DNA of 64,000 bases, taken from Desulfobacteraceae bacterium. Lineage in GTDB: Bacteria; Desulfobacterota; Desulfobacteria; Desulfobacterales; SKZT01. The position numbers and the translations under genes were made by a program. The stretch spans positions 62,001 through 126,000 of the forward strand of contig JAABTQ010000002.1 of assembly GCA_011389745.1 (NCBI GenBank), read 5' to 3'. The notes under the pieces were generated by a model. It ran no database searches, had not been told where the DNA came from, and worked only from the letters and a program-made list of their open reading frames with translations. This document shows positions 1-64,000 of the stretch, in pieces (position 1 is the first letter of the stretch; every line of letters begins with the position of its first letter).

Positions 1-2413
1 GCTTGAATGCGTTGAAAAGAAGTTCCCGTATGCATTCAAAGAGCAGGAACCGGATTTCCTCGGTTTCAGGTTCGGCATTATTGTCGAGCTGCAAATGAAC
101 TATGAAATGGTTCATTTCTGCCATATGGTCCGCCAGCCATTTCAGTCCCCCGACCAATCCCGCACCCTGCAGGGCAGGAGGGCTTAACTCGACGGTTAGA
201 GATCGCGATGCCTTGATGATCTCCTGTAATATGGAATCAACTTCCTTTAATTTGGCCTGTTCTTCTTCCACACATAAGTCCCGCGTCACCATATTCAGTT
301 GTAACCGGGCCGCAACCAGAAGCTGCTGAATATGGTCATGAAGGATATTGGCCAGCCGCTTACGCTCACGTTGTTCCACCTGGCTGAGTTCCACAGCTAA
401 AGCCCGAAGCTGATCCGCCAGATGCCGCGACTCGGCCATCCGCTCGGAGACTCGCTGTTCCAGGATCTCATTAAGGTTCTTCAACTGGTTCTCGGCTTTT
501 TTGCGGGCGGTAATATCCAGAGAAAGTACGAAAATCCCCTCGGGTACAGGTGTAACCCGTGTCTCATACCATGCACATGTACCGTCGGCAAAGATAAACT
601 CACCTTCAACATGATCCGGTGTACGCTCTTCCATGCAACGTTGATAAGCATTAAAAAACGGACTTTTCTCAAAGCCGGGAGTAGCTTCCAGCATGGTGCG
701 ACCGAGCAAATCCTCACGGTTATGTCCGAAGTAACGGATCGAACTTTGGTTCACGTACAGATATTTCCAATCGAAGCCGATAATGGCGCAACTTTCCAGC
801 ATATTGTCCAGCGTATTCCGGTAACGCTCTTCGCTTTCCCGAAGGGCCTGTTCAGCAGCCTTCCTCTCGGTGGTGTCAGTGAAAAAGATAGAAATGCCGG
901 TATCGGAAGGATAGCCGCGGCATTCAAACCAGGCGTTTAAAGGCGGGTAATATATCTCAAAATTCGTGGCAATCCGTCTTTCCATGGCCTTACACAGCTC
1001 ATGATCAAAAACCGTGCCTTTTGCATCAGGCCAGACCTGGAAAAAATGCCGCCCGAGAAGCTCATCCGGCTGCCGATTGAGAAATCTGATACCAGCGTTG
1101 TTAACATAGTTATATTTCCAGTCGAAACCAATCCCCACAAATCCGTCACTAATCGATTCCAGAACCGCGGCAGTTCGTTTGTGGGCCTCCTGCAAAGCCT
1201 TCTGCGCCGAGCGTTCAGCAGTCTGGTTCTGAAAGACCAACACTACACCGATGATTTCTCCTGTCTCGCTGCGGATGGGGGCAGCGCTGTCGGAAATGGG
1301 CCATTCCGTTCCGTCTTTGGCAATAAGAAGGGTGTGGTTGGCCAGCCCAACCGTCATCCCTTTCTGCATAACAAGTTTTACAGGGTTCTCGACATCTAAC
1401 CGGGTCTCCTCATTGATAATGCGGAACACCTCCAAAAGGGGTCTGTCCAGAGCCCCGCTCTCACTCCATCCGGTAAGCTGCTCGGCAACGGTGTTCATCC
1501 GGGTAATTCGGCCCTTCGTATCCACTGATATTACGCCATCCCCAATACCATAAAGGGTGGCCCGTATCTCCTCGCGGACTTCCCGTCGTTCCCGAGCCAC
1601 TGTTTCGAGCCGGCGCGTAGTCAGCCAAATACCGGCGATCCCCATCAGCCAGATCAAACCATGGCCAACACTCAAATTAACCTGCCTGGAATGTAAATGC
1701 TCCAGGTAAGGAGCCATGGGAGTCGAAACACTGATGCCGCCATGGATATCTCCCAATTGATAGCCCTGATGGCCATGGCATTTAAGGCATCCATCTTCGG
1801 TGAAAAAAGGTCTCATAAGCCGCATGTAAGGTTGGCCATCAAGGTCCATAATGACGATCGCCTCCTTTAATTCCGCGGAAAAGAACTTCAAAGCTTGTGT
1901 TTCCCAGGAATCAGGGGTGTTTTCCGGACGTAGGGGATTGAGGCTGGTGATATTACCACGGTCTCCGTATTGCTCTCCACTCAGTTCCTGGACCTGCCGG
2001 GTCATATATGCCGGATTGACCAGTGTCAGGTGGCGGCCGGACGGCGTAGTTATGTCCCGCTCTGGAATTTGATTCAAATAAGGATTGGGGGGTGTGTTTT
2101 CGGTAACTGGAACGTAAATTCCTCCATGTTCCGCAGCCCATCGGCGATAAACAAGATCTTTTTCAAAACTAGTTTGCAACCCAACCAACGCTAATGCATG
2201 GGTGTTTAAGATGTCCTGCTGCCGGTTCCAGAACAGGCTCAACACCAGAAGCATGGTCCAAACCCCTGCCATCACCCAGCCCATACGCCTGATCAGTGAA
2301 CCTTCGCTCCAGGTGTCCATCGATTCAATATCTTGACGGGGATTTCTTTTCATCGAGGTTCCGTGGTTGATGTCAGGTGCCTTCCGGAGACTGTTGTTCG
2401 ACTCATTGGCCAT
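1..2413 (-). CDS. Heme-domain PAS sensor histidine kinase (3' end cut by window)
   Basis: Membrane-bound sensor kinase; more than 804 codons are visible and the C-terminus lies beyond the left edge. I translated it from the reverse strand. Start ATG at 2413 follows GAGGTG. A transmembrane helix near residues 43-62 is followed by a periplasmic region resembling the Tll0287/DUF3365 family, with a c-type heme motif CLKCH near residue 207. A second helix lies near 245-265. PAS domains follow (RATLYGIGDGVISVD, AVLESISDGFVGI, NTLDNMLESCAIIG), then a HisKA_3-type phosphoacceptor box with LANILHDH near residue 691 and the beginning of the ATPase domain (ELLFNAFK). This suggests redox or ligand sensing through periplasmic heme and signalling to a NarL-type response regulator, which is not in the window. 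The heme role is inferred from the motif alone. Confidence 0.85.
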   Translation of the reverse strand, partial: MANESNNSLRKAPDINHGTSMKRNPRQDIESMDTWSEGSLIRRMGWVMAGVWTMLLVLSLFWNRQQDILNTHALALVGLQTSFEKDLVYRRWAAEHGGIYVPVTENTPPNPYLNQIPERDITTPSGRHLTLVNPAYMTRQVQELSGEQYGDRGNITSLNPLRPENTPDSWETQALKFFSAELKEAIVIMDLDGQPYMRLMRPFFTEDGCLKCHGHQGYQLGDIHGGISVSTPMAPYLEHLHSRQVNLSVGHGLIWLMGIAGIWLTTRRLETVARERREVREEIRATLYGIGDGVISVDTKGRITRMNTVAEQLTGWSESGALDRPLLEVFRIINEETRLDVENPVKLVMQKGMTVGLANHTLLIAKDGTEWPISDSAAPIRSETGEIIGVVLVFQNQTAERSAQKALQEAHKRTAAVLESISDGFVGIGFDWKYNYVNNAGIRFLNRQPDELLGRHFFQVWPDAKGTVFDHELCKAMERRIATNFEIYYPPLNAWFECRGYPSDTGISIFFTDTTERKAAEQALRESEERYRNTLDNMLESCAIIGFDWKYLYVNQSSIRYFGHNREDLLGRTMLEATPGFEKSPFFNAYQRCMEERTPDHVEGEFIFADGTCAWYETRVTPVPEGIFVLSLDITARKKAENQLKNLNEILEQRVSERMAESRHLADQLRALAVELSQVEQRERKRLANILHDHIQQLLVAARLQLNMVTRDLCVEEEQAKLKEVDSILQEIIKASRSLTVELSPPALQGAGLVGGLKWLADHMAEMNHFIVHLQLDNNAEPETEEIRFLLFECIRELLFNAFK

Positions 2414-2491
2414 ATTCACCTCATGGATAACAACGGATAAGAACTTGACTTTTTAGACTAGGAACCTGTCTTATGTCAAGGAAGAAAAATT

Positions 2492-3145
2492 CTACACTTT
2501 CTTTTTCCTTTGCCCATAATCTGCAAATTTTTTCATCACGTTGTTCATTTCCCGGTCCGAAAGAATCACCGGTTTGCCAATGTTTTTTGTCTGATAATAA
2601 ATCCGGGCCACAAACTCGATTTCTTCGGCCACGCAAAAGGCGCGAAGCAAATCAGCGCCCACTGTAATCAGGCCATGATTTGCCATGAGAACCGCATTGA
2701 ATTTGCCTATGGTATCGGATACGTTTTTTGCGAGTTGTTCAGTTCCAAAGGTTGCATAAGGGGCAACCGGCACTTTGGTTCCTGAAAATCCCACCAGGTA
2801 ATGTACCGCCGGGATCTCCATATTCAAACAGGCCATTGTCGTGGCATAGGGCGAATGGGTGTGAATAACCGCTGAAACATCAGGGCGTCTGCAGTAAAGT
2901 CCAATATGAATCCCTGTTTCGCTGGAAGGCTTCAATTTGCCGTCGATAATATTGCCGGTCATATCTAAAACCACCACATCCCCGGCCATCATTTCATCAT
3001 AGTCAATACCGCTGGGACTGATGACCACAAGGTTTTCAGCGCGATCCACACAACTCAGGTTGCCGCCGGTACCGGTGGTAAGGCCTGATTTGACCAACTT
3101 TTTGCCAAATTCGACTATTGCGGTTCTTTGATTTTCAAGAAGCAT
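2492..3145 (-). CDS. Class II aldolase/adducin family protein (fuculose-1-phosphate aldolase-like)
   Basis: A 217-residue zinc-dependent aldolase, the usual length for L-fuculose-1-phosphate or related sugar-phosphate aldolases and dehydratases. Visible family marks are TGTGGNLS (residues 24-31), SPSGIDYD (43-50), the candidate catalytic glutamate E76 in SSET, zinc ligands H95 and H97 in IHTHS, and the third histidine H157 in ANHG. The start ATG follows AAGG about ten bases upstream. It sits alone between the kinase and a divergent gene, so the context gives no substrate. The exact substrate (fuculose-P, rhamnulose-P, methylthioribulose-P and others) cannot be decided from sequence. Confidence 0.85.
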   Translation of the reverse strand: MLLENQRTAIVEFGKKLVKSGLTTGTGGNLSCVDRAENLVVISPSGIDYDEMMAGDVVVLDMTGNIIDGKLKPSSETGIHIGLYCRRPDVSAVIHTHSPYATTMACLNMEIPAVHYLVGFSGTKVPVAPYATFGTEQLAKNVSDTIGKFNAVLMANHGLITVGADLLRAFCVAEEIEFVARIYYQTKNIGKPVILSDREMNNVMKKFADYGQRKKKV

Positions 3146-3263
3146 TTTTTATTAAACCTTAATCCATTTTGTGGCAAATTTTATATGCCAACCTATCCAT
3201 GATGTCAAATATGAGATTTTAAAATTATTGCCCAATGAAATCATTTTTGTTAATTAACCGTGG

Positions 3264-4394
3264 ATGAGCAAAAAAATTAAACTTAAAAATATTTTAATTC
3301 AGGAAGAACTGGAACGGCGCATTCTTCATGGACTTATGTTTCATTGGGAAGACAGCGTCGGCCGGCTGGAACCTGCCTACCAATTCGCCATGCAAAAACC
3401 GCTGATAAGCATACGGGATATGAAACAACGACTTGGATACTGGTCTCCCAGCCGAAAAGAAATCTCGTTGAGCCGTGAACTTGTTATGAATCATTCATGG
3501 GATGCGGTACTTGAAGTATTTTACCATGAAATGGCGCATCAGTTTGCTCATCAGGTCCTTGATGCCTGCGATGAAACACCCCATGGGCCGGCCTTTATAA
3601 AGGCCTGTCATTATTTGAGAGCCAATCCGGAAGCTTCGGGAAGCTACCCTCCCCTGGATGACCGTCTGAATGAAAGCCATCTGAGTGACCAGGATAAAAT
3701 AATCGTGAGGGTCAAAAAGCTCCTGGCCCTGGCTCAAAGCCAGAACCGTCATGAGGCCGAATCAGCCATGGCTAAGGCTCATGAATTGATATCAAAGTAC
3801 AATATCGACATCATTGAAAAAAACAGGCAACGTCAATTTATAAGCATTTTTCTTGGTGAAACGGCCCTTCGCCACACACGGGATGTTTATGCATTGGCCG
3901 CTCTTCTGGAAACTTTCTATTTTGTCAAATGCATATGGATACCATCATATGTGATTGAAAAAGACAAGATGGGCCGTGTGCTGGAAATTACCGGTACTGT
4001 GCAAAACCTGAAAATAGCTTCGTATGTTTTTGATGTGGTGAAAAACTATATCAATTCTGAGTGGGTCAAATACAACAAAAATAAGGAGTTGAATTTTTAC
4101 CGTAAAACGGATTTTGCCGTGGGCATTGTCAGAGGTTTTCGTCGAAAGCTGGAATCACAGCAATCTTCATCGGACAATTCGCCGGCCCGGCCTTTTGCCC
4201 TGACCAAAATTCAGGATCATCAGCTTGAAAACTATTATCATTACAGGCATCCTAAAATTTCCAAATTCAGCAGGACAAGCTCCAGCCAGGATTACGGCGT
4301 GTTTTCCGATGGGATGAAGACCGGAAAAAAACTGATCCTCTCAAAGGGTATCGAGGAAAGCCGGGTGAGCGGAAAATATCTTCCGGAAAAATAG
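3264..4394 (+). CDS. SprT-like zinc protease domain plus DUF2786 protein
   Basis: A 376-residue protein. The N-terminal part is a SprT-like metallopeptidase: HEMAH at about residues 89-93 with a downstream histidine in TPHGPAF. Residues about 145-185 form a DUF2786 helix pair (VRVKKLLALAQS...EAESAMAKAHELI). The C-terminal 190 residues are basic and not recognised. This architecture is found in many proteobacteria, some phage-related. A role in processing DNA-bound proteins is only inferred from SprT/Spartan homologues. ATG is preceded by a poor ribosome binding site. Confidence 0.8.
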   Translation: MSKKIKLKNILIQEELERRILHGLMFHWEDSVGRLEPAYQFAMQKPLISIRDMKQRLGYWSPSRKEISLSRELVMNHSWDAVLEVFYHEMAHQFAHQVLDACDETPHGPAFIKACHYLRANPEASGSYPPLDDRLNESHLSDQDKIIVRVKKLLALAQSQNRHEAESAMAKAHELISKYNIDIIEKNRQRQFISIFLGETALRHTRDVYALAALLETFYFVKCIWIPSYVIEKDKMGRVLEITGTVQNLKIASYVFDVVKNYINSEWVKYNKNKELNFYRKTDFAVGIVRGFRRKLESQQSSSDNSPARPFALTKIQDHQLENYYHYRHPKISKFSRTSSSQDYGVFSDGMKTGKKLILSKGIEESRVSGKYLPEK

Positions 4395-4433
4395 CAGTCC
4401 CTGAATGGAAACTCTCCTCCCTTTTTGGAAGGG

Positions 4434-4545
4434 TTTGGTACTGCGATTCGCTCCCTCAGAATGGCAGGCAAAGAATGACTTCCGACCTTGGCACCCGTAT
4501 ATAAATATTCCTGGCTTGACGCCGGTATGTGAAGGCCGGAATCCA
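4434..4545. repeat. Composite intergenic repeat (partial families A and B)
   Basis: The stretch ACTGCGATTCGCTCCCTC AGAATGGCAG (about 4443-4471) matches the right end of the family A repeat seen complete at 44290-44392. GACGCCGGTATGTGAAGGCCGGAATCC (4519-4545) matches the family B repeat seen at 27722 and 58738. The 473 bases between the neighbouring genes contain only these repeats and the family C element at 4655-4766. Confidence 0.6.
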
Positions 4546-4654
4546 TGTTCAAAACTCTTGATCTCCTAAGATAAGTCGTATAGCGTTATTCTTTTCATAT
4601 TAATGAGTTAGAAGCCTCCCACTCGGCGTGCCGAGCCCAAACCACTAAGTAACT

Positions 4655-4766
4655 GCTCCCTCCTTTGAAAAAGGGGGGCCGGGGGGGATTTGACAAACTG
4701 ATGCCGTATTAAAATCCCCCTAAATCCCCTTTTTTCAAAGGGGGACTTTGAGGAGTTACTTAGAGG
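4655..4766. repeat. Family C palindromic repeat (MITE-like hairpin)
   Basis: An imperfect inverted repeat about 110 bp long. The left arm starts CTAAGTAACTGCTCCC and continues TCCTTTGAAAAAGGGGG. The right arm, read on the other strand, starts CTAAGTAACTCCTCAAAG and continues CCCCCTTTGAAAAAAGGGG. Both arms carry the CCCCCTAAATCCCC type core. Further copies lie at about 58860-59070 and 60932-61015. Confidence 0.7.
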
Positions 4767-4867
4767 ATATCGAAAATAATAGGGTGCCGTTACAATTTTC
4801 CAGAGATCAAGAGCCCTGATGGTCGACCTGTATGAAGAACTATCCCGGCTTTTTGAGAGGTTACCTA

Positions 4868-6514
4868 TTAAACGGCTTTTTTCTGTTTCCAATACGGATT
4901 TATCAGGTCTTCGAAAATGACAATCGCCGCTTCGGAACCTTGCCCGGCCGCTGTGACGATCTGCTTGAAACCGCCTTCCACATCTCCTGCCGAGTAAACT
5001 CCCGGAATATTGGTTCTGTGCCGCCCATCCTGTTTAATGTAACCATCATCGTTAAGCTCAATACCGAACTTGTTAGCTAGTCCGACAGCGGGTTCGTATC
5101 CGATGGCGATAAATACGCCGTTGGTCTCCATGGTACTGGTTTCCCCGCTCTTGTTATTTAACAGCTTAACGGCCTCCACCCTTTCCTGCCCCAGGATTTC
5201 TTTAACTTCCGTATTCCAGATCACCGGGATTTTGTTTTCCACAAGCTGTTTGCTTAAAAATTCCTGCGCCCGTAATGTATCTCTTCGGTGAACCAGAGTG
5301 ACACTCACTCCGATATTGTGAAGATGCAATGCCTCAGTAACCGCACTGTTTCCGCCGCCGACCATAATCACCTGTTTGCCTTTGAACAAGGGCCCGTCAC
5401 ATGTGCTGCAATAGCTGACACCTCTTCCGGCTAAACGGTCTTCACCCGGAATTCCCAGATGCTTGTATGTGGCGCCTGTTGCGATAAGAAGCGTCTTGGT
5501 TTCAAATCGGCGCCTGGTGGTGGTGACCTTAATGGGAAAACCTATTTCGACTTCTATGACCTCTTCTCCCTGAAAGATCTGGACATATTCCAGGGCATGA
5601 CTGACCATGATATCCACCAGTGTTTTACCACCCACCGATGTAAATCCAGGATAATTTTCCACTATGGGGGTGGTTGCCACCTGACCGCCCAGTGCTGCTC
5701 TTTCAACAATTGCGGTGTTGAGTCCGCTTCTGGCTGTATATATACCGGCGGTCAACCCTGCCGGGCCACCTCCCACAATCAATACATCCAGTTCCACCAA
5801 TTCGGCGTCATTGTCCGGAATAAAAATGGTCTGTTGTTCCAACTTATCCACGGAGGAGGCAAAAAGTTCTTCAGGTTGCGCTCCCATGGCGATCATCATA
5901 TCGTTGACAAATGTCTGGGGAACACTGTGAGCCGCATACTGCTCGGCCAGTTCCGGGCTGCATTGTATATCAATTAACTCCAGGGAAATCATTTCAGGAT
6001 TTTCAATGGCCGCTTTTACCGCATTGACCGCCTGTTGCGGGCAATATGGGCAGGATGGGCTCACGAACACTTTAATATCCCTTGGCGTGTCAATATTTCG
6101 AATGATTTTTGCAGATTGTTCATTCAGATGGCTTTTCCCCATGCCGACCAGAAGCAGGGTTTCCAGAAATGTACGTCCCTCTTCACCGACAGGTGCACCG
6201 ATCCATCGGATATGGTAACGGTCCGGGGCAATCAGAAGAGTTGAAGGCAAGTCCACCTGATACTTTTGGGCTTCCTTGTGATTAAGGTCGAATTCACGAA
6301 AGTTGATCTTGTCCGTAAGTTCCCTGAATGCCCGAATCACTTTGCGGTTGGCTTCGCTGAAAATATCCTGTTGGCCTTGCCTGGAAAACAGAATGAGTGA
6401 AATATCATTTGGAAGTTGGGCAAAAGTTTGTTTTAAATATGCAATATAAGCTTGTTCATCCTGCGGTCCCATTTGGGCCCCGCCTCCGCCTGAGTAATCA
6501 TTTCCGTTAGCCAT
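4868..6514 (-). CDS. AhpF-like FAD disulfide reductase with N-terminal thioredoxin-fold pair
   Basis: A 548-residue flavoprotein. Residues 1-220 hold two thioredoxin folds: the first lacks a cysteine pair, the second has SCPYCPQ. The rest is thioredoxin-reductase type: FAD site GGGPAGLTAGIYTARSG, redox pair CSTC, NADP site VGGGNSAVTEALHLH, and C-terminal YSAGDV. This is the architecture of AhpF, which passes electrons from NAD(P)H through FAD and the CxxC pairs to a peroxiredoxin or thioredoxin-like partner. No ahpC lies beside it, so the acceptor is unknown; a general glutaredoxin-like reductase is the alternative. The start is supported by AAGGGGGAT just upstream. Confidence 0.85.
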   Translation of the reverse strand: MANGNDYSGGGGAQMGPQDEQAYIAYLKQTFAQLPNDISLILFSRQGQQDIFSEANRKVIRAFRELTDKINFREFDLNHKEAQKYQVDLPSTLLIAPDRYHIRWIGAPVGEEGRTFLETLLLVGMGKSHLNEQSAKIIRNIDTPRDIKVFVSPSCPYCPQQAVNAVKAAIENPEMISLELIDIQCSPELAEQYAAHSVPQTFVNDMMIAMGAQPEELFASSVDKLEQQTIFIPDNDAELVELDVLIVGGGPAGLTAGIYTARSGLNTAIVERAALGGQVATTPIVENYPGFTSVGGKTLVDIMVSHALEYVQIFQGEEVIEVEIGFPIKVTTTRRRFETKTLLIATGATYKHLGIPGEDRLAGRGVSYCSTCDGPLFKGKQVIMVGGGNSAVTEALHLHNIGVSVTLVHRRDTLRAQEFLSKQLVENKIPVIWNTEVKEILGQERVEAVKLLNNKSGETSTMETNGVFIAIGYEPAVGLANKFGIELNDDGYIKQDGRHRTNIPGVYSAGDVEGGFKQIVTAAGQGSEAAIVIFEDLINPYWKQKKAV

Positions 6515-6633
6515 TAATCCCCCTTAATATATTATGAGTACTTATTCTTTGCAGCATCGGGGTTTACTTTACCTTCTTTTAAATATTGTATCAAGCGGAT
6601 ACTTAATAGACTCTTAAAATGACGTTAACCCGC

Positions 6634-8163
6634 TTAATCCACATCGAATCGAATGCCCTGTGCCAATGGAAGCTCTTTTGACCAGTTGATGGTACAAGTT
6701 TGTCTTCGCATGTAAGCTTTCCAGGAATCCGAGCCGGCCTCGCGACCTCCTCCGGTATCTTTTTCCCCTCCGAACGCTCCTCCGATCTCGGCACCCGATG
6801 TACCGATATTGACATTGGCAATGCCACAATCACTTCCACTCTGACCTAAAAAGGTCTCGGCCTCATGAAGGTCTCTGGTAAATATTGCCGAGGAAAGTCC
6901 CTGGGGAACGGCATTGTGATAATCAATCGCCTCTGAGAGTGTTTTATATCTGATCAGGTATAAAACCGGTGCAAAAGTTTCCTGTGAGACAATGGGCATA
7001 TTGGCACGTGCCTCGCAGATGCAAGGGGTAACATAGGTTCCTGACTCATACCCCTTACCGGCCAGTGTCTGACCTCCATATAAAATGACCCCGCCTTGTT
7101 TTTTCACGTCATTGAGAGCATCCTGCATATTTTTTACGGCCTCACGATCGATAAGCGGTCCCATGATCGTTTCCGGCAAAAGCGGATCACCAATTTTTAT
7201 CTGCTGGTAGGCCTTAAAAAGGGCATTGGATAATTCATCGAAAACCTTTTCATGGACAATAATCCGGCGTGTGGTTGTACAACGCTGTCCCGCGGTTCCC
7301 ACCGCACCGAAAACAATGGCCCTCAGTGCAATGTCCATGTCCGCATTTTCCGTAACGATGATGCCGTTGTTTCCCCCAAGCTCAAGAATAGTCTTTCCCA
7401 GCCTTGAAGCAACCGCCCGGCTTATATTTTTGCCCATGGCGACACTTCCGGTGGCGGATATGAGCGGCACACGAACATCGTTAACCAAAGGTTCTCCCAC
7501 ATGGTCACGGTTTCCCACCACCAGATTTAAAATGCCGTCGGGAATATCATTTTCCCTGAGCACCCTCCAAAGGATTTTCATGACGGCGATAGCGGTCAGC
7601 GGAGCCTTTGAAGAGGGTTTCCAGATGACCGTATCCCCTGCAATTAATGCCGGCATAGCGTTCCAGGCCCAGACGGCGGCGGGAAAATTAAAGGCGGTAA
7701 TCACACCGACTGGTCCCAGGGGCAGCCACTGTTCATACATTCGGTGTCGGGGACGTTCACTTTGCATGGTCATCCCGTAAAGCATCCGGGATTGTCCCAC
7801 GGCGAAATCGGCCATATCAATCATTTCCTGAATTTCGCCTTCCCCCTCGGCCCGAATTTTTCCCACCTCCAGGGTGATCAAGGCTCCCAAAGCTTCTTTG
7901 TTTTCCCTGAGCGCATTTCCCATTTGCCGGACAATTTCACCTCGCTTAGGCGCAGGCACCTGGCGCCAGGCCTGAAAAGCCTCAAGACTTTTTTCTGCAA
8001 TAAAATTATAATCCTCTTTATCGGCACAGTGAATTTTTGCGATGGTCTGGCCGGTAATCGGTGTAACAGCATTTAAAATTTCACCTTTGCATTTTATCCA
8101 TGTCCCGGTGCCCGCTCCCATTTCTTCCGGATATAAATCCAGTTTGTCCAGTATTGATTTCAT
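6634..8163 (-). CDS. ALDH7-type aldehyde dehydrogenase (aminoadipate-semialdehyde dehydrogenase-like)
   Basis: A 509-residue NAD(P)-dependent aldehyde dehydrogenase. The catalytic cysteine is C295 (GQRCTTTRR), the general base E261 (LELGGNN), and K182 is in WKPSS. The N-terminal region and the string GVITAFNFPAAVWAWN resemble the ALDH7/antiquitin group, which oxidises alpha-aminoadipate semialdehyde (open form of piperideine-6-carboxylate). Its ATG shares one base with the stop of the upstream aminotransferase (TGATG), so the two are probably translationally coupled. The pairing suggests conversion of lysine through the semialdehyde to 2-aminoadipate; the substrate is an inference. Confidence 0.85.
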   Translation of the reverse strand: MKSILDKLDLYPEEMGAGTGTWIKCKGEILNAVTPITGQTIAKIHCADKEDYNFIAEKSLEAFQAWRQVPAPKRGEIVRQMGNALRENKEALGALITLEVGKIRAEGEGEIQEMIDMADFAVGQSRMLYGMTMQSERPRHRMYEQWLPLGPVGVITAFNFPAAVWAWNAMPALIAGDTVIWKPSSKAPLTAIAVMKILWRVLRENDIPDGILNLVVGNRDHVGEPLVNDVRVPLISATGSVAMGKNISRAVASRLGKTILELGGNNGIIVTENADMDIALRAIVFGAVGTAGQRCTTTRRIIVHEKVFDELSNALFKAYQQIKIGDPLLPETIMGPLIDREAVKNMQDALNDVKKQGGVILYGGQTLAGKGYESGTYVTPCICEARANMPIVSQETFAPVLYLIRYKTLSEAIDYHNAVPQGLSSAIFTRDLHEAETFLGQSGSDCGIANVNIGTSGAEIGGAFGGEKDTGGGREAGSDSWKAYMRRQTCTINWSKELPLAQGIRFDVD

Positions 8164-9512
8164 CAGGATTCCTCCTTACTTATTAATACGCCCGCAGCTT
8201 TAACGGATTCTTCAAAAATTTGCAGGCAGACATCGATCTCATCAGGGTTTGCGGTCAATGCCGGGCAAAAACGTATGTTGTTGATACCACACCCCAACAA
8301 TAACAGTCCTTTGTTAAAGGCCTGCTGAATAATCCGGTCACGGATTTGGGCATCAGGTGTGCGTTTTTCCCTATCCTTGACAAACTCCACAGCCACCATC
8401 AATCCTTTGCCACGAACATCTCCCATGCATTCATATGTTTTTTGAAGCGTAAACAACCCGTCCATGAGCCGTTTGCCCTGAATGTTTGCATTTTCAATGA
8501 GGGATTCCTGAAGAAGTTCTATCGTGGCCATGGCAGCCTGGCAAGAAAGTGGGTTTCCGCCAAAGGTGGATGCGTGCGAACCGGCATCCCAGGTCATAAT
8601 CCCGGCTTTTGCCAGAAGTGCTCCCAATGGCATACCTGATGCAATCCCCTTGGCAAGGGCCATCATATCCGGCACAACATCAAAATGTTCCATGGCGAAC
8701 ATTTTTCCGGTTCGGCCCATTCCTGATTGCACTTCATCGACCACATACAAAATGTCGTATTTTTTCATCAGCCGGTAAAGCTCCCGATGAAATTCAGGCG
8801 GGGGTACAATGTACCCCCCCTCGCCCTGAATCGGCTCCACAAACACGGCCGCTACTTCCTCCGGCGGGATGGTGGTCCTGAAAAGGGTATCTTCTATCCA
8901 GCGGACACAGGTAGTCCCGCAGTCGGGATAACAAAGATGAAAGGGGCATCGGTAACAGTATGGGTATGGGATATGAGTAATACCCGGTAACATAGGGTTG
9001 TAATGCTTTCGCTGAATGGTTTTGCTTGCCGTCAGAGACAACGCCCCCATGGTACGTCCGTGGAAGGCTCCGTAAAAGGCCAGGTTCAATTCCCGCTTGC
9101 TGTGCCATCGAGCCAGCTTGAAAGCCGCCTCGACAGCCTCGGCGCCGGAGTTTCCAAAATAAACCTTGTGATCGCCGTTGCTTGCCAGTGAAGAGAGCTT
9201 TTCCGCCAATCGGATCTGGGGTGTGTAGTAAAAGTCAGTGCCGGACATGTGAAGAAGTTTTTCGGCCTGATCCTGAATCGCTTTGACCACTTTCGGATGA
9301 CAATGCCCGGTAGCACAAACGGCAATGCCGGCGGTAAAATCCAGAAACGAATTTCCGTCCACATCCCGAATCCAAAGGCCATCCCCGCAGTCCGCCACAA
9401 GGGGATAAATTCTTGTATATGACGGAGACACATATTTCTTGTCCACCTTGATCAATTTGGCGGCTTTAGGGCCGGGCAAAGACGTTTTTATGGATGGAAG
9501 TTTCATCGGCAT
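8163..9512 (-). CDS. Class III PLP aminotransferase (lysine/ornithine/GABA type)
   Basis: A 449-residue omega-aminotransferase. PLP lysine is K288 in LAKGIASG and D259 in VVDEVQSG binds the pyridine nitrogen. It carries a cysteine-rich insert with C186, C189, C194, C198 and C202 (YCYRCPF...CYPDCG), reminiscent of archaeal and anaerobe members; it could bind a metal. It is the first gene of a coupled pair with the ALDH7-like gene, favouring a lysine 6-aminotransferase or similar terminal-amine role. The listed ATG lies only three bases after GAGG; an ATG two codons later (9506) has better spacing and may be the real start. Confidence 0.85.
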   Translation of the reverse strand: MPMKLPSIKTSLPGPKAAKLIKVDKKYVSPSYTRIYPLVADCGDGLWIRDVDGNSFLDFTAGIAVCATGHCHPKVVKAIQDQAEKLLHMSGTDFYYTPQIRLAEKLSSLASNGDHKVYFGNSGAEAVEAAFKLARWHSKRELNLAFYGAFHGRTMGALSLTASKTIQRKHYNPMLPGITHIPYPYCYRCPFHLCYPDCGTTCVRWIEDTLFRTTIPPEEVAAVFVEPIQGEGGYIVPPPEFHRELYRLMKKYDILYVVDEVQSGMGRTGKMFAMEHFDVVPDMMALAKGIASGMPLGALLAKAGIMTWDAGSHASTFGGNPLSCQAAMATIELLQESLIENANIQGKRLMDGLFTLQKTYECMGDVRGKGLMVAVEFVKDREKRTPDAQIRDRIIQQAFNKGLLLLGCGINNIRFCPALTANPDEIDVCLQIFEESVKAAGVLISKEES

Positions 9513-9651
9513 GCCTCATTGATGGTTAATACCTGATATCTTTTGGAGTACTTTTAATAACCGGACGTTGATTTTTATCTCCTGTTCCAAAATAACAGTT
9601 TATTGTCTCACATATCAGAGGTCAAGGCACAAAGTGTTTTACCGGGAAATA

Positions 9652-9681
9652 TTGACACAAGTCTCCATTGTGCGGTATTGA
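9652..9681 (+). promoter_or_regulatory. Possible sigma-70 promoter for the CBS protein
   Basis: TTGACA at 9652-9657 and TATTGA at 9676-9681 are separated by 18 bases, about 70 bases before the CBS-domain gene. The -10 match is modest and there is no other support. Confidence 0.3.
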
Positions 9682-9747
9682 GAGTTGAGATCACTGGTAA
9701 AAACGAATCCTCTTAAATAAGGAACAAAAAATTGCCTGGGAGGGACC

Positions 9748-10221
9748 ATGCTCACAGTAAAAGACATTATGTCTACAAACATTGTCAGTGTTAAACCCGA
9801 TACGGAAATCATAGAGGCCGCAAAGATCCTTCTGGAAAACCGATTCAACGGTCTTCCCGTGGTAGATGATAGCGGGAAAGTTGTCGGAATTATTTGCCAA
9901 AGCGATCTGGTCGCCCAGCAGAAAAGCCTTCCCATTCCCACGCTGTTTACCTTTTTAGACGGATTTATTCCGTTGACGTCCTTTAAAAAAATGGAAAGAG
10001 AAATTCAAAAAATAGCCGCAATAACCGTAGCGGATGCCATGACCAAAAATCCGGTGACTGTTAAACCGGATAACAGAATCGAAACAGTGGCGGCATTGAT
10101 GGCGGATAATAAACTTTATACACTTCCGGTGTTGGATGATGCCGGCAGACTGATGGGAATTGTCGGGAAAGAGGATCTTTTAAAATCATTTATTAAAAGA
10201 CCTGTATCAACTGATGAATGA
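9748..10221 (+). CDS. CBS domain pair protein
   Basis: A 157-residue protein made of two CBS motifs. The first (VKDIMSTNIVSVKPD) spans about residues 3-58 and the second (VADAMTKNPVTVKPD) about 92-150. Such stand-alone pairs usually bind adenine nucleotides and act as energy or redox sensors on partner proteins; no partner is identifiable here. ATG follows GGGAGGGACC, a strong ribosome binding site. It is followed closely by a small membrane protein gene. Confidence 0.85.
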   Translation: MLTVKDIMSTNIVSVKPDTEIIEAAKILLENRFNGLPVVDDSGKVVGIICQSDLVAQQKSLPIPTLFTFLDGFIPLTSFKKMEREIQKIAAITVADAMTKNPVTVKPDNRIETVAALMADNKLYTLPVLDDAGRLMGIVGKEDLLKSFIKRPVSTDE

Positions 10222-10261
10222 AGTAAATCATCAATTAACTCATTGAAAGGAACAAGTTTCG

Positions 10262-10459
10262 GTGGCGTCATTTTTAGAGATTATCAAGTATCTGCCGGTT
10301 TTGATTGCGGCCCTTCTGCTCGGCAATTGGTTCATGACGGAAGTCAAAAAAGCCAAAATACAACAAAAACCCTGGTATGCCCCGTATATTTCCATTCCCG
10401 GCATACTGATTCTTCTGGCGATTTCATTACCTATTTTCATTAAAATTTTTCTGAGTTGA
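10262..10459 (+). CDS. Small membrane protein of unknown function
   Basis: A 65-residue product from a GTG codon with GAAAGGAAC about ten bases upstream. Two hydrophobic segments (LPVLIAALLLGNWF and PGILILLAISLPIFI) flank a basic loop (EVKKAKIQQK), indicating a double-spanning inner-membrane protein. No family was recognised. It lies between the CBS gene and mutY on the same strand. Confidence 0.6.
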   Translation: MASFLEIIKYLPVLIAALLLGNWFMTEVKKAKIQQKPWYAPYISIPGILILLAISLPIFIKIFLS

Positions 10460-10502
10460 AGAAAATTGGAGCTGTATCCGGAGTAAAATCGCACCTTAAT
10501 TC

Positions 10503-11576
10503 ATGCAAGATAAATTAATTCGAGAAAAACTCATTGGCTGGTACCGAATAAACCAACGGGATCTTCCCTGGCGTAGAACCTTCAACCCCTATGCCATATG
10601 GATCTCGGAGGCGATGCTTCAGCAGACACAGGTTGCCACGGTGATTCCGTATTTTCATAGATTTTTGCGGCAGTTTCCCGATATCCACACCCTTGCCGGG
10701 GCCGACCTGGAAAGTGTTTTAAAAGCCTGGGAGGGCATGGGTTACTACGCCAGGGCCCGAAACCTTCATCGGGCCGCCATCGAAATTGTTGAGCAATATC
10801 AGGGAAAAATACCGTCATCTTTTATGCAACTGAAAAAATTGCCCGGCGTGGGAGACTATATAGCCGCCGCAGTGGCTAGTATCGCTTTTCAAAGGCCTTT
10901 CCCGGTGGTGGATGGCAATGTAAAGCGGGTACTATCAAGGCTTTTTTTAATTGACACCCCGGTAAACGACGCCTCGGCCCATAAAGTCTTTTATCAGCAA
11001 GCATTGAGGTTTATTGATATCCACAGCAAAGATCACCAGGGAATTTTCAACCAGGCGATCATGGAGCTGGGCGCATTGATATGCAGACCTCGAAACGCGG
11101 ATTGCCTGAACTGTCCTGTTGATTCATTTTGTCAGGCTTATCAACAAAATCTGATCCACCATTTTCCCATGCGGCACAAAAAAAGGAAACCTCCTGAGTA
11201 TCAAGTCTCAGCAGCAGTTTTAAGAAAAAACGGAAAAATTTTAATCACCCGCCGCAAACCCGAAGGGCACTTAGGGGGATTGTGGGAATTTCCCGGAGGC
11301 AAGGTTCGCAAAAATGAAACACCCGAGCAGGCATGTGTCAGGGAAATCAAAGAAGAAGTCAACCTGGATATTTCTGTCGATTCATTTTTAACCACTATCA
11401 AACACGCTTACACCCACTTTAAAATTAAGATGGATATTTTCAACTGCACCTATGTTTCTGGCGATCTGAAATTAAACGGCCCTGTGGACTATCGATGGGT
11501 CAGCGCTGATGAACTGGAGCTTTTCCCGTTTCCGGGCGCTGACAGAAAGTTCATGCATTTAATAACCTTTTCCTAA
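10503..11576 (+). CDS. mutY: A/G-specific adenine DNA glycosylase with C-terminal Nudix domain
   Basis: A 357-residue glycosylase that removes adenine opposite 8-oxoguanine. The N-terminal catalytic domain has SEAMLQQTQV (catalytic Glu), helix-hairpin-helix GVGDYIAAAV, VVDGNVKRVL (catalytic Asp) and the [4Fe-4S] ligands in the pattern C-x6-C-x2-C-x5-C (CRPRNADC...C...C). The C-terminal 125 residues form a Nudix domain with an almost complete Nudix box: G-x5-E-x7-REIKEE, with N instead of the usual G after it. In classical MutY the equivalent domain recognises 8-oxoG but has lost the catalytic box, so this one may also hydrolyse a nucleotide; this is inferred. Confidence 0.92.
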   Translation: MQDKLIREKLIGWYRINQRDLPWRRTFNPYAIWISEAMLQQTQVATVIPYFHRFLRQFPDIHTLAGADLESVLKAWEGMGYYARARNLHRAAIEIVEQYQGKIPSSFMQLKKLPGVGDYIAAAVASIAFQRPFPVVDGNVKRVLSRLFLIDTPVNDASAHKVFYQQALRFIDIHSKDHQGIFNQAIMELGALICRPRNADCLNCPVDSFCQAYQQNLIHHFPMRHKKRKPPEYQVSAAVLRKNGKILITRRKPEGHLGGLWEFPGGKVRKNETPEQACVREIKEEVNLDISVDSFLTTIKHAYTHFKIKMDIFNCTYVSGDLKLNGPVDYRWVSADELELFPFPGADRKFMHLITFS

Positions 11577-11751
11577 CCATATTCAAATATTTTTTTACTA
11601 AGCTTTTTGTGTTCTTAGTCTAAGCTTGTAATTAATTTATTCCTGAAACGGTATCCGCTATTTGATAAAATTAAGGAATTAAATCTTGTGGTGGTTTTCT
11701 TTTTTTAAAAGCGGGTATTCACATGAAAATGCTTAATTTTCGGAGAAAAAA

Positions 11752-12183
11752 ATGGAACGTAAAAAAATTCTTTTTATCTGTGCGCACAATAGTGGAAGAA
11801 GCCAGATGGCGGAAGCTTTTGCCAATCAAGCAGGAAAAGGCTATGTAATTGCCGAAAGCGCGGGTCTCGATCCAAAGCCTGTCCTTCCTGAAGTTGTTGA
11901 AATTATGGAAGAAGTCGGCATTGACCTTAGCACAAATAGATCTGACTCGGTCTTTGAGTTTTTCAAACAAGGTCGTCTTTACGACTATGTGATTACTGTT
12001 TGTGAAGAATCGGTAGAGAAACAATGCCCGATATTTCCGGGTATTGCTAGAAGACTTTCCTGGCCTTTTGATGATCCTGAAAAATTAATCGGTACCCCGG
12101 AGGAGAAAAAAGAGGCTTTAAGGCGGCTTAGAGATATAATTCGCAAAAATGTGACGGACTTTGTAAAAAAAATAGGTGAATGA
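11752..12183 (+). CDS. arsC: Arsenate reductase / low-molecular-weight phosphatase-fold protein
   Basis: A 143-residue protein of the thioredoxin-coupled ArsC family. The P-loop is CAHNSGRSQMA with C10, and the two further redox cysteines are C85 (TVCEESVE) and C93 (KQCPIFP). The DDPEK segment matches the acid loop of the phosphatase fold. It should reduce arsenate to arsenite in the cytoplasm with thioredoxin. No arsR or arsenite exporter is adjacent, so it is an orphan copy. Confidence 0.85.
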   Translation: MERKKILFICAHNSGRSQMAEAFANQAGKGYVIAESAGLDPKPVLPEVVEIMEEVGIDLSTNRSDSVFEFFKQGRLYDYVITVCEESVEKQCPIFPGIARRLSWPFDDPEKLIGTPEEKKEALRRLRDIIRKNVTDFVKKIGE

Positions 12184-12325
12184 TTTTGACTTGCGAATAA
12201 GTATTTCATGGTTTATCTTAATAACGAATTAAGTATGTTTTTGAATCTGCAAAGATTCGAAAATCTGGTTTGTGCTCTGCTTAAAATCAACTTTTTAAGC
12301 CGTTTTTTCTAAGAAAGGGGGAACC

Positions 12326-12586
12326 ATGTACGATAAAGAAGAACTTTGTAAAAAGATTCAATCTGTTTATCCGGAAATAGGCGAATGCGAAATTGATGTC
12401 ACAGTGGAATACGATGAAGAAGTAAAAGCCTGGGCGGTACATCTGAAAAAAGATAATAATACGGTAAAGCATTACCTTGATGAAAAAGATGCAACCCTAT
12501 GCATGGATGGCACACAATGCGTAAACCTCGGTCTGGAGATTGCCCAGCTCAAAGATACCGCCGAAAGATTCAAACCCGGTATGTAA
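12326..12586 (+). CDS. Small acidic conserved protein, function unknown
   Basis: An 86-residue soluble protein starting after AAAGGGGGAACC, a strong ribosome binding site. It has three cysteines (in ELCKK, GECEID and TLCMDGTQC) and no transmembrane segment. I do not recognise a family. Placement between arsC and fumC with a terminator hairpin downstream suggests an independent unit. Confidence 0.6.
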   Translation: MYDKEELCKKIQSVYPEIGECEIDVTVEYDEEVKAWAVHLKKDNNTVKHYLDEKDATLCMDGTQCVNLGLEIAQLKDTAERFKPGM

Positions 12587-12713
12587 ATTTCTAATAGGAT
12601 ATAGGGTTCGCCGGAATCATTATTTGTTGCTGACAATACAATTCCAATTGGGCTAAGTGAATTCCAATGCAACATCGGGGGTAAATGTTATTTATTTTTG
12701 TCAGGTTGGATTT

Positions 12714-12745
12714 TTGCGCCGCCCTGGAAAGCGGCGCAATTATTT
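12714..12745 (+). terminator. Rho-independent terminator-like hairpin
   Basis: TTGCGCCGC (12714-12722) and GCGGCGCAA (12731-12739) form a perfect 9-bp stem with an 8-base loop, followed by TTATTT. It closes the small acidic gene and lies about 30 bases before fumC. Confidence 0.7.
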
Positions 12746-12771
12746 GACTTGCTATGGAGTGAGTTAATTCG

Positions 12772-14136
12772 ATGAAAGTCCGAACCGAATTTGATTCCAT
12801 GGGGAGTGTTATGGTCCCCGAAGACGCCTATTATGGAGCCCAAACGTTCAGGGCATCCGAAAATTTCATAATCAGCGACCTGAGATTGCCGGGCGAATTT
12901 ATCAGCGCCGTAGCATTAATAAAAAAGTGTGCCGTCCAAACTAACTTGGAACTGGGGCTTTTGGATCAAAACATAGCCGAAGCCATTCAAAAGGCTGCTG
13001 ATGAAATCATAAACGGAAAAATGCAGGACCAGTTCATTCTAGATGTATTCCAGACCGGTTCAGGAACATCCGCTAATATGAATGTCAACGAGGTTATTGC
13101 AGGCCGTGCCAACGAAATCCTCACCGGAAAAAGGGGAGGAAAGTCGCCGGTTCACCCAAACGACCATGTCAACCTGGGACAGTCCAGCAATGATGTGATC
13201 CCTTCGGCCATTCATATTTCAGCCCTGAAACTGATTTTGACAAAACTTGTGCCCAGCCTTGAACAACTTTGCGTGGCGCTTCTTCAGAAATCATTCGAAT
13301 TTAAAAATATAAAAAAAATCGGAAGAACCCATCTTCAGGATGCTATTCCTTTAACTCTGGGTGATGAGTTTTCAGGATACGCCCGACAAATAAAATTGGG
13401 AATCGAAAGAATTAAAAATGTCAAAAGCCGGTTGGCGGAACTGGCACTTGGAGGAACAGCGGTAGGCACTGGTATAAATGCCCATCCTGAATTTGCAAAA
13501 AAAACTATCGGGATTATTGCCAATGAAACGAGTATTTCCTTTACCGAAGCTATTAACCATTTCGAAGCCCAGGCGGCCCGGGATACCGCCGTGGAAACCA
13601 GCGGTGTTTTGAAAACCATTGCCGTTTCATTAATAAAAATCTCCAACGATATCCGATGGCTTTCTTCAGGACCCCGTTGTGGTCTTGGAGAAATCACCAT
13701 TCCATCATTGCAGCCCGGCTCTTCCATGATGCCCGGCAAAATCAATCCGGTCATAGCCGAGGCAGTCATCCAGGTCGCCTTTCAGGTGATCGGAAATGAT
13801 ACGGCTATTACCCTGGCCGGTCAGTCCGGAAATTTTGAACTCAATGTAAGCCTTCCGATCATTGCTTACAATCTAATTCAATCCATCAATTTATCGGCCC
13901 GGGCATCCAAACACCTGGCTGAAAGATGTATCGAAGGTGTCCGAGCAAATCGTGAAAAATGCGAGTCCAACATCGAAAAAAGCCTTGCCATGGCCACATA
14001 TCTGGTGCCTGAAATTGGATATGACCAAGCCGCGACTCTCGCCAAAAAGGCTTTTGATTCCGGAAAAACGGTCAGGGAGGTTGCATTGGAGGAAAATGTC
14101 ATTTCAAAAGAAGTTCTTGATCGATTGTTGCCGTAA
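12772..14136 (+). CDS. fumC: Fumarate hydratase class II (fumarase/aspartase superfamily)
   Basis: A 454-residue lyase. Family marks are FQTGSGTSANMNVNEV, the substrate-binding VHPNDHVNLGQSSNDV, GRTHLQDAIPL, and the signature loop SSMMPGKINPV. The HVN(L)GQSSND segment fits fumarase C better than aspartase (which normally has DDVN and STND), so reversible hydration of fumarate to malate is the likely reaction. A related aspartate lyase cannot be fully excluded. It stands alone between two hairpins. Confidence 0.82.
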   Translation: MKVRTEFDSMGSVMVPEDAYYGAQTFRASENFIISDLRLPGEFISAVALIKKCAVQTNLELGLLDQNIAEAIQKAADEIINGKMQDQFILDVFQTGSGTSANMNVNEVIAGRANEILTGKRGGKSPVHPNDHVNLGQSSNDVIPSAIHISALKLILTKLVPSLEQLCVALLQKSFEFKNIKKIGRTHLQDAIPLTLGDEFSGYARQIKLGIERIKNVKSRLAELALGGTAVGTGINAHPEFAKKTIGIIANETSISFTEAINHFEAQAARDTAVETSGVLKTIAVSLIKISNDIRWLSSGPRCGLGEITIPSLQPGSSMMPGKINPVIAEAVIQVAFQVIGNDTAITLAGQSGNFELNVSLPIIAYNLIQSINLSARASKHLAERCIEGVRANREKCESNIEKSLAMATYLVPEIGYDQAATLAKKAFDSGKTVREVALEENVISKEVLDRLLP

Positions 14137-14242
14137 ACTCCATATTTAGTGCTTGTGAAATATCGGGATTAAATTGACCTGTGTGGTTTTATACTTATTT
14201 AGGGTCGAACAGTTGATAAAATTTTAAACCGGAGGTGTTAAA

Positions 14243-14449
14243 ATGTCGGAAAAAAAATACCAGCTTAAAACAGCATGTCCTCAATGCGGATGCAGTGCGG
14301 TATCTCACCTGAGCAAGGAGGAAATCCAGAAAAAATTCGGCGATGTTCCCAATGTTGACATGGAATGTGGTGAGTGTATGCTCAAATATACCGCCGCGAT
14401 GAAAGATGCTTGTCCCGAGTGGGATAAGGAATGCCAATTGAAAAAATAA
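14243..14449 (+). CDS. Small zinc-ribbon-like protein
   Basis: A 68-residue protein with CPQCGC near the N-terminus and CGEC about 30 residues later, a pair of knuckles suited to one zinc ion; a further C-x7-C follows. It is preceded by CCGGAGGTG and followed by a clear terminator. Function unknown; small orphan zinc ribbons of this type are common in Desulfobacterota. Confidence 0.65.
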   Translation: MSEKKYQLKTACPQCGCSAVSHLSKEEIQKKFGDVPNVDMECGECMLKYTAAMKDACPEWDKECQLKK

Positions 14450-14476
14450 ACAAATGGTTCTAATCTGATAATGGAG

Positions 14477-14513
14477 AGGCTGATTGAAAATGACCAATTT
14501 CAATCAGCCTTTT
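14477..14513. terminator. Bidirectional terminator hairpin
   Basis: AGGCTGATTGAAA (14477-14489) pairs perfectly with TTTCAATCAGCCT (14498-14510) and is followed by a T run. It sits between the convergent zinc-ribbon and C-type lectin genes and can serve both. Confidence 0.8.
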
Positions 14514-14514
14514 A

Positions 14515-15768
14515 TCATTTGTCAGATCCTGAAAATGGTTCCATGGGACTGATTCCGGCAAAGGATCGTGCTCCGGTTTTGATGTTGGTATACAGGGCAT
14601 AAGCGACAAAACCACTGGAGGCAAACATTTTCACCTTGCCACCAACCAGAGTTTTTCCTTGTAAAAGAGATGAGAGGCTGAAATCGGTGCTTCCAAGGGC
14701 ACCAAATTTTTTACTCGATGATACGGTCAGGGTTCCATCCGATGCCACGACATCAATATAAACGGTTTCTTCGAAATCATTGGGATTGGCAATAAAAAGG
14801 TGCGTATCCCAGGACTTGTCCGAACTCACATGGGGGACATGCAAATCGGTATATGTTTTTGGCAAAAAGGCAACATCCGCCATATAATTTTCGCTGCCTG
14901 CGCCTGCGGCAATCATAAAACAAACGCCGGTCAGGGGTTGGTCCGAAATGATTTTTGACCAACCTTGCTGCATGCTTTCAGTATATAGAACTTTTGTTTC
15001 CTGCCCGTCAGGAACGATTGACATGCTGTCCTTTAAAACATTATGACCGTTGTTGTCAAAAACAGTGATCGATACGTTGGCTTGCTCGGATGCACTGCTG
15101 TTGGATATGCCGACACCGGTAAGATACCTGTTTGAATATGTAAATAACGGCAAATAGTAGGTATATGTTTGACCTGAAATAATGAAATTTTTTTCACCAG
15201 GATTTTCAGCAGGCCCCGACGTGATATTTTCTTCGCGATTGGTTGATTCTAAAATCCCTGTATTTTTTTCACTTAAAACCACTGGGGATGAATCGGCACG
15301 ATTTGTGTCGGTTTGTTTGTCCCATTCGCAAATAAACCAGTTTCTTTTTACCGCATTGGGAACATCATTCCATTTGAAACCGAAAACCAACCGCAATTCC
15401 AGGTAGTCTTCAATGCCCTTTTCGTTATTGGGTTCACCTTTGCGCCAGTTTTGGTATTCAAATGGCTCACCGGTGACCCATCTCCAGTCCCCTTCAACAT
15501 CTTTGTCCGTTGCACCGGCCCAGACGTCTTTACCCGAATGCCTTAAAATTTTATCAGATATAAAATCTTCTTCCCCTTTAGAGGTGATGGTGACCAGATA
15601 GCCTCCCAGGCTATCACAATGGAATCTGGCCTCTGTCCATGTTTTTTGGGATTCAGTCAGTTGGTAAACGTGGCCGTTTTGGGTATTTAAAATTTTTGCA
15701 CTATCCGCATAAGACATCGTTGATGTCATCAAGGCAGCGATGAAAAATAAAATAATACCCTTTGTCAT
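14515..15768 (-). CDS. Secreted protein with N-terminal C-type lectin domain
   Basis: A 417-residue exported protein with a signal peptide (residues 1-21, cleavage after SYA). Residues 30-150 form a C-type lectin-like domain: the outer disulfide pair would be C51 and C147, with GAT/WRWVTGEP, the calcium and sugar motif EPN (112-114) and WND (133-135). The EPN plus WND combination is that of calcium-dependent sugar-binding lectins of the mannose group. The rest (about 205-415) looks like two beta-sandwich units (GVGISNSSASEQANV and HLFIANPNDFEETVY). A surface or extracellular carbohydrate-binding adhesin is a reasonable inference; the ligand is unknown. Confidence 0.75.
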   Translation of the reverse strand: MTKGIILFFIAALMTSTMSYADSAKILNTQNGHVYQLTESQKTWTEARFHCDSLGGYLVTITSKGEEDFISDKILRHSGKDVWAGATDKDVEGDWRWVTGEPFEYQNWRKGEPNNEKGIEDYLELRLVFGFKWNDVPNAVKRNWFICEWDKQTDTNRADSSPVVLSEKNTGILESTNREENITSGPAENPGEKNFIISGQTYTYYLPLFTYSNRYLTGVGISNSSASEQANVSITVFDNNGHNVLKDSMSIVPDGQETKVLYTESMQQGWSKIISDQPLTGVCFMIAAGAGSENYMADVAFLPKTYTDLHVPHVSSDKSWDTHLFIANPNDFEETVYIDVVASDGTLTVSSSKKFGALGSTDFSLSSLLQGKTLVGGKVKMFASSGFVAYALYTNIKTGARSFAGISPMEPFSGSDK

Positions 15769-15988
15769 ATTTTTCTCCTCAAAATTGTTAAAAACAACTT
15801 AACAACCATTTGATCACTAAGTCAATTGTTTATAGAAAAATTCACATCCCCGTTTTGTGTCTGCTTCTTTAAAGATAAGGTGCAACAGAAATGAATTATA
15901 AGGGGTATGATGGCAAAGCGGCAAGGCAAATCTATCCGATGTCAAAAATGGAAAAACTCCAATCGGCACCCTCCGCATGAACTATAGT

Positions 15989-16126
15989 TTAATCACCCAG
16001 GGGATTAACATGCTGAAGGCCCGGGAATCTTTTGAAGTCGTTGTCTGTAGAGTAAACGGTGCCCCCATGCTCCAGGGCCAAAGCCGCAATATGCGCTTTA
16101 ATGTTGTACGCATACTGATGCCTACT
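15989..16126 (-). pseudogene. C-terminal remnant of a VapC-type PIN toxin
   Basis: Reading the minus strand gives YNIKAHIAALALEHGG, then TVYSTDNDFKRFPGLQHV and NPLGD before a stop. This matches the last third of VapC PIN-domain ribonucleases (ALEHG...STDxDFxRFPGL...NPL). Two stop codons lie just upstream in the same frame and no N-terminal part or antitoxin gene was found, so it is a degraded fragment. Confidence 0.7.
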
Positions 16127-16265
16127 TATATGTCATCATTATCCATTTATTTAGTGTCTGGTTCAGTTGTTTTCAAGACCAACCGTCATGCATTAAAATT
16201 TCCGGTGAAAATCTTGACAAAAAAGGTTACTATCGAAAAATTGGTATTTGGATGGGATACGAAAA

Positions 16266-18449
16266 ATGGAAGTTAAAAAATCAAAAACGCTGATTCTCAC
16301 GGAAAAGCCTTCGGTGGCCAGGGATTTTGCCTTGGCTTTGGGGGTCAAAGGCAAAAAAGACGGGTACCTGGAAAATGATGACTATATTATTACCTGGGCA
16401 GTAGGACATCTTGTGGAGCTTTTCGAACCCCAGGATTATGACCCGAAATGGAAAAAGTGGAGTATGGAAAATCTTCCGATTCTACCCTCGCATTTCCACT
16501 ATAAACCGATCCAAAAGACTCAAAAACAATTGAAAATCATTTGCAGGCTTCTTTCCAAAAACACACCGGGTCAGGTGGTTATCGCGACGGATGCCGGACG
16601 GGAAGGAGAAGTCATTGCCCGGACGATTCTTCTGATGGGAGGAGTACCTGCAGAAAACCTTGAAAAAAGTGAAAAAACAAAGCGGTTTTGGACCAGCCAG
16701 GCCCTGACGCCCCAGGTGGTCAAAGCGGGCATGGATTCATTGAAGACGGCAGGTGAATATGACCGTCTGTGGCGTGCAGGGCAGGCCCGGCAAATTGCCG
16801 ACTGGCTGGTGGGCATGAACGGGTCCCGATCGGCAACAATCAAATTGAATGACCTTTTCAGCATAGGAAGAGTTCAGACCGCCGTTCTCGCTCTCATTGC
16901 CGATCGCCGACGGGAACGGGAAAACTTCAAACCCGAACCCTATTGGATTTTCAAAGCACATTTTGAAAATGAAAAAGGTGACTGGTGGGGAGCCTGGTTT
17001 AAGGAAAACCAGACAAGAATTCTTTCGGAACAAGATGCCGGGGCCATTCGGGAAAAAGTCGAAAACCGGACAGGCCACGTGGTTTCCGTTGAAAAACAAA
17101 AGAAAAATCAAGCTCCGCCTCTTTTGTATTCACTGACTGACCTACAGAGAGATGCCAACTCCCGCTTTGGTTTTTTTGCCAAAAAGACTCTCAGCATTGC
17201 ACAGGCCCTTTATGAAAATAAAAAATGCCTTTCTTACCCCCGCACTGAAGCCCGTGTGCTGGGAACACAAAACATATCTCTTGTGAAAAAAATTATTGAT
17301 AAACTATCCCTGTCATACCCGAAAACTTTTCAAAACATTGTTCCGGAACGTGTCAATGAAAAATACAAGCGTGTATTCGACGATTCCCGCTTGACAGACC
17401 ATCATGCAATCATACCCCTGGCACCTCTTCCGCAGCAGGCCTCGGCCGATGAAAAAACAATCTACGACCTGGTCATGAAACGTTTTGCCGCAGCGTTTCA
17501 TGCGGACTGCGAATATGAACAGACAAATATCGTCACACAGGTGGAAACGGAGACCTTTCACTCCCAGGGAAAAAGGATACTCAAGCCCGGATGGCGCACG
17601 GTGTATGGTATGGCATCTGAAAAAAAGGCGGGTTCGGAGGACGACACTGAGGATGAAAATCTTCCGCCCCTTGAAAAAGACGATCCCGCAAAGGTTATCG
17701 ACACCAAAATCGAACATAAGGAAACGAGTCCACCCCCGGAATATACCGAGGCACTCTTGCTGAAAGACATGACCAATCCGGCCAGGTATGTGGCCGAAAA
17801 TGAACTGAAACAAATATACCGGGGTGATATCGGGCTGGGAACCCAATCCACCCGCGCACAGATCATTGAAACATTGCTGATGCGAAAATATGTCCAACGG
17901 CAAAAACGCTATTTAATCGCTTTGGATAAGGGGTGCTTGCTTATCGACACCTTGCGCGGGTTTGAAAAAGCAAAAATTCTCACCTCTGCTGAGGAAACCG
18001 CCCGATGGGAAATGCAACTCAACCGGATCGCCCAGGGAGAAGAGAGCGGGCAAACCTTTTTGAACAACATTAAAACATTTATCCATGATCTTGTGGATGA
18101 ATTCAAATCCGGAAAAATTGAGCCCGCCAAAGCTGCCGAGAGTTCACCACTAGTGCAAAATCCCCCAACTACGTACGGTAAATGCCCCCGGTGCGGTGGT
18201 GATATCATCGAAGGGAAAAAAGGGTATGGATGTTCCAGGTGGCGAAAAGAAGACGGCGGATGCCGGTTTGTCATCTGGAAAACCATTGCTGGTAAAAAAA
18301 CTCCCAAAAGTGCCGTCTTCCAGCTTCTCCAAAACGGGACTACCCAAAAGATCCATGGATTTACCTCCAAACAGGGCAAAAAGTTTTCCGCCCGCCTGAA
18401 AATCGATCTGGATCAAGAAAATCTCCAAAGTGTGGTTTTTGATTTTTAA
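16266..18449 (+). CDS. topB: DNA topoisomerase III (type IA)
   Basis: About 727 residues from the ATG at 16266; an in-frame TTG at 16248 is an alternative. The Toprim domain is at the N-terminus (LILTEKPSVARDFA and ATDAGREGE), the relaxase core carries the nucleophilic tyrosine in LSYPRTEAR, and the C-terminus has a zinc-ribbon-like segment CPRCGG...YGCSRW...CRF. It decatenates and relaxes negatively supercoiled DNA by a single-strand break. It is not within an obvious operon. Confidence 0.92.
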   Translation: MEVKKSKTLILTEKPSVARDFALALGVKGKKDGYLENDDYIITWAVGHLVELFEPQDYDPKWKKWSMENLPILPSHFHYKPIQKTQKQLKIICRLLSKNTPGQVVIATDAGREGEVIARTILLMGGVPAENLEKSEKTKRFWTSQALTPQVVKAGMDSLKTAGEYDRLWRAGQARQIADWLVGMNGSRSATIKLNDLFSIGRVQTAVLALIADRRRERENFKPEPYWIFKAHFENEKGDWWGAWFKENQTRILSEQDAGAIREKVENRTGHVVSVEKQKKNQAPPLLYSLTDLQRDANSRFGFFAKKTLSIAQALYENKKCLSYPRTEARVLGTQNISLVKKIIDKLSLSYPKTFQNIVPERVNEKYKRVFDDSRLTDHHAIIPLAPLPQQASADEKTIYDLVMKRFAAAFHADCEYEQTNIVTQVETETFHSQGKRILKPGWRTVYGMASEKKAGSEDDTEDENLPPLEKDDPAKVIDTKIEHKETSPPPEYTEALLLKDMTNPARYVAENELKQIYRGDIGLGTQSTRAQIIETLLMRKYVQRQKRYLIALDKGCLLIDTLRGFEKAKILTSAEETARWEMQLNRIAQGEESGQTFLNNIKTFIHDLVDEFKSGKIEPAKAAESSPLVQNPPTTYGKCPRCGGDIIEGKKGYGCSRWRKEDGGCRFVIWKTIAGKKTPKSAVFQLLQNGTTQKIHGFTSKQGKKFSARLKIDLDQENLQSVVFDF

Positions 18450-18589
18450 TGCCCCGTTCCATGCTATCGTGGAAACGAGAGATGAATTTTATTTCGTCAT
18501 TTCGGTGACGGCCGAAATCCGACTTGACTGAATTTATATCATCCAATTCTTTTAAAGGTAATAAACAAAGACCATGCCTGATGAAACGA

Positions 18590-18700
18590 AAGATTCTTCG
18601 TCGGCCACTGATTATGTGCCAAATAACTCATGGCGATGTTGGCCTCCTCAGAATGACAGTCTTTAAAACGGGTCCTCTTCTTAACTTGACGCCTTTGCGC
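18590..18700. repeat. Family A dispersed repeat
   Basis: It runs from AAAGATTCTTCGTCGGCC to GGCCTCCTCAGAATGACAG. The same sequence in the opposite orientation is present at 58449-58530 and variants at 44290-44392 and 58589-58690. The 325-base gap between topB and msrB contains nothing else recognisable. Confidence 0.6.
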
Positions 18701-18775
18701 CATCGCTGAAATGACGGAACAAACCTGGACAATCGCCCAAATGATCTTAAAATTATTAAAAAGGAGTCCATTAAA

Positions 18776-19360
18776 ATGCCGTTAAATAATGCAATAATAA
18801 ACAACAGCAGAAGGTCTTTTTTAAAAGTTATTGCGGGACTGGGACTTACAATAAGTATTCCATACCAGGCCGCAGCTTTTATGAATGATCGACAATTATT
18901 TTTAAGCGAAAACAAACCGGACCCATCCGGAAAATCGGATATAAAGGAGCTGAATGCGATGGATAAAGTGGTTAAAAGCGACGACGAATGGCGCAAAATA
19001 TTAACACCGGAGCAGTTCCAGGTCACCCGTAAAAAAGGAACGGAACCTGCGTTTTCAGGCAAGTATAATGATTTCAAGGAAAAAGGAACCTATGTCTGTG
19101 TCTGTTGCGACAATCCGTTGTTCAGTTCCGAGGCCAAGTTCGACTCCGGAACCGGCTGGCCTAGTTTTTTTAAACCCATTTCAGAAAACGCTGTTCGCAC
19201 CGAAGCCGATTACAAGCTGTTTATGAAACGCACCGAAGTGCTTTGCAAACGTTGCGACGCCCATTTAGGCCATGTGTTCGAAGATGGCCCAAAGCCCACC
19301 GGTCTGAGATATTGCATGAATTCCATAGCCTTAAATTTTGTGGCGCATGAAGAAAAATAA
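18776..19360 (+). CDS. msrB: Tat-exported peptide-methionine (R)-S-oxide reductase
   Basis: A 194-residue protein that reduces methionine-R-sulfoxide in proteins. The N-terminus has a twin-arginine signal (SRRSFLK, residues 11-17, then a hydrophobic stretch), so it should act outside the cytoplasm. The MsrB domain starts near residue 65; structural zinc ligands are C108, C111, C157 and C160 and the catalytic cysteine is C180 in GLRYCMNS. The usual resolving cysteine position in SGTGWPSF holds threonine, so recycling must use another cysteine or an external thiol. ATG follows AAAAAGGAG. Confidence 0.88.
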
Positions 19361-19450
19361 TTTTTGAAAAAAAATAAGACCCTTCGATAAACAAATATAA
19401 GCGCCGCCGGAAATGATCATGTTTCAAACCTTTTAAACGAGGGGGTAATT

Positions 19451-19873
19451 ATGAAAAATAAAGTAATCCTATCTGCAATATTGGCCGTCGCCTTTATTTT
19501 TGCGTTTGGAAGTCTGTCCTGGGCGGATAGTTACAGATCCGAGCGCCACTACTATTATGGGGATAAATATAGCCCCAGGTACGATCATAAGCCACCCAGG
19601 CTTTACCAGAAAAATCACTATAAAAAACATGAACCAAATTCTTATTCCCGGACATACGAGCGCCATCGTCCTCGCGGTCGGGATATCCACGTATACAATA
19701 ATTATGTTCATGTATATAATGAACGTCCGCGACATATTTACAAAAAAAGGCATCCTGCTTACTATAACCGATATCGTTCATATGGGCCTTCATACCCACG
19801 AAGCGGTTTTTATTTCGGAACCTCAATAGATGAACCTGGGCTTTCCATGGCCTTTTCGATAATGGGAAGATAA
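19451..19873 (+). CDS. Secreted Tyr/His/Arg-rich low-complexity protein
   Basis: A 140-residue protein with a signal peptide (cleavage after SWA, about residue 25). The mature part is strongly basic and rich in tyrosine, histidine and arginine (RHYYYGDKYSPRYDHK, YNNYVHVYNERPRH), ending in a short hydrophobic tail. GAGGGGG precedes the ATG. No family was recognised; metal binding or envelope association is possible from composition only. Confidence 0.6.
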   Translation: MKNKVILSAILAVAFIFAFGSLSWADSYRSERHYYYGDKYSPRYDHKPPRLYQKNHYKKHEPNSYSRTYERHRPRGRDIHVYNNYVHVYNERPRHIYKKRHPAYYNRYRSYGPSYPRSGFYFGTSIDEPGLSMAFSIMGR

Positions 19874-19876
19874 CAA

Positions 19877-22800
19877 TCAAACCGTAACGATGTTTTCTAC
19901 TTTTTTTACCGTGAGTGTTACCGCCCCCCAGTCCTGGTCGACCATACCGGTAAGGATATACGGGCGGCCACGGTCAAGGATATGACAGAAGCGTTTGTAA
20001 GCTTCGGGGAAAAAAGTGGTTTCAACGATGCCGGTGTCGTCTTCAAAGGTCAAAAACTCCATGGGATCGCCATGTTTGGTATGAACTGTTTTTCCGGTAA
20101 TGAGCCACCCGGCAAAACGAATTTGTTTATTGATAAATTGTGGAATTTGCCGCGCCTTGATGATACCTGAATTTTTTAAGACATGGTCATACAAAGTCAT
20201 GGGATGGCGGTCGCACAAAAAACCGAGGACAGCAAACTCACGTCGAAGCCTTGCCTGTTTGTTTTCCGGCGGAAATAGCGGCAACGGAATGTCGTTTGTA
20301 TTCTGACCCGAAAAAAGAGAGTATGCAGGCAATTTTTGATTATTTAACCTGAGCCGGGCGGAAAACTCCCAAAGAAGAGCCGCCCGGCTTTGTTTTTCCT
20401 GCAATTGATCCAGGGCGCCGCAGTGGATCAAGGCCCTCACCTCGGGTTCATCCGGACAGACCCGGTCCAAAAAATCATTCAAACTTGAAAAAGCGGTTTT
20501 TTTACGTTCCGAAACAATGTTGTCCCTTGTTTTTCCTGAAAGGGTTTTGATTGAAAGAAACCCCACACGGATAGCATCTTTATGGCCGATCCATCTAATT
20601 TCGCTTTGGTTGACATCCGGAGGAAGCACTTTCAACCCCAGGCGGCGGGATTCGGAAACATAGGCAAACGTGCTGTAGAAACCACCCTGGTTGCTGATCA
20701 CCGCGGCCATGAATTCCGAGGGAAAATGAACTTTAAGATAAGCAGCCTGGAATGACACCCGGGCGTAGGATGCACTGTGGGGTTTGCAGAAAGAATACCC
20801 GCTGAAACTCATCATCATATCCCATACGGCTGCAATCTGGTCCTCTGTCACACCGCGAACCCTGGCGCCGTTGACAAACCTGTTGTAATAATCTTGCAGG
20901 TGATGCTCACGATCTTTTTTGGACATGATTTTTCTGAGGCCGTCGGCTTCGGTGTGTGAAAAGCCGGCCAGGGATACGGCCACTTTTGAAACATCCTCCT
21001 GATAAACCATGATACCGAAGGTTTCGGCTAAAACGTCTTCCAGAAACGGATGAATCGGGTCCCAGGAACCCCCGTGAAGACGCCGGATATATTCCCGGAT
21101 AAAATCATTTGCTGCCGGACGGATAATGCTGCTGTGGATAACAAGGTGTTCGAAATCACCGACGCCGGATTTTTGCTGAAGAAGCCGCATGGCCGGACTT
21201 TCAATATAAAAGCATCCCATGGTGCGGCCATGGGCCACTGATTCCTGGGTATCAAAGTCATCTTCAGGTTCCCATCCGATCTCCTCAAATTGATGCCCGT
21301 TTTTCAGGACATTGTCGATGGCATCCCTGATCACCCCCAGACTGCGATTTCCCAGAAGATCGATTTTGACAAGTCCTGCATCCTCGACAGCATCTTTTTC
21401 CCACTGGATAATGGGCACACCTTTTGCCGCTTTTTCCACCGGCACGTATTCATGGATAGGCCGGGGCGTAATTATCACACCCCCGGGATGTACTGAAAGA
21501 TACCTCGGAACACCTATAATCTGCTGAGCGATCTGGATAATCTCCGGCCATGGTTCCAAAAAATCAAGGTGTTTTAATCTTGGAAGTTTTTTCAAGCGAC
21601 CAAAGAGATCCTCTTCCGTATTGCTCCCGGACCAGAACCATGGGAGCCGTTTGGAAACGCTGCCGATTTCTGCATTGGTGAGCCCGAAAACCCTTGCGAC
21701 TTCCCGAATGGCCATCCGGGGCTTGAATGTCACATGGTTGCACACCATGGCCGCGTGGTCTTGAAATTGCCCCAGCACATTTTTCAATACCTGATCGCGT
21801 TCATCCCAGGCAAAATCCACATCAATATCCGGCGCATCCTTGCGGCCCGGATTCAGGAACCTTTCAAAATAAAGATTGTGTTTGACAGGACATACATTGG
21901 TGATACCAAGACAGTAAGCCACGATAGATGCCGCGCCTGAACCCCGGCCACAGATTCGCGGACTTTTTTTGACAATATCCCTGACAATAAGAAAATAAGA
22001 TGAAAAACCCATTTGGGAGATGATTTTCAACTCGTGCTCGATCCGGTCCACCACGGGCTCGGAAAGTTCTCCGCCGTACCGAGTCTGGGCGCCGTCATAT
22101 GTCAATTCTTTCAACTCCTGACCGGCGTTTTTGCCTTTTCGGCTCTCCCAGGGCGGCATCACCAAACCGAAATCAGGTCCCGTAAATGTCAGCCGTTCGG
22201 AAAGGATAATGGTTTGACTAAGCGCTTCGGGGCATATGCAAAACCGTCGCTCGTATTCTTCCGGCGCAGCAAACCAGGCATTTCTCGGAGCAACTTCAGT
22301 CGGTGAAAGGCGGGAAAGGGATGTGTTTTTATCGATAGCCCGCAAATACCGATGCACCAGGTGGTTTTCGGGTTGAAGAAAAAAACTTCCGGGCGTTGCC
22401 ACAAGGGAAATACCCAGATTTTTTGCTGTTTTTCTTAAAGGATGCTCTCCATGAAGGGGGTTCCGGGGCATGGATGCAAACACGTTGACTCCGGCCTCGT
22501 GCCAGGTTTGAAGCAGTTCCGGATTTCGCGTAAGTACGATGATCCCTTTTGAAAATTTTGGAATCATATCTTTTAAACAAAAAATATAATTTTCACCCAT
22601 ATGCCGGCAGGTCAGAAGCCTGCAAAGGTTTCGATATCCATCCTCGTTTTCCACCAGACAAACAACTCTTGCACGGGTTTCCGGATCAGTGATTTCCGCA
22701 CCTATGATGGGTTTGATTCCTTCACGCCTGCATGCCGCCAAAAAAGGCCACAGCCCGTAAAGATTATCGGTATCGGTCAAGGCCAGTCTTGGATAGCCCA

Positions 22801-22891
22801 TGTTTCGGGCGGCTTTGCACAAGTCCTGAACCGATGACGTTCCCCACATAAGTGAAAAATGGGAGCGAACCGTTAAAGGTATCATTGACAT
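19877..22891 (-). CDS. dnaE2: Error-prone DNA polymerase III alpha-type subunit (DnaE2-like)
   Basis: A 1004-residue family C polymerase, shorter than the replicative DnaE and close to the DnaE2 length. A PHP domain starts the protein (SHFSLMWG, LALTDTDNLYG); the catalytic aspartates are in PDIDVDFAWDERD; GRGSGAASIVAYCLGI and SVHPGG are typical palm and finger strings; an OB-fold ends the protein. In other bacteria it works with ImuA/ImuB in SOS-induced translesion synthesis; neither is near here. Its 3' end lies 3 bases from the convergent low-complexity gene. Confidence 0.87.
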   Translation of the reverse strand: MSMIPLTVRSHFSLMWGTSSVQDLCKAARNMGYPRLALTDTDNLYGLWPFLAACRREGIKPIIGAEITDPETRARVVCLVENEDGYRNLCRLLTCRHMGENYIFCLKDMIPKFSKGIIVLTRNPELLQTWHEAGVNVFASMPRNPLHGEHPLRKTAKNLGISLVATPGSFFLQPENHLVHRYLRAIDKNTSLSRLSPTEVAPRNAWFAAPEEYERRFCICPEALSQTIILSERLTFTGPDFGLVMPPWESRKGKNAGQELKELTYDGAQTRYGGELSEPVVDRIEHELKIISQMGFSSYFLIVRDIVKKSPRICGRGSGAASIVAYCLGITNVCPVKHNLYFERFLNPGRKDAPDIDVDFAWDERDQVLKNVLGQFQDHAAMVCNHVTFKPRMAIREVARVFGLTNAEIGSVSKRLPWFWSGSNTEEDLFGRLKKLPRLKHLDFLEPWPEIIQIAQQIIGVPRYLSVHPGGVIITPRPIHEYVPVEKAAKGVPIIQWEKDAVEDAGLVKIDLLGNRSLGVIRDAIDNVLKNGHQFEEIGWEPEDDFDTQESVAHGRTMGCFYIESPAMRLLQQKSGVGDFEHLVIHSSIIRPAANDFIREYIRRLHGGSWDPIHPFLEDVLAETFGIMVYQEDVSKVAVSLAGFSHTEADGLRKIMSKKDREHHLQDYYNRFVNGARVRGVTEDQIAAVWDMMMSFSGYSFCKPHSASYARVSFQAAYLKVHFPSEFMAAVISNQGGFYSTFAYVSESRRLGLKVLPPDVNQSEIRWIGHKDAIRVGFLSIKTLSGKTRDNIVSERKKTAFSSLNDFLDRVCPDEPEVRALIHCGALDQLQEKQSRAALLWEFSARLRLNNQKLPAYSLFSGQNTNDIPLPLFPPENKQARLRREFAVLGFLCDRHPMTLYDHVLKNSGIIKARQIPQFINKQIRFAGWLITGKTVHTKHGDPMEFLTFEDDTGIVETTFFPEAYKRFCHILDRGRPYILTGMVDQDWGAVTLTVKKVENIVTV

Positions 22892-23084
22892 GGAATTTTA
22901 ACTTTCGGTGGAAAAAAGACGCAGGAAAAATTCATTTAACATGCTGAAATAATTTTTGGTTTATAATTTGAAGAGTCATTTCGGATTGTCTAAAGGTTTC
23001 TTTGACAAGAAAAAACACAACCACAGAAAGGACTCAAACTGAATTTAACAACCATACAAATGAAATGCAACAGGATTCAGATAG

Positions 23085-23190
23085 GATCTCGACAGTCCAA
23101 AGTTCTCCGTCATGCCGGACTTGATCCGGCATCCAGAAAAACCAACTCCTTGAATCCACCTGGATTGCGGCCTTCGCCGGAATGACGATA
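23085..23190. repeat. Family B dispersed repeat
   Basis: The stretch contains GTCATGCCGGACTTGATCC GGCATCC and, 60 bases later, GCGGCCTTCGCCGGAATGAC, the ends of a known type of imperfect palindrome around CCGGCGAAGGCCGG. A further degenerate piece (GCATGCCGGATCGAATTCGG) is at about 23421. The gap from 22892 to 23565 holds no gene that I can support. Confidence 0.6.
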
Positions 23191-23565
23191 CAAAAAATTT
23201 GATAATAATTGATCTCAGGTAAATACGAGAACTTAAGACTGTCAAGATAGGATAAACAGAGCGTTTAATTCATCTCTCCGGCCGAACTTCCCCACCAGTC
23301 AATCAATGAAATGAACTTGACATTCCTAACCGATATAGATAAATGTGCAACATAATTCACCATTGCATGCACCTTTCCGTCATTTTGTCGGACTCTTGAA
23401 TTCAAAAGAAACATTTAGCCGCATGCCGGATCGAATTCGGTATGACTAAAGAGATCATTTTCATAATAGTACTTGAACGAAAAGATTATAATCCCCTCCC
23501 CCAGCCAATCCCACTGGGAGGGGAGTTTTCGTTCAAGCAGGAATTGGAAAGGATTCGGAGGAGGC

Positions 23566-24684
23566 ATGAAACTCCCTTCAGCCATCGCCGCCTTGTTCGT
23601 ATATATTATCGTGTCGTTACCGGATTGCGCCTATCCCATGGTTTTGCCGTCGAGTGACCGATCACAGGAAGCTATCAATCGTGTGAAGCCGCTGCTTGAA
23701 GATGAACTTATTGAGCATGGCATGAAATGGGGTGCGCCTGTTTATATTCGGATATTTAAAGAGGAGAAACTCCTGGAATTATGGGTAAAGCGGTCAGACC
23801 GATTCATCTTTTTCAAAGCTTATGAAGTTTGTAATTACGGTCCCAATGGAGTGGGTCCTAAAGTCAGACAGGGCGACATGAGTGCACCGGAAGGTTTTTA
23901 CCTTGTGACGGCATCCAGCATGAACCCCAATTCAAATTTCCACTTATCCTTTAATATCGGTTATCCAAACGAGTATGATAAGGCTCATGGATGGACAGGC
24001 AGTGCCATCATGGTTCATGGCAGGTGCAAATCCTGGGGATGCTATGCATTATCTGATGAAGATATCGAAGAGGTTTATGCACTTGTGGATGCAGGGCTTA
24101 GGCATGGGCAGGCAGGCGTACCCGTGCACATATTTCCGTTTCGCATGACCCATGAGAAAATGCGAAGGTATCATGGCCATTCATGGGAATGGTTTTGGAA
24201 GAATCTTAAGATTGGTCATGACATGTTTGAGCAAGACGGATATCGTCCGCCACAAGCAATGGTTCAAAACAATAAATATGTGTTCAGGCAAAGCTTAGAT
24301 GGTGGCTATGACTTTGACCGCGCCGGTGTTAATGAACTTAACGGGCACATCAAAGCAACGGCATGGTTCGTGCCCGCTGAAAAAAGATATTTCCGGCAAT
24401 ATTTCAAGGATGATTTGTACAAGGTACTTGAACCATATTCCGAGGAGTATCACTTGATGATTGAGCCGATAAATCAGAAATATTCACATAACATGATTGT
24501 GGTGCGGGACCGATTCGGTAGAGCACTTGAGGTGGTGATAGAAGAAAAAACTGAGTGGCGCCCGATTGAAAATACACCCAGTGCCTTTCAACGCTTAATT
24601 AGTCAGGTGCAGGCGTATTATTTTAAAAAAAGCAGTTCCGATAATCCTGTCTTTGCTGAAAAGAAACTTTTCAAAACCCCATGA
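23566..24684 (+). CDS. YafK-type L,D-transpeptidase family protein
   Basis: 372 residues from the ATG at 23566, chosen because GGAGGAGGC precedes it and it opens a signal peptide (LPSAIAALFVYIIVSLPDCAYP). A longer frame opens at 23473 but lacks a signal at its end. The catalytic domain shows the YkuD motif IMVHGRCKSWGCYAL with the active cysteine in SWGCYA. YafK-like members act on peptidoglycan cross-links or on lipoprotein attachment in the periplasm. The C-terminal 150 residues are not recognised. Confidence 0.82.
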   Translation: MKLPSAIAALFVYIIVSLPDCAYPMVLPSSDRSQEAINRVKPLLEDELIEHGMKWGAPVYIRIFKEEKLLELWVKRSDRFIFFKAYEVCNYGPNGVGPKVRQGDMSAPEGFYLVTASSMNPNSNFHLSFNIGYPNEYDKAHGWTGSAIMVHGRCKSWGCYALSDEDIEEVYALVDAGLRHGQAGVPVHIFPFRMTHEKMRRYHGHSWEWFWKNLKIGHDMFEQDGYRPPQAMVQNNKYVFRQSLDGGYDFDRAGVNELNGHIKATAWFVPAEKRYFRQYFKDDLYKVLEPYSEEYHLMIEPINQKYSHNMIVVRDRFGRALEVVIEEKTEWRPIENTPSAFQRLISQVQAYYFKKSSSDNPVFAEKKLFKTP

Positions 24685-24774
24685 ATTCCCCGTTTTCAAA
24701 GAGATTTTGTAAATAATACCCTTTATCATTAGAGTGTAACCTGTTTGTGTGAAAAGACTTGTGCTCAATTGTAG

Positions 24775-24792
24775 GTGCGAATTCATTCGCAC
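24775..24792. repeat. Short perfect palindrome
   Basis: GTGCGAATTCATTCGCAC forms an 8-bp stem with a 2-base centre. A second inverted repeat (CCCCCAG at 24834, CTGGGGG at 24852) follows. Both lie in the non-coding interval after the transpeptidase gene. Confidence 0.5.
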
Positions 24793-24861
24793 AATGTGAA
24801 CCCCCGTTGTCCATTATAGAGTCTATGCCCGTTCCCCCAGGAAAAAAGTTGCTGGGGGCCT

Positions 24862-25089
24862 CTAAATGAGCTGACCCAAAAAGCTATTGCTAAAGAGTGC
24901 GCTGATTGGATTCGTCGAAAAGTGCGATTCAAGTCCAATCGCGGAAACTTTCCGATGCAGCAATTCGCCTGTGTGGAAAATGGCAGAGAAACGGCTGCTT
25001 ATCTTCCTCTCAATGGTTTTACCGCTGTTGATTTAGGATACCAGAAAGGAAATGCATATCCAATTTTGTCAACAGACTGCTCTGCTTAA
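24862..25089 (+). pseudogene. C-terminal remnant of a helicase/PLD-type protein
   Basis: An open stretch without a start reads LTQKAIAKECADWIRRK, then FPMQQFACVEN and LNGFTAVDLGYQKGN before TAA. From memory this resembles the tail of SNF2/PLD-type helicase proteins that sit immediately before DUF4391 genes. The DUF4391 remnant directly downstream supports that identity. No upstream part is left. Confidence 0.45.
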
Positions 25090-25158
25090 TCAGATCAGCG
25101 GATTGGATGATTTTGAATTGATAGGCTTTCTGGTAATCCGGAAGGAAGCTCATCAATA

Positions 25159-25723
25159 ATGTTTGTCTATCCGCAGCAGTCTCTGGTTGGTCGTATCATG
25201 CCCAAAAATATGATATACCAAAATATCCGGGTATCTACTGCCATAAAGAACCAATTTGTTTCTCAGGTCAAAGAGATTGTATGGAAATATAAGCTGTCCG
25301 AAAATAAGATCAACCTGTCTCCCAAAGAAGGTGTGGCGGAAATTCAGGTTTTTGAAATCACGCTTAAAACCCCTGATCTTAGCCAGAATGTCTTGAAGAT
25401 TATAGACAAGGCCATCGCCTTATCCCATATTTTACCGTCTTTGTTATCAGGAAAGCATCAACTGTATTGCTGCTTACAAGCATCCGTCAGGAAGTGATGC
25501 CCGCAAGTGGGTCATGGGAGATTATTTTGAAACCGGATGGGATCATTGCCAAACACCGAAAAAGCCTCTTTTTGTGGCCACAACTGGCCCCAAAGCCGTA
25601 AACGATAGGATCGACATCATCAGTGTCAGTTATAAACAGGCGGTTATGGCGATGCTGTCACAAATACGCCTGGCCCGGCAGGATGGCTGGGTGAGCACAT
25701 CGCGTGAAGCCGGGATTTTTTAG
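25159..25723 (+). pseudogene. DUF4391 protein, frameshifted
   Basis: The first frame (25159-25497) reads YPQQSLVGRIMPKNMIYQN, then IVWKYKLSENKINLSP and EIQVFEITLKT, typical of DUF4391. Near 25450 the match moves to another frame (KWVMGDYFETGW...PLFVATT) that ends at 25723, so the gene carries a frameshift and a degraded C-terminus. DUF4391 genes accompany restriction-modification-like or defence helicase loci. The following 260 bases hold no recognisable gene. Confidence 0.6.
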
Positions 25724-25986
25724 CTCCGGATCATGAAAGATAAAATCTGCGAAAAGGGTTAAGCATGGATCACTTAGGCACCATTTCGTAAAGGCCGACT
25801 GCAGAAGATTCAAGCCGACAAAGGCGCCATTGCAAAAATATTCATTTTGATCTCCGTGGGTTTGGGCTGGTTTCACAGCAAATACCGGCTGCTGTTTATC
25901 GTCGTTTAATGATTTTTTATTGAAACTGCCAGATGACGAAAGACTCTCTTAAAATGTCTTCCATCACATTTCTTTCCCTCAAATTT

Positions 25987-26415
25987 TCAAACAGGTTTAT
26001 CGGTATATCTGATTTCATTTTCCCTACACCATTCTTTAAGAGCGGCTTTCTGTCGCTCATCTTCAAATCTGTACCACTTATCCAAAAAACCTTTTTTCTC
26101 TAAAAGCTCTTTATATCTTGAATACGCACCTTTCCGCCTAAAAATCGAGTAGACCCTGTCTATCTGTTCGGGTAAATATTGTGATGTGAATTCAATTACA
26201 AGAGGCTTCCCAAGACCAAGGTCGTTTTTATGGGGGATAGAAATGTATTTATCGGGATCCTCAATGTCTTCAGGAAGGTCGTCCTCCGAGTCTCCCAATT
26301 CGGATATACAGAATATTTCGCCGGTTTCCCTGCACAGGATGGCGGAATGTGAAAACATTTGATCATTGCTGACATAGCAGAATGCAAGTTCAATATCCTC
26401 GAAGGAAATATCCAT
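25987..26415 (-). CDS. UPF0158 family protein
   Basis: About 142 residues from the ATG at 26415 (an in-frame TTG at 26445 adds ten). Family marks are YISIPHKNDLG, the helix RKGAYSRYKELLEKKG and LDKWYRFEDER...ALKEWCRENEI. Function is unknown; members are small cytoplasmic proteins often found in accessory regions. Confidence 0.7.
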   Translation of the reverse strand: MDISFEDIELAFCYVSNDQMFSHSAILCRETGEIFCISELGDSEDDLPEDIEDPDKYISIPHKNDLGLGKPLVIEFTSQYLPEQIDRVYSIFRRKGAYSRYKELLEKKGFLDKWYRFEDERQKAALKEWCRENEIRYTDKPV

Positions 26416-26664
26416 GATTTGCTCACTTTTTCCGTAAATTCTCAAAAAGGCAAAGTTGCTGCTTTTTAGACAGTCAACCCTGGATTCCGGGTAATCTCTT
26501 CACGTCATTTGATTTCTCAGGGTAACGGTTCCTTCGTTGGGTAGTGGTTTTCGGTGCCTGATCCACTGGCATTTTCGACTTTTAGGCGTTCTAAACCCTT
26601 TTTCTTTATGCGAACTCTTAATAATTGGGTTCTTTTGTAAAAATCCTGCAAATTCTGAATGTCC

Positions 26665-27132
26665 CTAAGTACTTTCTGTATTTTCGTCATTTTCCAATGC
26701 CTCAATATCCGCAAGATCCTGCTTTGAATTTCTGAACCGTTTCAACCAAATTAAATCTTCACGATTCGCAATACATACCACCCCGAATTCGGTCTCCTCG
26801 ATGAAAGCATTTTTGATTATTTCTCTATGCCTTTCTTCATTACCTTCAAGCAAGTCTATTGAAAGTGAATCTTCCCCTTCAATCTTTGTCAGTCTGTGAA
26901 GGGTAATATTTGTATTCTTAAAAGTCCAGGTGGCAGCTTCAAATATATAACCCGTTTTTTTTAAAATGGATTTGAGATGGTCAATGTCTTCAGAAAGAAT
27001 CAAAAAATCTATATCTTTTGTATACCGTGGCTGGGTATGAAATGATAATGCAATACCGCCGACAACAACATGTGAAATGTTTGCCTCGTTTAATTTTTTA
27101 ATTATGGAAAAGAATTCGTCATATATATTCAT
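26665..27132 (-). CDS. Nucleotidyltransferase-fold protein (AbiEii/DUF6036-like)
   Basis: A 155-residue protein with the minimal nucleotidyltransferase pattern: VVVGGIALSFHTQPRYTKDIDFLI, where G-G and D-I-D are the phosphate and metal sites, and a third acidic strand LSIDLLEG. This matches AbiEii-type toxins or MNT-like partners of toxin-antitoxin systems. No clear antitoxin partner is adjacent; a short overlapping frame (26517-26690) is basic and unassigned. It may be an orphan of a degraded module. Confidence 0.7.
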   Translation of the reverse strand: MNIYDEFFSIIKKLNEANISHVVVGGIALSFHTQPRYTKDIDFLILSEDIDHLKSILKKTGYIFEAATWTFKNTNITLHRLTKIEGEDSLSIDLLEGNEERHREIIKNAFIEETEFGVVCIANREDLIWLKRFRNSKQDLADIEALENDENTEST

Positions 27133-27195
27133 AATCTTATAGCCGAATTTTTAATGTTTCATACTGCCTGTGCGTGAAATTTTTTTAATAACAGC

Positions 27196-27450
27196 TTAAT
27201 TTATCTCTTTTTGAATTTCTTTCACCACCTGGTGAACATCAGGAAGGCATCACCTGCCTTTGGGATTTTTTTCTTTGCAATTGCAGCCACCGGATTTTTT
27301 TTCAGCTATGATCTTTTCGATAATTTTGGAATAACCATTATTCTTGACATCCGACTCAATGTCTTTTCTTTTATATTGAAAGCAATAGCATACCAAATCA
27401 TCGTTTTTAAAAGTACCTTCTTTTATGATTTTTGAACTGATAGTCTTCAT
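27196..27450 (-). CDS. Candidate selenoprotein: BFD/CopZ-like [2Fe-2S] protein with in-frame TGA
   Basis: An 84-residue protein if the TGA at 27250-27252 is read as selenocysteine (residue 67). Visible cysteines are DDLVCYCFQY and GGCNCKEKNPKGR, followed by TGA, then TGC (Cys) and LPDVHQVVKEIQ up to TAA. In the BFD-like domain of CopZ-type metallochaperones the last two ligands are the CC of NPxGRCC; here the first of that pair is exactly the TGA codon. A hairpin with SECIS-like geometry follows. Termination at TGA would remove two ligands. Seen: the motif and reading frame. Inferred: Sec insertion. The ribosome binding site is weak. Confidence 0.65.
27221..27252 (-). promoter_or_regulatory. 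Candidate bacterial SECIS hairpin
   Basis: On the minus strand the TGA (27252-27250) is followed after 13 bases by TTCACC (27236-27231), loop AGGT (27230-27227) and GGTGAA (27226-27221), a perfect 6-bp stem. The loop begins 19 bases after the TGA and has G in its second position, which fits the published bacterial SECIS consensus (small apical loop, G in the first two positions, 16-37 bases from the UGA). Confidence 0.55.
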
Positions 27451-27719
27451 GTATTTTCAGGAAACCTAATTTTTAAACGAGACCTGGATGAAAAGGTTGA
27501 ACTTGACCACTTTCAGCATCTATGAAAATGGATAACAAATTTATTTTAAGATTGTAAAGATGTAATTATCGGATATTTTGGGAGAAGTTTGTTTGATTGA
27601 ATATTGATTTTCAATATTCGCCCTGATTTTAGCAACATTTAGCAAGATATTACCTTTCCAGGCACTGTATTAGCTTGAGCACTTCCTCATACCAAATTGA
27701 GCGTATTTTTTCCGAAGGC

Positions 27720-27792
27720 ATTCGTCATTCCGGCGAAAGCCGGAATCCACGAAATGGCACCCCAACCTGGATACCGGCCTTCGCCGGTCAAA
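27720..27792. repeat. Family B dispersed repeat
   Basis: TCATTCCGGCGAAAGCCGG AATCC at the left end and ACCGGCCTTCGCCGG at the right end form an imperfect palindrome about 70 bp long. It sits directly against the BadF-type activator remnant, as if inserted into it. Confidence 0.65.
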
Positions 27793-27807
27793 AACCCTTG
27801 TATGTGT

Positions 27808-27909
27808 CAGCTTCTTGCTGAGAGACTGGGTCGAAACGTTATAACGCCGGAAGATCCTCAAATGACCGGGGCATTGGGCGCAGCACTTTTAGCCATGGAA
27901 AAACATTAA
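27808..27909 (+). pseudogene. C-terminal remnant of a BadF/HgdC-type ATPase activator
   Basis: An open stretch reads QLLAERLGRNVITPEDPQ, then MTGALGAALLAMEKH and a stop. This is the conserved end of 2-hydroxyacyl-CoA dehydratase or benzoyl-CoA reductase activator ATPases (PQxxGALGAAL). The remainder is missing, replaced upstream by a family B repeat. Confidence 0.65.
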
Positions 27910-27970
27910 AAAATGCCAAATAACATAACAAACAGACTGCAGGAGGTGGTTTTGAGATGAAGCAGACACT

Positions 27971-28219
27971 TTGCACTCAATTGCTAAAAAGGTAAGAAAA
28001 TTTTTAACATCATCAGCAGAAATCAAGCTGCGGGTACACCTGGCATACTTTGAGAAAGATGACGTTCTTCATCTTACTATATCGGATGAACCAGAAGCGG
28101 GCAGTGTTGAGGTTAGCCCAAATATTACGGCGGAACTCAATGCAAATGGGGAATTGATTGGTATTGAGATCCTAAGTGCGAGCACCTTCATCAGAGATTC
28201 TTTGCTCGAGAGTGTTTAG
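27971..28219 (+). CDS. DUF2283 family small protein
   Basis: About 82 residues read from a TTG. The DUF2283 pattern is clear: YFEKDDVLHLTISDEPEAGS, then VEVSPNITAELNANGELI and GIEILSAS. The start is uncertain: a strong AGGAGGTGG lies before the ATG at 27958, but that frame stops after 12 codons, so a small frameshift may exist near 27970-27990. DUF2283 genes often lie next to toxin-antitoxin genes. Confidence 0.6.
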   Translation: MHSIAKKVRKFLTSSAEIKLRVHLAYFEKDDVLHLTISDEPEAGSVEVSPNITAELNANGELIGIEILSASTFIRDSLLESV

Positions 28220-28384
28220 GCCAAAGTGCTTGATCTTTCGCAAGCCAAGATAGCATGATCAAAAGTCAGGCACTTGGGTTAAGGGAACCGGACATCCGAA
28301 CATCAGCTTGGAGAAGGATGCTCATCCCGCTGCGGTTCATTCGCACCTCTCAAGCTGGGCGTTGTGACCCAGCCACTTAAAAGT

Positions 28385-28636
28385 GCGGATCGTACCAGGG
28401 TCTTGCTGAAAAAATGTTGGATACCGGCGTAACTAATTCGCAACGATGCAGCGCTCCATCCAAATTCGTTTTGACAACAAAGCCAATATTGACGTAATTG
28501 CTCTTCGGTGATATCTTCCAATGGCTTATTATAAAAACGTTGCAGACGCAAAACAGAACTGACATATGATTGATACTTCTTTCGCATAACCGGCTAATTG
28601 GAGATCTTCTTTAAAACGTGTAATCAAATTGCTCAT
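28385..28636 (-). pseudogene. Tyrosine recombinase N-terminal fragment, frameshifted
   Basis: From the ATG at 28636 (after GAAAGGAAG) the first frame reads MSNLITRFKEDLQLAGYA. The match then continues in another frame with KKYQSYVSSVLRLQRFYNKP, ITEEQLRQYW and FGWSAASLRISYAGIQHFFS. This is the SAM-like core-binding domain of phage-type integrases of the sort linked to IS91-like elements. The catalytic domain is absent. Confidence 0.6.
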
Positions 28637-28721
28637 GGTATCTTCCTTTCTTCTTTAACCTTGTCGGGTAGAAGATACCGACCTGCAAGCCGGTAAGAAG
28701 ATACCATGAGTCATTTGATTA
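28621..28721. repeat. Inverted repeat spanning the recombinase start
   Basis: The 25-base arm at 28621-28645 and the reverse complement of 28697-28721 agree at 23 of 25 positions (TAATCAAAT..CTCATGGTATCTTC). The left arm contains the start codon of the recombinase remnant, so its 5' end appears duplicated in inverted orientation, with GGTATCTTCT motifs also inside the loop. Confidence 0.6.
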
Positions 28722-28764
28722 GGCAATAAAGATGGAAAAGGCTAATCTGCCGCGCAGCAGCTTA

Positions 28765-28831
28765 CTTGAACCTTTTGCTTCACCGGATTCCGGCCAAAGA
28801 GCGGCCCTCTCCGGTGAGCAATGCGTTAGGC
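28765..28831 (+). mobile_element. attC-like integron recombination site 1
   Basis: The site ends in R' box GTTAGGC (28825-28831). The left arm CTTGAAC-CTTTTGCTTCACCGGA matches the reverse complement of the right arm, GCCTAAC-GCATTGCT-CACCGGA, with one unpaired T (extrahelical base), then TTCCGGCC/GGCC near the tip. This is the layout of an integron attC. It lies 69 bases before the McrB start. Confidence 0.55.
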
Positions 28832-28899
28832 ATCTTGATCCTATGAGCTATCAAAAAAGACGAGCATAGCGATCATTAATAAATAATGGAGAGCAGATT

Positions 28900-29994
28900 G
28901 TGACTTCTAAACCTGAAGGGGCTGGAGCCCGAGCCTGCTGGTTTGTCGGGTCCTCATACGGTAAAACTAATGATCAAACACCCCGTTTTCTGCAGGAAGG
29001 CATTTGGGAGAATGGCTATCAAGACAAATACCTCGACGCGGTGAAGTCCATCCAGGTTGGGGACCGTATTGCGATCAAATCGTCCTATACGCGGAAACAC
29101 GATCTGCCCTTTGATAACCGTGGCCAAACCGTTTCAGTCATGGCGATCAAAGCCATTGGCACGGTAAATGAGAACCTCGGAGATGGCCGTACCTTAAAGG
29201 TTGACTGGAAACCCTTCGATCCGCCGCGTGAGTGGTACTTCTATACCAATCGAAGCACGATTTGGCGCGTCTTGCCCGGCGACTGGACTACAGACGCCCT
29301 AGTCGGATTTACGTTCGAGGGAAAGACGCAGGACATCAACCGATTCCGCAACGCTCCCTACTGGCGAGAGCGTTTCGGCGATAGCTCCGTCGACAAACGC
29401 CGTTTCCACTGGACCCGCTTTTATGAGGCGGTGGCTGACAAACTTCTCACCTTTAGAAATCGGCGTGAGGAGCTGATTTCCCGAATTCACGCTATCGGCA
29501 AGAAAGTCGACTGCATGTCGATTCTCAATGACCAATACCAAGAAAGCGTGCCGGGAGGCCCGCTGAAAGACATCTGCCCATTTACGGTCATGGGCATATT
29601 CAACCGGGGGATTACCGATGCCAATCGCAAAACCATAGCGAGCGAACTGGCCAGCCTGCTTGGTGTGTCAGAGCCTGTTCCCGACTCCTTTGAAGGAATT
29701 CCAGTTCTCAATAACCAGAGGACATGGTTTTTTGGCTACAGCTACAAACGACAACCAGATGACATTGACACCCTCTGGGAAGCCTTCGCCCAGGCGATTG
29801 CTTTCGCGGAATCAGATGATGCTGATTCACGGTCGGCCTTTAACAGATGGGTGTTTTATCGCCCGAGAAAAAATCGAAAAGATTCTCGAGCGTCTTCGGA
29901 CCAAGAAAAACCTGATCCTACAGGGGCCACCAGGAACTGGAAAGACCTGGCTGGCCAAAAGATTGGCATTTGCGTTAATAGGGCAACGCGATGA
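28900..29994 (+). CDS. McrB-type protein, N-terminal part (modified-base reader domain), 3' frame broken
   Basis: GTG start after GGAGAG. The first frame encodes an EVE/PUA-like specificity domain (CWFVGSSYGKTND, VGDRIAIKSSYTRK) followed by WRERFGDSSVDKRRFHWTRF and ICPFTVMGIFNRGITDANRK...GIPVLNNQRTWFFGY, known from the N-terminal halves of McrB-like restriction ATPases. Similarity ends near codon 308; the frame then runs out at 29994 while the AAA+ part continues in another frame from about 29840. The usual linker (WNLTMGLYWVRP type) is missing, so an internal deletion probably fused the halves out of frame. Confidence 0.6.
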   Translation: MTSKPEGAGARACWFVGSSYGKTNDQTPRFLQEGIWENGYQDKYLDAVKSIQVGDRIAIKSSYTRKHDLPFDNRGQTVSVMAIKAIGTVNENLGDGRTLKVDWKPFDPPREWYFYTNRSTIWRVLPGDWTTDALVGFTFEGKTQDINRFRNAPYWRERFGDSSVDKRRFHWTRFYEAVADKLLTFRNRREELISRIHAIGKKVDCMSILNDQYQESVPGGPLKDICPFTVMGIFNRGITDANRKTIASELASLLGVSEPVPDSFEGIPVLNNQRTWFFGYSYKRQPDDIDTLWEAFAQAIAFAESDDADSRSAFNRWVFYRPRKNRKDSRASSDQEKPDPTGATRNWKDLAGQKIGICVNRATR

Positions 29995-30703
29995 CAGCAA
30001 GGTCCGACCGGTTCAGTTTCACCCGAACCTTTCTTATGAGGACTTTATTCGTGGTTGGCGGCCGGTTGGCGACGGCAAGCTTACGCTGGTAGATGGACCT
30101 TTTTTGGAGATGATGAAGGCAGCTGAAAAAGATCCCAAGTCAAGGCACGTCGTTGTCATTGAAGAAATCAATCGCGGGAATCCAGCACAGATTTTCGGCG
30201 AGATGTTGACACTGCTCGAGGTGGATAAGCGAACGCCGAATGAAGCCTTGGAGCTTTCCTACAAACGTTCGGATGAAGAGCGGGTTTTTATTCCGGACAA
30301 TCTATACGTCATCGGCACGATGAATATTGCAGACCGCTCTCTTGCGCTGGTCGATCTTGCGTTGCGTCGCCGTTTTGCCTTCATTGATCTGGAGCCCACT
30401 CTTGGCAAACCTTGGCGCGACTGGGTTCAATCCCAGTGCGGCATTGATTCAGAAATCCTCGTTGAGATCGAGAAGCGTCTCAATGTTCTGAACAACGACA
30501 TCTCAGCTGATAGCGGTCTCGGCCCTCAGTTCCGAGTGGGGCACAGCTATGTCACGCCTCCGTTCGGTGTTCCGATTAGTGATGCTCGAGAATGGTTCCG
30601 CCAGGTCGTTGACACCGAGATCGTACCATTACTCGATGAATACTGGTTCGATGCGCTTGAAAAGTCTCAGAAGGCCAGGAATCTCCTGCTTGAAGGATTC
30701 TAA
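29660..30703 (+). pseudogene. mcrB: McrB-type AAA+ GTPase part, out of frame with its N-terminus
   Basis: The frame matching McrB begins about 29838 (CFIAREKIEKILERLRTKKN). It contains Walker A GPPGTGKTWLAK, Walker B VVVIEEINRGNPAQ, and the McrB signature GTMNIADRSLALVDLALRRR. The protein end is intact and lies 2 bases before mcrC. No good start codon or ribosome binding site is visible, so translation depends on a frameshift or reinitiation; I regard it as part of a broken mcrB. GTP-driven translocation for methylation-dependent restriction is the family role. Confidence 0.65.
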
Positions 30704-30705
30704 TT

Positions 30706-31833
30706 ATGGCCATTGCTGCAGCCAACTTGATGTCAGACGCCCATGAAGGGATTGGACGTATTGGCCGTATCCCGGTGCGCAACCTTTGGCTGCTAATGCT
30801 GTACGCATCGGATCTCTTCCGGGTTCTCGAAAATAAAAACGTAGCCGTAGAGGATAACCCCGATGACATTCCGAATCTGGTCGCAGAAATGCTCTGTCAT
30901 CAGGTCGAGCGCCGCATTCAACGCAACTTGAGTTATGGGTACCAATCCCGGGAAGCTGTTCTTGGTCGTGTGCGCGGGCGCATTGACTTGCTGAACACCG
31001 AAAGACACCGATTACTTGATCGAGGAAAGGTAGCTTGCCGCTTCAACGAATTGACTGTCGATACTGCCCGAAACCGTTATGTCCGAGCAGCGCTAGGGGA
31101 AATTTCCAAAATAGTCGACCGTGATGGACTGACTCACCGATGCAGATCGTTGGCGGCAAGTTTAAGGCGTATGGGCGTAACCGGGGAGCGGCCAAGGCGT
31201 GGCGAGGAGTCCATTAACCGCTTCGGCAGACACGATGCTCATGACCAGCCAATGGTTTCTGTGGCGCAGCTGGCCTTAAACCTTGCCTTGCCTACGGAAT
31301 CCGCAGGCACGAAAAACCTATCGTTACCGGACAGAGAAATTACCTGGATTAGGAAGCTTTACGAGAAAGGCCTCGCGGGTTTTTACGATGTCGTGCTTTC
31401 CGGGAAAGGATGGCGTGTTGACGCTGGCAAAACGATTGGCTGGCTGGTTGAAAACAAGAGTCCGGGCATCGATAAAATCCTCCCCTCCATGAGAACCGAC
31501 ATCATCCTTAACCATTCGAACGCGGGACGCCGCATTGTCATAGACACCAAGTTCAACTCCGTGGTCACGCGTGGCTGGTATCGGGAAGAAACACTGCGAA
31601 GTGGATATATTTATCAGATTTACGCTTACTTGAGATCCCAGGAAGGCAATGGCGACCCGCTCGCGGAGAGCGCCGCGGGACTGCTCCTTCACCCCTCAGT
31701 GGGCGATATGGTTAACGAGGCCGTTGTGATCCAGAACCATGAGATTCAATTTGCCACCGTTGATCTTGCAGCGACGGCAAAGGAAATCCGAGAGCAGCTT
31801 TTGCAGGTTCTGGAACTTCGAGGACGATTTTGA
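30706..31833 (+). CDS. mcrC: McrC-type nuclease subunit
   Basis: A 375-residue partner of McrB. An N-terminal part (IPVRNLWLLMLYASDLF, VLGRVRGRIDLL) contacts McrB and a C-terminal PD-(D/E)xK nuclease core shows SMRTDIIL (Asp) and RIVIDTKF (D-x-K). It would cut DNA when activated by the McrB ring on modified sites. The gene itself appears intact although mcrB is broken; it ends 104 bases before attC-like site 2. Confidence 0.82.
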   Translation: MAIAAANLMSDAHEGIGRIGRIPVRNLWLLMLYASDLFRVLENKNVAVEDNPDDIPNLVAEMLCHQVERRIQRNLSYGYQSREAVLGRVRGRIDLLNTERHRLLDRGKVACRFNELTVDTARNRYVRAALGEISKIVDRDGLTHRCRSLAASLRRMGVTGERPRRGEESINRFGRHDAHDQPMVSVAQLALNLALPTESAGTKNLSLPDREITWIRKLYEKGLAGFYDVVLSGKGWRVDAGKTIGWLVENKSPGIDKILPSMRTDIILNHSNAGRRIVIDTKFNSVVTRGWYREETLRSGYIYQIYAYLRSQEGNGDPLAESAAGLLLHPSVGDMVNEAVVIQNHEIQFATVDLAATAKEIREQLLQVLELRGRF

Positions 31834-31936
31834 TTAAGGTGACTAAATTTATAGGAGGCGTGAAGTCAGCCATGGACATTCGACAAGAATGCCGTCTCCC
31901 AACCTTCTATGGGAATTCTGGGGACATGAAACTTAA

Positions 31937-31984
31937 TTCCAACCAGAAAATGCACCGGATAAACCGGTGATTTTCATGTTATGC
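31937..31984 (+). mobile_element. attC-like integron recombination site 2
   Basis: Left arm TTCCAAC-CAGAAAATGCACCGG pairs with the reverse complement of the right arm, GCATAAC-ATGAAAAT-CACCGG, again with a single extra base (G). R' box is GTTATGC (31978-31984). At 48 bp it is shorter than most attC sites. It separates McrC from the lipoprotein gene. Confidence 0.5.
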
Positions 31985-32021
31985 CTCAAGCTCTGCTATC
32001 TACGCTAAAAGGAGCGTGTAA

Positions 32022-32489
32022 ATGAAAATCAAGTCTTTAAGTATATTTTTGGTTATCGCGACTCTCATCGGCTGTGCCAGTACGCAAGGTGTGCGCATGG
32101 AGTCCTGTAAGGCAACTACGGAACAGGAAATCGCATCGCTATTCGATCGCTGGAATCAGTCATTACTAACTGGTGATCCGCACAAGGTTGTCGCCAACTA
32201 CGCAGAGCGATCAATCCTCTTGCCTACTGTTTCAAACAAGCCGCGTCTCACGCCGGCCGAGAAGGAGGATTACTTTCATCACTTCTTAGAGGACCGTCCC
32301 TCCGGCACGATCGACTTGCGCACCATTGAGGTCGGTTGCAACACCGCGGTTGACGCTGGTCTTTACACATTCACGTTTGCTAAGACAGGGGCAAAGGTCA
32401 GCGGACGCTACACTTACACCTATCGGTGGATCGGTTCAGAGTGGCGCATTACGAGCCACCATTCTTCTGCAATGCCAGAGAAGGAGTAG
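32022..32489 (+). CDS. SnoaL-like (DUF4440/SgcJ) lipoprotein
   Basis: A 155-residue protein with a lipoprotein signal (lipobox LIGC, C18). The mature part is a SnoaL/NTF2-like fold: EQEIASLFDRWNQSLLTGDP, VVANYAERSILLPTVS and the end YRWIGSEWRITSHHSS. AAAAGGAGCG precedes the ATG. It ends 10 bases before attC-like site 3 and starts 38 bases after site 2, the compact layout of an integron gene cassette. Substrate unknown. Confidence 0.75.
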   Translation: MKIKSLSIFLVIATLIGCASTQGVRMESCKATTEQEIASLFDRWNQSLLTGDPHKVVANYAERSILLPTVSNKPRLTPAEKEDYFHHFLEDRPSGTIDLRTIEVGCNTAVDAGLYTFTFAKTGAKVSGRYTYTYRWIGSEWRITSHHSSAMPEKE

Positions 32490-32499
32490 CATTCAAGAG

Positions 32500-32592
32500 G
32501 CCTAACCCAAAAGGATTGAACAAACCTGCCAGGAAAATGCGACAAATTAATCCGAGGCTGATGGCAGGTCGGATTCAATCCATTGTTCAGGC
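32500..32592 (+). mobile_element. attC-like integron recombination site 3
   Basis: R'' GCCTAAC (32500-32506) begins an arm GGATTGAACAAACCTGCCA that pairs with TGGCAGGTCGGATTCAATCC, ending in GTTCAGGC (32585-32592). Stems GGATTGAA and CCTGCCA are perfect, separated by a 4-base mismatch, and the outer boxes GCCT/AGGC also pair. About 93 bp long. Confidence 0.55.
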
Positions 32593-32610
32593 AACCCGGC
32601 AAATCGGCAC

Positions 32611-32791
32611 GAAAATTTACCTTCCAAGAATATTGGCCGAGGTGCCGGAACTCCCCGGATGCATGGCGGACGGAAAGACCTACCAAGAGGCCCTAAGCAA
32701 TGCGGAACAAATTATCGATGAGTGGATCGAAACTGCCACAAGACTCGGTAGGCCTATTCCTAAGCCGAAAGGCCGTCTGGCGTATGCCTAA
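32611..32791 (+). pseudogene. HicB-type antitoxin, 5' truncated
   Basis: An open frame reads EVPELPGCMADGKTYQEALS, then NAEQIIDEWIETATRLGRPI and PKPKGRLAYA to the stop, the conserved body of HicB antitoxins. The first strand is missing and no start with a ribosome binding site is visible; the sequence begins directly after attC-like site 3. No hicA was found. Confidence 0.65.
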
Positions 32792-32820
32792 TCAGCGGCA
32801 CAGTTCGCACATCAAATAAA

Positions 32821-32862
32821 GGATTAGTTCCGAGTCGAGGAACTAGTGCTCGGAACTAATCC
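32821..32862. terminator. Perfect inverted repeat, probable bidirectional terminator
   Basis: GGATTAGTTCCGAG (32821-32834) and CTCGGAACTAATCC (32849-32862) form a 14-bp perfect stem with a 14-base loop. It lies between the convergent HicB remnant and vapC. There is no long T run, so a recombination role is also possible. Confidence 0.5.
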
Positions 32863-32888
32863 ATGTTTAGACATTGCAAAGAGGGAAT

Positions 32889-33278
32889 TCAGTCCTTCCA
32901 AGCCCGCTGAACAACCACTTGGGCCATGGGATAATGTTTGGTGTTTAAGGTATATATTTTTCCACCGGATCGGATAACAGTTGCAGCCAGAATGGCATCG
33001 TTTATATCTATTGCATGGCTGGGGTGCCATTTACGGTAAAGTTCACCCGCAGTGTCTATAATATTCTGATCAACCGGTGCCGTTTTGAGCTGGGATAAAA
33101 ATAAAAGCGTGACATCGTTTTCAGCAGGTCGCATAAAAAAAACCACCTCAGCCCTTTGCATAGCTCCTGTCCAAAGTTCAAACTTTTCTTCATCACGCAG
33201 TTTTTTCAGAAGTCCAAAAGCTCTGCGGTCTCCACGCAAATGCCAAATGAGAACATCTGAATCAATAAATGCTTTCAC
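32889..33278 (-). CDS. vapC: VapC-type PIN domain toxin
   Basis: A 129-residue PIN-domain ribonuclease. Acidic active-site residues are visible in FIDSDVLIWHLRG (Asp), AEVVFF (Glu) and DINDAILAATV (Asp). Its ATG overlaps the antitoxin stop by four bases (ATGA), so the pair is translationally coupled. It should cleave RNA unless bound by its antitoxin. Confidence 0.85.
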   Translation of the reverse strand: MKAFIDSDVLIWHLRGDRRAFGLLKKLRDEEKFELWTGAMQRAEVVFFMRPAENDVTLLFLSQLKTAPVDQNIIDTAGELYRKWHPSHAIDINDAILAATVIRSGGKIYTLNTKHYPMAQVVVQRAWKD

Positions 33279-33532
33279 CTCTTGTATCTTTCCTGTGACC
33301 GGCGCACGCTCTCTTTTATGATTTCTATCGTTTCGGCCGGTGATTCATCCCGCTGCCAGCTTCCACAGGTATATTCCAAAATATCAAAACCCTGCTCTGC
33401 TTCTATTTTTTCAAGATAACACCGTATGGCATTTTCAAGGACGGCTTTTTTGGATGTACCAAGCCTTTTAGCCAAAGCATTGATATGTTGAATAACGGCC
33501 TCATCTATACGGGTTGACATGATTTTGTCCAT
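33275..33532 (-). CDS. Ribbon-helix-helix antitoxin of the VapBC pair
   Basis: An 85-residue protein. An N-terminal ribbon-helix-helix (STRIDEAVIQHINALAKRLG, KKAVLENAIRCYLE) gives DNA binding and the C-terminal helices (ETIEIIKESVRRSQERY) would cover the toxin. Ribosome binding site GGAGG is five bases before the ATG. A near-consensus promoter with repeated TTACGT motifs lies upstream. Confidence 0.82.
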   Translation of the reverse strand: MDKIMSTRIDEAVIQHINALAKRLGTSKKAVLENAIRCYLEKIEAEQGFDILEYTCGSWQRDESPAETIEIIKESVRRSQERYKR

Positions 33533-33558
33533 AACGACCTCCTGTCTCGTACGTAAGC

Positions 33559-33587
33559 AATATAACGTAAGAAAATATTGGTGTCAA
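33559..33587 (-). promoter_or_regulatory. Promoter and probable operator of the VapBC operon
   Basis: On the minus strand TTGACA (33587-33582), a 17-base spacer and TATATT (33564-33559). Two TTACGT hexamers spaced by eight bases overlap and follow the -10 box, a plausible site for the ribbon-helix-helix antitoxin to repress its own operon. Confidence 0.65.
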
Positions 33588-33677
33588 TACCAGGTTCTGA
33601 GATAACCAGAATTGATAGCAACACGGCCAAATTGGCCTTTTATGTTATGAACCCATAATCAGACAAGACTTAAAATA

Positions 33678-33850
33678 TTACACCATCTGTTTTTCAATCC
33701 TCACGGAACACGCCTTGTATTCTGCCGTCATGGTGACGGGATCGAATGCGGGATTTGTCAACCAGTTGGCATTGTTTTCCCGGAAATGAAAGGCCATCCA
33801 GACCATGCCTCTGGGAACTTCCGGTAATAAAACGAATCGCTGCCATATGT
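33678..33850 (-). pseudogene. C-terminal remnant of a formate dehydrogenase-type molybdoenzyme
   Basis: One minus-strand frame reads FVLLPEVPRGMVWMAFHFRE, then NNANWLTNPAFDPVTMTAEY and KACSVRIEKQM to a stop. This is the end of the molybdopterin-dinucleotide-binding domain of FdhA/NarB-like enzymes (MPFHF...ANxLTNPAxDP...KxCAVRVE). A stop codon interrupts the frame just upstream and the rest is absent. Confidence 0.7.
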
Positions 33851-33887
33851 GTCGGGATTATAAATTGCAAACGACTGCGCTCAAAAA

Positions 33888-35036
33888 TCACTGGACATTT
33901 ATAACTACAGCAAAACCGTTGAATATGGCCCAAACCTGATCATGCAGATCAAGCGCAAGGTGTCGGGCGCTTTCCGTGGAAACAATCGAACAAATGGTGG
34001 TTCCGTCAGCGATGCGGAGCATGTATTCCGTATTCACCTTTCCCTTTTTTATACGTTCGATCACCCCATTAAATCTATTTTCAGCGCTGCATTTGGGCTC
34101 TTTTTTCCCCGTTTGCAAAATGACCCATGGCGCTTTGACTTCAGCCGTAATCAACCTTCCTTCCTTCAAAGCCAGTTGCTCTAAGCTTTCATTGGTAATA
34201 ACAGTGGTAACTGTAAAGCCACTGATAGTTGTCAAAGTAACTTTCGTTTGGATATCTCCCCTCTGGAGGTTCTGAATTTTGCCGAAAAATGAGTTCCGGG
34301 CGCTTGTTTTCCGGGACGATTCCCTTTCGATAAACAATCGTGATACCTCCTGGATGTCATCTTCTGAAAAGGATACATAGGAAGAAGTCAGATTTGGTGT
34401 CGAATGACCTAAAAGCTTCTGAACAGCAGGCAGTGGCAAATTGTTTTGCATTAATTCAACAGCACGCGATTTGCGCAGAATTTCCGGTGCGCCAAGCTGC
34501 TTGGCAATTCCACATGCCTCAGCCCTTTCATAAAATTTTCGCCTGACAAATCCCGGGTCAAGTTTGAGCATCTTTTTAAAAGCTTTTTGGGATGACAAAT
34601 GGGCTATTGTCGCCTGAATTTCCCGACATACTACTTCGGATATATGAACGATTCGTTGCAGGCGACCGGATTTTTTCAGAGTGCGGCCGAAACGAACAAA
34701 ATGCTTTTCAAAATCGATATCCAGTTGTGGATTAATATTCAGCACCTCGCTCAATTTGCCTCCGGTATAGCGAATCAATAGAAAAATGATCAGGATACGA
34801 AGACGGGACAGGCGCACGTCGCCCCTCACAGCCGAGTTTGCCCAATCACGAAAGGATTGCTCCAATTTGTGGAGTTGGATCAAATCGAGGCATGTGTCCT
34901 GATTGGGTGAGGAAAAAATACTTCCATGATAGCTCCGCTCTGAAACAGCTGTCAGAGCAGATGGTTGGTCACTTGTATTCCTTGTTTGCTTCATTTTCTC
35001 ATGACAGTTTTGAGCATTTGAATTGTTCTTTTTCAC
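33888..35036 (-). CDS. Recombinase-fold DNA-binding protein with two TOBE molybdate-binding domains
   Basis: A 382-residue protein from a GTG. Residues about 55-230 are a tyrosine-recombinase catalytic fold: TGGKLSEVLNI, LRKSRAVELMQ, LLGHSTPNLTSSYVSF. The first catalytic Arg is replaced by K94 and the first His by E186, while R188, H211 and Y220 remain, so strand cleavage is doubtful. Residues 248-305 and 320-381 are two TOBE/Mop domains (NSFFGKIQNLQRGD; NRFNGVIERIKKGK) that bind molybdate or tungstate in ModE and Mop proteins. It is divergent from a MOT1 molybdate transporter. I infer a molybdate-responsive regulator that uses the recombinase fold for DNA binding. Confidence 0.75.
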   Translation of the reverse strand: MKKNNSNAQNCHEKMKQTRNTSDQPSALTAVSERSYHGSIFSSPNQDTCLDLIQLHKLEQSFRDWANSAVRGDVRLSRLRILIIFLLIRYTGGKLSEVLNINPQLDIDFEKHFVRFGRTLKKSGRLQRIVHISEVVCREIQATIAHLSSQKAFKKMLKLDPGFVRRKFYERAEACGIAKQLGAPEILRKSRAVELMQNNLPLPAVQKLLGHSTPNLTSSYVSFSEDDIQEVSRLFIERESSRKTSARNSFFGKIQNLQRGDIQTKVTLTTISGFTVTTVITNESLEQLALKEGRLITAEVKAPWVILQTGKKEPKCSAENRFNGVIERIKKGKVNTEYMLRIADGTTICSIVSTESARHLALDLHDQVWAIFNGFAVVINVQ

Positions 35037-35124
35037 AATCCTACTAATGTTTGATTATTAACAATATTCGGGTATAAATCAAGTCCGCTGGTTATTTTGG
35101 TTTCGGATCACGTCCATAATATCC

Positions 35125-35172
35125 TTGACAACTTTTATTCGTCTAAATACTATCATGATAAAAACTAAAATC
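35125..35172 (+). promoter_or_regulatory. Promoter of the molybdate transporter with repeated operator-like motif
   Basis: TTGACA (35125-35130), 17 bases, TACTAT (35148-35153). Two near-identical motifs, ATCATGATAA and ATCGTGATAA, lie at and just after the -10 box, suited to a repressor such as the divergently encoded TOBE protein or ModE. The classical ModE site was not found. Confidence 0.55.
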
Positions 35173-35230
35173 GTGATAATCCCGAAAGAATTTGGCTGAT
35201 GGTAAAATAAAAAAGGCTCTGGAGAATCCT

Positions 35231-36469
35231 ATGAAAGGAAATAAAAAACCTAAAAATCAAGGATCGGGAATAATAGGGGCATTTCGGTTCGACCGCATGG
35301 AGCTGGCGGGTTCATTCGGTGACCTGGGAACCATTTTGCCTTTGGCCATCGGAATGATTTTAATCAATGGCCTCAATGCGTTGGGCTTATTTATGAGCGT
35401 TGGGCTTTATTATGTCTTTGCAGGACTCTATTTCAGGGTAACCAGCCCTGTTGAACCCATGAAGGTTATCGGAGCCTATGCCATTGCAACCGGAATCACC
35501 GCCGGTCAGATCCAGGCCTCCAGCTTGTGGGTTTTCCTGTTTTTACTGATCATCGGCGCTACCGGCATGATCACGGTGATAGGGCGATATATTCCCAGGC
35601 CGGTTATTCGAGGGGTTCAGCTATCCACAGGTGTTCTGCTGGTTTCCCAGGGTGTGAAGCTGATGCTGGGAACCTCAAGATTTCAAGCACTGCGAGAGGC
35701 GGCAGAGCCTTATCTGAGCGTACAGAGCCTGGGGCCGATTCCCCTTGGTTTGTTGATCGGCGCAATTTTAGGGGTGCTTACCCTTTTGCTCCTGGAAAAC
35801 AAACGATTACCGGCAGCCATTGTCGTGGTCGGAGCAGGTATTTTAACCGGTATCTTTTTGGGAACACGAGAGGGTTTGGACCAAATAAAACTCGGATTTT
35901 ATCTACCCAAATTGATGCCATACGGTCTTCCTTCAGCTAACGATTTCACTTTCGCCCTGTTGGTACTGGTTCTGCCTCAGATACCCATGACCCTGGGAAA
36001 CGCTGTCATGGCCAATGCCGATCTGTCGATCCAGTATTTCCCCCAGGACGGACACCGGGTGACTTACCCTGCGCTGTGTATCAGCATGGCCCTGGCCAAC
36101 CTGATGAGTTTCTTCCTGGGAGGCATGCCCATGTGCCATGGCGCAGGCGGTCTGGCCTCCCGTTACCGTTTCGGAGCCCGCACCGGAGGGTCCAATCTGA
36201 TGATTGGAGCCATTTTTATTATTTTGGCACTTTTTTTAGGAGAGCATCTCATGGGGATCATTTATCTATTGCCAATGTCCGCCCTTGGGATTTTGCTGAT
36301 ATTTGCAGGGGCGCAATTGTCCCTCACGCTTTTGGATATAAATACACGCAAAGACATGTTCATACCGATTCTTGTCGTGGGGATAACCTTGGCTTCGAAT
36401 CTGGCGGCCGGATTTATAGTCGGTATTGCTGTGGCTTATGCTCTGAAATCAGAAAAGCTCAACGTGTAA
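35231..36469 (+). CDS. MOT1/SulP-like molybdate (sulfate) transporter
   Basis: 412 residues from the ATG at 35231, which has GGAG six bases upstream; an in-frame TTG at 35192 is less likely. Family marks of MOT1-type transporters are ELAGSFGDLGTILPL and SPVEPMKVIGAYA, repeated in the second half as PQIPMTLGNAVMA and GGMPMCHGAGGLA. About ten to twelve membrane helices are visible. The neighbouring TOBE regulator and ModE support molybdate as substrate. Confidence 0.85.
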   Translation: MKGNKKPKNQGSGIIGAFRFDRMELAGSFGDLGTILPLAIGMILINGLNALGLFMSVGLYYVFAGLYFRVTSPVEPMKVIGAYAIATGITAGQIQASSLWVFLFLLIIGATGMITVIGRYIPRPVIRGVQLSTGVLLVSQGVKLMLGTSRFQALREAAEPYLSVQSLGPIPLGLLIGAILGVLTLLLLENKRLPAAIVVVGAGILTGIFLGTREGLDQIKLGFYLPKLMPYGLPSANDFTFALLVLVLPQIPMTLGNAVMANADLSIQYFPQDGHRVTYPALCISMALANLMSFFLGGMPMCHGAGGLASRYRFGARTGGSNLMIGAIFIILALFLGEHLMGIIYLLPMSALGILLIFAGAQLSLTLLDINTRKDMFIPILVVGITLASNLAAGFIVGIAVAYALKSEKLNV

Positions 36470-36534
36470 ACCTATTAAAAAGTCTCTTGCATCCCAGTCC
36501 GGTTCTGCGCTCGGACCTTAGGAGCTGTTAGGAC

Positions 36535-36735
36535 TATTTGGGAAACAAGAAGCTTGCCTGTGCACAGTTGAGATACATTGTCCGCAACGGCGACGATCCG
36601 CTGGCCTTGCTGGGTTCGGCGCCGCTGCCTGGAGAACGGCGCCGAGGGACCGATTTATAGGGTGGAGCGACAGTCAACGGCAAAAAAGGCTGAATTTGAG
36701 GATTGCCATAGGGCATCAAGGCTATAGACCCGTAT
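36535..36735 (+). pseudogene. DUF4338 (DruA-like, transposon-associated) remnant with frameshift
   Basis: One frame reads QLRYIVRNGDDPLALLG and the continuation in a second frame reads FGAAAWRTAPRDRFIGWS then RQKRLNLRIAIGHQGY. This is the core of DUF4338 proteins (ALLxxGSAAxKxxPRDxxIGWxxxxRxxNL). A frameshift lies near 36608 and both ends are missing. The 350-base interval between the transporter and modE holds only this. Confidence 0.55.
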
Positions 36736-36821
36736 TGAAATTCGTGATAATAAAGTATCGCAAAATCAAAACGTTTTTATAATAAATCTCTCAAATCAAA
36801 GAATTGTTTAAACATGAAATC

Positions 36822-37181
36822 ATGAAATTAAAAAAACAACCCGTTATTCGAATGCATCTATGGCTTGAAACCGAGAAGGGACTTTTTTTCGGTTTGGGAC
36901 GTATGAAAATTCTGAAATGTATCCATGATGGGCAATCGCTCAAAGGGGCGGCAGAAAGCCTTGGAATGTCCTATCGGGCGGCATGGGGCAAAATCAAAAA
37001 AACCGAGGAGGTCATCGGTGTAAAACTTATTGAGAAAAAAGGGGGGAATCGCGCCGGCTACGAATTTACCCAAAAGGGGCATGAGCTTATGAAAAAGTTC
37101 GACCGGTGGTTTGAGAAAGTAGAATTTTTTGCATTAGAATGCAAAAGAGACGCTTCCATTCAACCCTATCGGGTTCAATGA
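36822..37181 (+). CDS. modE: ModE-type winged-helix regulator (DNA-binding domain only)
   Basis: About 119 residues from the ATG at 36822 (TTG at 36804 possible). The LysR-like winged helix of ModE is clear: GRMKILKCIHDGQSLKGAAE, LGMSYRAAWGKIKKTEEVIG, KGGNRAGYEFTQKG. It lacks the C-terminal TOBE domains of E. coli ModE, as in many Desulfobacterota, so effector sensing would need another protein; the TOBE protein 1.8 kb away is an obvious candidate. Confidence 0.85.
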   Translation: MKLKKQPVIRMHLWLETEKGLFFGLGRMKILKCIHDGQSLKGAAESLGMSYRAAWGKIKKTEEVIGVKLIEKKGGNRAGYEFTQKGHELMKKFDRWFEKVEFFALECKRDASIQPYRVQ

Positions 37182-37376
37182 ACCACATCAGGAAAATGGC
37201 GATATCAAAAAAAGAAAGCCGAGTGATTAGCTTTTTAACAATCGGCTATTCACTGTGTGTAGATGTCCTCACAGATGGTGGTATACGCTTCCACTAGCGA
37301 CGGGAAAGGCATGTATTTTCGGAAACGAAATTCGACGCTTACCAACATTTCTACAAATTCCAAATGAGGTTTCGCA

Positions 37377-38237
37377 ATGGATACAATCTCTTTTTCAAGC
37401 CAAGGCGACCCCAACAATCCTGATTTAAGAACAAAGGTTTTTTGCATTTTAAGCGATAAGCGTGTATTTCGCACCAAATCCCCGGCCATGTTCAATGCGG
37501 CCATAAAGCATGCCGGCATAAACGGAATATACATTCCCCTGATGGTCGAACCGGGTAATCTGGGTAAAGCCATACAAAGTCTTCGTATTTTGAATATGGC
37601 CGGAGCCAATATCGCGGTTCCTTATAAGGAAAAAGTGATTGCTTACCTGGATATCCTTGCCGAAGACGCTGAAACCATCAGAGCCATCAATACCATCACG
37701 GTTGACAATGGTATATTGAAAGGTTTCAATACCAATGCCATCGGTTTTAAAAAGGCCATTGAAGAAGTGGGATACAATGCTGAAAACAAATCTGCTTTGG
37801 TTTTTGGTTCCGGTGGGGCAGCCCGCGCAGTGGTATTCATGCTAAACCGTCTGCGCGCTAAACCTATCTTAATTACCGGAAGAAATCAAAAAAGGGCAAA
37901 GAAACTGGCTGCTGATTTGGGTGGTGAAGCGATTTCCTTTGATGAGCTAAAATCCCGGAAAATACCGGCAAATTTGCTGATTAATGCAACTTCCATTTCA
38001 AGCCATGATGAATCACCGGAAATGGCGTTGCTGGTTGAAAATTTAAAACTCAAGAACTACCAATGGATTATTGATCTGAATTACGGAAGGCCCCAATATA
38101 TCTTCCGGGACTTTGCCCAGAAAATCGGTACCCGTTTCATGGACGGTATTCCCATGCTGGCGCATCAGGCATCTGAAAGTTTTGCACTATGGACCGGTAT
38201 TCAAATTCCGCCCACAATATTTCTTTCAGGACTGTAA
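37377..38237 (+). CDS. aroE: Shikimate dehydrogenase-like protein
   Basis: A 286-residue NADP-binding protein with AroE layout: KSPAMFNAA near residue 34, NIAVPYKEK with the catalytic lysine K84, FGSGGAARAV nucleotide loop, and GIPMLAHQASESFALWTG at the end. The second member of the catalytic pair, Asp in the GxNTDxxG motif, is asparagine (FNTNAIGF, N120). It may therefore have altered activity or be an AroE paralogue. GAGG precedes the ATG at good distance. It is the first gene of a likely three-gene unit. Confidence 0.8.
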   Translation: MDTISFSSQGDPNNPDLRTKVFCILSDKRVFRTKSPAMFNAAIKHAGINGIYIPLMVEPGNLGKAIQSLRILNMAGANIAVPYKEKVIAYLDILAEDAETIRAINTITVDNGILKGFNTNAIGFKKAIEEVGYNAENKSALVFGSGGAARAVVFMLNRLRAKPILITGRNQKRAKKLAADLGGEAISFDELKSRKIPANLLINATSISSHDESPEMALLVENLKLKNYQWIIDLNYGRPQYIFRDFAQKIGTRFMDGIPMLAHQASESFALWTGIQIPPTIFLSGL

Positions 38238-38280
38238 ATTGTTTTAACAAAATGTTGGACTCTTCAGTTAAGGTGATTTC

Positions 38281-39675
38281 ATGGAAAAAACAATAAATGA
38301 ATACGATGTGGTGGTTGTCGGGTCCGGAACAGCCGGTCAAACAGCGGCTTATCGTCTTAAAGACAAGGGGCTGAAAGTGGCTCTTGTGGAAAAGAGTGAT
38401 TATCCGGGCGGAACCTGCGCACTTTCAGGATGCCAGCCGAAAAAATGGTTCTATGAACTTACAGAAACAGTGGCCAAATCCAGGCATTTGCTTGAAAAAG
38501 GAATTGTGACACCCCCTGCGGTTTCATGGTCGTCTATTCTTGTTCAAAAAAACAAGTTCACACACTACATTCCCGATAACACCGTGGAAGGCCTCATGGA
38601 AGCCGGCATCGATTTTATCGAAGGAACCGCTCATTTTTTAAATCCGGATGAGTTGGAGGTGGAAGATCAACGCCTGAAATCAAAGTTTTTCATTCTTGCC
38701 ACTGGCGCAAAACCAATGCCACTGCCTATTAAAGGAAAAGAACATATTATCACCAGCAGTGATTTTTTGAACCTTAAAGACCTGCCCAAGAGGATACTTT
38801 TTATTGGTGGCGGGTTTATCTCTTTTGAGTTTGCCCATTTTGCAGCCCGCCTGGGACCGCAAAATATCCAAACCGTTATTATCGAAGTCGGTGACAGGCC
38901 TCTGGGCCCTTTCGACTCTGAAATGGTAGATTTGCTGGTAAAGGCATCGGGGGATGAAAACATTCAAATTTTCACAAAAGTTCAGATAAAATCCGTTGAG
39001 AAACATAAAGGGGAGTTTATTGTCAAAACCGAATCGGATGATAAATTTGAAACCGATCTGGTGGTTCATGGTGCTGGAAGAGCCGCCGATATTGAAAGCC
39101 TCAACCTTGAAGCCGGTGGTGTCCAATTTTCAAAAAAGGGTATCGGTGTCGATAACCACATGAGAACATCCAACCCGAAAGTTTTTGCCGTGGGTGATTG
39201 TGCCTCCGGCATACAACTTGCCAGGGTAGCCGACTTTGAAGCCAAAGTGGCAACCCATAATATTTTGGCACAGCTTAACGACACCGATAAAGACACTATT
39301 GATTACAAAACTGTTCCGGTTCTCTTGTTTACCTATCCCCAATATGGAATGGTCGGCAAAACAGAAGATTTGCTTAAGGAAGAGGGAGTTGAATATCAAA
39401 AAAGTTTTGGAAAAAACCTGCGGTGGCCGACTTACAGGCGCGTCGGATTAGATCATGCGGCATATAAGATTTTGGCTGGCCCCGACGGACAAATCCTTGG
39501 GGCGCACATTATTTCGGACAATGCTTCCGGCCTGGTCATTACCCTTAAAACGGCTATGCTTAACGGGACCACTGCGGATGTATTATACCGGCAAAGTGTT
39601 ATGACACCCTATCCTACAAGAGAAAGTGATATTATATACATGTTGGAACCACTAAAGGGAAAAAAAGGAGTGTAA
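38281..39675 (+). CDS. FAD pyridine nucleotide-disulfide oxidoreductase
   Basis: A 464-residue class I flavoprotein related to dihydrolipoyl dehydrogenase and mercuric reductase. FAD site VVVGSGTAGQTAAYRL; redox pair C46/C51 in GGTCALSGCQPKK; second dinucleotide site FIGGGFISFEFAH; FAVGDCASG. The C-terminal active-site His-Pro of lipoamide dehydrogenase (HPTxSE) reads TPYPTRESD, with tyrosine in place of histidine, so the substrate is probably not lipoamide. It follows aroE by 43 bases with AAGGTG before its ATG. Confidence 0.83.
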   Translation: MEKTINEYDVVVVGSGTAGQTAAYRLKDKGLKVALVEKSDYPGGTCALSGCQPKKWFYELTETVAKSRHLLEKGIVTPPAVSWSSILVQKNKFTHYIPDNTVEGLMEAGIDFIEGTAHFLNPDELEVEDQRLKSKFFILATGAKPMPLPIKGKEHIITSSDFLNLKDLPKRILFIGGGFISFEFAHFAARLGPQNIQTVIIEVGDRPLGPFDSEMVDLLVKASGDENIQIFTKVQIKSVEKHKGEFIVKTESDDKFETDLVVHGAGRAADIESLNLEAGGVQFSKKGIGVDNHMRTSNPKVFAVGDCASGIQLARVADFEAKVATHNILAQLNDTDKDTIDYKTVPVLLFTYPQYGMVGKTEDLLKEEGVEYQKSFGKNLRWPTYRRVGLDHAAYKILAGPDGQILGAHIISDNASGLVITLKTAMLNGTTADVLYRQSVMTPYPTRESDIIYMLEPLKGKKGV

Positions 39676-39677
39676 CC

Positions 39678-39893
39678 ATGAGTAGAGCAAAATGTCCGAT
39701 TTGTGGTTGTGAAGAATTTTATGTGAAAGATCCGGAGGATGATTATGGGATCTATGAGTTCAGATGTGAGGATGGCGAAATCTGTTTTGACCCGGAAACA
39801 GATAAAGAAAAAATTCCAGATATCGATGATAAAACCGAAACCCATTGTAATCGTTGCAAATGGCACGATAAAATGGAAAAACTGAAAAGATAA
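39678..39893 (+). CDS. Small CxxC zinc-binding protein
   Basis: A 71-residue acidic protein with CPICGCEEF at the N-terminus and CNRCKW near the C-terminus, plus C in FRCEDG and EICFD. It starts two bases after the oxidoreductase stop, with AAAGGAG overlapping that gene's end, so the two are co-translated. A redox or metal partner of the flavoprotein is conceivable but not shown. Confidence 0.7.
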   Translation: MSRAKCPICGCEEFYVKDPEDDYGIYEFRCEDGEICFDPETDKEKIPDIDDKTETHCNRCKWHDKMEKLKR

Positions 39894-39987
39894 TCGGGGA
39901 TTCCCATCGTTCAAAATTTCCTGTGATCAGATATAAACACAATTTTTTTTGCTGCGCTGCAAGCTGAGGGTCTAAGCATTATAATTT

Positions 39988-40221
39988 TTAGTGTGCGTGA
40001 CCATGCCCGTGTCCCATCCCATTTTCCTGTTCGGCCAGTTGCCGGTAATGATCGGGGTTCATCCGGGGAATTTCTTTTACCAGGACCGTAAGCCCCCATA
40101 ACTCATCTTCCCCATGGGTAGGACCAAATGCGGGCATGCCCGTCATTTTAATGCCATATTTCACGATCCAATAAATTTCGGCTTCGCTGCGCGCTTTTTG
40201 AATGTTCCCGGATATCATCAA
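39988..40221 (-). pseudogene. Truncated class I cytochrome c (C-terminal part)
   Basis: The 77-residue frame reads IYWIVKYGIKMTGMPAFGPT, then EDELWGLTVLVKEIPRM and a His-rich end. This is the last half of a monoheme cytochrome c with the axial methionine in TGMPAFG. The heme-binding CxxCH segment is absent upstream in any frame. A good ribosome binding site (GGAGGTG) precedes the ATG, so a short product could still be made. Confidence 0.6.
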
Positions 40222-40892
40222 AATTCACCTCCGATCTTTTTGATCGATAGCATGACGCCTTCTTGACATCGATTTTTACCAATTCATTGAAGCAGAAAAA
40301 AGATTAACAGTTTGTTTTTCACCTTAAATTTTATCATCCTGTGTGTCTTATACCGCAGATGATTTTTTTCTGATGGTCAATTTTGAAGTTATGAGAAAAA
40401 GAATTTCTTAATGCTTTATCTCCATCTGACTATAGGAGAAAAGGAAAGATAATAAAATAGGGGAAAATCAGTATATTAGACTTTTACAGATTGTACTGAT
40501 TAGATGTTCCCGCCGATCCGGCAGAAATTCCCAGAAAACAGCCTGCCGCCGAGGTTGCAATGCAGTGGCTAAGAAATAGCCTCCGTGAAATATGTTCCAT
40601 TTTTGCATACCCTGTGTTTAAGTCGACTTTTTTTCTCATTAAATATGAACTGGATATTTGTCAATCAAAATCAAAAATAGAAATAGGGTAGTTGATATCC
40701 GGAATGAACAATACTCCTATTGCATAACGTGAATCAACAGTTTACCCCATTTTAATACCTAACCCGGTGTTTTATACTATTTTAAATCTTATTTGCGATT
40801 TTTCTAAATATAGGAAGGCGGCTGCCGCCTGTTAAAAACAAAAATGGATCATTTTAGTCTAAAATCAGGAGTTTAATGTATAGGATCATGAA
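40222..40892. other. AT-rich intergenic region without recognised gene
   Basis: No reading frame with family marks was found on either strand. The only structure is a hairpin AGGCGGC-T-GCCGCCT at 40816-40830 about 60 bases before mgtC, which may be a regulatory hairpin. Confidence 0.5.
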
Positions 40893-41423
40893 ATGATGGA
40901 TTTTTTTTCGAATTTATGGATCCATATCAGTAGCTATCTTTCATCCTTATCCGATTTTAATTGGCTTACTTTTTTAAATAATTTTTTTAAAATCATAGCC
41001 GCTTTTGTTTTTGCGCTACCATTGGCTCTGGAAAGAGAATACTATTCCCGAAGTTTAGGTTTGCGCACATTTCCACTCGTTGCTGTGGCCAGCTGCGGGT
41101 ATGTGATTATCGCCGAATCTTTTATCAGTGGAGATAATCCCGATGCCAGAGCCCGGATGATGCAAGGACTTATGACCGGCATCGGGTTTATCGGCGGCGG
41201 AGCAATTCTGAAGGAGGGAAAGGGTGAAATCATCGGAACGGCGACGGCGGTGAGCCTGTGGTCCACAGGTACAGTTGGCGCTGCAATCGCATTTAATCGA
41301 TTTGAAATTGCCATACTCGTGGCAGGGCTGAATTTTGTCGCTCTTCGGGTACTGTCTCCCATAAAAGAAACGATGGAAAATAAAGATTCTTTTAAAGACG
41401 ACATAAACAATTCACAAAAGTAA
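40893..41423 (+). CDS. MgtC/SapB family membrane protein
   Basis: A 176-residue inner-membrane protein with four to five helices. Family marks are ALPLALEREYYSRSLGLRT, the GxxxGGG string TGIGFIGGGAILKEG, and GTATAVSLWSTGTVGAA. MgtC proteins are linked to magnesium limitation and to ATP synthase control in pathogens. The N-terminal extension before the first helix is short. It stands alone. Confidence 0.85.
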   Translation: MMDFFSNLWIHISSYLSSLSDFNWLTFLNNFFKIIAAFVFALPLALEREYYSRSLGLRTFPLVAVASCGYVIIAESFISGDNPDARARMMQGLMTGIGFIGGGAILKEGKGEIIGTATAVSLWSTGTVGAAIAFNRFEIAILVAGLNFVALRVLSPIKETMENKDSFKDDINNSQK

Positions 41424-41472
41424 GGCTCTAATGACGGGTCTTATTTTTAGAATTTACGCTTTTCCTGCATGG

Positions 41473-42159
41473 TTACTCAATCCTTTCCAGGCTGCCGTTT
41501 TCAATCCGAAAACAAGAATCGAATCGCTTTGACTCCGCCAGCCTGGGATCATGAGAAGCCAATATGACGATAGCGTTTTGCCTTTTATAATTCTCAAGAA
41601 TATGAACCAGCCTGAGAACATTTTCAGAGTCCTGGTGCGCCGTGGGTTCATCCGCGAGAATCATCTCCGGTTCGGAAATAATGGCCCGGGCAGCCGCAAT
41701 TCGTTGGCGTTCCCCTCCGGATAGAGACATCACCATGTCACCGGCCATATGGGCCAACCCCATGCACTCAAGAGCCTGAAACCCTTTTTTCCTTATTTCC
41801 CTTATGGTGATTTTCCTGGGAATAAGCGGAAGGCATACGTTTTCAAGAACCGTCAAACCGGTCAACAGGTGAGGTTGCTGAAAAATAATGCCAAGCTTGC
41901 GTCTCCACATGTCCCGATGAAAAGAAGTCCATCGGGAAACACTCTTGCCGTCAACCCGGACTTCTCCTTCCGTAGGCCTGATCAGTCCGGCCAGAATATG
42001 GAGAAAAGTGCTTTTTCCGGCACCTGTGGCGCCGGTGACAAGCACCATCCGGCCAGCCTCGAAATCAACACTCACATGGTCGATGATAGTTTTTTCATTT
42101 TCCCCCGGCCCGGAAATTTTAAAGGAAACTTCTTTGATTTGAATATGATCCATTACCAT
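41473..42159 (-). CDS. ABC transporter ATPase (LolD/MacB type) of a NosL-linked operon
   Basis: A 228-residue ATPase: Walker A GATGAGKST, Q-loop IFQQPHLL, signature LSGGERQRIAAARA, Walker B MILADEPTA, switch His in ASHDPRLAE. The permease stop overlaps its start (ATGGTAATG, so the start may be the second ATG at 42153). It powers the FtsX-like permease upstream. Confidence 0.88.
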   Translation of the reverse strand: MVMDHIQIKEVSFKISGPGENEKTIIDHVSVDFEAGRMVLVTGATGAGKSTFLHILAGLIRPTEGEVRVDGKSVSRWTSFHRDMWRRKLGIIFQQPHLLTGLTVLENVCLPLIPRKITIREIRKKGFQALECMGLAHMAGDMVMSLSGGERQRIAAARAIISEPEMILADEPTAHQDSENVLRLVHILENYKRQNAIVILASHDPRLAESKRFDSCFRIENGSLERIE

Positions 42160-43325
42160 CTGCCTTCTTCCTGCAAGAGCTGATGGGGGTCTGCCGTTGC
42201 ATTTTCAATAGCCGGCCATAAATTGGAAAACAGATACGGCACCACTACACCCGAGGCAATCTGGAGTAAAACCATAACGGCCCCCTCTGAGTTAAGATAA
42301 AGACCCGGAGCATTGGATTGCCATCCGAAAAACAAATAGCCCGGCCATGAAATTCCAGGCATGTAAACCAATGCATAGGCAACAGTCATGCCGAAAGTAC
42401 AGGCGGGAAAGGATATCAATGCGGCTCTGCACATGAAAAATCCGACAATATCCTGTGTGGTCCATCCCATGGCTTTTAAAAGACCCGCCTCATATATTTT
42501 ACCACGTGTGCCTTTAAACCCGGCTGTGACAAGCAATGCCAAGGCCAGCAAAGATGGAACCAGAGCCAGATAAACCAGGCCTGTTTGACGAGATGTCGAG
42601 GTTGAGTATATTTTTAACGTTTCATTTTTTGTGGTGAGGCTCACCGGCCATGGAAAAGAATCGACCAGATCCGGAAGAATGGCATCGGACTCCTGCTCGT
42701 GAAATACCCTGATCGCCAGATCGCTGGCAAATCCTTCTTCAAGATCCAGAAGATATCGGGCATCATTTTCATCAAGCAGGACGATATCATGAACAGCCAT
42801 GCTATTTTCAGCAGGCAGCACTCCCGTCACTTTTACCTTCAGTTCCCGCCGACCATTTACCAAAAAAAATTCCGTATGCATCTTACCATTTGAAGATACG
42901 GAAATTACCCCCGGACCGATTACAGCCTCTCCCTGGACCGGAGATCTACCATGAACGGGATGAATTTTCAGCATATTTTCATCCGTTAACGAAGTTCCCA
43001 TAATTGTCACCGGTCCTTCCGGACCGTTGATTACACCCCAGATTCGAGGTCTCGCCGATATGACACCTGGAACCGAAACCGCTGCCCTGACGGCGTCTTC
43101 CACAGGAACAGGAACCCAATGCCCGGAAACCACGCGTCTGACCACCACCGAAGGCCCGTGTTCAAGAAGTCTTATGGCTGTTTCCGAAATTCCCTGGGAG
43201 AGTAAAAGCGATACGCTCGCCACAATGATCACCGATGCCAAAGCCGAAGCCAATAAAATCGACTCGAAAGGGTGCCTGATCAGATCTCTTGCGGCCCAAA
43301 GCCAGATCGCGGGAATGTATTTCAT
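42153..43325 (-). CDS. FtsX-like ABC permease
   Basis: A 390-residue permease with one N-terminal helix (FESILLASALASVIIVASVSLLL), a large extracytoplasmic domain (residues about 50-260) and three C-terminal helices with the FtsX string SLLALALLVTAGFKGTRGK...AMGWTTQDI. Such MacB/LolC-like permeases work as mechanotransmitters rather than channels. It overlaps the upstream small gene by ATGA and the downstream ATPase gene. Confidence 0.85.
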   Translation of the reverse strand: MKYIPAIWLWAARDLIRHPFESILLASALASVIIVASVSLLLSQGISETAIRLLEHGPSVVVRRVVSGHWVPVPVEDAVRAAVSVPGVISARPRIWGVINGPEGPVTIMGTSLTDENMLKIHPVHGRSPVQGEAVIGPGVISVSSNGKMHTEFFLVNGRRELKVKVTGVLPAENSMAVHDIVLLDENDARYLLDLEEGFASDLAIRVFHEQESDAILPDLVDSFPWPVSLTTKNETLKIYSTSTSRQTGLVYLALVPSLLALALLVTAGFKGTRGKIYEAGLLKAMGWTTQDIVGFFMCRAALISFPACTFGMTVAYALVYMPGISWPGYLFFGWQSNAPGLYLNSEGAVMVLLQIASGVVVPYLFSNLWPAIENATADPHQLLQEEGRW

Positions 43326-43672
43326 GGTAAATCATATTCCTTTGAATATTTCGGAGGGTTTAAAATGAGATATTCCGGGCTGGTCATAACATGACCAAAA
43401 TGGGGAGAAAAATTCAGGTTCACCGATGCTATGATACTTTCGGGATGCCTAAAGGGCCGACCGGAACCGATAACCGACAGGTTGCTCAGGTTCAGCGCCT
43501 GCATCACCTCTCCGGTAGAATCGTCGCCAGACCTAAAACAGGTATGCATTACCGGAACCGCCAAGCATAACAGAGCAGTGGCCACAAGAATGATAAATAA
43601 GTTTGCGGACAAACCCAAACGGTCACAAGGCCTTTTACTTTTCCTGAAGTTATTTTTTGTTGTGATGTTCAG
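43322..43672 (-). CDS. Single-pass membrane protein of the NosL operon, probable CTG start
   Basis: The frame encodes a membrane anchor (ANLFIILVATALLCLAVPVM) and a periplasmic tail of about 70 residues with no recognised family. A TTG at 43618 has no suitable ribosome binding site. The CTG at 43672 lies five bases after AAGGAG, which itself follows the nosL stop, and adds a basic N-terminus (NITTKNNFRKSKRP) that fits the positive-inside rule. I therefore favour CTG. The stop overlaps the permease ATG. Confidence 0.6.
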   Translation of the reverse strand: MNITTKNNFRKSKRPCDRLGLSANLFIILVATALLCLAVPVMHTCFRSGDDSTGEVMQALNLSNLSVIGSGRPFRHPESIIASVNLNFSPHFGHVMTSPEYLILNPPKYSKEYDLP

Positions 43673-43683
43673 AGGATCTCCTT

Positions 43684-44196
43684 CTATCTCACTTGCTTAC
43701 CCGTGATTTCATCCCATTTCTCATTGGTGAGGTCCATAAGATGAAATCCGGTTTTACCTCCGTGCCGTCTTTTGAAAGCTTCCACATCACTTTCAGACTT
43801 TAAAGGCACAAAAGCAGGTCCCATCGGCCCGATCACATCGGATCCCACCACCCAGAAAGCTTTAGATCCGTCAATTTTTTCCCCTGTAAAATAATCCTGC
43901 ACCCAGACCTGTTGAATGTCCGATTTTTCAGCCTTTAAATAAACTTCCGGATGAAGCCATGCACGAATCATACATCCGGTTGCACAAAAAGAAAACGTTC
44001 GGCCATCGATTAGCTCCATGGTGCAAGCAAACTTTGGATAAAGAGCCACTTTCATGGCACATACGGGACATCGATCATCTTTGCCGACTTGAATTTTTTC
44101 TTGCTCACCGGCATTTGCAAAATGGGTTAAACAAAAACCAAACATAAACACAGTTAAACATATGATTGCTGTCGGACCTGAATTGTTTTTTTTCAT
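43684..44196 (-). CDS. nosL: NosL family copper-binding protein
   Basis: A 170-residue exported protein with an N-terminal signal (cleavage near ANA). The metal site is CPVCAMKV (C43, C46, M48) with further cysteines C58, C71 and C75 in FSFCATGCM. NosL delivers copper for nitrous oxide reductase in denitrifiers; no nosZ is seen here, so a broader role in extracytoplasmic copper handling is likely. It is first of four overlapping genes with a membrane protein, an FtsX permease and an ATPase. Confidence 0.82.
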   Translation of the reverse strand: MKKNNSGPTAIICLTVFMFGFCLTHFANAGEQEKIQVGKDDRCPVCAMKVALYPKFACTMELIDGRTFSFCATGCMIRAWLHPEVYLKAEKSDIQQVWVQDYFTGEKIDGSKAFWVVGSDVIGPMGPAFVPLKSESDVEAFKRRHGGKTGFHLMDLTNEKWDEITGKQVR

Positions 44197-44289
44197 TTGT
44201 ATCTCCCTTGATCTGTTTCAGAACTCAAAGTTTGATAATCTCATAGCGGCATAAAACCAAAAGGTTATGTTATTTCTGATTTGATACCG

Positions 44290-44392
44290 GAGATTCTTCG
44301 GTCGCTGTGGTTTAATCCACACATGTGAAAATATTTTCATCTCAGCCATTAAGGTGCTGCGAGTCGCTCCCTCAGAATGACAAATACAAAAT
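44290..44392. repeat. Family A dispersed repeat
   Basis: It begins GAGATTCTTCGGTCGCTG and ends GCGAGTCGCTCCCTCAGAA TGACA. The two ends are imperfect inverted copies (GATTCTTCGGTCGC / GCGAGTCGCTCCCTCAGAATG). Other copies: 4443, 18590, 58449, 58589. In the remaining gap (44393-44718) a 48-codon open stretch (44527-44673) could not be assigned. Confidence 0.65.
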
Positions 44393-44718
44393 GACCACTT
44401 AACCTTGAAAACCAATTTCAAAACATTCTTAAATTGATGATCATACTCAAGAGCCTGATTTCAATGCATGTAGAAAATTTTTTATTTTTTTTGATTCGAT
44501 ACTAAAATCGGAACAGGATTCAGTTGAATTATGGCGTCAGAGCTGGTAACCAACTTTCAGGAATTGCTCCCCTCATGGAGCAATCCGGTTATGCCCGGTT
44601 TATCGGAAGCCCGGGATTATGGGATTACCAGGGTTTGGCGGAAGGGTTCCATCGAGTGATTATCGATTATTGACGAAAATATTTACCGAAAGCCTTGCCA
44701 AAATCATTTTCCGGAAAA

Positions 44719-45318
44719 CTATAAACAATCCCTGCAAATCATTTTATTGTTCACGAGTTCCAGCTTGGATGGCATGGTAGGCTCACCACAGACTTGGCAC
44801 GGTTCTGAAGGCTCCATTCGGGCCTTTGGCGGAAGATCTACCGTTGTAGTTTCCATAGTGAAAAGATTTTCCATAGATTTCTTTAGGATATCTTCAGTTC
44901 TTTGTTGATGAAGTTGTGCAAATTCTTCCCGGTCCTTATCCGTGGCTTTATTATCCCTGACTTTTTCAATCAGTTGACGGTATCTTTCATCAGGTTCCAA
45001 GACTCCCGGCTTCATGGAAAGGCGAAGGCCTTTTCCGGTGTTTCTGGAAAAGAATGTAAAAACCATTTTTCCATGATTTTTATATATGAAATTGCCTTTG
45101 CCGAATGTACATCCTGTAAGCACCTGGATTGCATCCACGCAGCAGGCGTCATTTTCGACGATGGCAACAATTTCCTCGTCAACAGACCGGTTTTCCTCAA
45201 GCCACGCAAGGGCGGCTTTTGACGCCTGATAGCCAATGGCAAGACCAGGACAAACATGGCCGTGAAATTGCTCACATCTTTTAAAATCTTCGCTTGCCAT
45301 AATTTTTTCCGCAAGCAT
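44719..45318 (-). CDS. FmdE family protein
   Basis: A 199-residue protein of the FmdE family: CEQFHGHVCPGLAIGYQAS, then VENDACCVDAIQVLTGCTFGKGN, and a C-terminal zinc ribbon CQVCGEP...MICRDC. FmdE genes accompany tungsten/molybdenum formylmethanofuran dehydrogenase in methanogens and are widespread in sulfate reducers, probably in metal or molybdopterin handling. Ribosome binding site AAGGAGG. The fmdB-like gene lies just upstream. Confidence 0.88.
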   Translation of the reverse strand: MLAEKIMASEDFKRCEQFHGHVCPGLAIGYQASKAALAWLEENRSVDEEIVAIVENDACCVDAIQVLTGCTFGKGNFIYKNHGKMVFTFFSRNTGKGLRLSMKPGVLEPDERYRQLIEKVRDNKATDKDREEFAQLHQQRTEDILKKSMENLFTMETTTVDLPPKARMEPSEPCQVCGEPTMPSKLELVNNKMICRDCL

Positions 45319-45355
45319 GATATTCCTCCTTATGGGAAAGCATGGTTAAATTCAG

Positions 45356-45538
45356 TTAACTTTTTTTGGATGCGTACCCGTCAGCATACCATCCTCCTCC
45401 CTTTAATTTAAATGTGCAAACAGAAATAATCTTGTGGGCTTTTTCATGGCATTCAGGGCATTCGATTTCATATGAATCGGTTCTTTCCAGTTTTTCCAAG
45501 ATATGTCCGTTGGGGCATTCATATTCGTAAAACGGCAT
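45356..45538 (-). CDS. FmdB-type putative regulatory zinc ribbon protein
   Basis: About 60 residues. MPFYEYECPNGHILEKL opens the FmdB/CxxC_CxxC_SSSS family, though the first knuckle has C-x2-G-H; the second is IECPECHEKAHKII. The end GGGWYADGY is typical. GGAAAGGAAAC precedes the ATG at 45538. It directly precedes the FmdE gene. Confidence 0.8.
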   Translation of the reverse strand: MPFYEYECPNGHILEKLERTDSYEIECPECHEKAHKIISVCTFKLKGGGWYADGYASKKS

Positions 45539-45696
45539 CAATGTTTCCTTTCCAATGTATCAGATTGAGTCGAAAAAGTTCGGATACTTGCTTTAAAATA
45601 AAATCGGTCAACCGGGTATACGGAAATATCCACCCGGACTTTTTAAGACTTTGTAAAAAGCGATTATAGTCCTGATTATTTTCATGTCAAGAAAAT

Positions 45697-46545
45697 TTAA
45701 GGTTTTCCCAAAGCGGCCTTCATTTTTTCCAATTCTTCAGAACCCATGGAAAAGCTGTGCTTTTCGTCGGGGAATTTTCTTTCCGTTACCTCGGTTTTAT
45801 ATTCCTCAATGGCTTTGGCGATTATATCGCTGATTTTGACATATTGTTTGACGAATTTTGGAGTAAAGCGATCAAACAGGCCTATTAGGTCATGGATGAC
45901 AAGGACTTGTCCATCGCATTGAACCCCGGCACCAATGCCGATGGTAGGAATAGAAATGGACTCTGTGATGACCTTTGCAATGGGTGAGGGGATGGCCTCA
46001 AGAACAATGGAAAAACATCCCGCGGTTTCCAATGCTTTGGCATCCTCGAAAAGTGCACGAGCTGCATCGGCACTTTTCCCCTGAACCTTGAATCCGCCCA
46101 AAGCCGATGCTGTCTGAGGTGTCAGGCCGATATGGCCCTGAACCGGAATACCCGCATTGACAACAGCTTCCACCACTGGAGCCATATTTTTGCCGCCTTC
46201 CAGCTTGATACAATCGGCGCGGCCCTCTTTTAACATACGGTTGGCATTGGACACCGCTTTTTTTATGGACACATTATAGGAACCAAAAGGCATGTCACCG
46301 ATAACCAGTGCGTTTTTCACCACTCTTGAAACGGCTTTGGTATGATGAATCATTTCATCCATGGTAACCGATACCGTATCCGGATATCCTAAGACCACCA
46401 TACCCAGAGAGTCTCCTACTAGAACAATGTCAATACCTCCCTGATCTATGAGCAACGCCAGAGGATAATCGTATGCGGTCAACATGGTGATGGGCATTCC
46501 ATCGTGTTTTCTGGCTTTGATATCGGGAACAGTGATTTTGGCCAT
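45697..46545 (-). CDS. panB: 3-methyl-2-oxobutanoate hydroxymethyltransferase
   Basis: About 282 residues from the ATG at 46545 with AAGGAG upstream. Ketopantoate synthase marks: ITMLTAYDYPLALLID, VLVGDSLGMVVLGY, GDMPFGSY, VQGHIGLTPQTASALGGFKVQGK and IGIGAGVQCDGQVLV. It adds a hydroxymethyl group from methylene-tetrahydrofolate in pantothenate synthesis. It follows panE by 29 bases, so the two form an operon. Confidence 0.93.
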   Translation of the reverse strand: MAKITVPDIKARKHDGMPITMLTAYDYPLALLIDQGGIDIVLVGDSLGMVVLGYPDTVSVTMDEMIHHTKAVSRVVKNALVIGDMPFGSYNVSIKKAVSNANRMLKEGRADCIKLEGGKNMAPVVEAVVNAGIPVQGHIGLTPQTASALGGFKVQGKSADAARALFEDAKALETAGCFSIVLEAIPSPIAKVITESISIPTIGIGAGVQCDGQVLVIHDLIGLFDRFTPKFVKQYVKISDIIAKAIEEYKTEVTERKFPDEKHSFSMGSEELEKMKAALGKP

Positions 46546-46574
46546 ACTTTTCTCCTTGATTTTTTTAAGGTCAT

Positions 46575-47501
46575 TCATATTCGATATTCAGCAGTGGCCT
46601 CCATGGCCCTGATAATGCGGTATAAAAAAAGATTTACCGGAGTCGATATTCCTAAAGCTTCTGCTTTATGGACAATTGCGCCATTGATCGCTCCGATTTC
46701 GGTGTGTGCGCCCTTCAGGATATCCTGAAGCATACTTGCCCGATTTGTTGCGGTGGCTTCACAAACCTTTTTCACCTGTGCGACAGGATCATCATATGGA
46801 AGCATCACCCCGAGTGCATCAGCAACAGCCACGGCTTCGGATACAGCTTCTTTCATGATATCGGCACATTCGGAAGTTTTTCCGATGACACCGTTGGGCA
46901 CACGGCAAATGGCTGTCAGGGCATTGATTCCTGCATTGATGACTAGCTTTCCCCATACCAGGCTATTTACATTATCCGCTAATGTCGTGTCTATTCCGGC
47001 GGCATTGAATGTGTGGACAATTTTTTGGATCAGTGTCTTTCTTGAGGGCATATTTGCAATATGGGTCGGACCCATTCCGGCATGCCGGATATGTCCCGGA
47101 CCCAAATAGGTACCTCCGTGTGAAGTAACACCTGCTACAGCATTTTCAGGCCCTAAAATATCCTGGATCGCCTCGAAATTTCCGATACCGTTTTGAAGCG
47201 TCAACGCGATTCCTTCAGGCAATAAAATAGCCCGTGCCGTATAAGCAGCATTTCGGGTATTGCAGGATTTGGTAAAAATAATTGCCAGGTCAAATCGATC
47301 CGATAACTCCTCAGGATGATTGGTAATCCTTAGATTAAAAGTACTAAAAGAATTATCCATGTTCTCCACAGTCAACCCGTTTTTTCGGATTGCCTGCACA
47401 TGATCATGGGAAATATCGATAAGTGATACCTCGGATACTTTTGACAACATGGAACCAAAAAGGGACCCCATGGCTCCCGCACCAATAATGGCGATCTTCA
47501 A
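46575..47501 (-). CDS. panE: 2-dehydropantoate 2-reductase
   Basis: A 308-residue NADPH-dependent reductase. The start is TTG with AGGAGG nine bases upstream, opening AIIGAGAMGSLFGSML. Further marks are FTKSCNTRNAA, LTLQNGIGN, VWGKLVINAGINALTAI (catalytic Lys) and a C-terminal ILKGAHTEIGAINGAIV. It converts ketopantoate to pantoate, the step after PanB. Confidence 0.9.
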   Translation of the reverse strand: MKIAIIGAGAMGSLFGSMLSKVSEVSLIDISHDHVQAIRKNGLTVENMDNSFSTFNLRITNHPEELSDRFDLAIIFTKSCNTRNAAYTARAILLPEGIALTLQNGIGNFEAIQDILGPENAVAGVTSHGGTYLGPGHIRHAGMGPTHIANMPSRKTLIQKIVHTFNAAGIDTTLADNVNSLVWGKLVINAGINALTAICRVPNGVIGKTSECADIMKEAVSEAVAVADALGVMLPYDDPVAQVKKVCEATATNRASMLQDILKGAHTEIGAINGAIVHKAEALGISTPVNLFLYRIIRAMEATAEYRI

Positions 47502-47639
47502 GGAAAATTCCTCCTGTTCATACGATTCGTATGATTTTTTGACGGAAATTTTTTATCCGGTAAATGAGATATATTTCATATTCCGAGTTTCTACAAAATC
47601 CAGCAAAGGGTCAAGGAATTTTTATGGGAACATGGTTCA

Positions 47640-48416
47640 TCATCCGGATTGTCTCCTGGATGCTTTGATAAAGGCACGAAAAATATCCTGATGTGCATTA
47701 TGCTGAGGAAGATATTCCGGATGCCACTGCACGCCGATTACAAATGGATGAGAGATAGATTCGACGGCTTGAATGACTCGATTGGATTCAATTGCTGCTG
47801 AACGAATATTTTTTCCCAGTTTGTTAATGGCCTGGTAATGAAGTGCATTGACCATCAATTGTCTGCGTTTTAAAATAATTGCCAGCTTGCTAGCCGGCTG
47901 TATAAATACTTGCTTTTTGGGAAAAACCGTTTGAAATTGTGGTGTTTCAGAATAAAAATCGCTCAAATCCTGAAATAATGACCCTCCCATAAATACATTG
48001 ATCAACTGTGCCCCGCGGCAAATACCCAGGATCGGCATATTTATTTCAAGGGCTTTTTTGATGAGATCATATTCCATATCATCGCGCAGGTAGTCTTCTT
48101 TGATGAAAATTACACTAAAGAGCTTTCGAAAAAAGTAAACCATCGGATAAAGCAGAATCCGGCCTGCGGTGTATAAAAAAGATTTTTTTTTCCTGATAAC
48201 CTCCCTTGCCAGCATGATTTTTTCCTGGCCATAGAGATTGGGGTTTACATCGGCACCCCCTCCGATGATCAATCCATTTAAGCAATTTGCGGAAACAGGT
48301 TTTAAGGGTGTTATCCTGATGGCTTTACCACCTGCTCTGAAAACCGCAATCCTGGTAAATAACCAAGCGGCATCTCCACCTTTGTCCGGTCCCGTGACTC
48401 CGATAACAGGTCTCAT
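47640..48416 (-). CDS. Class I glutamine amidotransferase-like hydrolase (gamma-Glu-GABA hydrolase family)
   Basis: 258 residues from the ATG at 48416, chosen because it overlaps the stop of the amidoligase gene as ATGA; an ATG 21 bases earlier is in frame. Catalytic cysteine ILGICRGAQLINV, His/Glu in GVQWHPEYLP. The PuuD-type family hydrolyses gamma-glutamyl bonds. Coupling to an amidoligase suggests the pair makes and breaks an amide bond on an unknown product, as noted for such pairs in comparative work on COOH-NH2 ligases. Confidence 0.82.
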   Translation of the reverse strand: MRPVIGVTGPDKGGDAAWLFTRIAVFRAGGKAIRITPLKPVSANCLNGLIIGGGADVNPNLYGQEKIMLAREVIRKKKSFLYTAGRILLYPMVYFFRKLFSVIFIKEDYLRDDMEYDLIKKALEINMPILGICRGAQLINVFMGGSLFQDLSDFYSETPQFQTVFPKKQVFIQPASKLAIILKRRQLMVNALHYQAINKLGKNIRSAAIESNRVIQAVESISHPFVIGVQWHPEYLPQHNAHQDIFRAFIKASRRQSG

Positions 48417-49429
48417 CGGCTTTGATTTTCCAGCCACCCAGGAACTTTTTCAATCCATTTAAACATTCTGATTCCCAGTGGAAAATCTACAATTTTCATA
48501 AAATCCCGGGCCATTTTTTGAATTTTTATGGGATCATTGGCCAGTTTTTCCACCTGGACCCATAAATTCCATTCACGAGCAACGCTCCATTTTGGGTCAT
48601 CTATCTGACTGTTGGGAAGGCGATAATGAAAAGTAGGCCTGGCCTTGATCAAATCCTTTTCCACATCATGTTGAAAAACCCGGTCACAATCGATAAAGCA
48701 AAAAAGAGGAAGCATGTCCAAAGGGCGGTTGCGCGTAGGATTGTACTTCAGGTAGTCATCAATAAGTTCGCTGATCGTTGGACGATAGGAGGGATTTAAA
48801 ACCTGACGAATGTAGTTGCCTGGAAATTCATTGATAAAGGGTGCAATCCTTCGGGTCATGTCGATTTCGGATATTTTGAAAATCCAATTGTAAAGCAGCA
48901 CAAATGCTCTCAGGTAATTGAGAATCATATCAACGCTCAGGGAAGGCACTTCCGGGTTTATCTGAAGACTGAACGCATATACGATCGAGGCTTTGGTACC
49001 CTTGGCATGCACTGATCGAAGTTTTTTATTGAGTGTTTCAACAATATCCAGCTCGGTAACAGGTATCGGTGGAAGCACGATTTCAAGAGGCACCAATGTT
49101 TCCGCCATTTTAAAAAGGACATTTTCAATATTTTTCCCGATATCAAACCTGTCTATATCGAAACCGAATTTTATCAGATAATCTTTATAGCGTTGGTCTT
49201 TTAATATAGCCGCATCCAGTTCCACTACGAAATCACCGTAGACTGTTTGGACAACCCGGTACAAAAAACGGCTTTCAGCAACAATTTTTCCTCCGAAAAG
49301 GTCGGCGACGATTTGGGCGGCTGTCTTGAGTTTGATACCTGAAAATTCGATCTCAAAACCGGCTTTTCGGGTATTGCCGTCGGCGTTTTCCAGAACAGGA
49401 GGAAGTTGAAATTCTTTTGATGTAATCAT
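48413..49429 (-). CDS. Putative amidoligase (Amidoligase_2-like)
   Basis: 338 residues from the ATG at 49429; an ATG at 49456 is in frame. Visible marks: KAGFEIEFSGI (Glu pair of the glutamine-synthetase-like fold), VVELDAAILKD, LQINPEVPSLSVDMILNYLRAF and APFINEFPGNYIR. These fit the COOH-NH2 ligase class found next to glutamine amidotransferases. The substrate is not known. Confidence 0.75.
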   Translation of the reverse strand: MITSKEFQLPPVLENADGNTRKAGFEIEFSGIKLKTAAQIVADLFGGKIVAESRFLYRVVQTVYGDFVVELDAAILKDQRYKDYLIKFGFDIDRFDIGKNIENVLFKMAETLVPLEIVLPPIPVTELDIVETLNKKLRSVHAKGTKASIVYAFSLQINPEVPSLSVDMILNYLRAFVLLYNWIFKISEIDMTRRIAPFINEFPGNYIRQVLNPSYRPTISELIDDYLKYNPTRNRPLDMLPLFCFIDCDRVFQHDVEKDLIKARPTFHYRLPNSQIDDPKWSVAREWNLWVQVEKLANDPIKIQKMARDFMKIVDFPLGIRMFKWIEKVPGWLENQSR

Positions 49430-49680
49430 GTTGTCAGATTTATAACAACTCCCCATCCATGAGGGTTTCTTCGGCTCCCTTTAATAAATTCGGCGAAATA
49501 GTCGTGAACAGATATGCTATCAGCGGCAGATAACCCTAAAAGGTTACACGAAATACTATTGGATACCCATATTAGTGGCACGGATAAAGCCACTATCAAG
49601 TGAAGGACTAAAATAAACCGAAATTTTCCCTGCTTTTTCCAAAAATTCAATCTTTGCTTTTCCGTATCTGAATGTTGCAT
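49426..49680 (-). pseudogene. N-terminal fragment of a class II glutamine amidotransferase
   Basis: The last 40 codons read CNLLGLSAADSISVHDY, then GSRRNPHGWGVVI, as in YafJ/EgtC-type Ntn amidotransferases (M-C-xLLGxSA...HPHGWG). In an active enzyme the cysteine must follow the initiator methionine, but here it follows ...SNSIS in an open frame with a hydrophobic segment, and the frame ends right after HGWG. It is therefore a truncated remnant. Its stop overlaps the amidoligase ATG. Confidence 0.55.
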
Positions 49681-49927
49681 AATAAAAATATGACAAATTT
49701 TAACTTTTGATGTCAAGGAAGATGTGCTGACGCATGATAAAAAATACTGGGTGTGTGTTTAGGTTTTTACCCAAATTTGACCTACTTACTGTCTTTGAAT
49801 CTTAAATCCCAGGATTTACGAGATGCATTCATGTGAATTGCAACGGATTGGTAAGTGAGGGGCGGTATCCGGAGGATTGAGTGGGTTTATCCAGTTCGTG
49901 CATGGGGAACGTCTTTTGTATCCGCGC

Positions 49928-50281
49928 TTAGGCGCATTGTTTCTGATTATCATCGAAAAAGACATTCTGATAAGGCTCCCCGCCTTTGTGATGACTGATC
50001 TGAATGGTCACTTTCAGATTCATGCGCTTGAGAAAATCAAGCAGTTTGTCAATGGTAAAACGGCTGAAGTGACCGTTTAACAGGTGTGAAATTTCGGCCT
50101 GTTTCACTCCAAGAACCTCGGCCAGCTCTTTCTGTTTTATATTCTTGTCCTTTAAGAGCTGTATGACATGGTAACCGATCATGGCCCGCGCCTGTAATTC
50201 TTCGGCATCTTCCACATCGAGGTCGGCAAAAACGTTGCCTGAGCTTCTTTCAAATTCAATGTCCATTTTCTCTTTTCTCAT
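49928..50281 (-). CDS. higA: HigA-type XRE antitoxin
   Basis: A 117-residue protein with a helix-turn-helix of the XRE type: QKELAEVLGVKQAEISHLLNG, and FTIDKLLDFLKRMNLKVTIQI, the pattern of HigA antitoxins that act with Gp49/HigB-like toxins. It overlaps the toxin gene by 26 bases. An operator palindrome precedes the operon. Confidence 0.82.
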   Translation of the reverse strand: MRKEKMDIEFERSSGNVFADLDVEDAEELQARAMIGYHVIQLLKDKNIKQKELAEVLGVKQAEISHLLNGHFSRFTIDKLLDFLKRMNLKVTIQISHHKGGEPYQNVFFDDNQKQCA

Positions 50282-50636
50282 CTTTGGCCAATTCCTGTGC
50301 TTCCTTATAACGTTTTTTGATTAAATCAACGTCCTTTTTCATAGTGGCAATGCCCCTCTTTGATTTTTTCTGAAAGGCATGCAATACGTAGATTTTTTCT
50401 CCTAACTGAACCGCCTGAACACAACGGTAAGCCTCCTTGTCGTATTTCAAGGCAATTATAATAATCCCAGGGCCCACTCCTTTAAATGTTTTTGCATCCT
50501 TCGGCATTGCGCCAAACTGGATAAGCTGAAGCTCGTCTCCGATCAGCTTTCTTACCTCTTCCGGAAACCCGAGAATATTTTTCCTTGAGTCTCCCATCCA
50601 TATAATAGGGCGCAATCTTTCCGGTTTTTCAATCAT
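50256..50636 (-). CDS. higB: HigB/Gp49-like toxin
   Basis: A 126-residue RelE-superfamily protein: IIWMGDSRKNILGFPEEVRK, FKGVGPGIIIIALKYDKEAYRC, EKIYVLHAFQKKSKRGIATMKKD. This is the Gp49/HigB type that blocks translation by mRNA cleavage. Toxin first, antitoxin second is the usual HigBA order. Confidence 0.85.
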   Translation of the reverse strand: MIEKPERLRPIIWMGDSRKNILGFPEEVRKLIGDELQLIQFGAMPKDAKTFKGVGPGIIIIALKYDKEAYRCVQAVQLGEKIYVLHAFQKKSKRGIATMKKDVDLIKKRYKEAQELAKDEKRENGH

Positions 50637-50652
50637 CCAATTTTCTCATACC

Positions 50653-50683
50653 ATAATATATAGGAACTTTCCTATATTATCAA
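50653..50683 (-). promoter_or_regulatory. higBA promoter with palindromic operator
   Basis: On the minus strand TTGATA (50683-50678), 17 bases, TATATT (50660-50655). The spacer and -10 are covered by the palindrome ATAATATAGGAA..TTCCTATATATTAT (50653-50680), a good site for autoregulation by HigA or the HigBA complex. Confidence 0.7.
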
Positions 50684-50699
50684 GTTGGTTTCGCCGATA

Positions 50700-51110
50700 T
50701 CAAATATTTACGCGGTCGGTCCAGGAAAAAGCCGACCTTCGTGGCAGTGGTAACTCAACGGATTCCAGGGACCTCCAGATTTCCTCCCAACCTCCGGAAA
50801 AATCGTGGCGGTTCAAAGTGTCCACCATCGTTCGTTCCAGGTTTGTGACACGAATGTTGAGTCCGTTGCGGTCTTCCGTTACGCCATATCGCCAAATCTC
50901 CTGGCTAAGTTGGCCCTGTGAAGCACATCAGTTTCCTTTGTCAACGCGAATCGGTGTGTCTCTATACGTCCTACACAGAACTGCATTCGATTTTCGGATA
51001 GCTTTTCCACTGAATAGTGTTCAAGATGCTTTACAAGACTGCTCACAGTACAGACACCTTGAGGTACCGCTGTCTTGAATTCGGCCTGGCCGGCGAAAAC
51101 CACTATTGAC
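50700..51110 (-). pseudogene. AbiEi-type antitoxin remnant, frameshifted
   Basis: The first minus-strand frame reads VVFAGQAEFKTAVPQGVCT and ends HRANLARRFGDMA at a stop near 50879. The match continues in another frame: YGVTEDRNGLNIRVTNLERTMV, DTLNRHDFSGGWEEIWRSLE. This is the C-terminal domain of AbiEi family antitoxins (RVTxxERTLVDxLxRPxxxGGWEEIWRSLE). The N-terminal winged helix is missing and no AbiEii partner is adjacent. 51111-51336 holds nothing recognisable. Confidence 0.65.
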
Positions 51111-51336
51111 TGGATTGCATTGTTCCGCCGGTCATTGCCAGATACTTAAAATTTGCCGCCCGGTAGCATGTCCCGTCATAATATTGCGGATCGACGAAGC
51201 TTAATCAAATCAATACCTTCCAGAAAAATAACAAATGATGGACAGTTTGCATAAAAGTTCTTGATCGAAAGGGTTGTTTTCATGCACACTGGCACTTTGA
51301 ATCTTAAAACCCAAAACAACTGCTTATATTGATAAT

Positions 51337-54048
51337 ATGATGGATGAACCTCTTAATGCCCTTTTTATCGTTGACCCCGAATTGGCTAACAAGGTTCAGG
51401 CTTTGTTAACATCTCAAAATGCTGATGTTTCGCAAAAGCATCTTGAAATGCTTTTGGAGGAATCTTTTCGGGGTATGAATCAGGAAATATTCTTTGGATA
51501 CGCTATTGCCCTTGGGTTTGCAGAGATATTGGGTAAGAAACCCTCCAAGATTGAAATCTTTCGTGATCTGATCCGAAAAACCTCTCAAAAAGGTCCGACT
51601 CTGGGTGTGTTAATGGCGAACCATCTTCCACCCGTGCTGATCTATGGTACTGACTATTTATTGCAAAAATTTTTGTCAACCGTTTCTATTATGGAATCCA
51701 AGGGCACATATACATTGAAGTCAGCTCTGGAGGTCCTGTCGGAATTGTTGAACGCAAAGGAACAGGCAGCCGCGTCATCATTTATGGATCTTCTCACCGA
51801 GACTTTCTCACAGGATATCACTTATAATCAGTCTCTTCATTTATCCCATATCCTTCCAAATGCCGTTCGGTCATTTCCCAGTGATATCAGAATTTGGCTT
51901 CTTCCCTTGCTTACCCGGGTCATTGCCGCCGATATTCATTTGACGGAGCCCTTTCTCGAAGGTTTCGAAAAAGGGCTCAATCTGCTTTCCAAAGAAGCCT
52001 TGAACCGGTTTATCGGTATCGGGCTGAAAAAACTTGTGCGCGGAAGGAGCCCGGCATCAAAGTTTATCTCTCTGGAATCCGGTTTAGGACTGGAAACTTT
52101 TCAACAATTACAGGTAATCGCTTCTTTTTCACAAGTTCGCCATCAACTCGATCAATACCTCCAGGCCAGAACCGGCATGGCTTTGTTGGTCAGGCCCCTG
52201 TCTGACCTTCCTGAAAAATTTTTGGAAAAATCTGGTGATTCTATTTCAGTACTGTCTGATGGACGATTTATTTACCTTCCAGATAAAATCGGAGTATATT
52301 CCTCCCATGAAAAAAATATCCTTTTATATAAGTGTCTGACTAAACTGGAAGCCGGGCTTTATGAATTCGGGACCTTTGATTTTGATCCGGAAAAGATAGA
52401 AGGGATTGATGGCTTCGCCATGAAAACAGCCGACCGGAAAGTTTCGGACCTGGAATATTTTCTGGACAATTTTTCAATAAAACCCCTTGCACAGGATTTG
52501 TTTACGGTATTTGAGCATGGCAGGATTCATTTTTTAATGGGCCAAAAGTATCCGGGCATGTTGAAACGCTCAGTGCCTTTGCTGAAAGATGAAATTTTTC
52601 AGGCCTTAAATCAAAAGGATACCGCAAGCTTCACCTTTTATTTGTACACAAAAATTGTTTTGGGTATTTTGCCTGAACACGAAATGACCAGCGATGAATC
52701 TAAACTGATAAACAATATTGCATCCGTTTTTAAAGAAACCATTTCCCATAAACCTGAGGTCGAAACAAGCGCTTTGCTGGTGCTTGAATTCTATCCCGTT
52801 TTGGAAATGTTTTTCAGGCGGGTTTATACTCCTTTAGAAACTCCCTTTAGCAGAAAAATCCGGCCTTGGTTGTATTTTTCAACCTTCAATCATTATGAAA
52901 AAACGGCGACTTCAATCAAATTAAAACTGCAAAAACAGGGCATAAAGCTTTTCAAATCCGATATCCGAAAACGTTTGATCGAAAAAGGAGGACGTCTTAG
53001 CCTGGATGATCTGAAAAACATGGCTTTAATGCCACCTTCCAAGCATAATGATATTGGAATTGAAACGGTCCGGATTGATTTTTCCGGTTTGGACTTAAAT
53101 GAATTTATCGAAGAAACCAATTTGTCGGAATTATCCCGGAATGAGGTTTCAGGAGCGGTTTTCCGGCACCGTGAATGGGATTACCGCATGGGAGACTATA
53201 TCCATAATCATGTCAGGGTACTCGACAGAAAGATCACTGAAAAAAAAGGCGATTTTTATCAACAGACCCTGACAAAACACCAGGGACTGGTCAGCCGGAT
53301 TCGATATGCTTTCGAGTTATTAAAACCCGAAGGGCTTAAAATTTTAAAACCCTGGGTGGAAGGTGACGATTTTGATTACCGGGCAATGCTCGATTTTGTC
53401 ATTGATAAAAAAGCAGGATGGCTACCGTCTGACCGCCTTTATATAAAAAGACTCAAACAACAGCGAGATGTCGCGGTGCTGCTTCTGGTCGATCTTTCAA
53501 AATCGACTTCCAATCTGGTTTTCGAATCAACGCATACGGTTCTGGATGTTGAAAAAGAGGCCATCATTCTTTTTTGTGAAGCTTTGGAAGTCCTGGGAGA
53601 TAAGTCATCCATTGCCGGTTTTTCAGGCACAGGACGTTTGGGCGTTGATTATTACCGGATTAAGGATTTCACGGAATCCCTGGATGACAAGGTAAAAAGG
53701 CGTATCAATGCCATGTCACCACAGCGAAGCACACGGATGGGTGCGGCAATCCGCCATGCTGTCAATGAACTGGGAAAAGTTGAGGCCATGGTGCGTCTTC
53801 TGATTTTGCTGGGTGATGGCTTTCCTAACGATCTTGAGTATAAACAGGGTTATGCCATCGAGGATACACGAAAAGCCGCTTCCGAAGCACTTGCCAAAAA
53901 TATCTCATTCAGAGCCATCACGGTCAATATTGCAGGCGATTCGAAACTTGATGATCTTTACGGCAATGTCCATCATAGCGTCATTTCAGATGTACGGGAA
54001 TTGCCTGATAAACTTCTTCGGATTTACAGCGCATTGACAAAGTATTAA
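51337..54048 (+). CDS. NorD/CbbO-like VWA domain protein
   Basis: A 903-residue cytoplasmic protein. The first 550 residues are helical and unassigned; a conserved region ends in EWDYRMGDYIHNHVRV, and residues about 705-900 form a von Willebrand A domain with metal site VDLSKSTS, then MSPQRSTRMGAAIRHA and LLILLGDGFPND. NorD and CbbO work with AAA+ partners NorQ/CbbQ to insert metals or remodel enzymes. No such ATPase is present in the window, so it is an orphan. No strong ribosome binding site is seen. Confidence 0.8.
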   Translation: MMDEPLNALFIVDPELANKVQALLTSQNADVSQKHLEMLLEESFRGMNQEIFFGYAIALGFAEILGKKPSKIEIFRDLIRKTSQKGPTLGVLMANHLPPVLIYGTDYLLQKFLSTVSIMESKGTYTLKSALEVLSELLNAKEQAAASSFMDLLTETFSQDITYNQSLHLSHILPNAVRSFPSDIRIWLLPLLTRVIAADIHLTEPFLEGFEKGLNLLSKEALNRFIGIGLKKLVRGRSPASKFISLESGLGLETFQQLQVIASFSQVRHQLDQYLQARTGMALLVRPLSDLPEKFLEKSGDSISVLSDGRFIYLPDKIGVYSSHEKNILLYKCLTKLEAGLYEFGTFDFDPEKIEGIDGFAMKTADRKVSDLEYFLDNFSIKPLAQDLFTVFEHGRIHFLMGQKYPGMLKRSVPLLKDEIFQALNQKDTASFTFYLYTKIVLGILPEHEMTSDESKLINNIASVFKETISHKPEVETSALLVLEFYPVLEMFFRRVYTPLETPFSRKIRPWLYFSTFNHYEKTATSIKLKLQKQGIKLFKSDIRKRLIEKGGRLSLDDLKNMALMPPSKHNDIGIETVRIDFSGLDLNEFIEETNLSELSRNEVSGAVFRHREWDYRMGDYIHNHVRVLDRKITEKKGDFYQQTLTKHQGLVSRIRYAFELLKPEGLKILKPWVEGDDFDYRAMLDFVIDKKAGWLPSDRLYIKRLKQQRDVAVLLLVDLSKSTSNLVFESTHTVLDVEKEAIILFCEALEVLGDKSSIAGFSGTGRLGVDYYRIKDFTESLDDKVKRRINAMSPQRSTRMGAAIRHAVNELGKVEAMVRLLILLGDGFPNDLEYKQGYAIEDTRKAASEALAKNISFRAITVNIAGDSKLDDLYGNVHHSVISDVRELPDKLLRIYSALTKY

Positions 54049-54149
54049 TGTATATTAGGGTTGGTTCAGACTTTATTTGGAAGGCCTCCTCACAATGACA
54101 GGGGGACAGGCGTGCTTTTTTGAAATTTCAATTAAACATGAGGGCCTGA

Positions 54150-54575
54150 ATGAAAATCTATGATGATATATTTGTGTGGGATGGCTGGGGAGGCCTTTTA
54201 AAACTTGCCAGCGGCAAATGCCGGGTGAAAATCTTTGATCTGAAAAAAGGGAAACCGGATGCTGTCGCTTTTTTAAAGCCCATTATTGTGGTTATATCGG
54301 ATGTGCCCGACAGCAAAATGTCGATTAAAAGCTGTTCAAGTCATATCGCCACAAGGCTTACGCAAAAATTCAGCATAGATCATTCCAGGATGCTCTTTAT
54401 CGAATATTATCCGTCAATTAATTACGGAGATAAACACCAATATCATATCCCTGAAAAATATGAACTTGTCGAGTTTCAATGGCACGAGGACAGAGCCATC
54501 GCCCCCAAATGGCGCATTTTAAAGCCACCCATGCTCGATGTGGTTAAAGACCTTTTAAAACCAGGTCAACAATGA
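54150..54575 (+). CDS. Conserved hypothetical protein
   Basis: A 141-residue soluble protein with GAGGG before its ATG. Segments VAFLKPIIVVISDVPDSKMS, SRMLFIEYYPSINYG and VEFQWHEDRAIAPKWR suggest an alpha/beta fold. No family recognised. It follows the VWA gene by about 100 bases that contain a partial family A repeat (GGCCTCCTCACAATGACAG). Confidence 0.6.
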   Translation: MKIYDDIFVWDGWGGLLKLASGKCRVKIFDLKKGKPDAVAFLKPIIVVISDVPDSKMSIKSCSSHIATRLTQKFSIDHSRMLFIEYYPSINYGDKHQYHIPEKYELVEFQWHEDRAIAPKWRILKPPMLDVVKDLLKPGQQ

Positions 54576-54587
54576 TTCCAATGAATT

Positions 54588-55685
54588 TTACCGGGCAAAA
54601 GCATAAGTTTTTATCCCGAATGACCTTTCAATGACATTGGCCTCATAGGGGGTATGACAAAAACATACCACTTTGCTGCGGTCAATATCCGACAAACTGA
54701 AATCTCCGGGATATCTGTATTCCGCCTCCTGTTTCCAGTCCGTTTTTACCCCCCTGGATTGAAGCTGCCAGAAAGGCATATTTTCCGGATATTCTCCCTT
54801 ACGATAATATTGGACAGGAACAATTCCCAACTGCCTTGCTGTTGTTTTTTCGATGCCGATCCCATAGGGCTCAAATGACATTCGGCGGTAACGGGATCGC
54901 CATTTCATGAGGGGCAAGATCTTGTCCGGGGCTAGTCCTGAAAAAGACACGACAGGAATACCCCTGGGCATATGAGCCGAGGATGCAATTATTTTTCCGG
55001 TTTTTACAATGTTTTGTATCGTATGAAATGCGGTTCGGGGATAAAAATCAGAGCCTGCAACAGCACAAAAATATGCATGTTTCTTTTCAGATGGCCACGG
55101 ACCGTTGGGTGCACGGGTCCAGTGGATAATATACCGGTCGCCGATATTTATGGTCTCGGACGGCAATTTGTCTCTTTCGATATCATAGGCAAGGGGGCGT
55201 TCTCTTTTTTGATATTCAATTTGAAAGAGAGTAATGACTTCACCTTGTTTTTCATTTATTTTTTTTTGAATCAGATCCTCCATATGGCCTTTGGCCCTTA
55301 TGGAAACAGGAATCAGGATATCTGCTTCGAAAACAGCCGCATAGTCACGGTCATACAGCAGTTTTCGGTTCTGATAATCCTTTGCTTTCGACATAACTGC
55401 CCTGAATCTGACAAGTGATTTGTCAAGGTTGAATTGGTCTATGGTGGTTTGCTGAAGTGTTTCAAATTCATGTTCAACTGTCGCCGGGATCAATACCACT
55501 TGCTCGATTTTTCGGATTTGAGCCAGATAAATCAGAAATTCCCAGGTTTGCATGCCTAATGATGTGAGAAGGCAAAGATGGTTCTTTTTGACCCACTCAA
55601 CGGCAAGAAGTGTTTGTCTGACCCATTGTGTAAGGCGGCAGGGCCTCAGGGGTTGTCTGGATAGAAGAATGGCCGATGTTTTCAT
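54588..55685 (-). CDS. Unknown two-domain protein of the CYTH-EEP operon
   Basis: A 365-residue protein. Residues about 35-170 look like a Rossmann-type domain (KNHLCLLTSLGMQTWEFLIY...YDRDYAAVFEADILIPVSIRAKGHMEDLI), vaguely like DprA/LOG proteins. The second half (RYIIHWTRAPNGPWP, IVKTGKIIASSAHMPRGIPV, VSFSGLAPDK, YGIGIEKTTARQLG, PVQYYRKGEYPEN) has the spacing of AbiGi-like or ADP-ribosyl-fold proteins. Both assignments are weak. Its ATG overlaps the stop of the upstream nuclease-family gene (ATGA). Confidence 0.6.
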   Translation of the reverse strand: MKTSAILLSRQPLRPCRLTQWVRQTLLAVEWVKKNHLCLLTSLGMQTWEFLIYLAQIRKIEQVVLIPATVEHEFETLQQTTIDQFNLDKSLVRFRAVMSKAKDYQNRKLLYDRDYAAVFEADILIPVSIRAKGHMEDLIQKKINEKQGEVITLFQIEYQKRERPLAYDIERDKLPSETINIGDRYIIHWTRAPNGPWPSEKKHAYFCAVAGSDFYPRTAFHTIQNIVKTGKIIASSAHMPRGIPVVSFSGLAPDKILPLMKWRSRYRRMSFEPYGIGIEKTTARQLGIVPVQYYRKGEYPENMPFWQLQSRGVKTDWKQEAEYRYPGDFSLSDIDRSKVVCFCHTPYEANVIERSFGIKTYAFAR

Positions 55686-56485
55686 AATTCAAACACGGCA
55701 TATAAAGGAAAATGATCTGAAGGATACAATCCGGCGAACTTGTCCCTTATGATCCCCCATTTTACAGGTTTAAGATTACCCCGGTACATAATCCAATCGA
55801 TCTGATTGTCACCGGCCTGGCCTGAAAATCCGTGGTGTGTGCCGGAATAGGGTTCGGGAAAGACCGGTTTGAAGAATTTGATATCGGCAGTGGTATCTCT
55901 AATCTCCTGATATTCGCCGGTAAAAACTTTGTGGCACCGTTGTGAGGGCTTGCAGTTGAAATCCCCCACAAGTATTGCCGGAATATCGGGGGGAAACTTT
56001 AAAAGCCGTTCCATGATGTAACTTGCGCTTTCTACCTGGATTTGTTCATCAAAATCAAAGTGAGTGTTGATGATAATAAGGCGTCTGTTATTGCGTTTAA
56101 ACAGGCCTATTGTACACTGGCGCGGCCACTTGCTTTTGGGCGACCGACTTGGAATGTCAGGTGTTGGGCTCAGGTAGAAATGCTCCCATGTGATACACTG
56201 CCAGATGTCCTTATAAAAAATCAGGTTGTTTTGCCAAAACTGGGGAGACGGCTTACGCTTTCCAATATTATGATGGTCTTTAAGAATGGTTTTTAAAAAA
56301 TCTCCCTGAAAGTCGTTGGCTTCCTGAAATGCCATAAAATCCGATAAAAACTCATTTAACAGGATGGGAAATCCCTTTTTTCGAAACTCCCAGTCATTGG
56401 GACCATCATCGGCCAGGCCAAAACGAAGGTTTAAGGTAAAAACAGATAGGGTTGTCTTATCTGCTGTTTTTTCGCTTTCATTCAT
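55682..56485 (-). CDS. Endonuclease/exonuclease/phosphatase family protein
   Basis: About 267 residues from the ATG at 56485, 13 bases after the CYTH gene. EEP fold marks: FTLNLRFG, FMAFQEAND (Glu), INTHFDFDEQ, ILVGDFNCKPS, IDWIMYRG and SDHFPLYAVFEL (Asp-His). The family cleaves phosphodiester or phosphomonoester bonds in nucleic acids, lipids or cyclic nucleotides. Operon position after a CYTH enzyme is suggestive of phosphate-ester chemistry, but no substrate can be assigned. Confidence 0.83.
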   Translation of the reverse strand: MNESEKTADKTTLSVFTLNLRFGLADDGPNDWEFRKKGFPILLNEFLSDFMAFQEANDFQGDFLKTILKDHHNIGKRKPSPQFWQNNLIFYKDIWQCITWEHFYLSPTPDIPSRSPKSKWPRQCTIGLFKRNNRRLIIINTHFDFDEQIQVESASYIMERLLKFPPDIPAILVGDFNCKPSQRCHKVFTGEYQEIRDTTADIKFFKPVFPEPYSGTHHGFSGQAGDNQIDWIMYRGNLKPVKWGIIRDKFAGLYPSDHFPLYAVFEL

Positions 56486-56498
56486 AATGGAGTGCCAT

Positions 56499-57110
56499 TT
56501 ATTCAGCTTTTCGGGTAAATAATAACAGGTACTTTGAAAAATCAAGGGATAGATGTTTAAAATTTTCAAAAGTCACATCTGAAAAGTTAAGTTTCTCTTG
56601 CCTTTTAAGCGTGTCAAAAATTTTCAGATAATTAAATAAAATTCGATCCTCCCATTTAAAGCCAAGCTTTCGGGCCATATCCGGGATGCTTTCCCTGTTA
56701 CCCTCGATCTCAAGAAAGGTTCCAAAAGGCATGTTGTCAATGCAAAAATGAGTGTCTTGTAAAACCAAAGTTTCTCTCCATTTTTCGTAGACTTGTTCAG
56801 CGCAAAACCCTATTGACGTTAAAATGGATTCCATCACGTCAAAATCACTGACTTCTACTTCCAACTCCCTGAAAATTTTAAAGTTCAAATCATCGAGTTC
56901 AGGTTCTGATTTGTAAGTCAAAGTCACGCGGTTATCTTTGCGAAGCCTTAAAAGAGCGTTTTTTTTTATCAGGCTTTTGTCTCTGTCTTCAAAACGGATA
57001 TTGCTTTCAAAAAAACGCCCTAAACTTCGGGCCCCAAGTTTTAGTATATTTTCCCGGACAGCGTTTGTATCCGGCAAGAAAAATTTTACCTCTATTTCCA
57101 GGGAATCCAT
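56499..57110 (-). CDS. CYTH domain protein (class IV adenylate cyclase CyaB-like)
   Basis: About 203 residues from the ATG at 57110 (TTG one codon earlier). The ExExK signature EIEVKF is at the N-terminus, followed by ALLRLRKDNRVTLTYK, FRELEVEVSDFD, YEKWRETLVL and FLEIEG, the tunnel-fold strands of CyaB/triphosphate-binding enzymes. Possible activities are adenylate cyclase or triphosphatase. First gene of a three-gene overlapping operon. Confidence 0.85.
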   Translation of the reverse strand: MDSLEIEVKFFLPDTNAVRENILKLGARSLGRFFESNIRFEDRDKSLIKKNALLRLRKDNRVTLTYKSEPELDDLNFKIFRELEVEVSDFDVMESILTSIGFCAEQVYEKWRETLVLQDTHFCIDNMPFGTFLEIEGNRESIPDMARKLGFKWEDRILFNYLKIFDTLKRQEKLNFSDVTFENFKHLSLDFSKYLLLFTRKAE

Positions 57111-57327
57111 CAATGATTAATCCTTAATGTTTTTCTTGCAAAGTCATTAACCTCGTTAATCCGGCGAAGGATAGTTTCCGGGATCGATTGAAAATATTAA
57201 ATACCGACAGTCATCCATTAAACCCCTGACACCTGATATAGTAAAAAAGTTTTTTTGTGTCAATTTTGATAAATTTTTGATACAAGTTTTTACTTTAACG
57301 GTCAAAAATATTGATTTGAATTTTTTC

Positions 57328-57354
57328 TTGACAGGATTTTTTTTTTCATATAAC
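57328..57354 (+). promoter_or_regulatory. Probable promoter of rplM-rpsI
   Basis: TTGACA (57328-57333) and TATAAC (57349-57354) with 15 bases between, followed by about 40 bases to the GTG start. The spacer is mainly a T tract. A shifted -10 (ATAACG) would give 16 bases. Confidence 0.45.
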
Positions 57355-57393
57355 GTTATTGACTTATACTGAATATGAACAGGAGATTTTAAC

Positions 57394-57840
57394 GTGAAAA
57401 AATATACCTATAGTGCTAAACAGACTGATATCCTTAAAAAATGGTATGTGGTGGATGCTTCAGGAATGGTGTTGGGGCGCTTGGCCAGCCAGGTTGCATC
57501 ACGCCTGCGCGGTAAACACAACCCTTTGTTTACCCCTCATGTGGATTGTGGTGACAGCGTGATTGTCATAAATGCCGAGAAAATAGTGCTTACCGGCAGA
57601 AAATGGGACCAGAAAATGTATCATCGACACAGTGGATACACCGGCGGATTAAAAAGCATTACCGCAAAAAAGTTACTGGAAAAAAGGGCTGAAGACCTGG
57701 TCCGTTTTGCCGTCAAAGGGATGCTTCCTAAAAATCGCCTTGGTACAAAAATTTTAAAAAAACTGAAAGTTTACACGGGAGGCAACCATCCTCACGAAGC
57801 CCAACAGCCTCAGGATCTTAGTCTGAGCCCAACCGATTAA
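57394..57840 (+). CDS. rplM: 50S ribosomal protein L13
   Basis: A 148-residue ribosomal protein starting at GTG after AGGAG. Marks: [68 protein letters not shown] and [16 protein letters not shown]. It is followed by rpsI, the universal pair. Confidence 0.97.
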
Positions 57841-57918
57841 ATCTAAAGGATGCCCCTGCTAACCATAAACCAAAGCCATGACTAAAGTCGGGAAATTTAT
57901 TAAATAAACGGGGAACAA

Positions 57919-58314
57919 ATGGAGAAAGCAAACATTTATTACGCGACAGGAAGACGCAAAAGTTCGGTTGCCAGAACATGGATTAAGCCCGGCAACGGTA
58001 ATCTCATTGTCAATAATCGGCCCGCCGATAAGTATTTCAGAATTCAAAACACCTTTAAAACCATGCTTCAGCCCCTGGCACTGACAAATACCTTGGGAGA
58101 ATTCGATGTCAAGGTGACCGTTAAAGGCGGTGGTTATTCAGGACAGGCCGGAGCAATTCGCCATGGAATCACCAGGGCTTTAATGTTGGCCAATCCGGAA
58201 TTCAGGTCCCAGCTTAAAAGAGCAGGTTTTGTCCGCAGAGACCCGAGGACCAAGGAAAGAAAGAAATACGGCCAACGAGGAGCGCGAGCGCGTTACCAGT
58301 TCTCCAAGCGTTAA
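57919..58314 (+). CDS. rpsI: 30S ribosomal protein S9
   Basis: A 131-residue ribosomal protein: [65 protein letters not shown] at the C-terminus, which reaches the P site. 78 bases after rplM in the same operon; GGGGAAC precedes the ATG. Confidence 0.97.
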
Positions 58315-58339
58315 CATCAGGTTTTCATTTCAAAAATAT

Positions 58340-58386
58340 AATAGGGGAAAAGCGCTGATGATCAGCAACTTTTCCCCTATTCATTT
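58340..58386 (+). terminator. Rho-independent terminator of rplM-rpsI
   Basis: AATAGGGGAAAAG and CTTTTCCCCTATT form a long stem with an inner GCTGATGATCAGC hairpin, followed by TCATTTTG. Confidence 0.8.
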
Positions 58387-58448
58387 TGTTAGCTTTTCCT
58401 CCTTTTGCCCATTTGCGTAAGTTAAGGATTTGACAAGGTATTAAAGAT

Positions 58449-58768
58449 TGTCATTCTGAGGAGGCCTAAATTGTAAGCGGTTATATGACACGCGCTCAAT
58501 GGCCGACGAAGAATCTTTCCTTCACGCCGGCACCGCCTCTCTTGTTTCAACTCCGAGTCAATCTGATGGATCGGTCCAGCCTCGGGAAAAGAGATTCTTC
58601 GGTTGCTGTGGTTTCAATCAAGTTATTGGGAAATATTTTCTTTTCAAGCATCAAGTCACTGCGAGCCGCTTCCTCAGAATAACATGCAAGAGACTACTTT
58701 CGCACCATAATGCCGGTATCAGATAGTACCTTAGCTTGACGCCAATTGGCGAAGGCCGGAATCCTGGA
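58449..58768. repeat. Two family A copies and a family B end
   Basis: 58449-58530 (GTCATTCTGAGGAGGCC...GGCCGACGAAGAATCTTTC) is the reverse complement of the 18590 copy. 58589-58690 (GAGATTCTTCGGTTGCTG...GCGAGCCGCTTCCTCAGAATAACA) matches the 44290 copy. 58738-58768 (GACGCCAATTGGCGAAGGCCGGAATCC) is a family B end. Confidence 0.65.
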
Positions 58769-58859
58769 AAGTAAATGAGATTAAACCAGCTGATGTTTAC
58801 ATTTTACAATCAGGTCAAATAAATGGTATGTTTTGTGCTGAAGTCACTTGTTTTGGGTA

Positions 58860-59070
58860 ACTCCTCAAAGTTCCCCTTTTATTATGGTGCCACATGGCAT
58901 CAGGAAAAAGGGGGAAGCAACAAAAGTCCCCCTTTGTAAAAGGGGAATTTAGGGGGATTTTTAAACGGTATCAGGATTTTCAAATACCTCCGGCCCCCTT
59001 TTTCAAAGGGGGAGAAAGAATGGCTCGACATTTCAAAGAGCGGAGATAGAGACACCCAACTTTTTCAAAG
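58860..59070. repeat. Family C repeat cluster
   Basis: Repeated blocks AACTCCTCAAAGTTCCCC, GTCCCCCTTTGTAAAAGGGG, TTTAGGGGGATTTTTAAACG, GCCCCCTTTTTCAAAGGGGG and CAACTTTTTCAAAGGGGAG. The last block runs into the ribosome binding site of the aldo/keto reductase. The 766-base gap after rpsI is made of the terminator and repeats only. Confidence 0.65.
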
Positions 59071-59080
59071 GGGAGAGACA

Positions 59081-60040
59081 ATGAAGTTTATCACTTTAGG
59101 TCAGTCTGACATAGAAATCAGCCGAATTATTATGGGAACCTGGCAGGCTGGAAAAACCATGTGGACAGGCATTGATGACGCCGAGACTACAAAAGCCATG
59201 CGGGTCGCCTTTGATGCAGGTATTACTACCTTTGACACCGCAACAGTTTATGGCAACGGCCATTCTGAGCGGATAGTGGGAAAGGCCCTGGAGGAAGTTC
59301 GGGATCGAGTGGTTATCGCCACAAAGGTCTTTGCCCACTCCCTTGCACACGACAAAGTCATCAAAGCATGCCACACTTCATTGAAAGATCTGGGAACGGA
59401 TTATATTGATCTTTACCAGATCCACTGGCCTGCAGGTTCTTTCGGAAGTAAAAAGATACCGATTGAAGAAACCATGGGTGCCTTGAATAAACTCAAGGAA
59501 CAGAAAAAAATCCGTGCCATCGGTGTATCGAATTTTTCCCGCGTACAGATCGAGGAAGCATCCCGATATGGACAAATTGACAGCCACCAACCTCCTTATT
59601 CACTATTTTGGCGTCATGAGGAAAAGGATGCCACTCCGTATTGTGTCAGAAATAATATTTCCATCCTGGCATACTCCCCAATGGCCCAGGGCATTCTCAC
59701 CGGTAAGTTCGGGCCGGACCATACATTTGAAGAAGGCGATCATCGGGCTAAAAACCGTCTTTTTTATCCGGAGCATTACCCGCGGGTTCAGGAAGCTTTG
59801 GCAAAACTGCACCCAATAGCGGAACGAAACAATATCACCATGGCCCAACTCGCGCTTGCCTGGGTCATCTCTCATCAAGGCACCTGTGCCATTGCGGGTG
59901 CACGAAATGCGGCGCAGGCTATCCAGAATGCACATGCCGGAGATATTAAGCTTTCTGAAGAAGATCTGGTCGAAATGGACGGTATCGGACGAAGTGTGAC
60001 CGATCATCTGGACGATAATCCCGTATTGTGGAAATGGTAA
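59081..60040 (+). CDS. Aldo/keto reductase
   Basis: A 319-residue NADPH-dependent oxidoreductase. Active-site tetrad: FDTATVYGNGHSE (Asp, Tyr), VIATKVF (Lys), YQIHWPAGS (His); IRAIGVSNFS and AYSPMAQGILTGKF are typical of the family. C-terminal NADP site AGARNAAQAIQNA. The ribosome binding site AAAGGGGAGAGAC is part of the last family C repeat block. Physiological substrate unknown. Confidence 0.9.
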   Translation: MKFITLGQSDIEISRIIMGTWQAGKTMWTGIDDAETTKAMRVAFDAGITTFDTATVYGNGHSERIVGKALEEVRDRVVIATKVFAHSLAHDKVIKACHTSLKDLGTDYIDLYQIHWPAGSFGSKKIPIEETMGALNKLKEQKKIRAIGVSNFSRVQIEEASRYGQIDSHQPPYSLFWRHEEKDATPYCVRNNISILAYSPMAQGILTGKFGPDHTFEEGDHRAKNRLFYPEHYPRVQEALAKLHPIAERNNITMAQLALAWVISHQGTCAIAGARNAAQAIQNAHAGDIKLSEEDLVEMDGIGRSVTDHLDDNPVLWKW

Positions 60041-60157
60041 GCCATGACTGAGTAATTGGCCATTTAACTTATTCTGAGAAACTAAACAACACCGCTTATT
60101 TTCTGATACAAAGCCCTTGGCTAACGAAGAATCTTTCGTTTCCGAAGGCTTACTCTA

Positions 60158-60547
60158 TCATGTTACGGTGGGGCCGCCGAACAATTTCCAGGCCAGCATG
60201 CCCCAGGAAAGATGATGGACATGTTTGAAGCCGTATTTTTTGAGCATATAGGCGGCAATGGGAGAGCGATGGCCGGTCATGCATATGACAAGGATAGGTC
60301 TGTTGCGGTCTATGTTATCGGCTGCACTAGAATATGCGAGTATTTCAGGAAGATGAATCACGCCATCAATATGAAACAGGTTATATTCGGCCAGGGTGCG
60401 CACATCTATAAATGTCATCTCTTTTTTCATTTGGGCAAAATTTTTTTTAAGTTTCCAGGGAAACATCAGCCCAACGCCCAGGTAATACCAAGCCAGCTCC
60501 CAAATGATAAAAAAAATCACAACAGCGCCATAAATATAAACAATCAC
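60158..60547 (-). CDS. Membrane-anchored rhodanese domain protein
   Basis: A 129-residue protein from a GTG. Residues 3-25 form a membrane helix (YIYGAVVIFFIIWELAWYYL); the rest is a single rhodanese domain with TFIDVRTLAEYNLFHI, catalytic C89 in ICMTGHRS and GFKHVHHLSWGMLAWK. It should transfer or bind sulfane sulfur at the membrane. Confidence 0.85.
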   Translation of the reverse strand: MIVYIYGAVVIFFIIWELAWYYLGVGLMFPWKLKKNFAQMKKEMTFIDVRTLAEYNLFHIDGVIHLPEILAYSSAADNIDRNRPILVICMTGHRSPIAAYMLKKYGFKHVHHLSWGMLAWKLFGGPTVT

Positions 60548-60583
60548 GTTTCAGCACCAATTTTAGAGGGTTAACTATTTTTT

Positions 60584-60892
60584 TCAATCATAGCTGTAAA
60601 CTTTATAGGTGGTTGATGTGCCCATCAGAGCATCCACCTGGGATTCCGTTTCGACTCTTTTCTGATTGGCAAGCCAACCCTCCCAGGCTTCTCTTGATTT
60701 CCACGTGCTGATCACCAGGTATTCATTGCGGTCATCAATGTTTCTGAGCGTTTCACCGGAAATGTATCCTGGCTGATGGTTGGCTAAATTTCTAAGTTCA
60801 ATCAACAATTGGGACAGTCTGGGTAAAATGGAAACATCCATGGCGGCGGTCCATTGAGGAATTTTTCGTGTCATCAATACCCGTATGGTCAT
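60584..60892 (-). CDS. ABM-fold (antibiotic biosynthesis monooxygenase) protein
   Basis: A 102-residue dimeric ferredoxin-like fold protein: LLIELRNLANHQPGYISGETL, EYLVISTWKSREAWEGWLAN. The family includes quinol monooxygenases and heme-degrading enzymes, but many members are uncharacterised. It lies 37 bases before the rhodanese gene on the same strand and could share its transcript. Confidence 0.78.
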   Translation of the reverse strand: MTIRVLMTRKIPQWTAAMDVSILPRLSQLLIELRNLANHQPGYISGETLRNIDDRNEYLVISTWKSREAWEGWLANQKRVETESQVDALMGTSTTYKVYSYD

Positions 60893-60931
60893 TTTATTGC
60901 ATCTCCTTTAATCTCAGACTTGTTGGAAAAC

Positions 60932-61015
60932 CAAAATCCCCCTCAATCCCCCTTTTTCAAAGGGGGACTTTTCGTTACCCCTTTTTCAAAGGGGGGCAGG
61001 GGGGATTTAATAATC
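60932..61015. repeat. Family C repeat
   Basis: AAATCCCCCTCAATCCCCC TTTTTCAAAGGGGGAC and, after TTTTCGTTA, CCCCTTTTTCAAAGGGG followed by GCAGGGGGGATTT. It fills the gap between the OadB-like and ABM-fold genes. Confidence 0.7.
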
Positions 61016-61047
61016 TATTAAAAAAAAAGCATCGAACGATTATTACA

Positions 61048-62343
61048 TTACCCCACAAAGCTTTTCAGGGTTAAAAGCACCCCGGCGGCCACTGCCGAGC
61101 CGATTACTCCGGCCACATTGGGCCCCATGGCATGCATCAGCAACATGTTTTGGGGATCGGCCTCCATGCCGAGCTTCTGGCTGACCCGCGCAGCCATGGG
61201 AACTGCCGAAACCCCGGCTGATCCAATCAATGGATTAATCTTGGTGCCGGGAAAAAGATTCATGGTTTTGGCCATGATCACCCCTGATGCAGTCCCGATA
61301 CAAAATGCAATCACCCCCAGAACAAGAATTCCCAGGGTGGATATGTTCAAAAATTGTCCAGCCGAAAGCTGAGCCCCCACCCCGAGACCCAGAAGAATTG
61401 TGACAATATTGATCAGGGCATTCTGAGCGGTATTCGACAGCCTGTTGACAACTCCGCATTCGCGCATCAGGTTTCCGAACATAAAAAAACCGATCAGAGG
61501 CGATGCCGACGGCAGAAGGAAAATACACAATCCGAAAACAGACAAAGGAAAAATAATCTTTTCGGCTTTTCCCACGTGACGAAGCTGTTGCATGCGAATT
61601 TTACGTTCCCCGGATGTGGTCAGAAGTCTCATGATCGGCGGTTGGATCAACGGCACCAGAGCCATATATGAATAGGCCGCAACAGCAATGGACCCCAGCA
61701 GATGAGGTGCAAGCTGGCTGGAGAGAAAGATTGCCGTGGGCCCGTCAGCACCGCCGATAATACCGATGGAGGCTGCATCCAACAGATTGAATTCAATGCC
61801 CGGAACATATTCCGAAAGCACCAGCGCTCCGATCAATGTGGAAAATATTCCAAATTGGGCCGCTGCTCCCAGAATCGCCGTTTTAGGATTGGCCAGCATG
61901 GGCCCGAAATCGGTCATGGCCCCAACGCCCATAAATATCAGAAGCGGAAAAACACCTGTCTTAATACCCACCGTATAGATATAATAGAGAACTCCTCCGG
62001 GATCACTCATGTTAGCGACAGGAATATTGGTCATAATGGCCCCAAAACCGATGGGTACCAACAGAAGCGGTTCGAATCTTTTTTTTATTGCCAGGTACAA
62101 TAAAACAAAGCCGATGCCCACCATGGCCATACGACCGACACCATCAACCCTGTTTCCTGTTGATGGAAAAAAGAACGTGTACAGGCCGGTGGACTGACCG
62201 AAATTGACCAGTAATCTGTCGATGGACGGAAGAACCTCATAGCCCGGACCGGAATCATCGGTTTCAGACCAGGATATACCTCCTGCAAAAAAACACAAAA
62301 GGACCGCCAGGAAAAACAATACGAGTATTTTTTTTTTGTTCAT
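61048..62343 (-). CDS. oadB: Sodium-translocating carboxylate decarboxylase beta subunit
   Basis: A 431-residue membrane protein of the OadB/GcdB/MmdB family with about nine helices and an N-terminal signal-like helix. Marks: [34 protein letters not shown], the ion-site string [15 protein letters not shown], and [24 protein letters not shown]. It couples decarboxylation of carboxybiotin to sodium export. The biotin/carboxytransferase gene lies 24 bases upstream. Confidence 0.9.
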
Positions 62344-62367
62344 GGCACTTTCCTGAGTATTTTTTAT

Positions 62368-64000
62368 TTACCTGAGGGTCGCAATGAGCTGACCGGATTG
62401 GACCGTATGCCCTTTTTCTACTTCGACAGAAACAATGACCCCATCCTCGGGCGCTGTCACCGGCGTTTCCATTTTCATGGCTTCGAGAATCACCAGGGTG
62501 TCTCCCGAATTTACCCTGTCTCCCACCTTGCAGCTAACCTCGTAAACATTGCCCGGAAGCTGCGCAAATATTTCCACCAAAGGCTCCTCAGCAGTTGCCG
62601 GAACAGTTTTCACCGAGGGCATCGGAGATACGGCGGTAACTTCGCCAGTATCATCTTCAACCATGACCTGGTAGGTTTCACCTGATACGGTAATCTTATA
62701 TTTCATGGGACCAACCGGCTGCGGGGCAACTTCAGCAGGTTTGGGTTGCAAAGCGGTTTTTTTGGCAGGCTCAGCTTTTTGTTCCGTAACTTTTCGAACA
62801 TTGATGGGTTTGTTGCCTTTTAAAAAGTCGAGTCCTTTATTTCCACCTGTGGTTGCCAATGCACCGACAATAAAAATATTCTCATCGGTTACCGGAATTC
62901 TTTCTTTTTCCAGAATCACTCTTGCTTTAGGAATTCCAGGTTCTATCACATCGAGAGGGTCACCGTCAAAAACAGGAAGGCCCATCTGTTTTTCGGCAAT
63001 ACTGACAATTTCCGGATCAGGGGGGACTGGTGTCCGTCCAAAATAGCCTAAAATCATCTTGCCGTAACCGTCCGTGATTTTTTTCCAGGGACCCTGGGTG
63101 ACATTGGCATAGGCCTGTTGGAAATAAAACTGGGAAACCGGGGTAACCGAGGTGCCGAATCCTCCACGGGCCACGCATTCGGACATGGCCTCGATAACTT
63201 TGGGGTAAAGGTGAAGCGTTCCTGTATCACGCATCATCATGGTGTTTGCGGTCAACGCCCCTCCGGGCATGGGTGACAGAATCACTTCGGATGACACTTT
63301 CTGGGCTTCGGGAGGAAAAAAATAATCTTTAAGGCATTCCTGGAGGACACGATTTGCCTCCAAGATCTTTTTCACATCAATATCCAGTGTAAAGTCGGTG
63401 CCTTTCAGGGCATGCCACAGGGAAAGCATGTCCGGCTGGCAGGTTCCGCCGGAAAGGGGAGACCTGGATAGACACACGCCATCAGCACCGGCCTCGATGG
63501 CAGCCTTGTACTGAGTTATGCCCACACCTGCTGTTTCATGGGAGTGCATCCAGATAGTATCATCATTTCCCAGAAGTTTTCGGGCCGCCTTGACGGTATC
63601 ATACACTTTTTGAGGGTTGGAGGTGCCGGAGGCATCCTTAAAACAAATGGAGTCATAGGGAAGTCCCGAATCGAGAATTTCTCGCAATGTTTTTAAATAA
63701 AATTCCGGATCATGAGCCCCGCTGCATCCCGGAGGAAGTTCCATCATTGTGATGGCTACCTGGTGATGAAGGCCGGCGTTTTTGATGCACTGACCGGAAT
63801 AGATCAGGTTGCGAACGTCGTTTAGCGCGTCAAAATTTCGTATATGGGTTATACCATGTTTTTTAAATAGTCTTGCATGAAGATCGATCATGTCTCTGGG
63901 CTGAGCAGACAAGGCTACAACATTGATTCCCCTGGCCAATGTCTGTAAAAAAGCCTCAGGACCCGCAGCCTGGCGAAAGCGATCCATCATATCAAATGCG
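62368..64000 (-). CDS. oadA: Carboxytransferase-biotin carrier subunit (OadA/PycB/5S type), 5' end outside window
   Basis: At least 543 codons; the frame stays open to the right edge, so the ATG at 63990 is internal. The carboxytransferase TIM barrel shows ITHIRNFDALNDVRN, the carboxylated-lysine string SICFKDASGTSNPQK and metal ligands MHSHETAGVG. A conserved carboxylase region follows, then a Pro/Ala-rich linker (about residues 425-455) and a biotinyl domain with ILEAMKMETPV. It moves CO2 from oxaloacetate, methylmalonyl-CoA or a similar donor to biotin, handing it to the beta subunit encoded next. Which donor is not decidable here. No gamma subunit gene is visible. Confidence 0.9.
   Translation of the reverse strand, partial: AFDMMDRFRQAAGPEAFLQTLARGINVVALSAQPRDMIDLHARLFKKHGITHIRNFDALNDVRNLIYSGQCIKNAGLHHQVAITMMELPPGCSGAHDPEFYLKTLREILDSGLPYDSICFKDASGTSNPQKVYDTVKAARKLLGNDDTIWMHSHETAGVGITQYKAAIEAGADGVCLSRSPLSGGTCQPDMLSLWHALKGTDFTLDIDVKKILEANRVLQECLKDYFFPPEAQKVSSEVILSPMPGGALTANTMMMRDTGTLHLYPKVIEAMSECVARGGFGTSVTPVSQFYFQQAYANVTQGPWKKITDGYGKMILGYFGRTPVPPDPEIVSIAEKQMGLPVFDGDPLDVIEPGIPKARVILEKERIPVTDENIFIVGALATTGGNKGLDFLKGNKPINVRKVTEQKAEPAKKTALQPKPAEVAPQPVGPMKYKITVSGETYQVMVEDDTGEVTAVSPMPSVKTVPATAEEPLVEIFAQLPGNVYEVSCKVGDRVNSGDTLVILEAMKMETPVTAPEDGVIVSVEVEKGHTVQSGQLIATLR

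Follow-up and report, generated by a model that had tools for sequence, protein, structure and literature searches.

The question raised by a short reading frame in the window (the whole stretch of DNA that was analyzed, 64,000 nucleotides long) is whether a TGA codon near its end stops translation or is read as selenocysteine (Sec). The frame comprises 84 codons on the minus strand, with a single in-frame TGA at codon 67 that lies immediately 5′ of a TGC, and translates as ...CYCFQY...CNCKEKNPKGR-U-CLPDVHQVVKEIQKEIN*; an ORF finder stops it at 66 residues. An earlier note on this DNA had described a frame passing from the TGA through the TGC to a TAA, a description that holds once it is placed on the minus strand (27450-27196). 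The features on which the following discussion relies are collected in Table 1.

Table 1. Position and support of the features of the candidate selenoprotein gene (window coordinates).
Feature	Coordinates	Strand	Remarks
Candidate selenoprotein CDS, BFD-only [2Fe-2S]-type	27196..27450	-	ATG 27450-27448, TAA 27198-27196; orthologues with one in-frame TGA
In-frame TGA, codon 67, reading as selenocysteine strongly supported	27250..27252	-	TGA constant in 65 tabulated sequences; Cys in homologues from other phyla
C21-x-C23, expected ligands 1 and 2	27382..27390	-	Invariant in family alignment A1; aligned with 2HU9 C75/C77 and the NifU CxC
C56-x-C58, expected to include ligand 3	27277..27285	-	C58 present in all homologues read, C56 not
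C68, expected ligand 4, canonical BFD position	27247..27249	-	hhalign against NifU-type BFD profile
Predicted bSECIS hairpin TTCACC-AGGT-GGTGAA	27221..27236	-	Covariation; mostly lost in Cys homologues; codon-choice constraint

The reading of UGA codon 67 as Sec is strongly supported across the comparative tests. In a set of 96 related genomes, which includes that of the window, 37 contain a match to the protein and 33 have an in-frame TGA within that match; in all 32 TGA copies that were read out from these genomes, the TGA is directly 5′ of a TGC (32/32). A sample of 395 genomes from across the phylum yielded 65 with a match, 60 of them with a TGA and two of these belonging to a second BFD lineage, the window family being represented with a TGA in about 58 of the 395 genomes, from which part of the copies were read out. 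Throughout 65 tabulated sequences, the TGA and the TG that follows it are invariant, with neither TAA nor TAG ever in place of the TGA, and the family alignment reveals a conserved protein 3′ of the TGA (C-L-x-D-V-[RHK]-[QR]-V-V). The alternation of Cys and Sec that the earlier note had proposed looking for at the TGA column is found, as homologues from Bacteroidota, Ignavibacteriota, Fidelibacterota, Myxococcota, Pseudomonadota and one archaeon have Cys-Cys at this place; the same-phylum homologues G150 and G183 are also Cys-Cys. Of the 296 genomes around G480, which lies outside the phylum, five match, the central genome included, and none of these has a TGA. The family tree offers too few columns for counting Sec gains or losses. 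An ordinary stop, which would leave a BFD-like protein of 66 residues and turn the remainder into 3′ sequence, is consistent with the closing of the frame by the ORF finder and with a hairpin that is unexceptional when taken by itself; nevertheless, the constancy of the TGA without TAA or TAG variants, the conserved protein beyond it, the homologues with Cys at its column and the covariation of the hairpin (see below) all argue against this explanation, which is scarcely credible.

Further copies came out of the same comparisons. In L138 (4013-4198), a CDG replaces the CxC motif upstream of the TGA, and the gene has perhaps decayed. The second, more distant BFD lineage is represented by L123 (4000-4250) and L124 (3984-4169), in which an in-frame TGA precedes a TGC in the motif [NS]PRGR-UC; if this reading holds, a TGA at the same place in a separate lineage would imply that Sec was recruited repeatedly to this position.

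The earlier note had also pointed to a perfect hairpin of 6 bp with the loop AGGT, beginning 13 nt 3′ of the TGA, as a candidate bacterial SECIS element (bSECIS). This hairpin lies within the published bSECIS model, i.e., a stem-loop with a G as the first or second base of its loop, at 16-37 nt from the UGA and with a minimum free energy (MFE) of -7.5 kcal/mol or lower: the distance from the TGA to the loop is 19 nt, the second loop base is a G, and the MFE amounts to -8.9 kcal/mol over 51 nt and to -7.1 kcal/mol over the 31-nt core. Folded alone, it is unremarkable: when the 31-nt piece was shuffled 200 times, 24 of the products were as stable (z -1.4). Its significance therefore comes from conservation across homologues and not from the single-sequence fold. 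An alignment of 62 distinct homologous sequences shows a seven-pair helix with 91.7% of its cells paired, and compensatory changes occupy 14 cells in five of the seven pairs; for instance, the third pair changes from C-G to U-A in six sequences, the sixth from C-G to G-C in two, and the pair adjoining the loop from C-G to A-U in three. None of 500 shuffles attains any of the five measures of covariation, and controls in which the helix was slid along the alignment reach at most 61% paired. Between 5 and 7 of the seven pairs are formed in all 65 Sec copies, against 4 or fewer in nine, 5 in four and 6 in one of the 14 Cys sequences, so that the separation of the two forms is clear but, in this small set, incomplete. 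Codon choice within the stem follows the same constraint, since pairing requires particular codons: of the 58 Val codons at position 72, 57 are GTC or GTT, and of the 52 at position 76, 50 are GTG (P 1e-27). As judged from the aligned sequences, the conservation of the hairpin and of the TGA is far beyond chance, and the covariation evidence for the SECIS of this kind of selenoprotein is an addition of the present work.

Decoding of UGA as Sec also calls on a dedicated machinery, and the earlier note had considered that a genome devoid of selA, selB, selC and selD would speak against its proposal. All four are in the genome: a tRNA-Sec scores above the Rfam cut-off, SelB and SelA are present, and outside the window there are two selD genes (C30:8096-9022 and C45:101430-102350 of genome G000), each with an in-frame TGA of its own. 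SelB was detected in 22 of the 24 genomes checked; it was not found in G001 (95% complete) and G061 (80%), two draft genomes that carry the Sec gene. The proposal of a UGA-encoded Sec in a Bfd/CopZ-like family is thus borne out by the alternation of U and C, the conserved coding 3′ of the TGA, the covarying SECIS and the complete Sec machinery.

The affiliation of the protein is less immediate from domain models. The Pfam model Fer2_BFD (PF04324) gives 19.7 bits (E 0.0011), which misses its cut-off of 26, hence the name “BFD-like” used here. NF047645 (CopZ_Nterm_CC) aligns with the window protein over positions 83-137 of its 138 with 54.6 bits (cut-off 100, E 1e-14), i.e., under its cut-off and with its N-terminal domain unmatched, and NF045877 (Csac_0668) gives 23.5 bits (cut-off 190, E 4e-5), with Sec placed second in its two-residue pair, whereas the window protein has it first; the window protein is accordingly a member of neither. 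All 30 members of the family alignment A1 match both NF047645 and NF045877, and in NF047645 it is the C-terminal BFD part that they match (best E 6e-16). Among solved chains, the closest in sequence is 2HU9 (E 0.0029), which represents the N-terminal part of Archaeoglobus fulgidus CopZ. An AlphaFold model built from the single sequence was poor (pLDDT 49), and a model from an eight-sequence alignment reached a pLDDT of 84.7; when the model was compared with the folds of the PDB, only Bfd chains stood out (Z 6.1), the next, unrelated chain scoring 2.2. An hhalign comparison of the family profile with a mostly NifU-type BFD profile assembled from related genomes returned a probability of 96.5% (E 8e-10), and together with the model and its match to Bfd this points to a BFD fold with the corresponding ligand pattern. 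Most Sec copies start only 5 to 20 residues upstream of the CxC, so the Sec form consists of the BFD domain only, whereas the Cys homologues that were read out have an additional Cys-rich N-terminal region, taken by its appearance to be the zinc domain of CopZ. The product is therefore best described as a putative BFD-type [2Fe-2S] protein that stands by itself and whose relatives are the BFD domains found in CopZ and NifU, with cluster binding predicted from these relatives. Its identity as a Sec-decoding BFD-like protein, as distinct from its role, can be asserted with high confidence.

The position of the selenium relative to the predicted cluster deserves closer attention, as the earlier note had placed the TGA on the first of two Cys ligands. 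In the hhalign comparison, a nine-residue gap opens in the KEKNPKGRU stretch, the last canonical ligand falls on Cys68, and the hydrophobic pattern of the following helix is in register. Because Cys68 occupies the canonical ligand position in this alignment, Sec67 probably adjoins the fourth ligand on its N-terminal side and is not a ligand itself; the TGA does stand on a conserved Cys column, as had been claimed, and it is the ligand role that would pass to its neighbor. A selenium-ligated cluster, in which Sec67 would be the fourth [2Fe-2S] ligand and Cys68 would be spare, finds some encouragement in the conservation of both residues of the UC/CC pair and in a listed selenoprotein with the motif CU, in which Sec is on the second residue of the pair, so that Sec may be tolerated at the ligand; with the NifU-type BFD profile alignment assigning the ligand to Cys68 and keeping the following helix in register, it is an unlikely arrangement. 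For the third ligand, the profile alignment favors C56, and C58 is the one kept in all homologues read. A redox pair formed by C56 and Sec67, which was favored at first, was abandoned: C56 is missing in several Cys forms and in the Sec copy L133, where a Ser takes its place, and such a pair is therefore not obligatory.

The gene neighborhood was surveyed at 62 Sec loci, of which 61 belong to the window family and one, L123, to the second lineage. The commonest neighbors encode a permease related to the SO_0444/SaoE transporters, an ArsR-type regulator, a thioredoxin of the ArsE family (TIGR00412), ACR3, ArsM, ArsC and CcdA/DsbD-like proteins; the last were named by the appearance of their sequences, and the representatives of the permease and of ArsC score under the model cut-offs. 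At 17 of the 62 loci, L123 included, at least two of ArsR, permease, ArsE, ACR3, ArsM, ArsC and CcdA/DsbD are encoded within 5.5 kb. These 17 loci come from a dozen taxonomic families, and at several of them the arsenic-type neighbors are directly adjacent and on the same strand. In 14 of 62 genomes, the Sec gene has a gene for ArsE at a distance of 5 kb or less, where 0.30 such genomes would be expected; the P value of 4e-19 assumes independent genomes and is optimistic because the genomes are related. L123 adjoins genes for the permease, ArsE and ACR3. Neither the window copy nor its nearest relatives lie in ars clusters, and 45 of the 62 loci in total are outside them, so that arsenic may not be the general role of the family.

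In the window, the neighbors of the gene encode a nucleotidyltransferase (26665-27132) and a UPF0158 protein. An apparent gene remnant beside the selenoprotein gene, on the plus strand (27780-27909), matches FGGY carbohydrate kinases at their C-terminal end with 26.8 bits (the cut-off being 27), and McrBC-type restriction genes occupy 28900-31833 on the same strand, with an McrBC component at 30706-31833 and an AAA_5 ORF (29660-30703) that shares part of its length, in a different frame, with the ORF before it (28900-29994). Elsewhere, genes that by appearance resemble nitrogenase-type components adjoin the Sec gene on the opposite strand at L058 and L063, which are from two related genomes. 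The Cys-form loci L119 and L120 adjoin genes whose translations resemble mercuric reductase, MerT-like and MerR-like proteins.

From these elements a working mechanism can be proposed. SelB and tRNA-Sec would decode UGA codon 67 as Sec under the direction of the hairpin just 3′ of it, and the resulting selenol would immediately precede Cys68, the last of the expected cluster ligands. Most likely, this selenol would constitute, by itself or together with C56 or C58, a reactive site next to the cluster, which would either exchange electrons with the cluster or bind a soft metalloid, As(III) for example. In some of the relatives, the protein might take part in arsenic detoxification as the partner of the ArsE thioredoxin, the ArsC or the permease encoded next to it. 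Our best functional guess is that of a redox or metalloid-thiol partner that serves, in part, for arsenic detoxification. A role with arsenic or another metalloid is plausible in its own right, falling slightly short of an even chance. The more specific picture, in which BFD-only selenoproteins throughout the phylum act in metalloid detoxification, with the selenol by the [2Fe-2S] cluster as a reductant or As(III) relay to ArsE, ArsC or the permease and the selenium possibly touching the cluster, is offered tentatively, as one possibility among several.

Two other roles were weighed against that of a metalloid partner. The protein could be a general low-potential electron carrier of the Bfd kind that happens to bear a selenol, with ars neighborhoods incidental in some lineages; its fold matches that of Bfd and the 45 loci without an ars cluster nearby, the window's among them, would be natural under such a role, whereas the recurrence of the ars association in a dozen taxonomic families, often with an adjacent gene on the same strand, and a proximity to ArsE far above chance are harder to reconcile with it. 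This remains a serious contender, if somewhat less than an even prospect. A copper chaperone like CopZ is suggested by the closest solved relative, 2HU9, but the 84 residues amount to a BFD domain only, the recurrent neighbors are of the arsenic type and two Cys-form relatives lie beside mercury-like genes, which makes such a function very improbable. An arsenic link, if true, would provide a testable function for a family that reviews list without one, and would offer a natural setting for studies of a selenol that lies next to a [2Fe-2S] cluster.

The earlier note had been unsure whether this family was already listed as a selenoprotein. A CopZ-family (2Fe-2S)-binding selenoprotein form 1, of the CopZ-like Fer2_BFD family (cd10141, WP_245779778.1), is named in two reviews of 2022 and 2026 (PMC9312934; PMC13188914), the later of which gives its motif as GxUC (PMC13188914); form 2 (Csac_0668) is listed with the motif CU (PMC9312934; PMC13188914). 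In the main text of the GOS 2008 paper, which is cited for the family by PMC13188914, the family was not found by name under the terms looked for. The window protein has the GxUC motif in the form GRUC; in a few relatives, the G is replaced by other residues. Compared by listed motif and domain, form 1 and the window protein share the fold family and the Sec motif (G-R-U-C in the window); they very probably represent the same family, and the window gene would therefore belong to a kind of selenoprotein that is already listed. For this CopZ form 1-like family, no arsenic link was found in the open-license literature. What is added here to the reviews is the covariation of the SECIS, the likely corrected position of the selenium and the link to ars genes in some relatives, for a small selenoprotein whose gene is closed by an ORF finder after 66 residues and which scores under the cut-off of every NCBIfam model.

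Among the systems with which the window protein can be compared, form 2 (NF045877, Csac_0668) shares the BFD domain and has its Sec in the same two-residue pair, but its motif is CU, with Sec at the second residue, and its model spans 161 positions. NF047645 has Cys-Cys where the window protein has Sec-Cys, and the Cys homologues have the extra Cys-rich N-terminal region. A. fulgidus CopZ (2HU9) aligns with the window protein over 74-120 through the pattern CxC ... C ... NPxGRCC, although it possesses an additional N-terminal part, has no equivalent of C56 and has Cys in place of Sec. Bfd is devoid of both the NPKGRU insertion and Sec, and its ligands are arranged as C-x-C and C-x2-C. It is nonetheless the Bfd of Pseudomonas aeruginosa (4e6k, 6e6r) that provides the best structural match to the modeled selenoprotein, with a Z of 6.1 over 53 residues at 2.4 Å.
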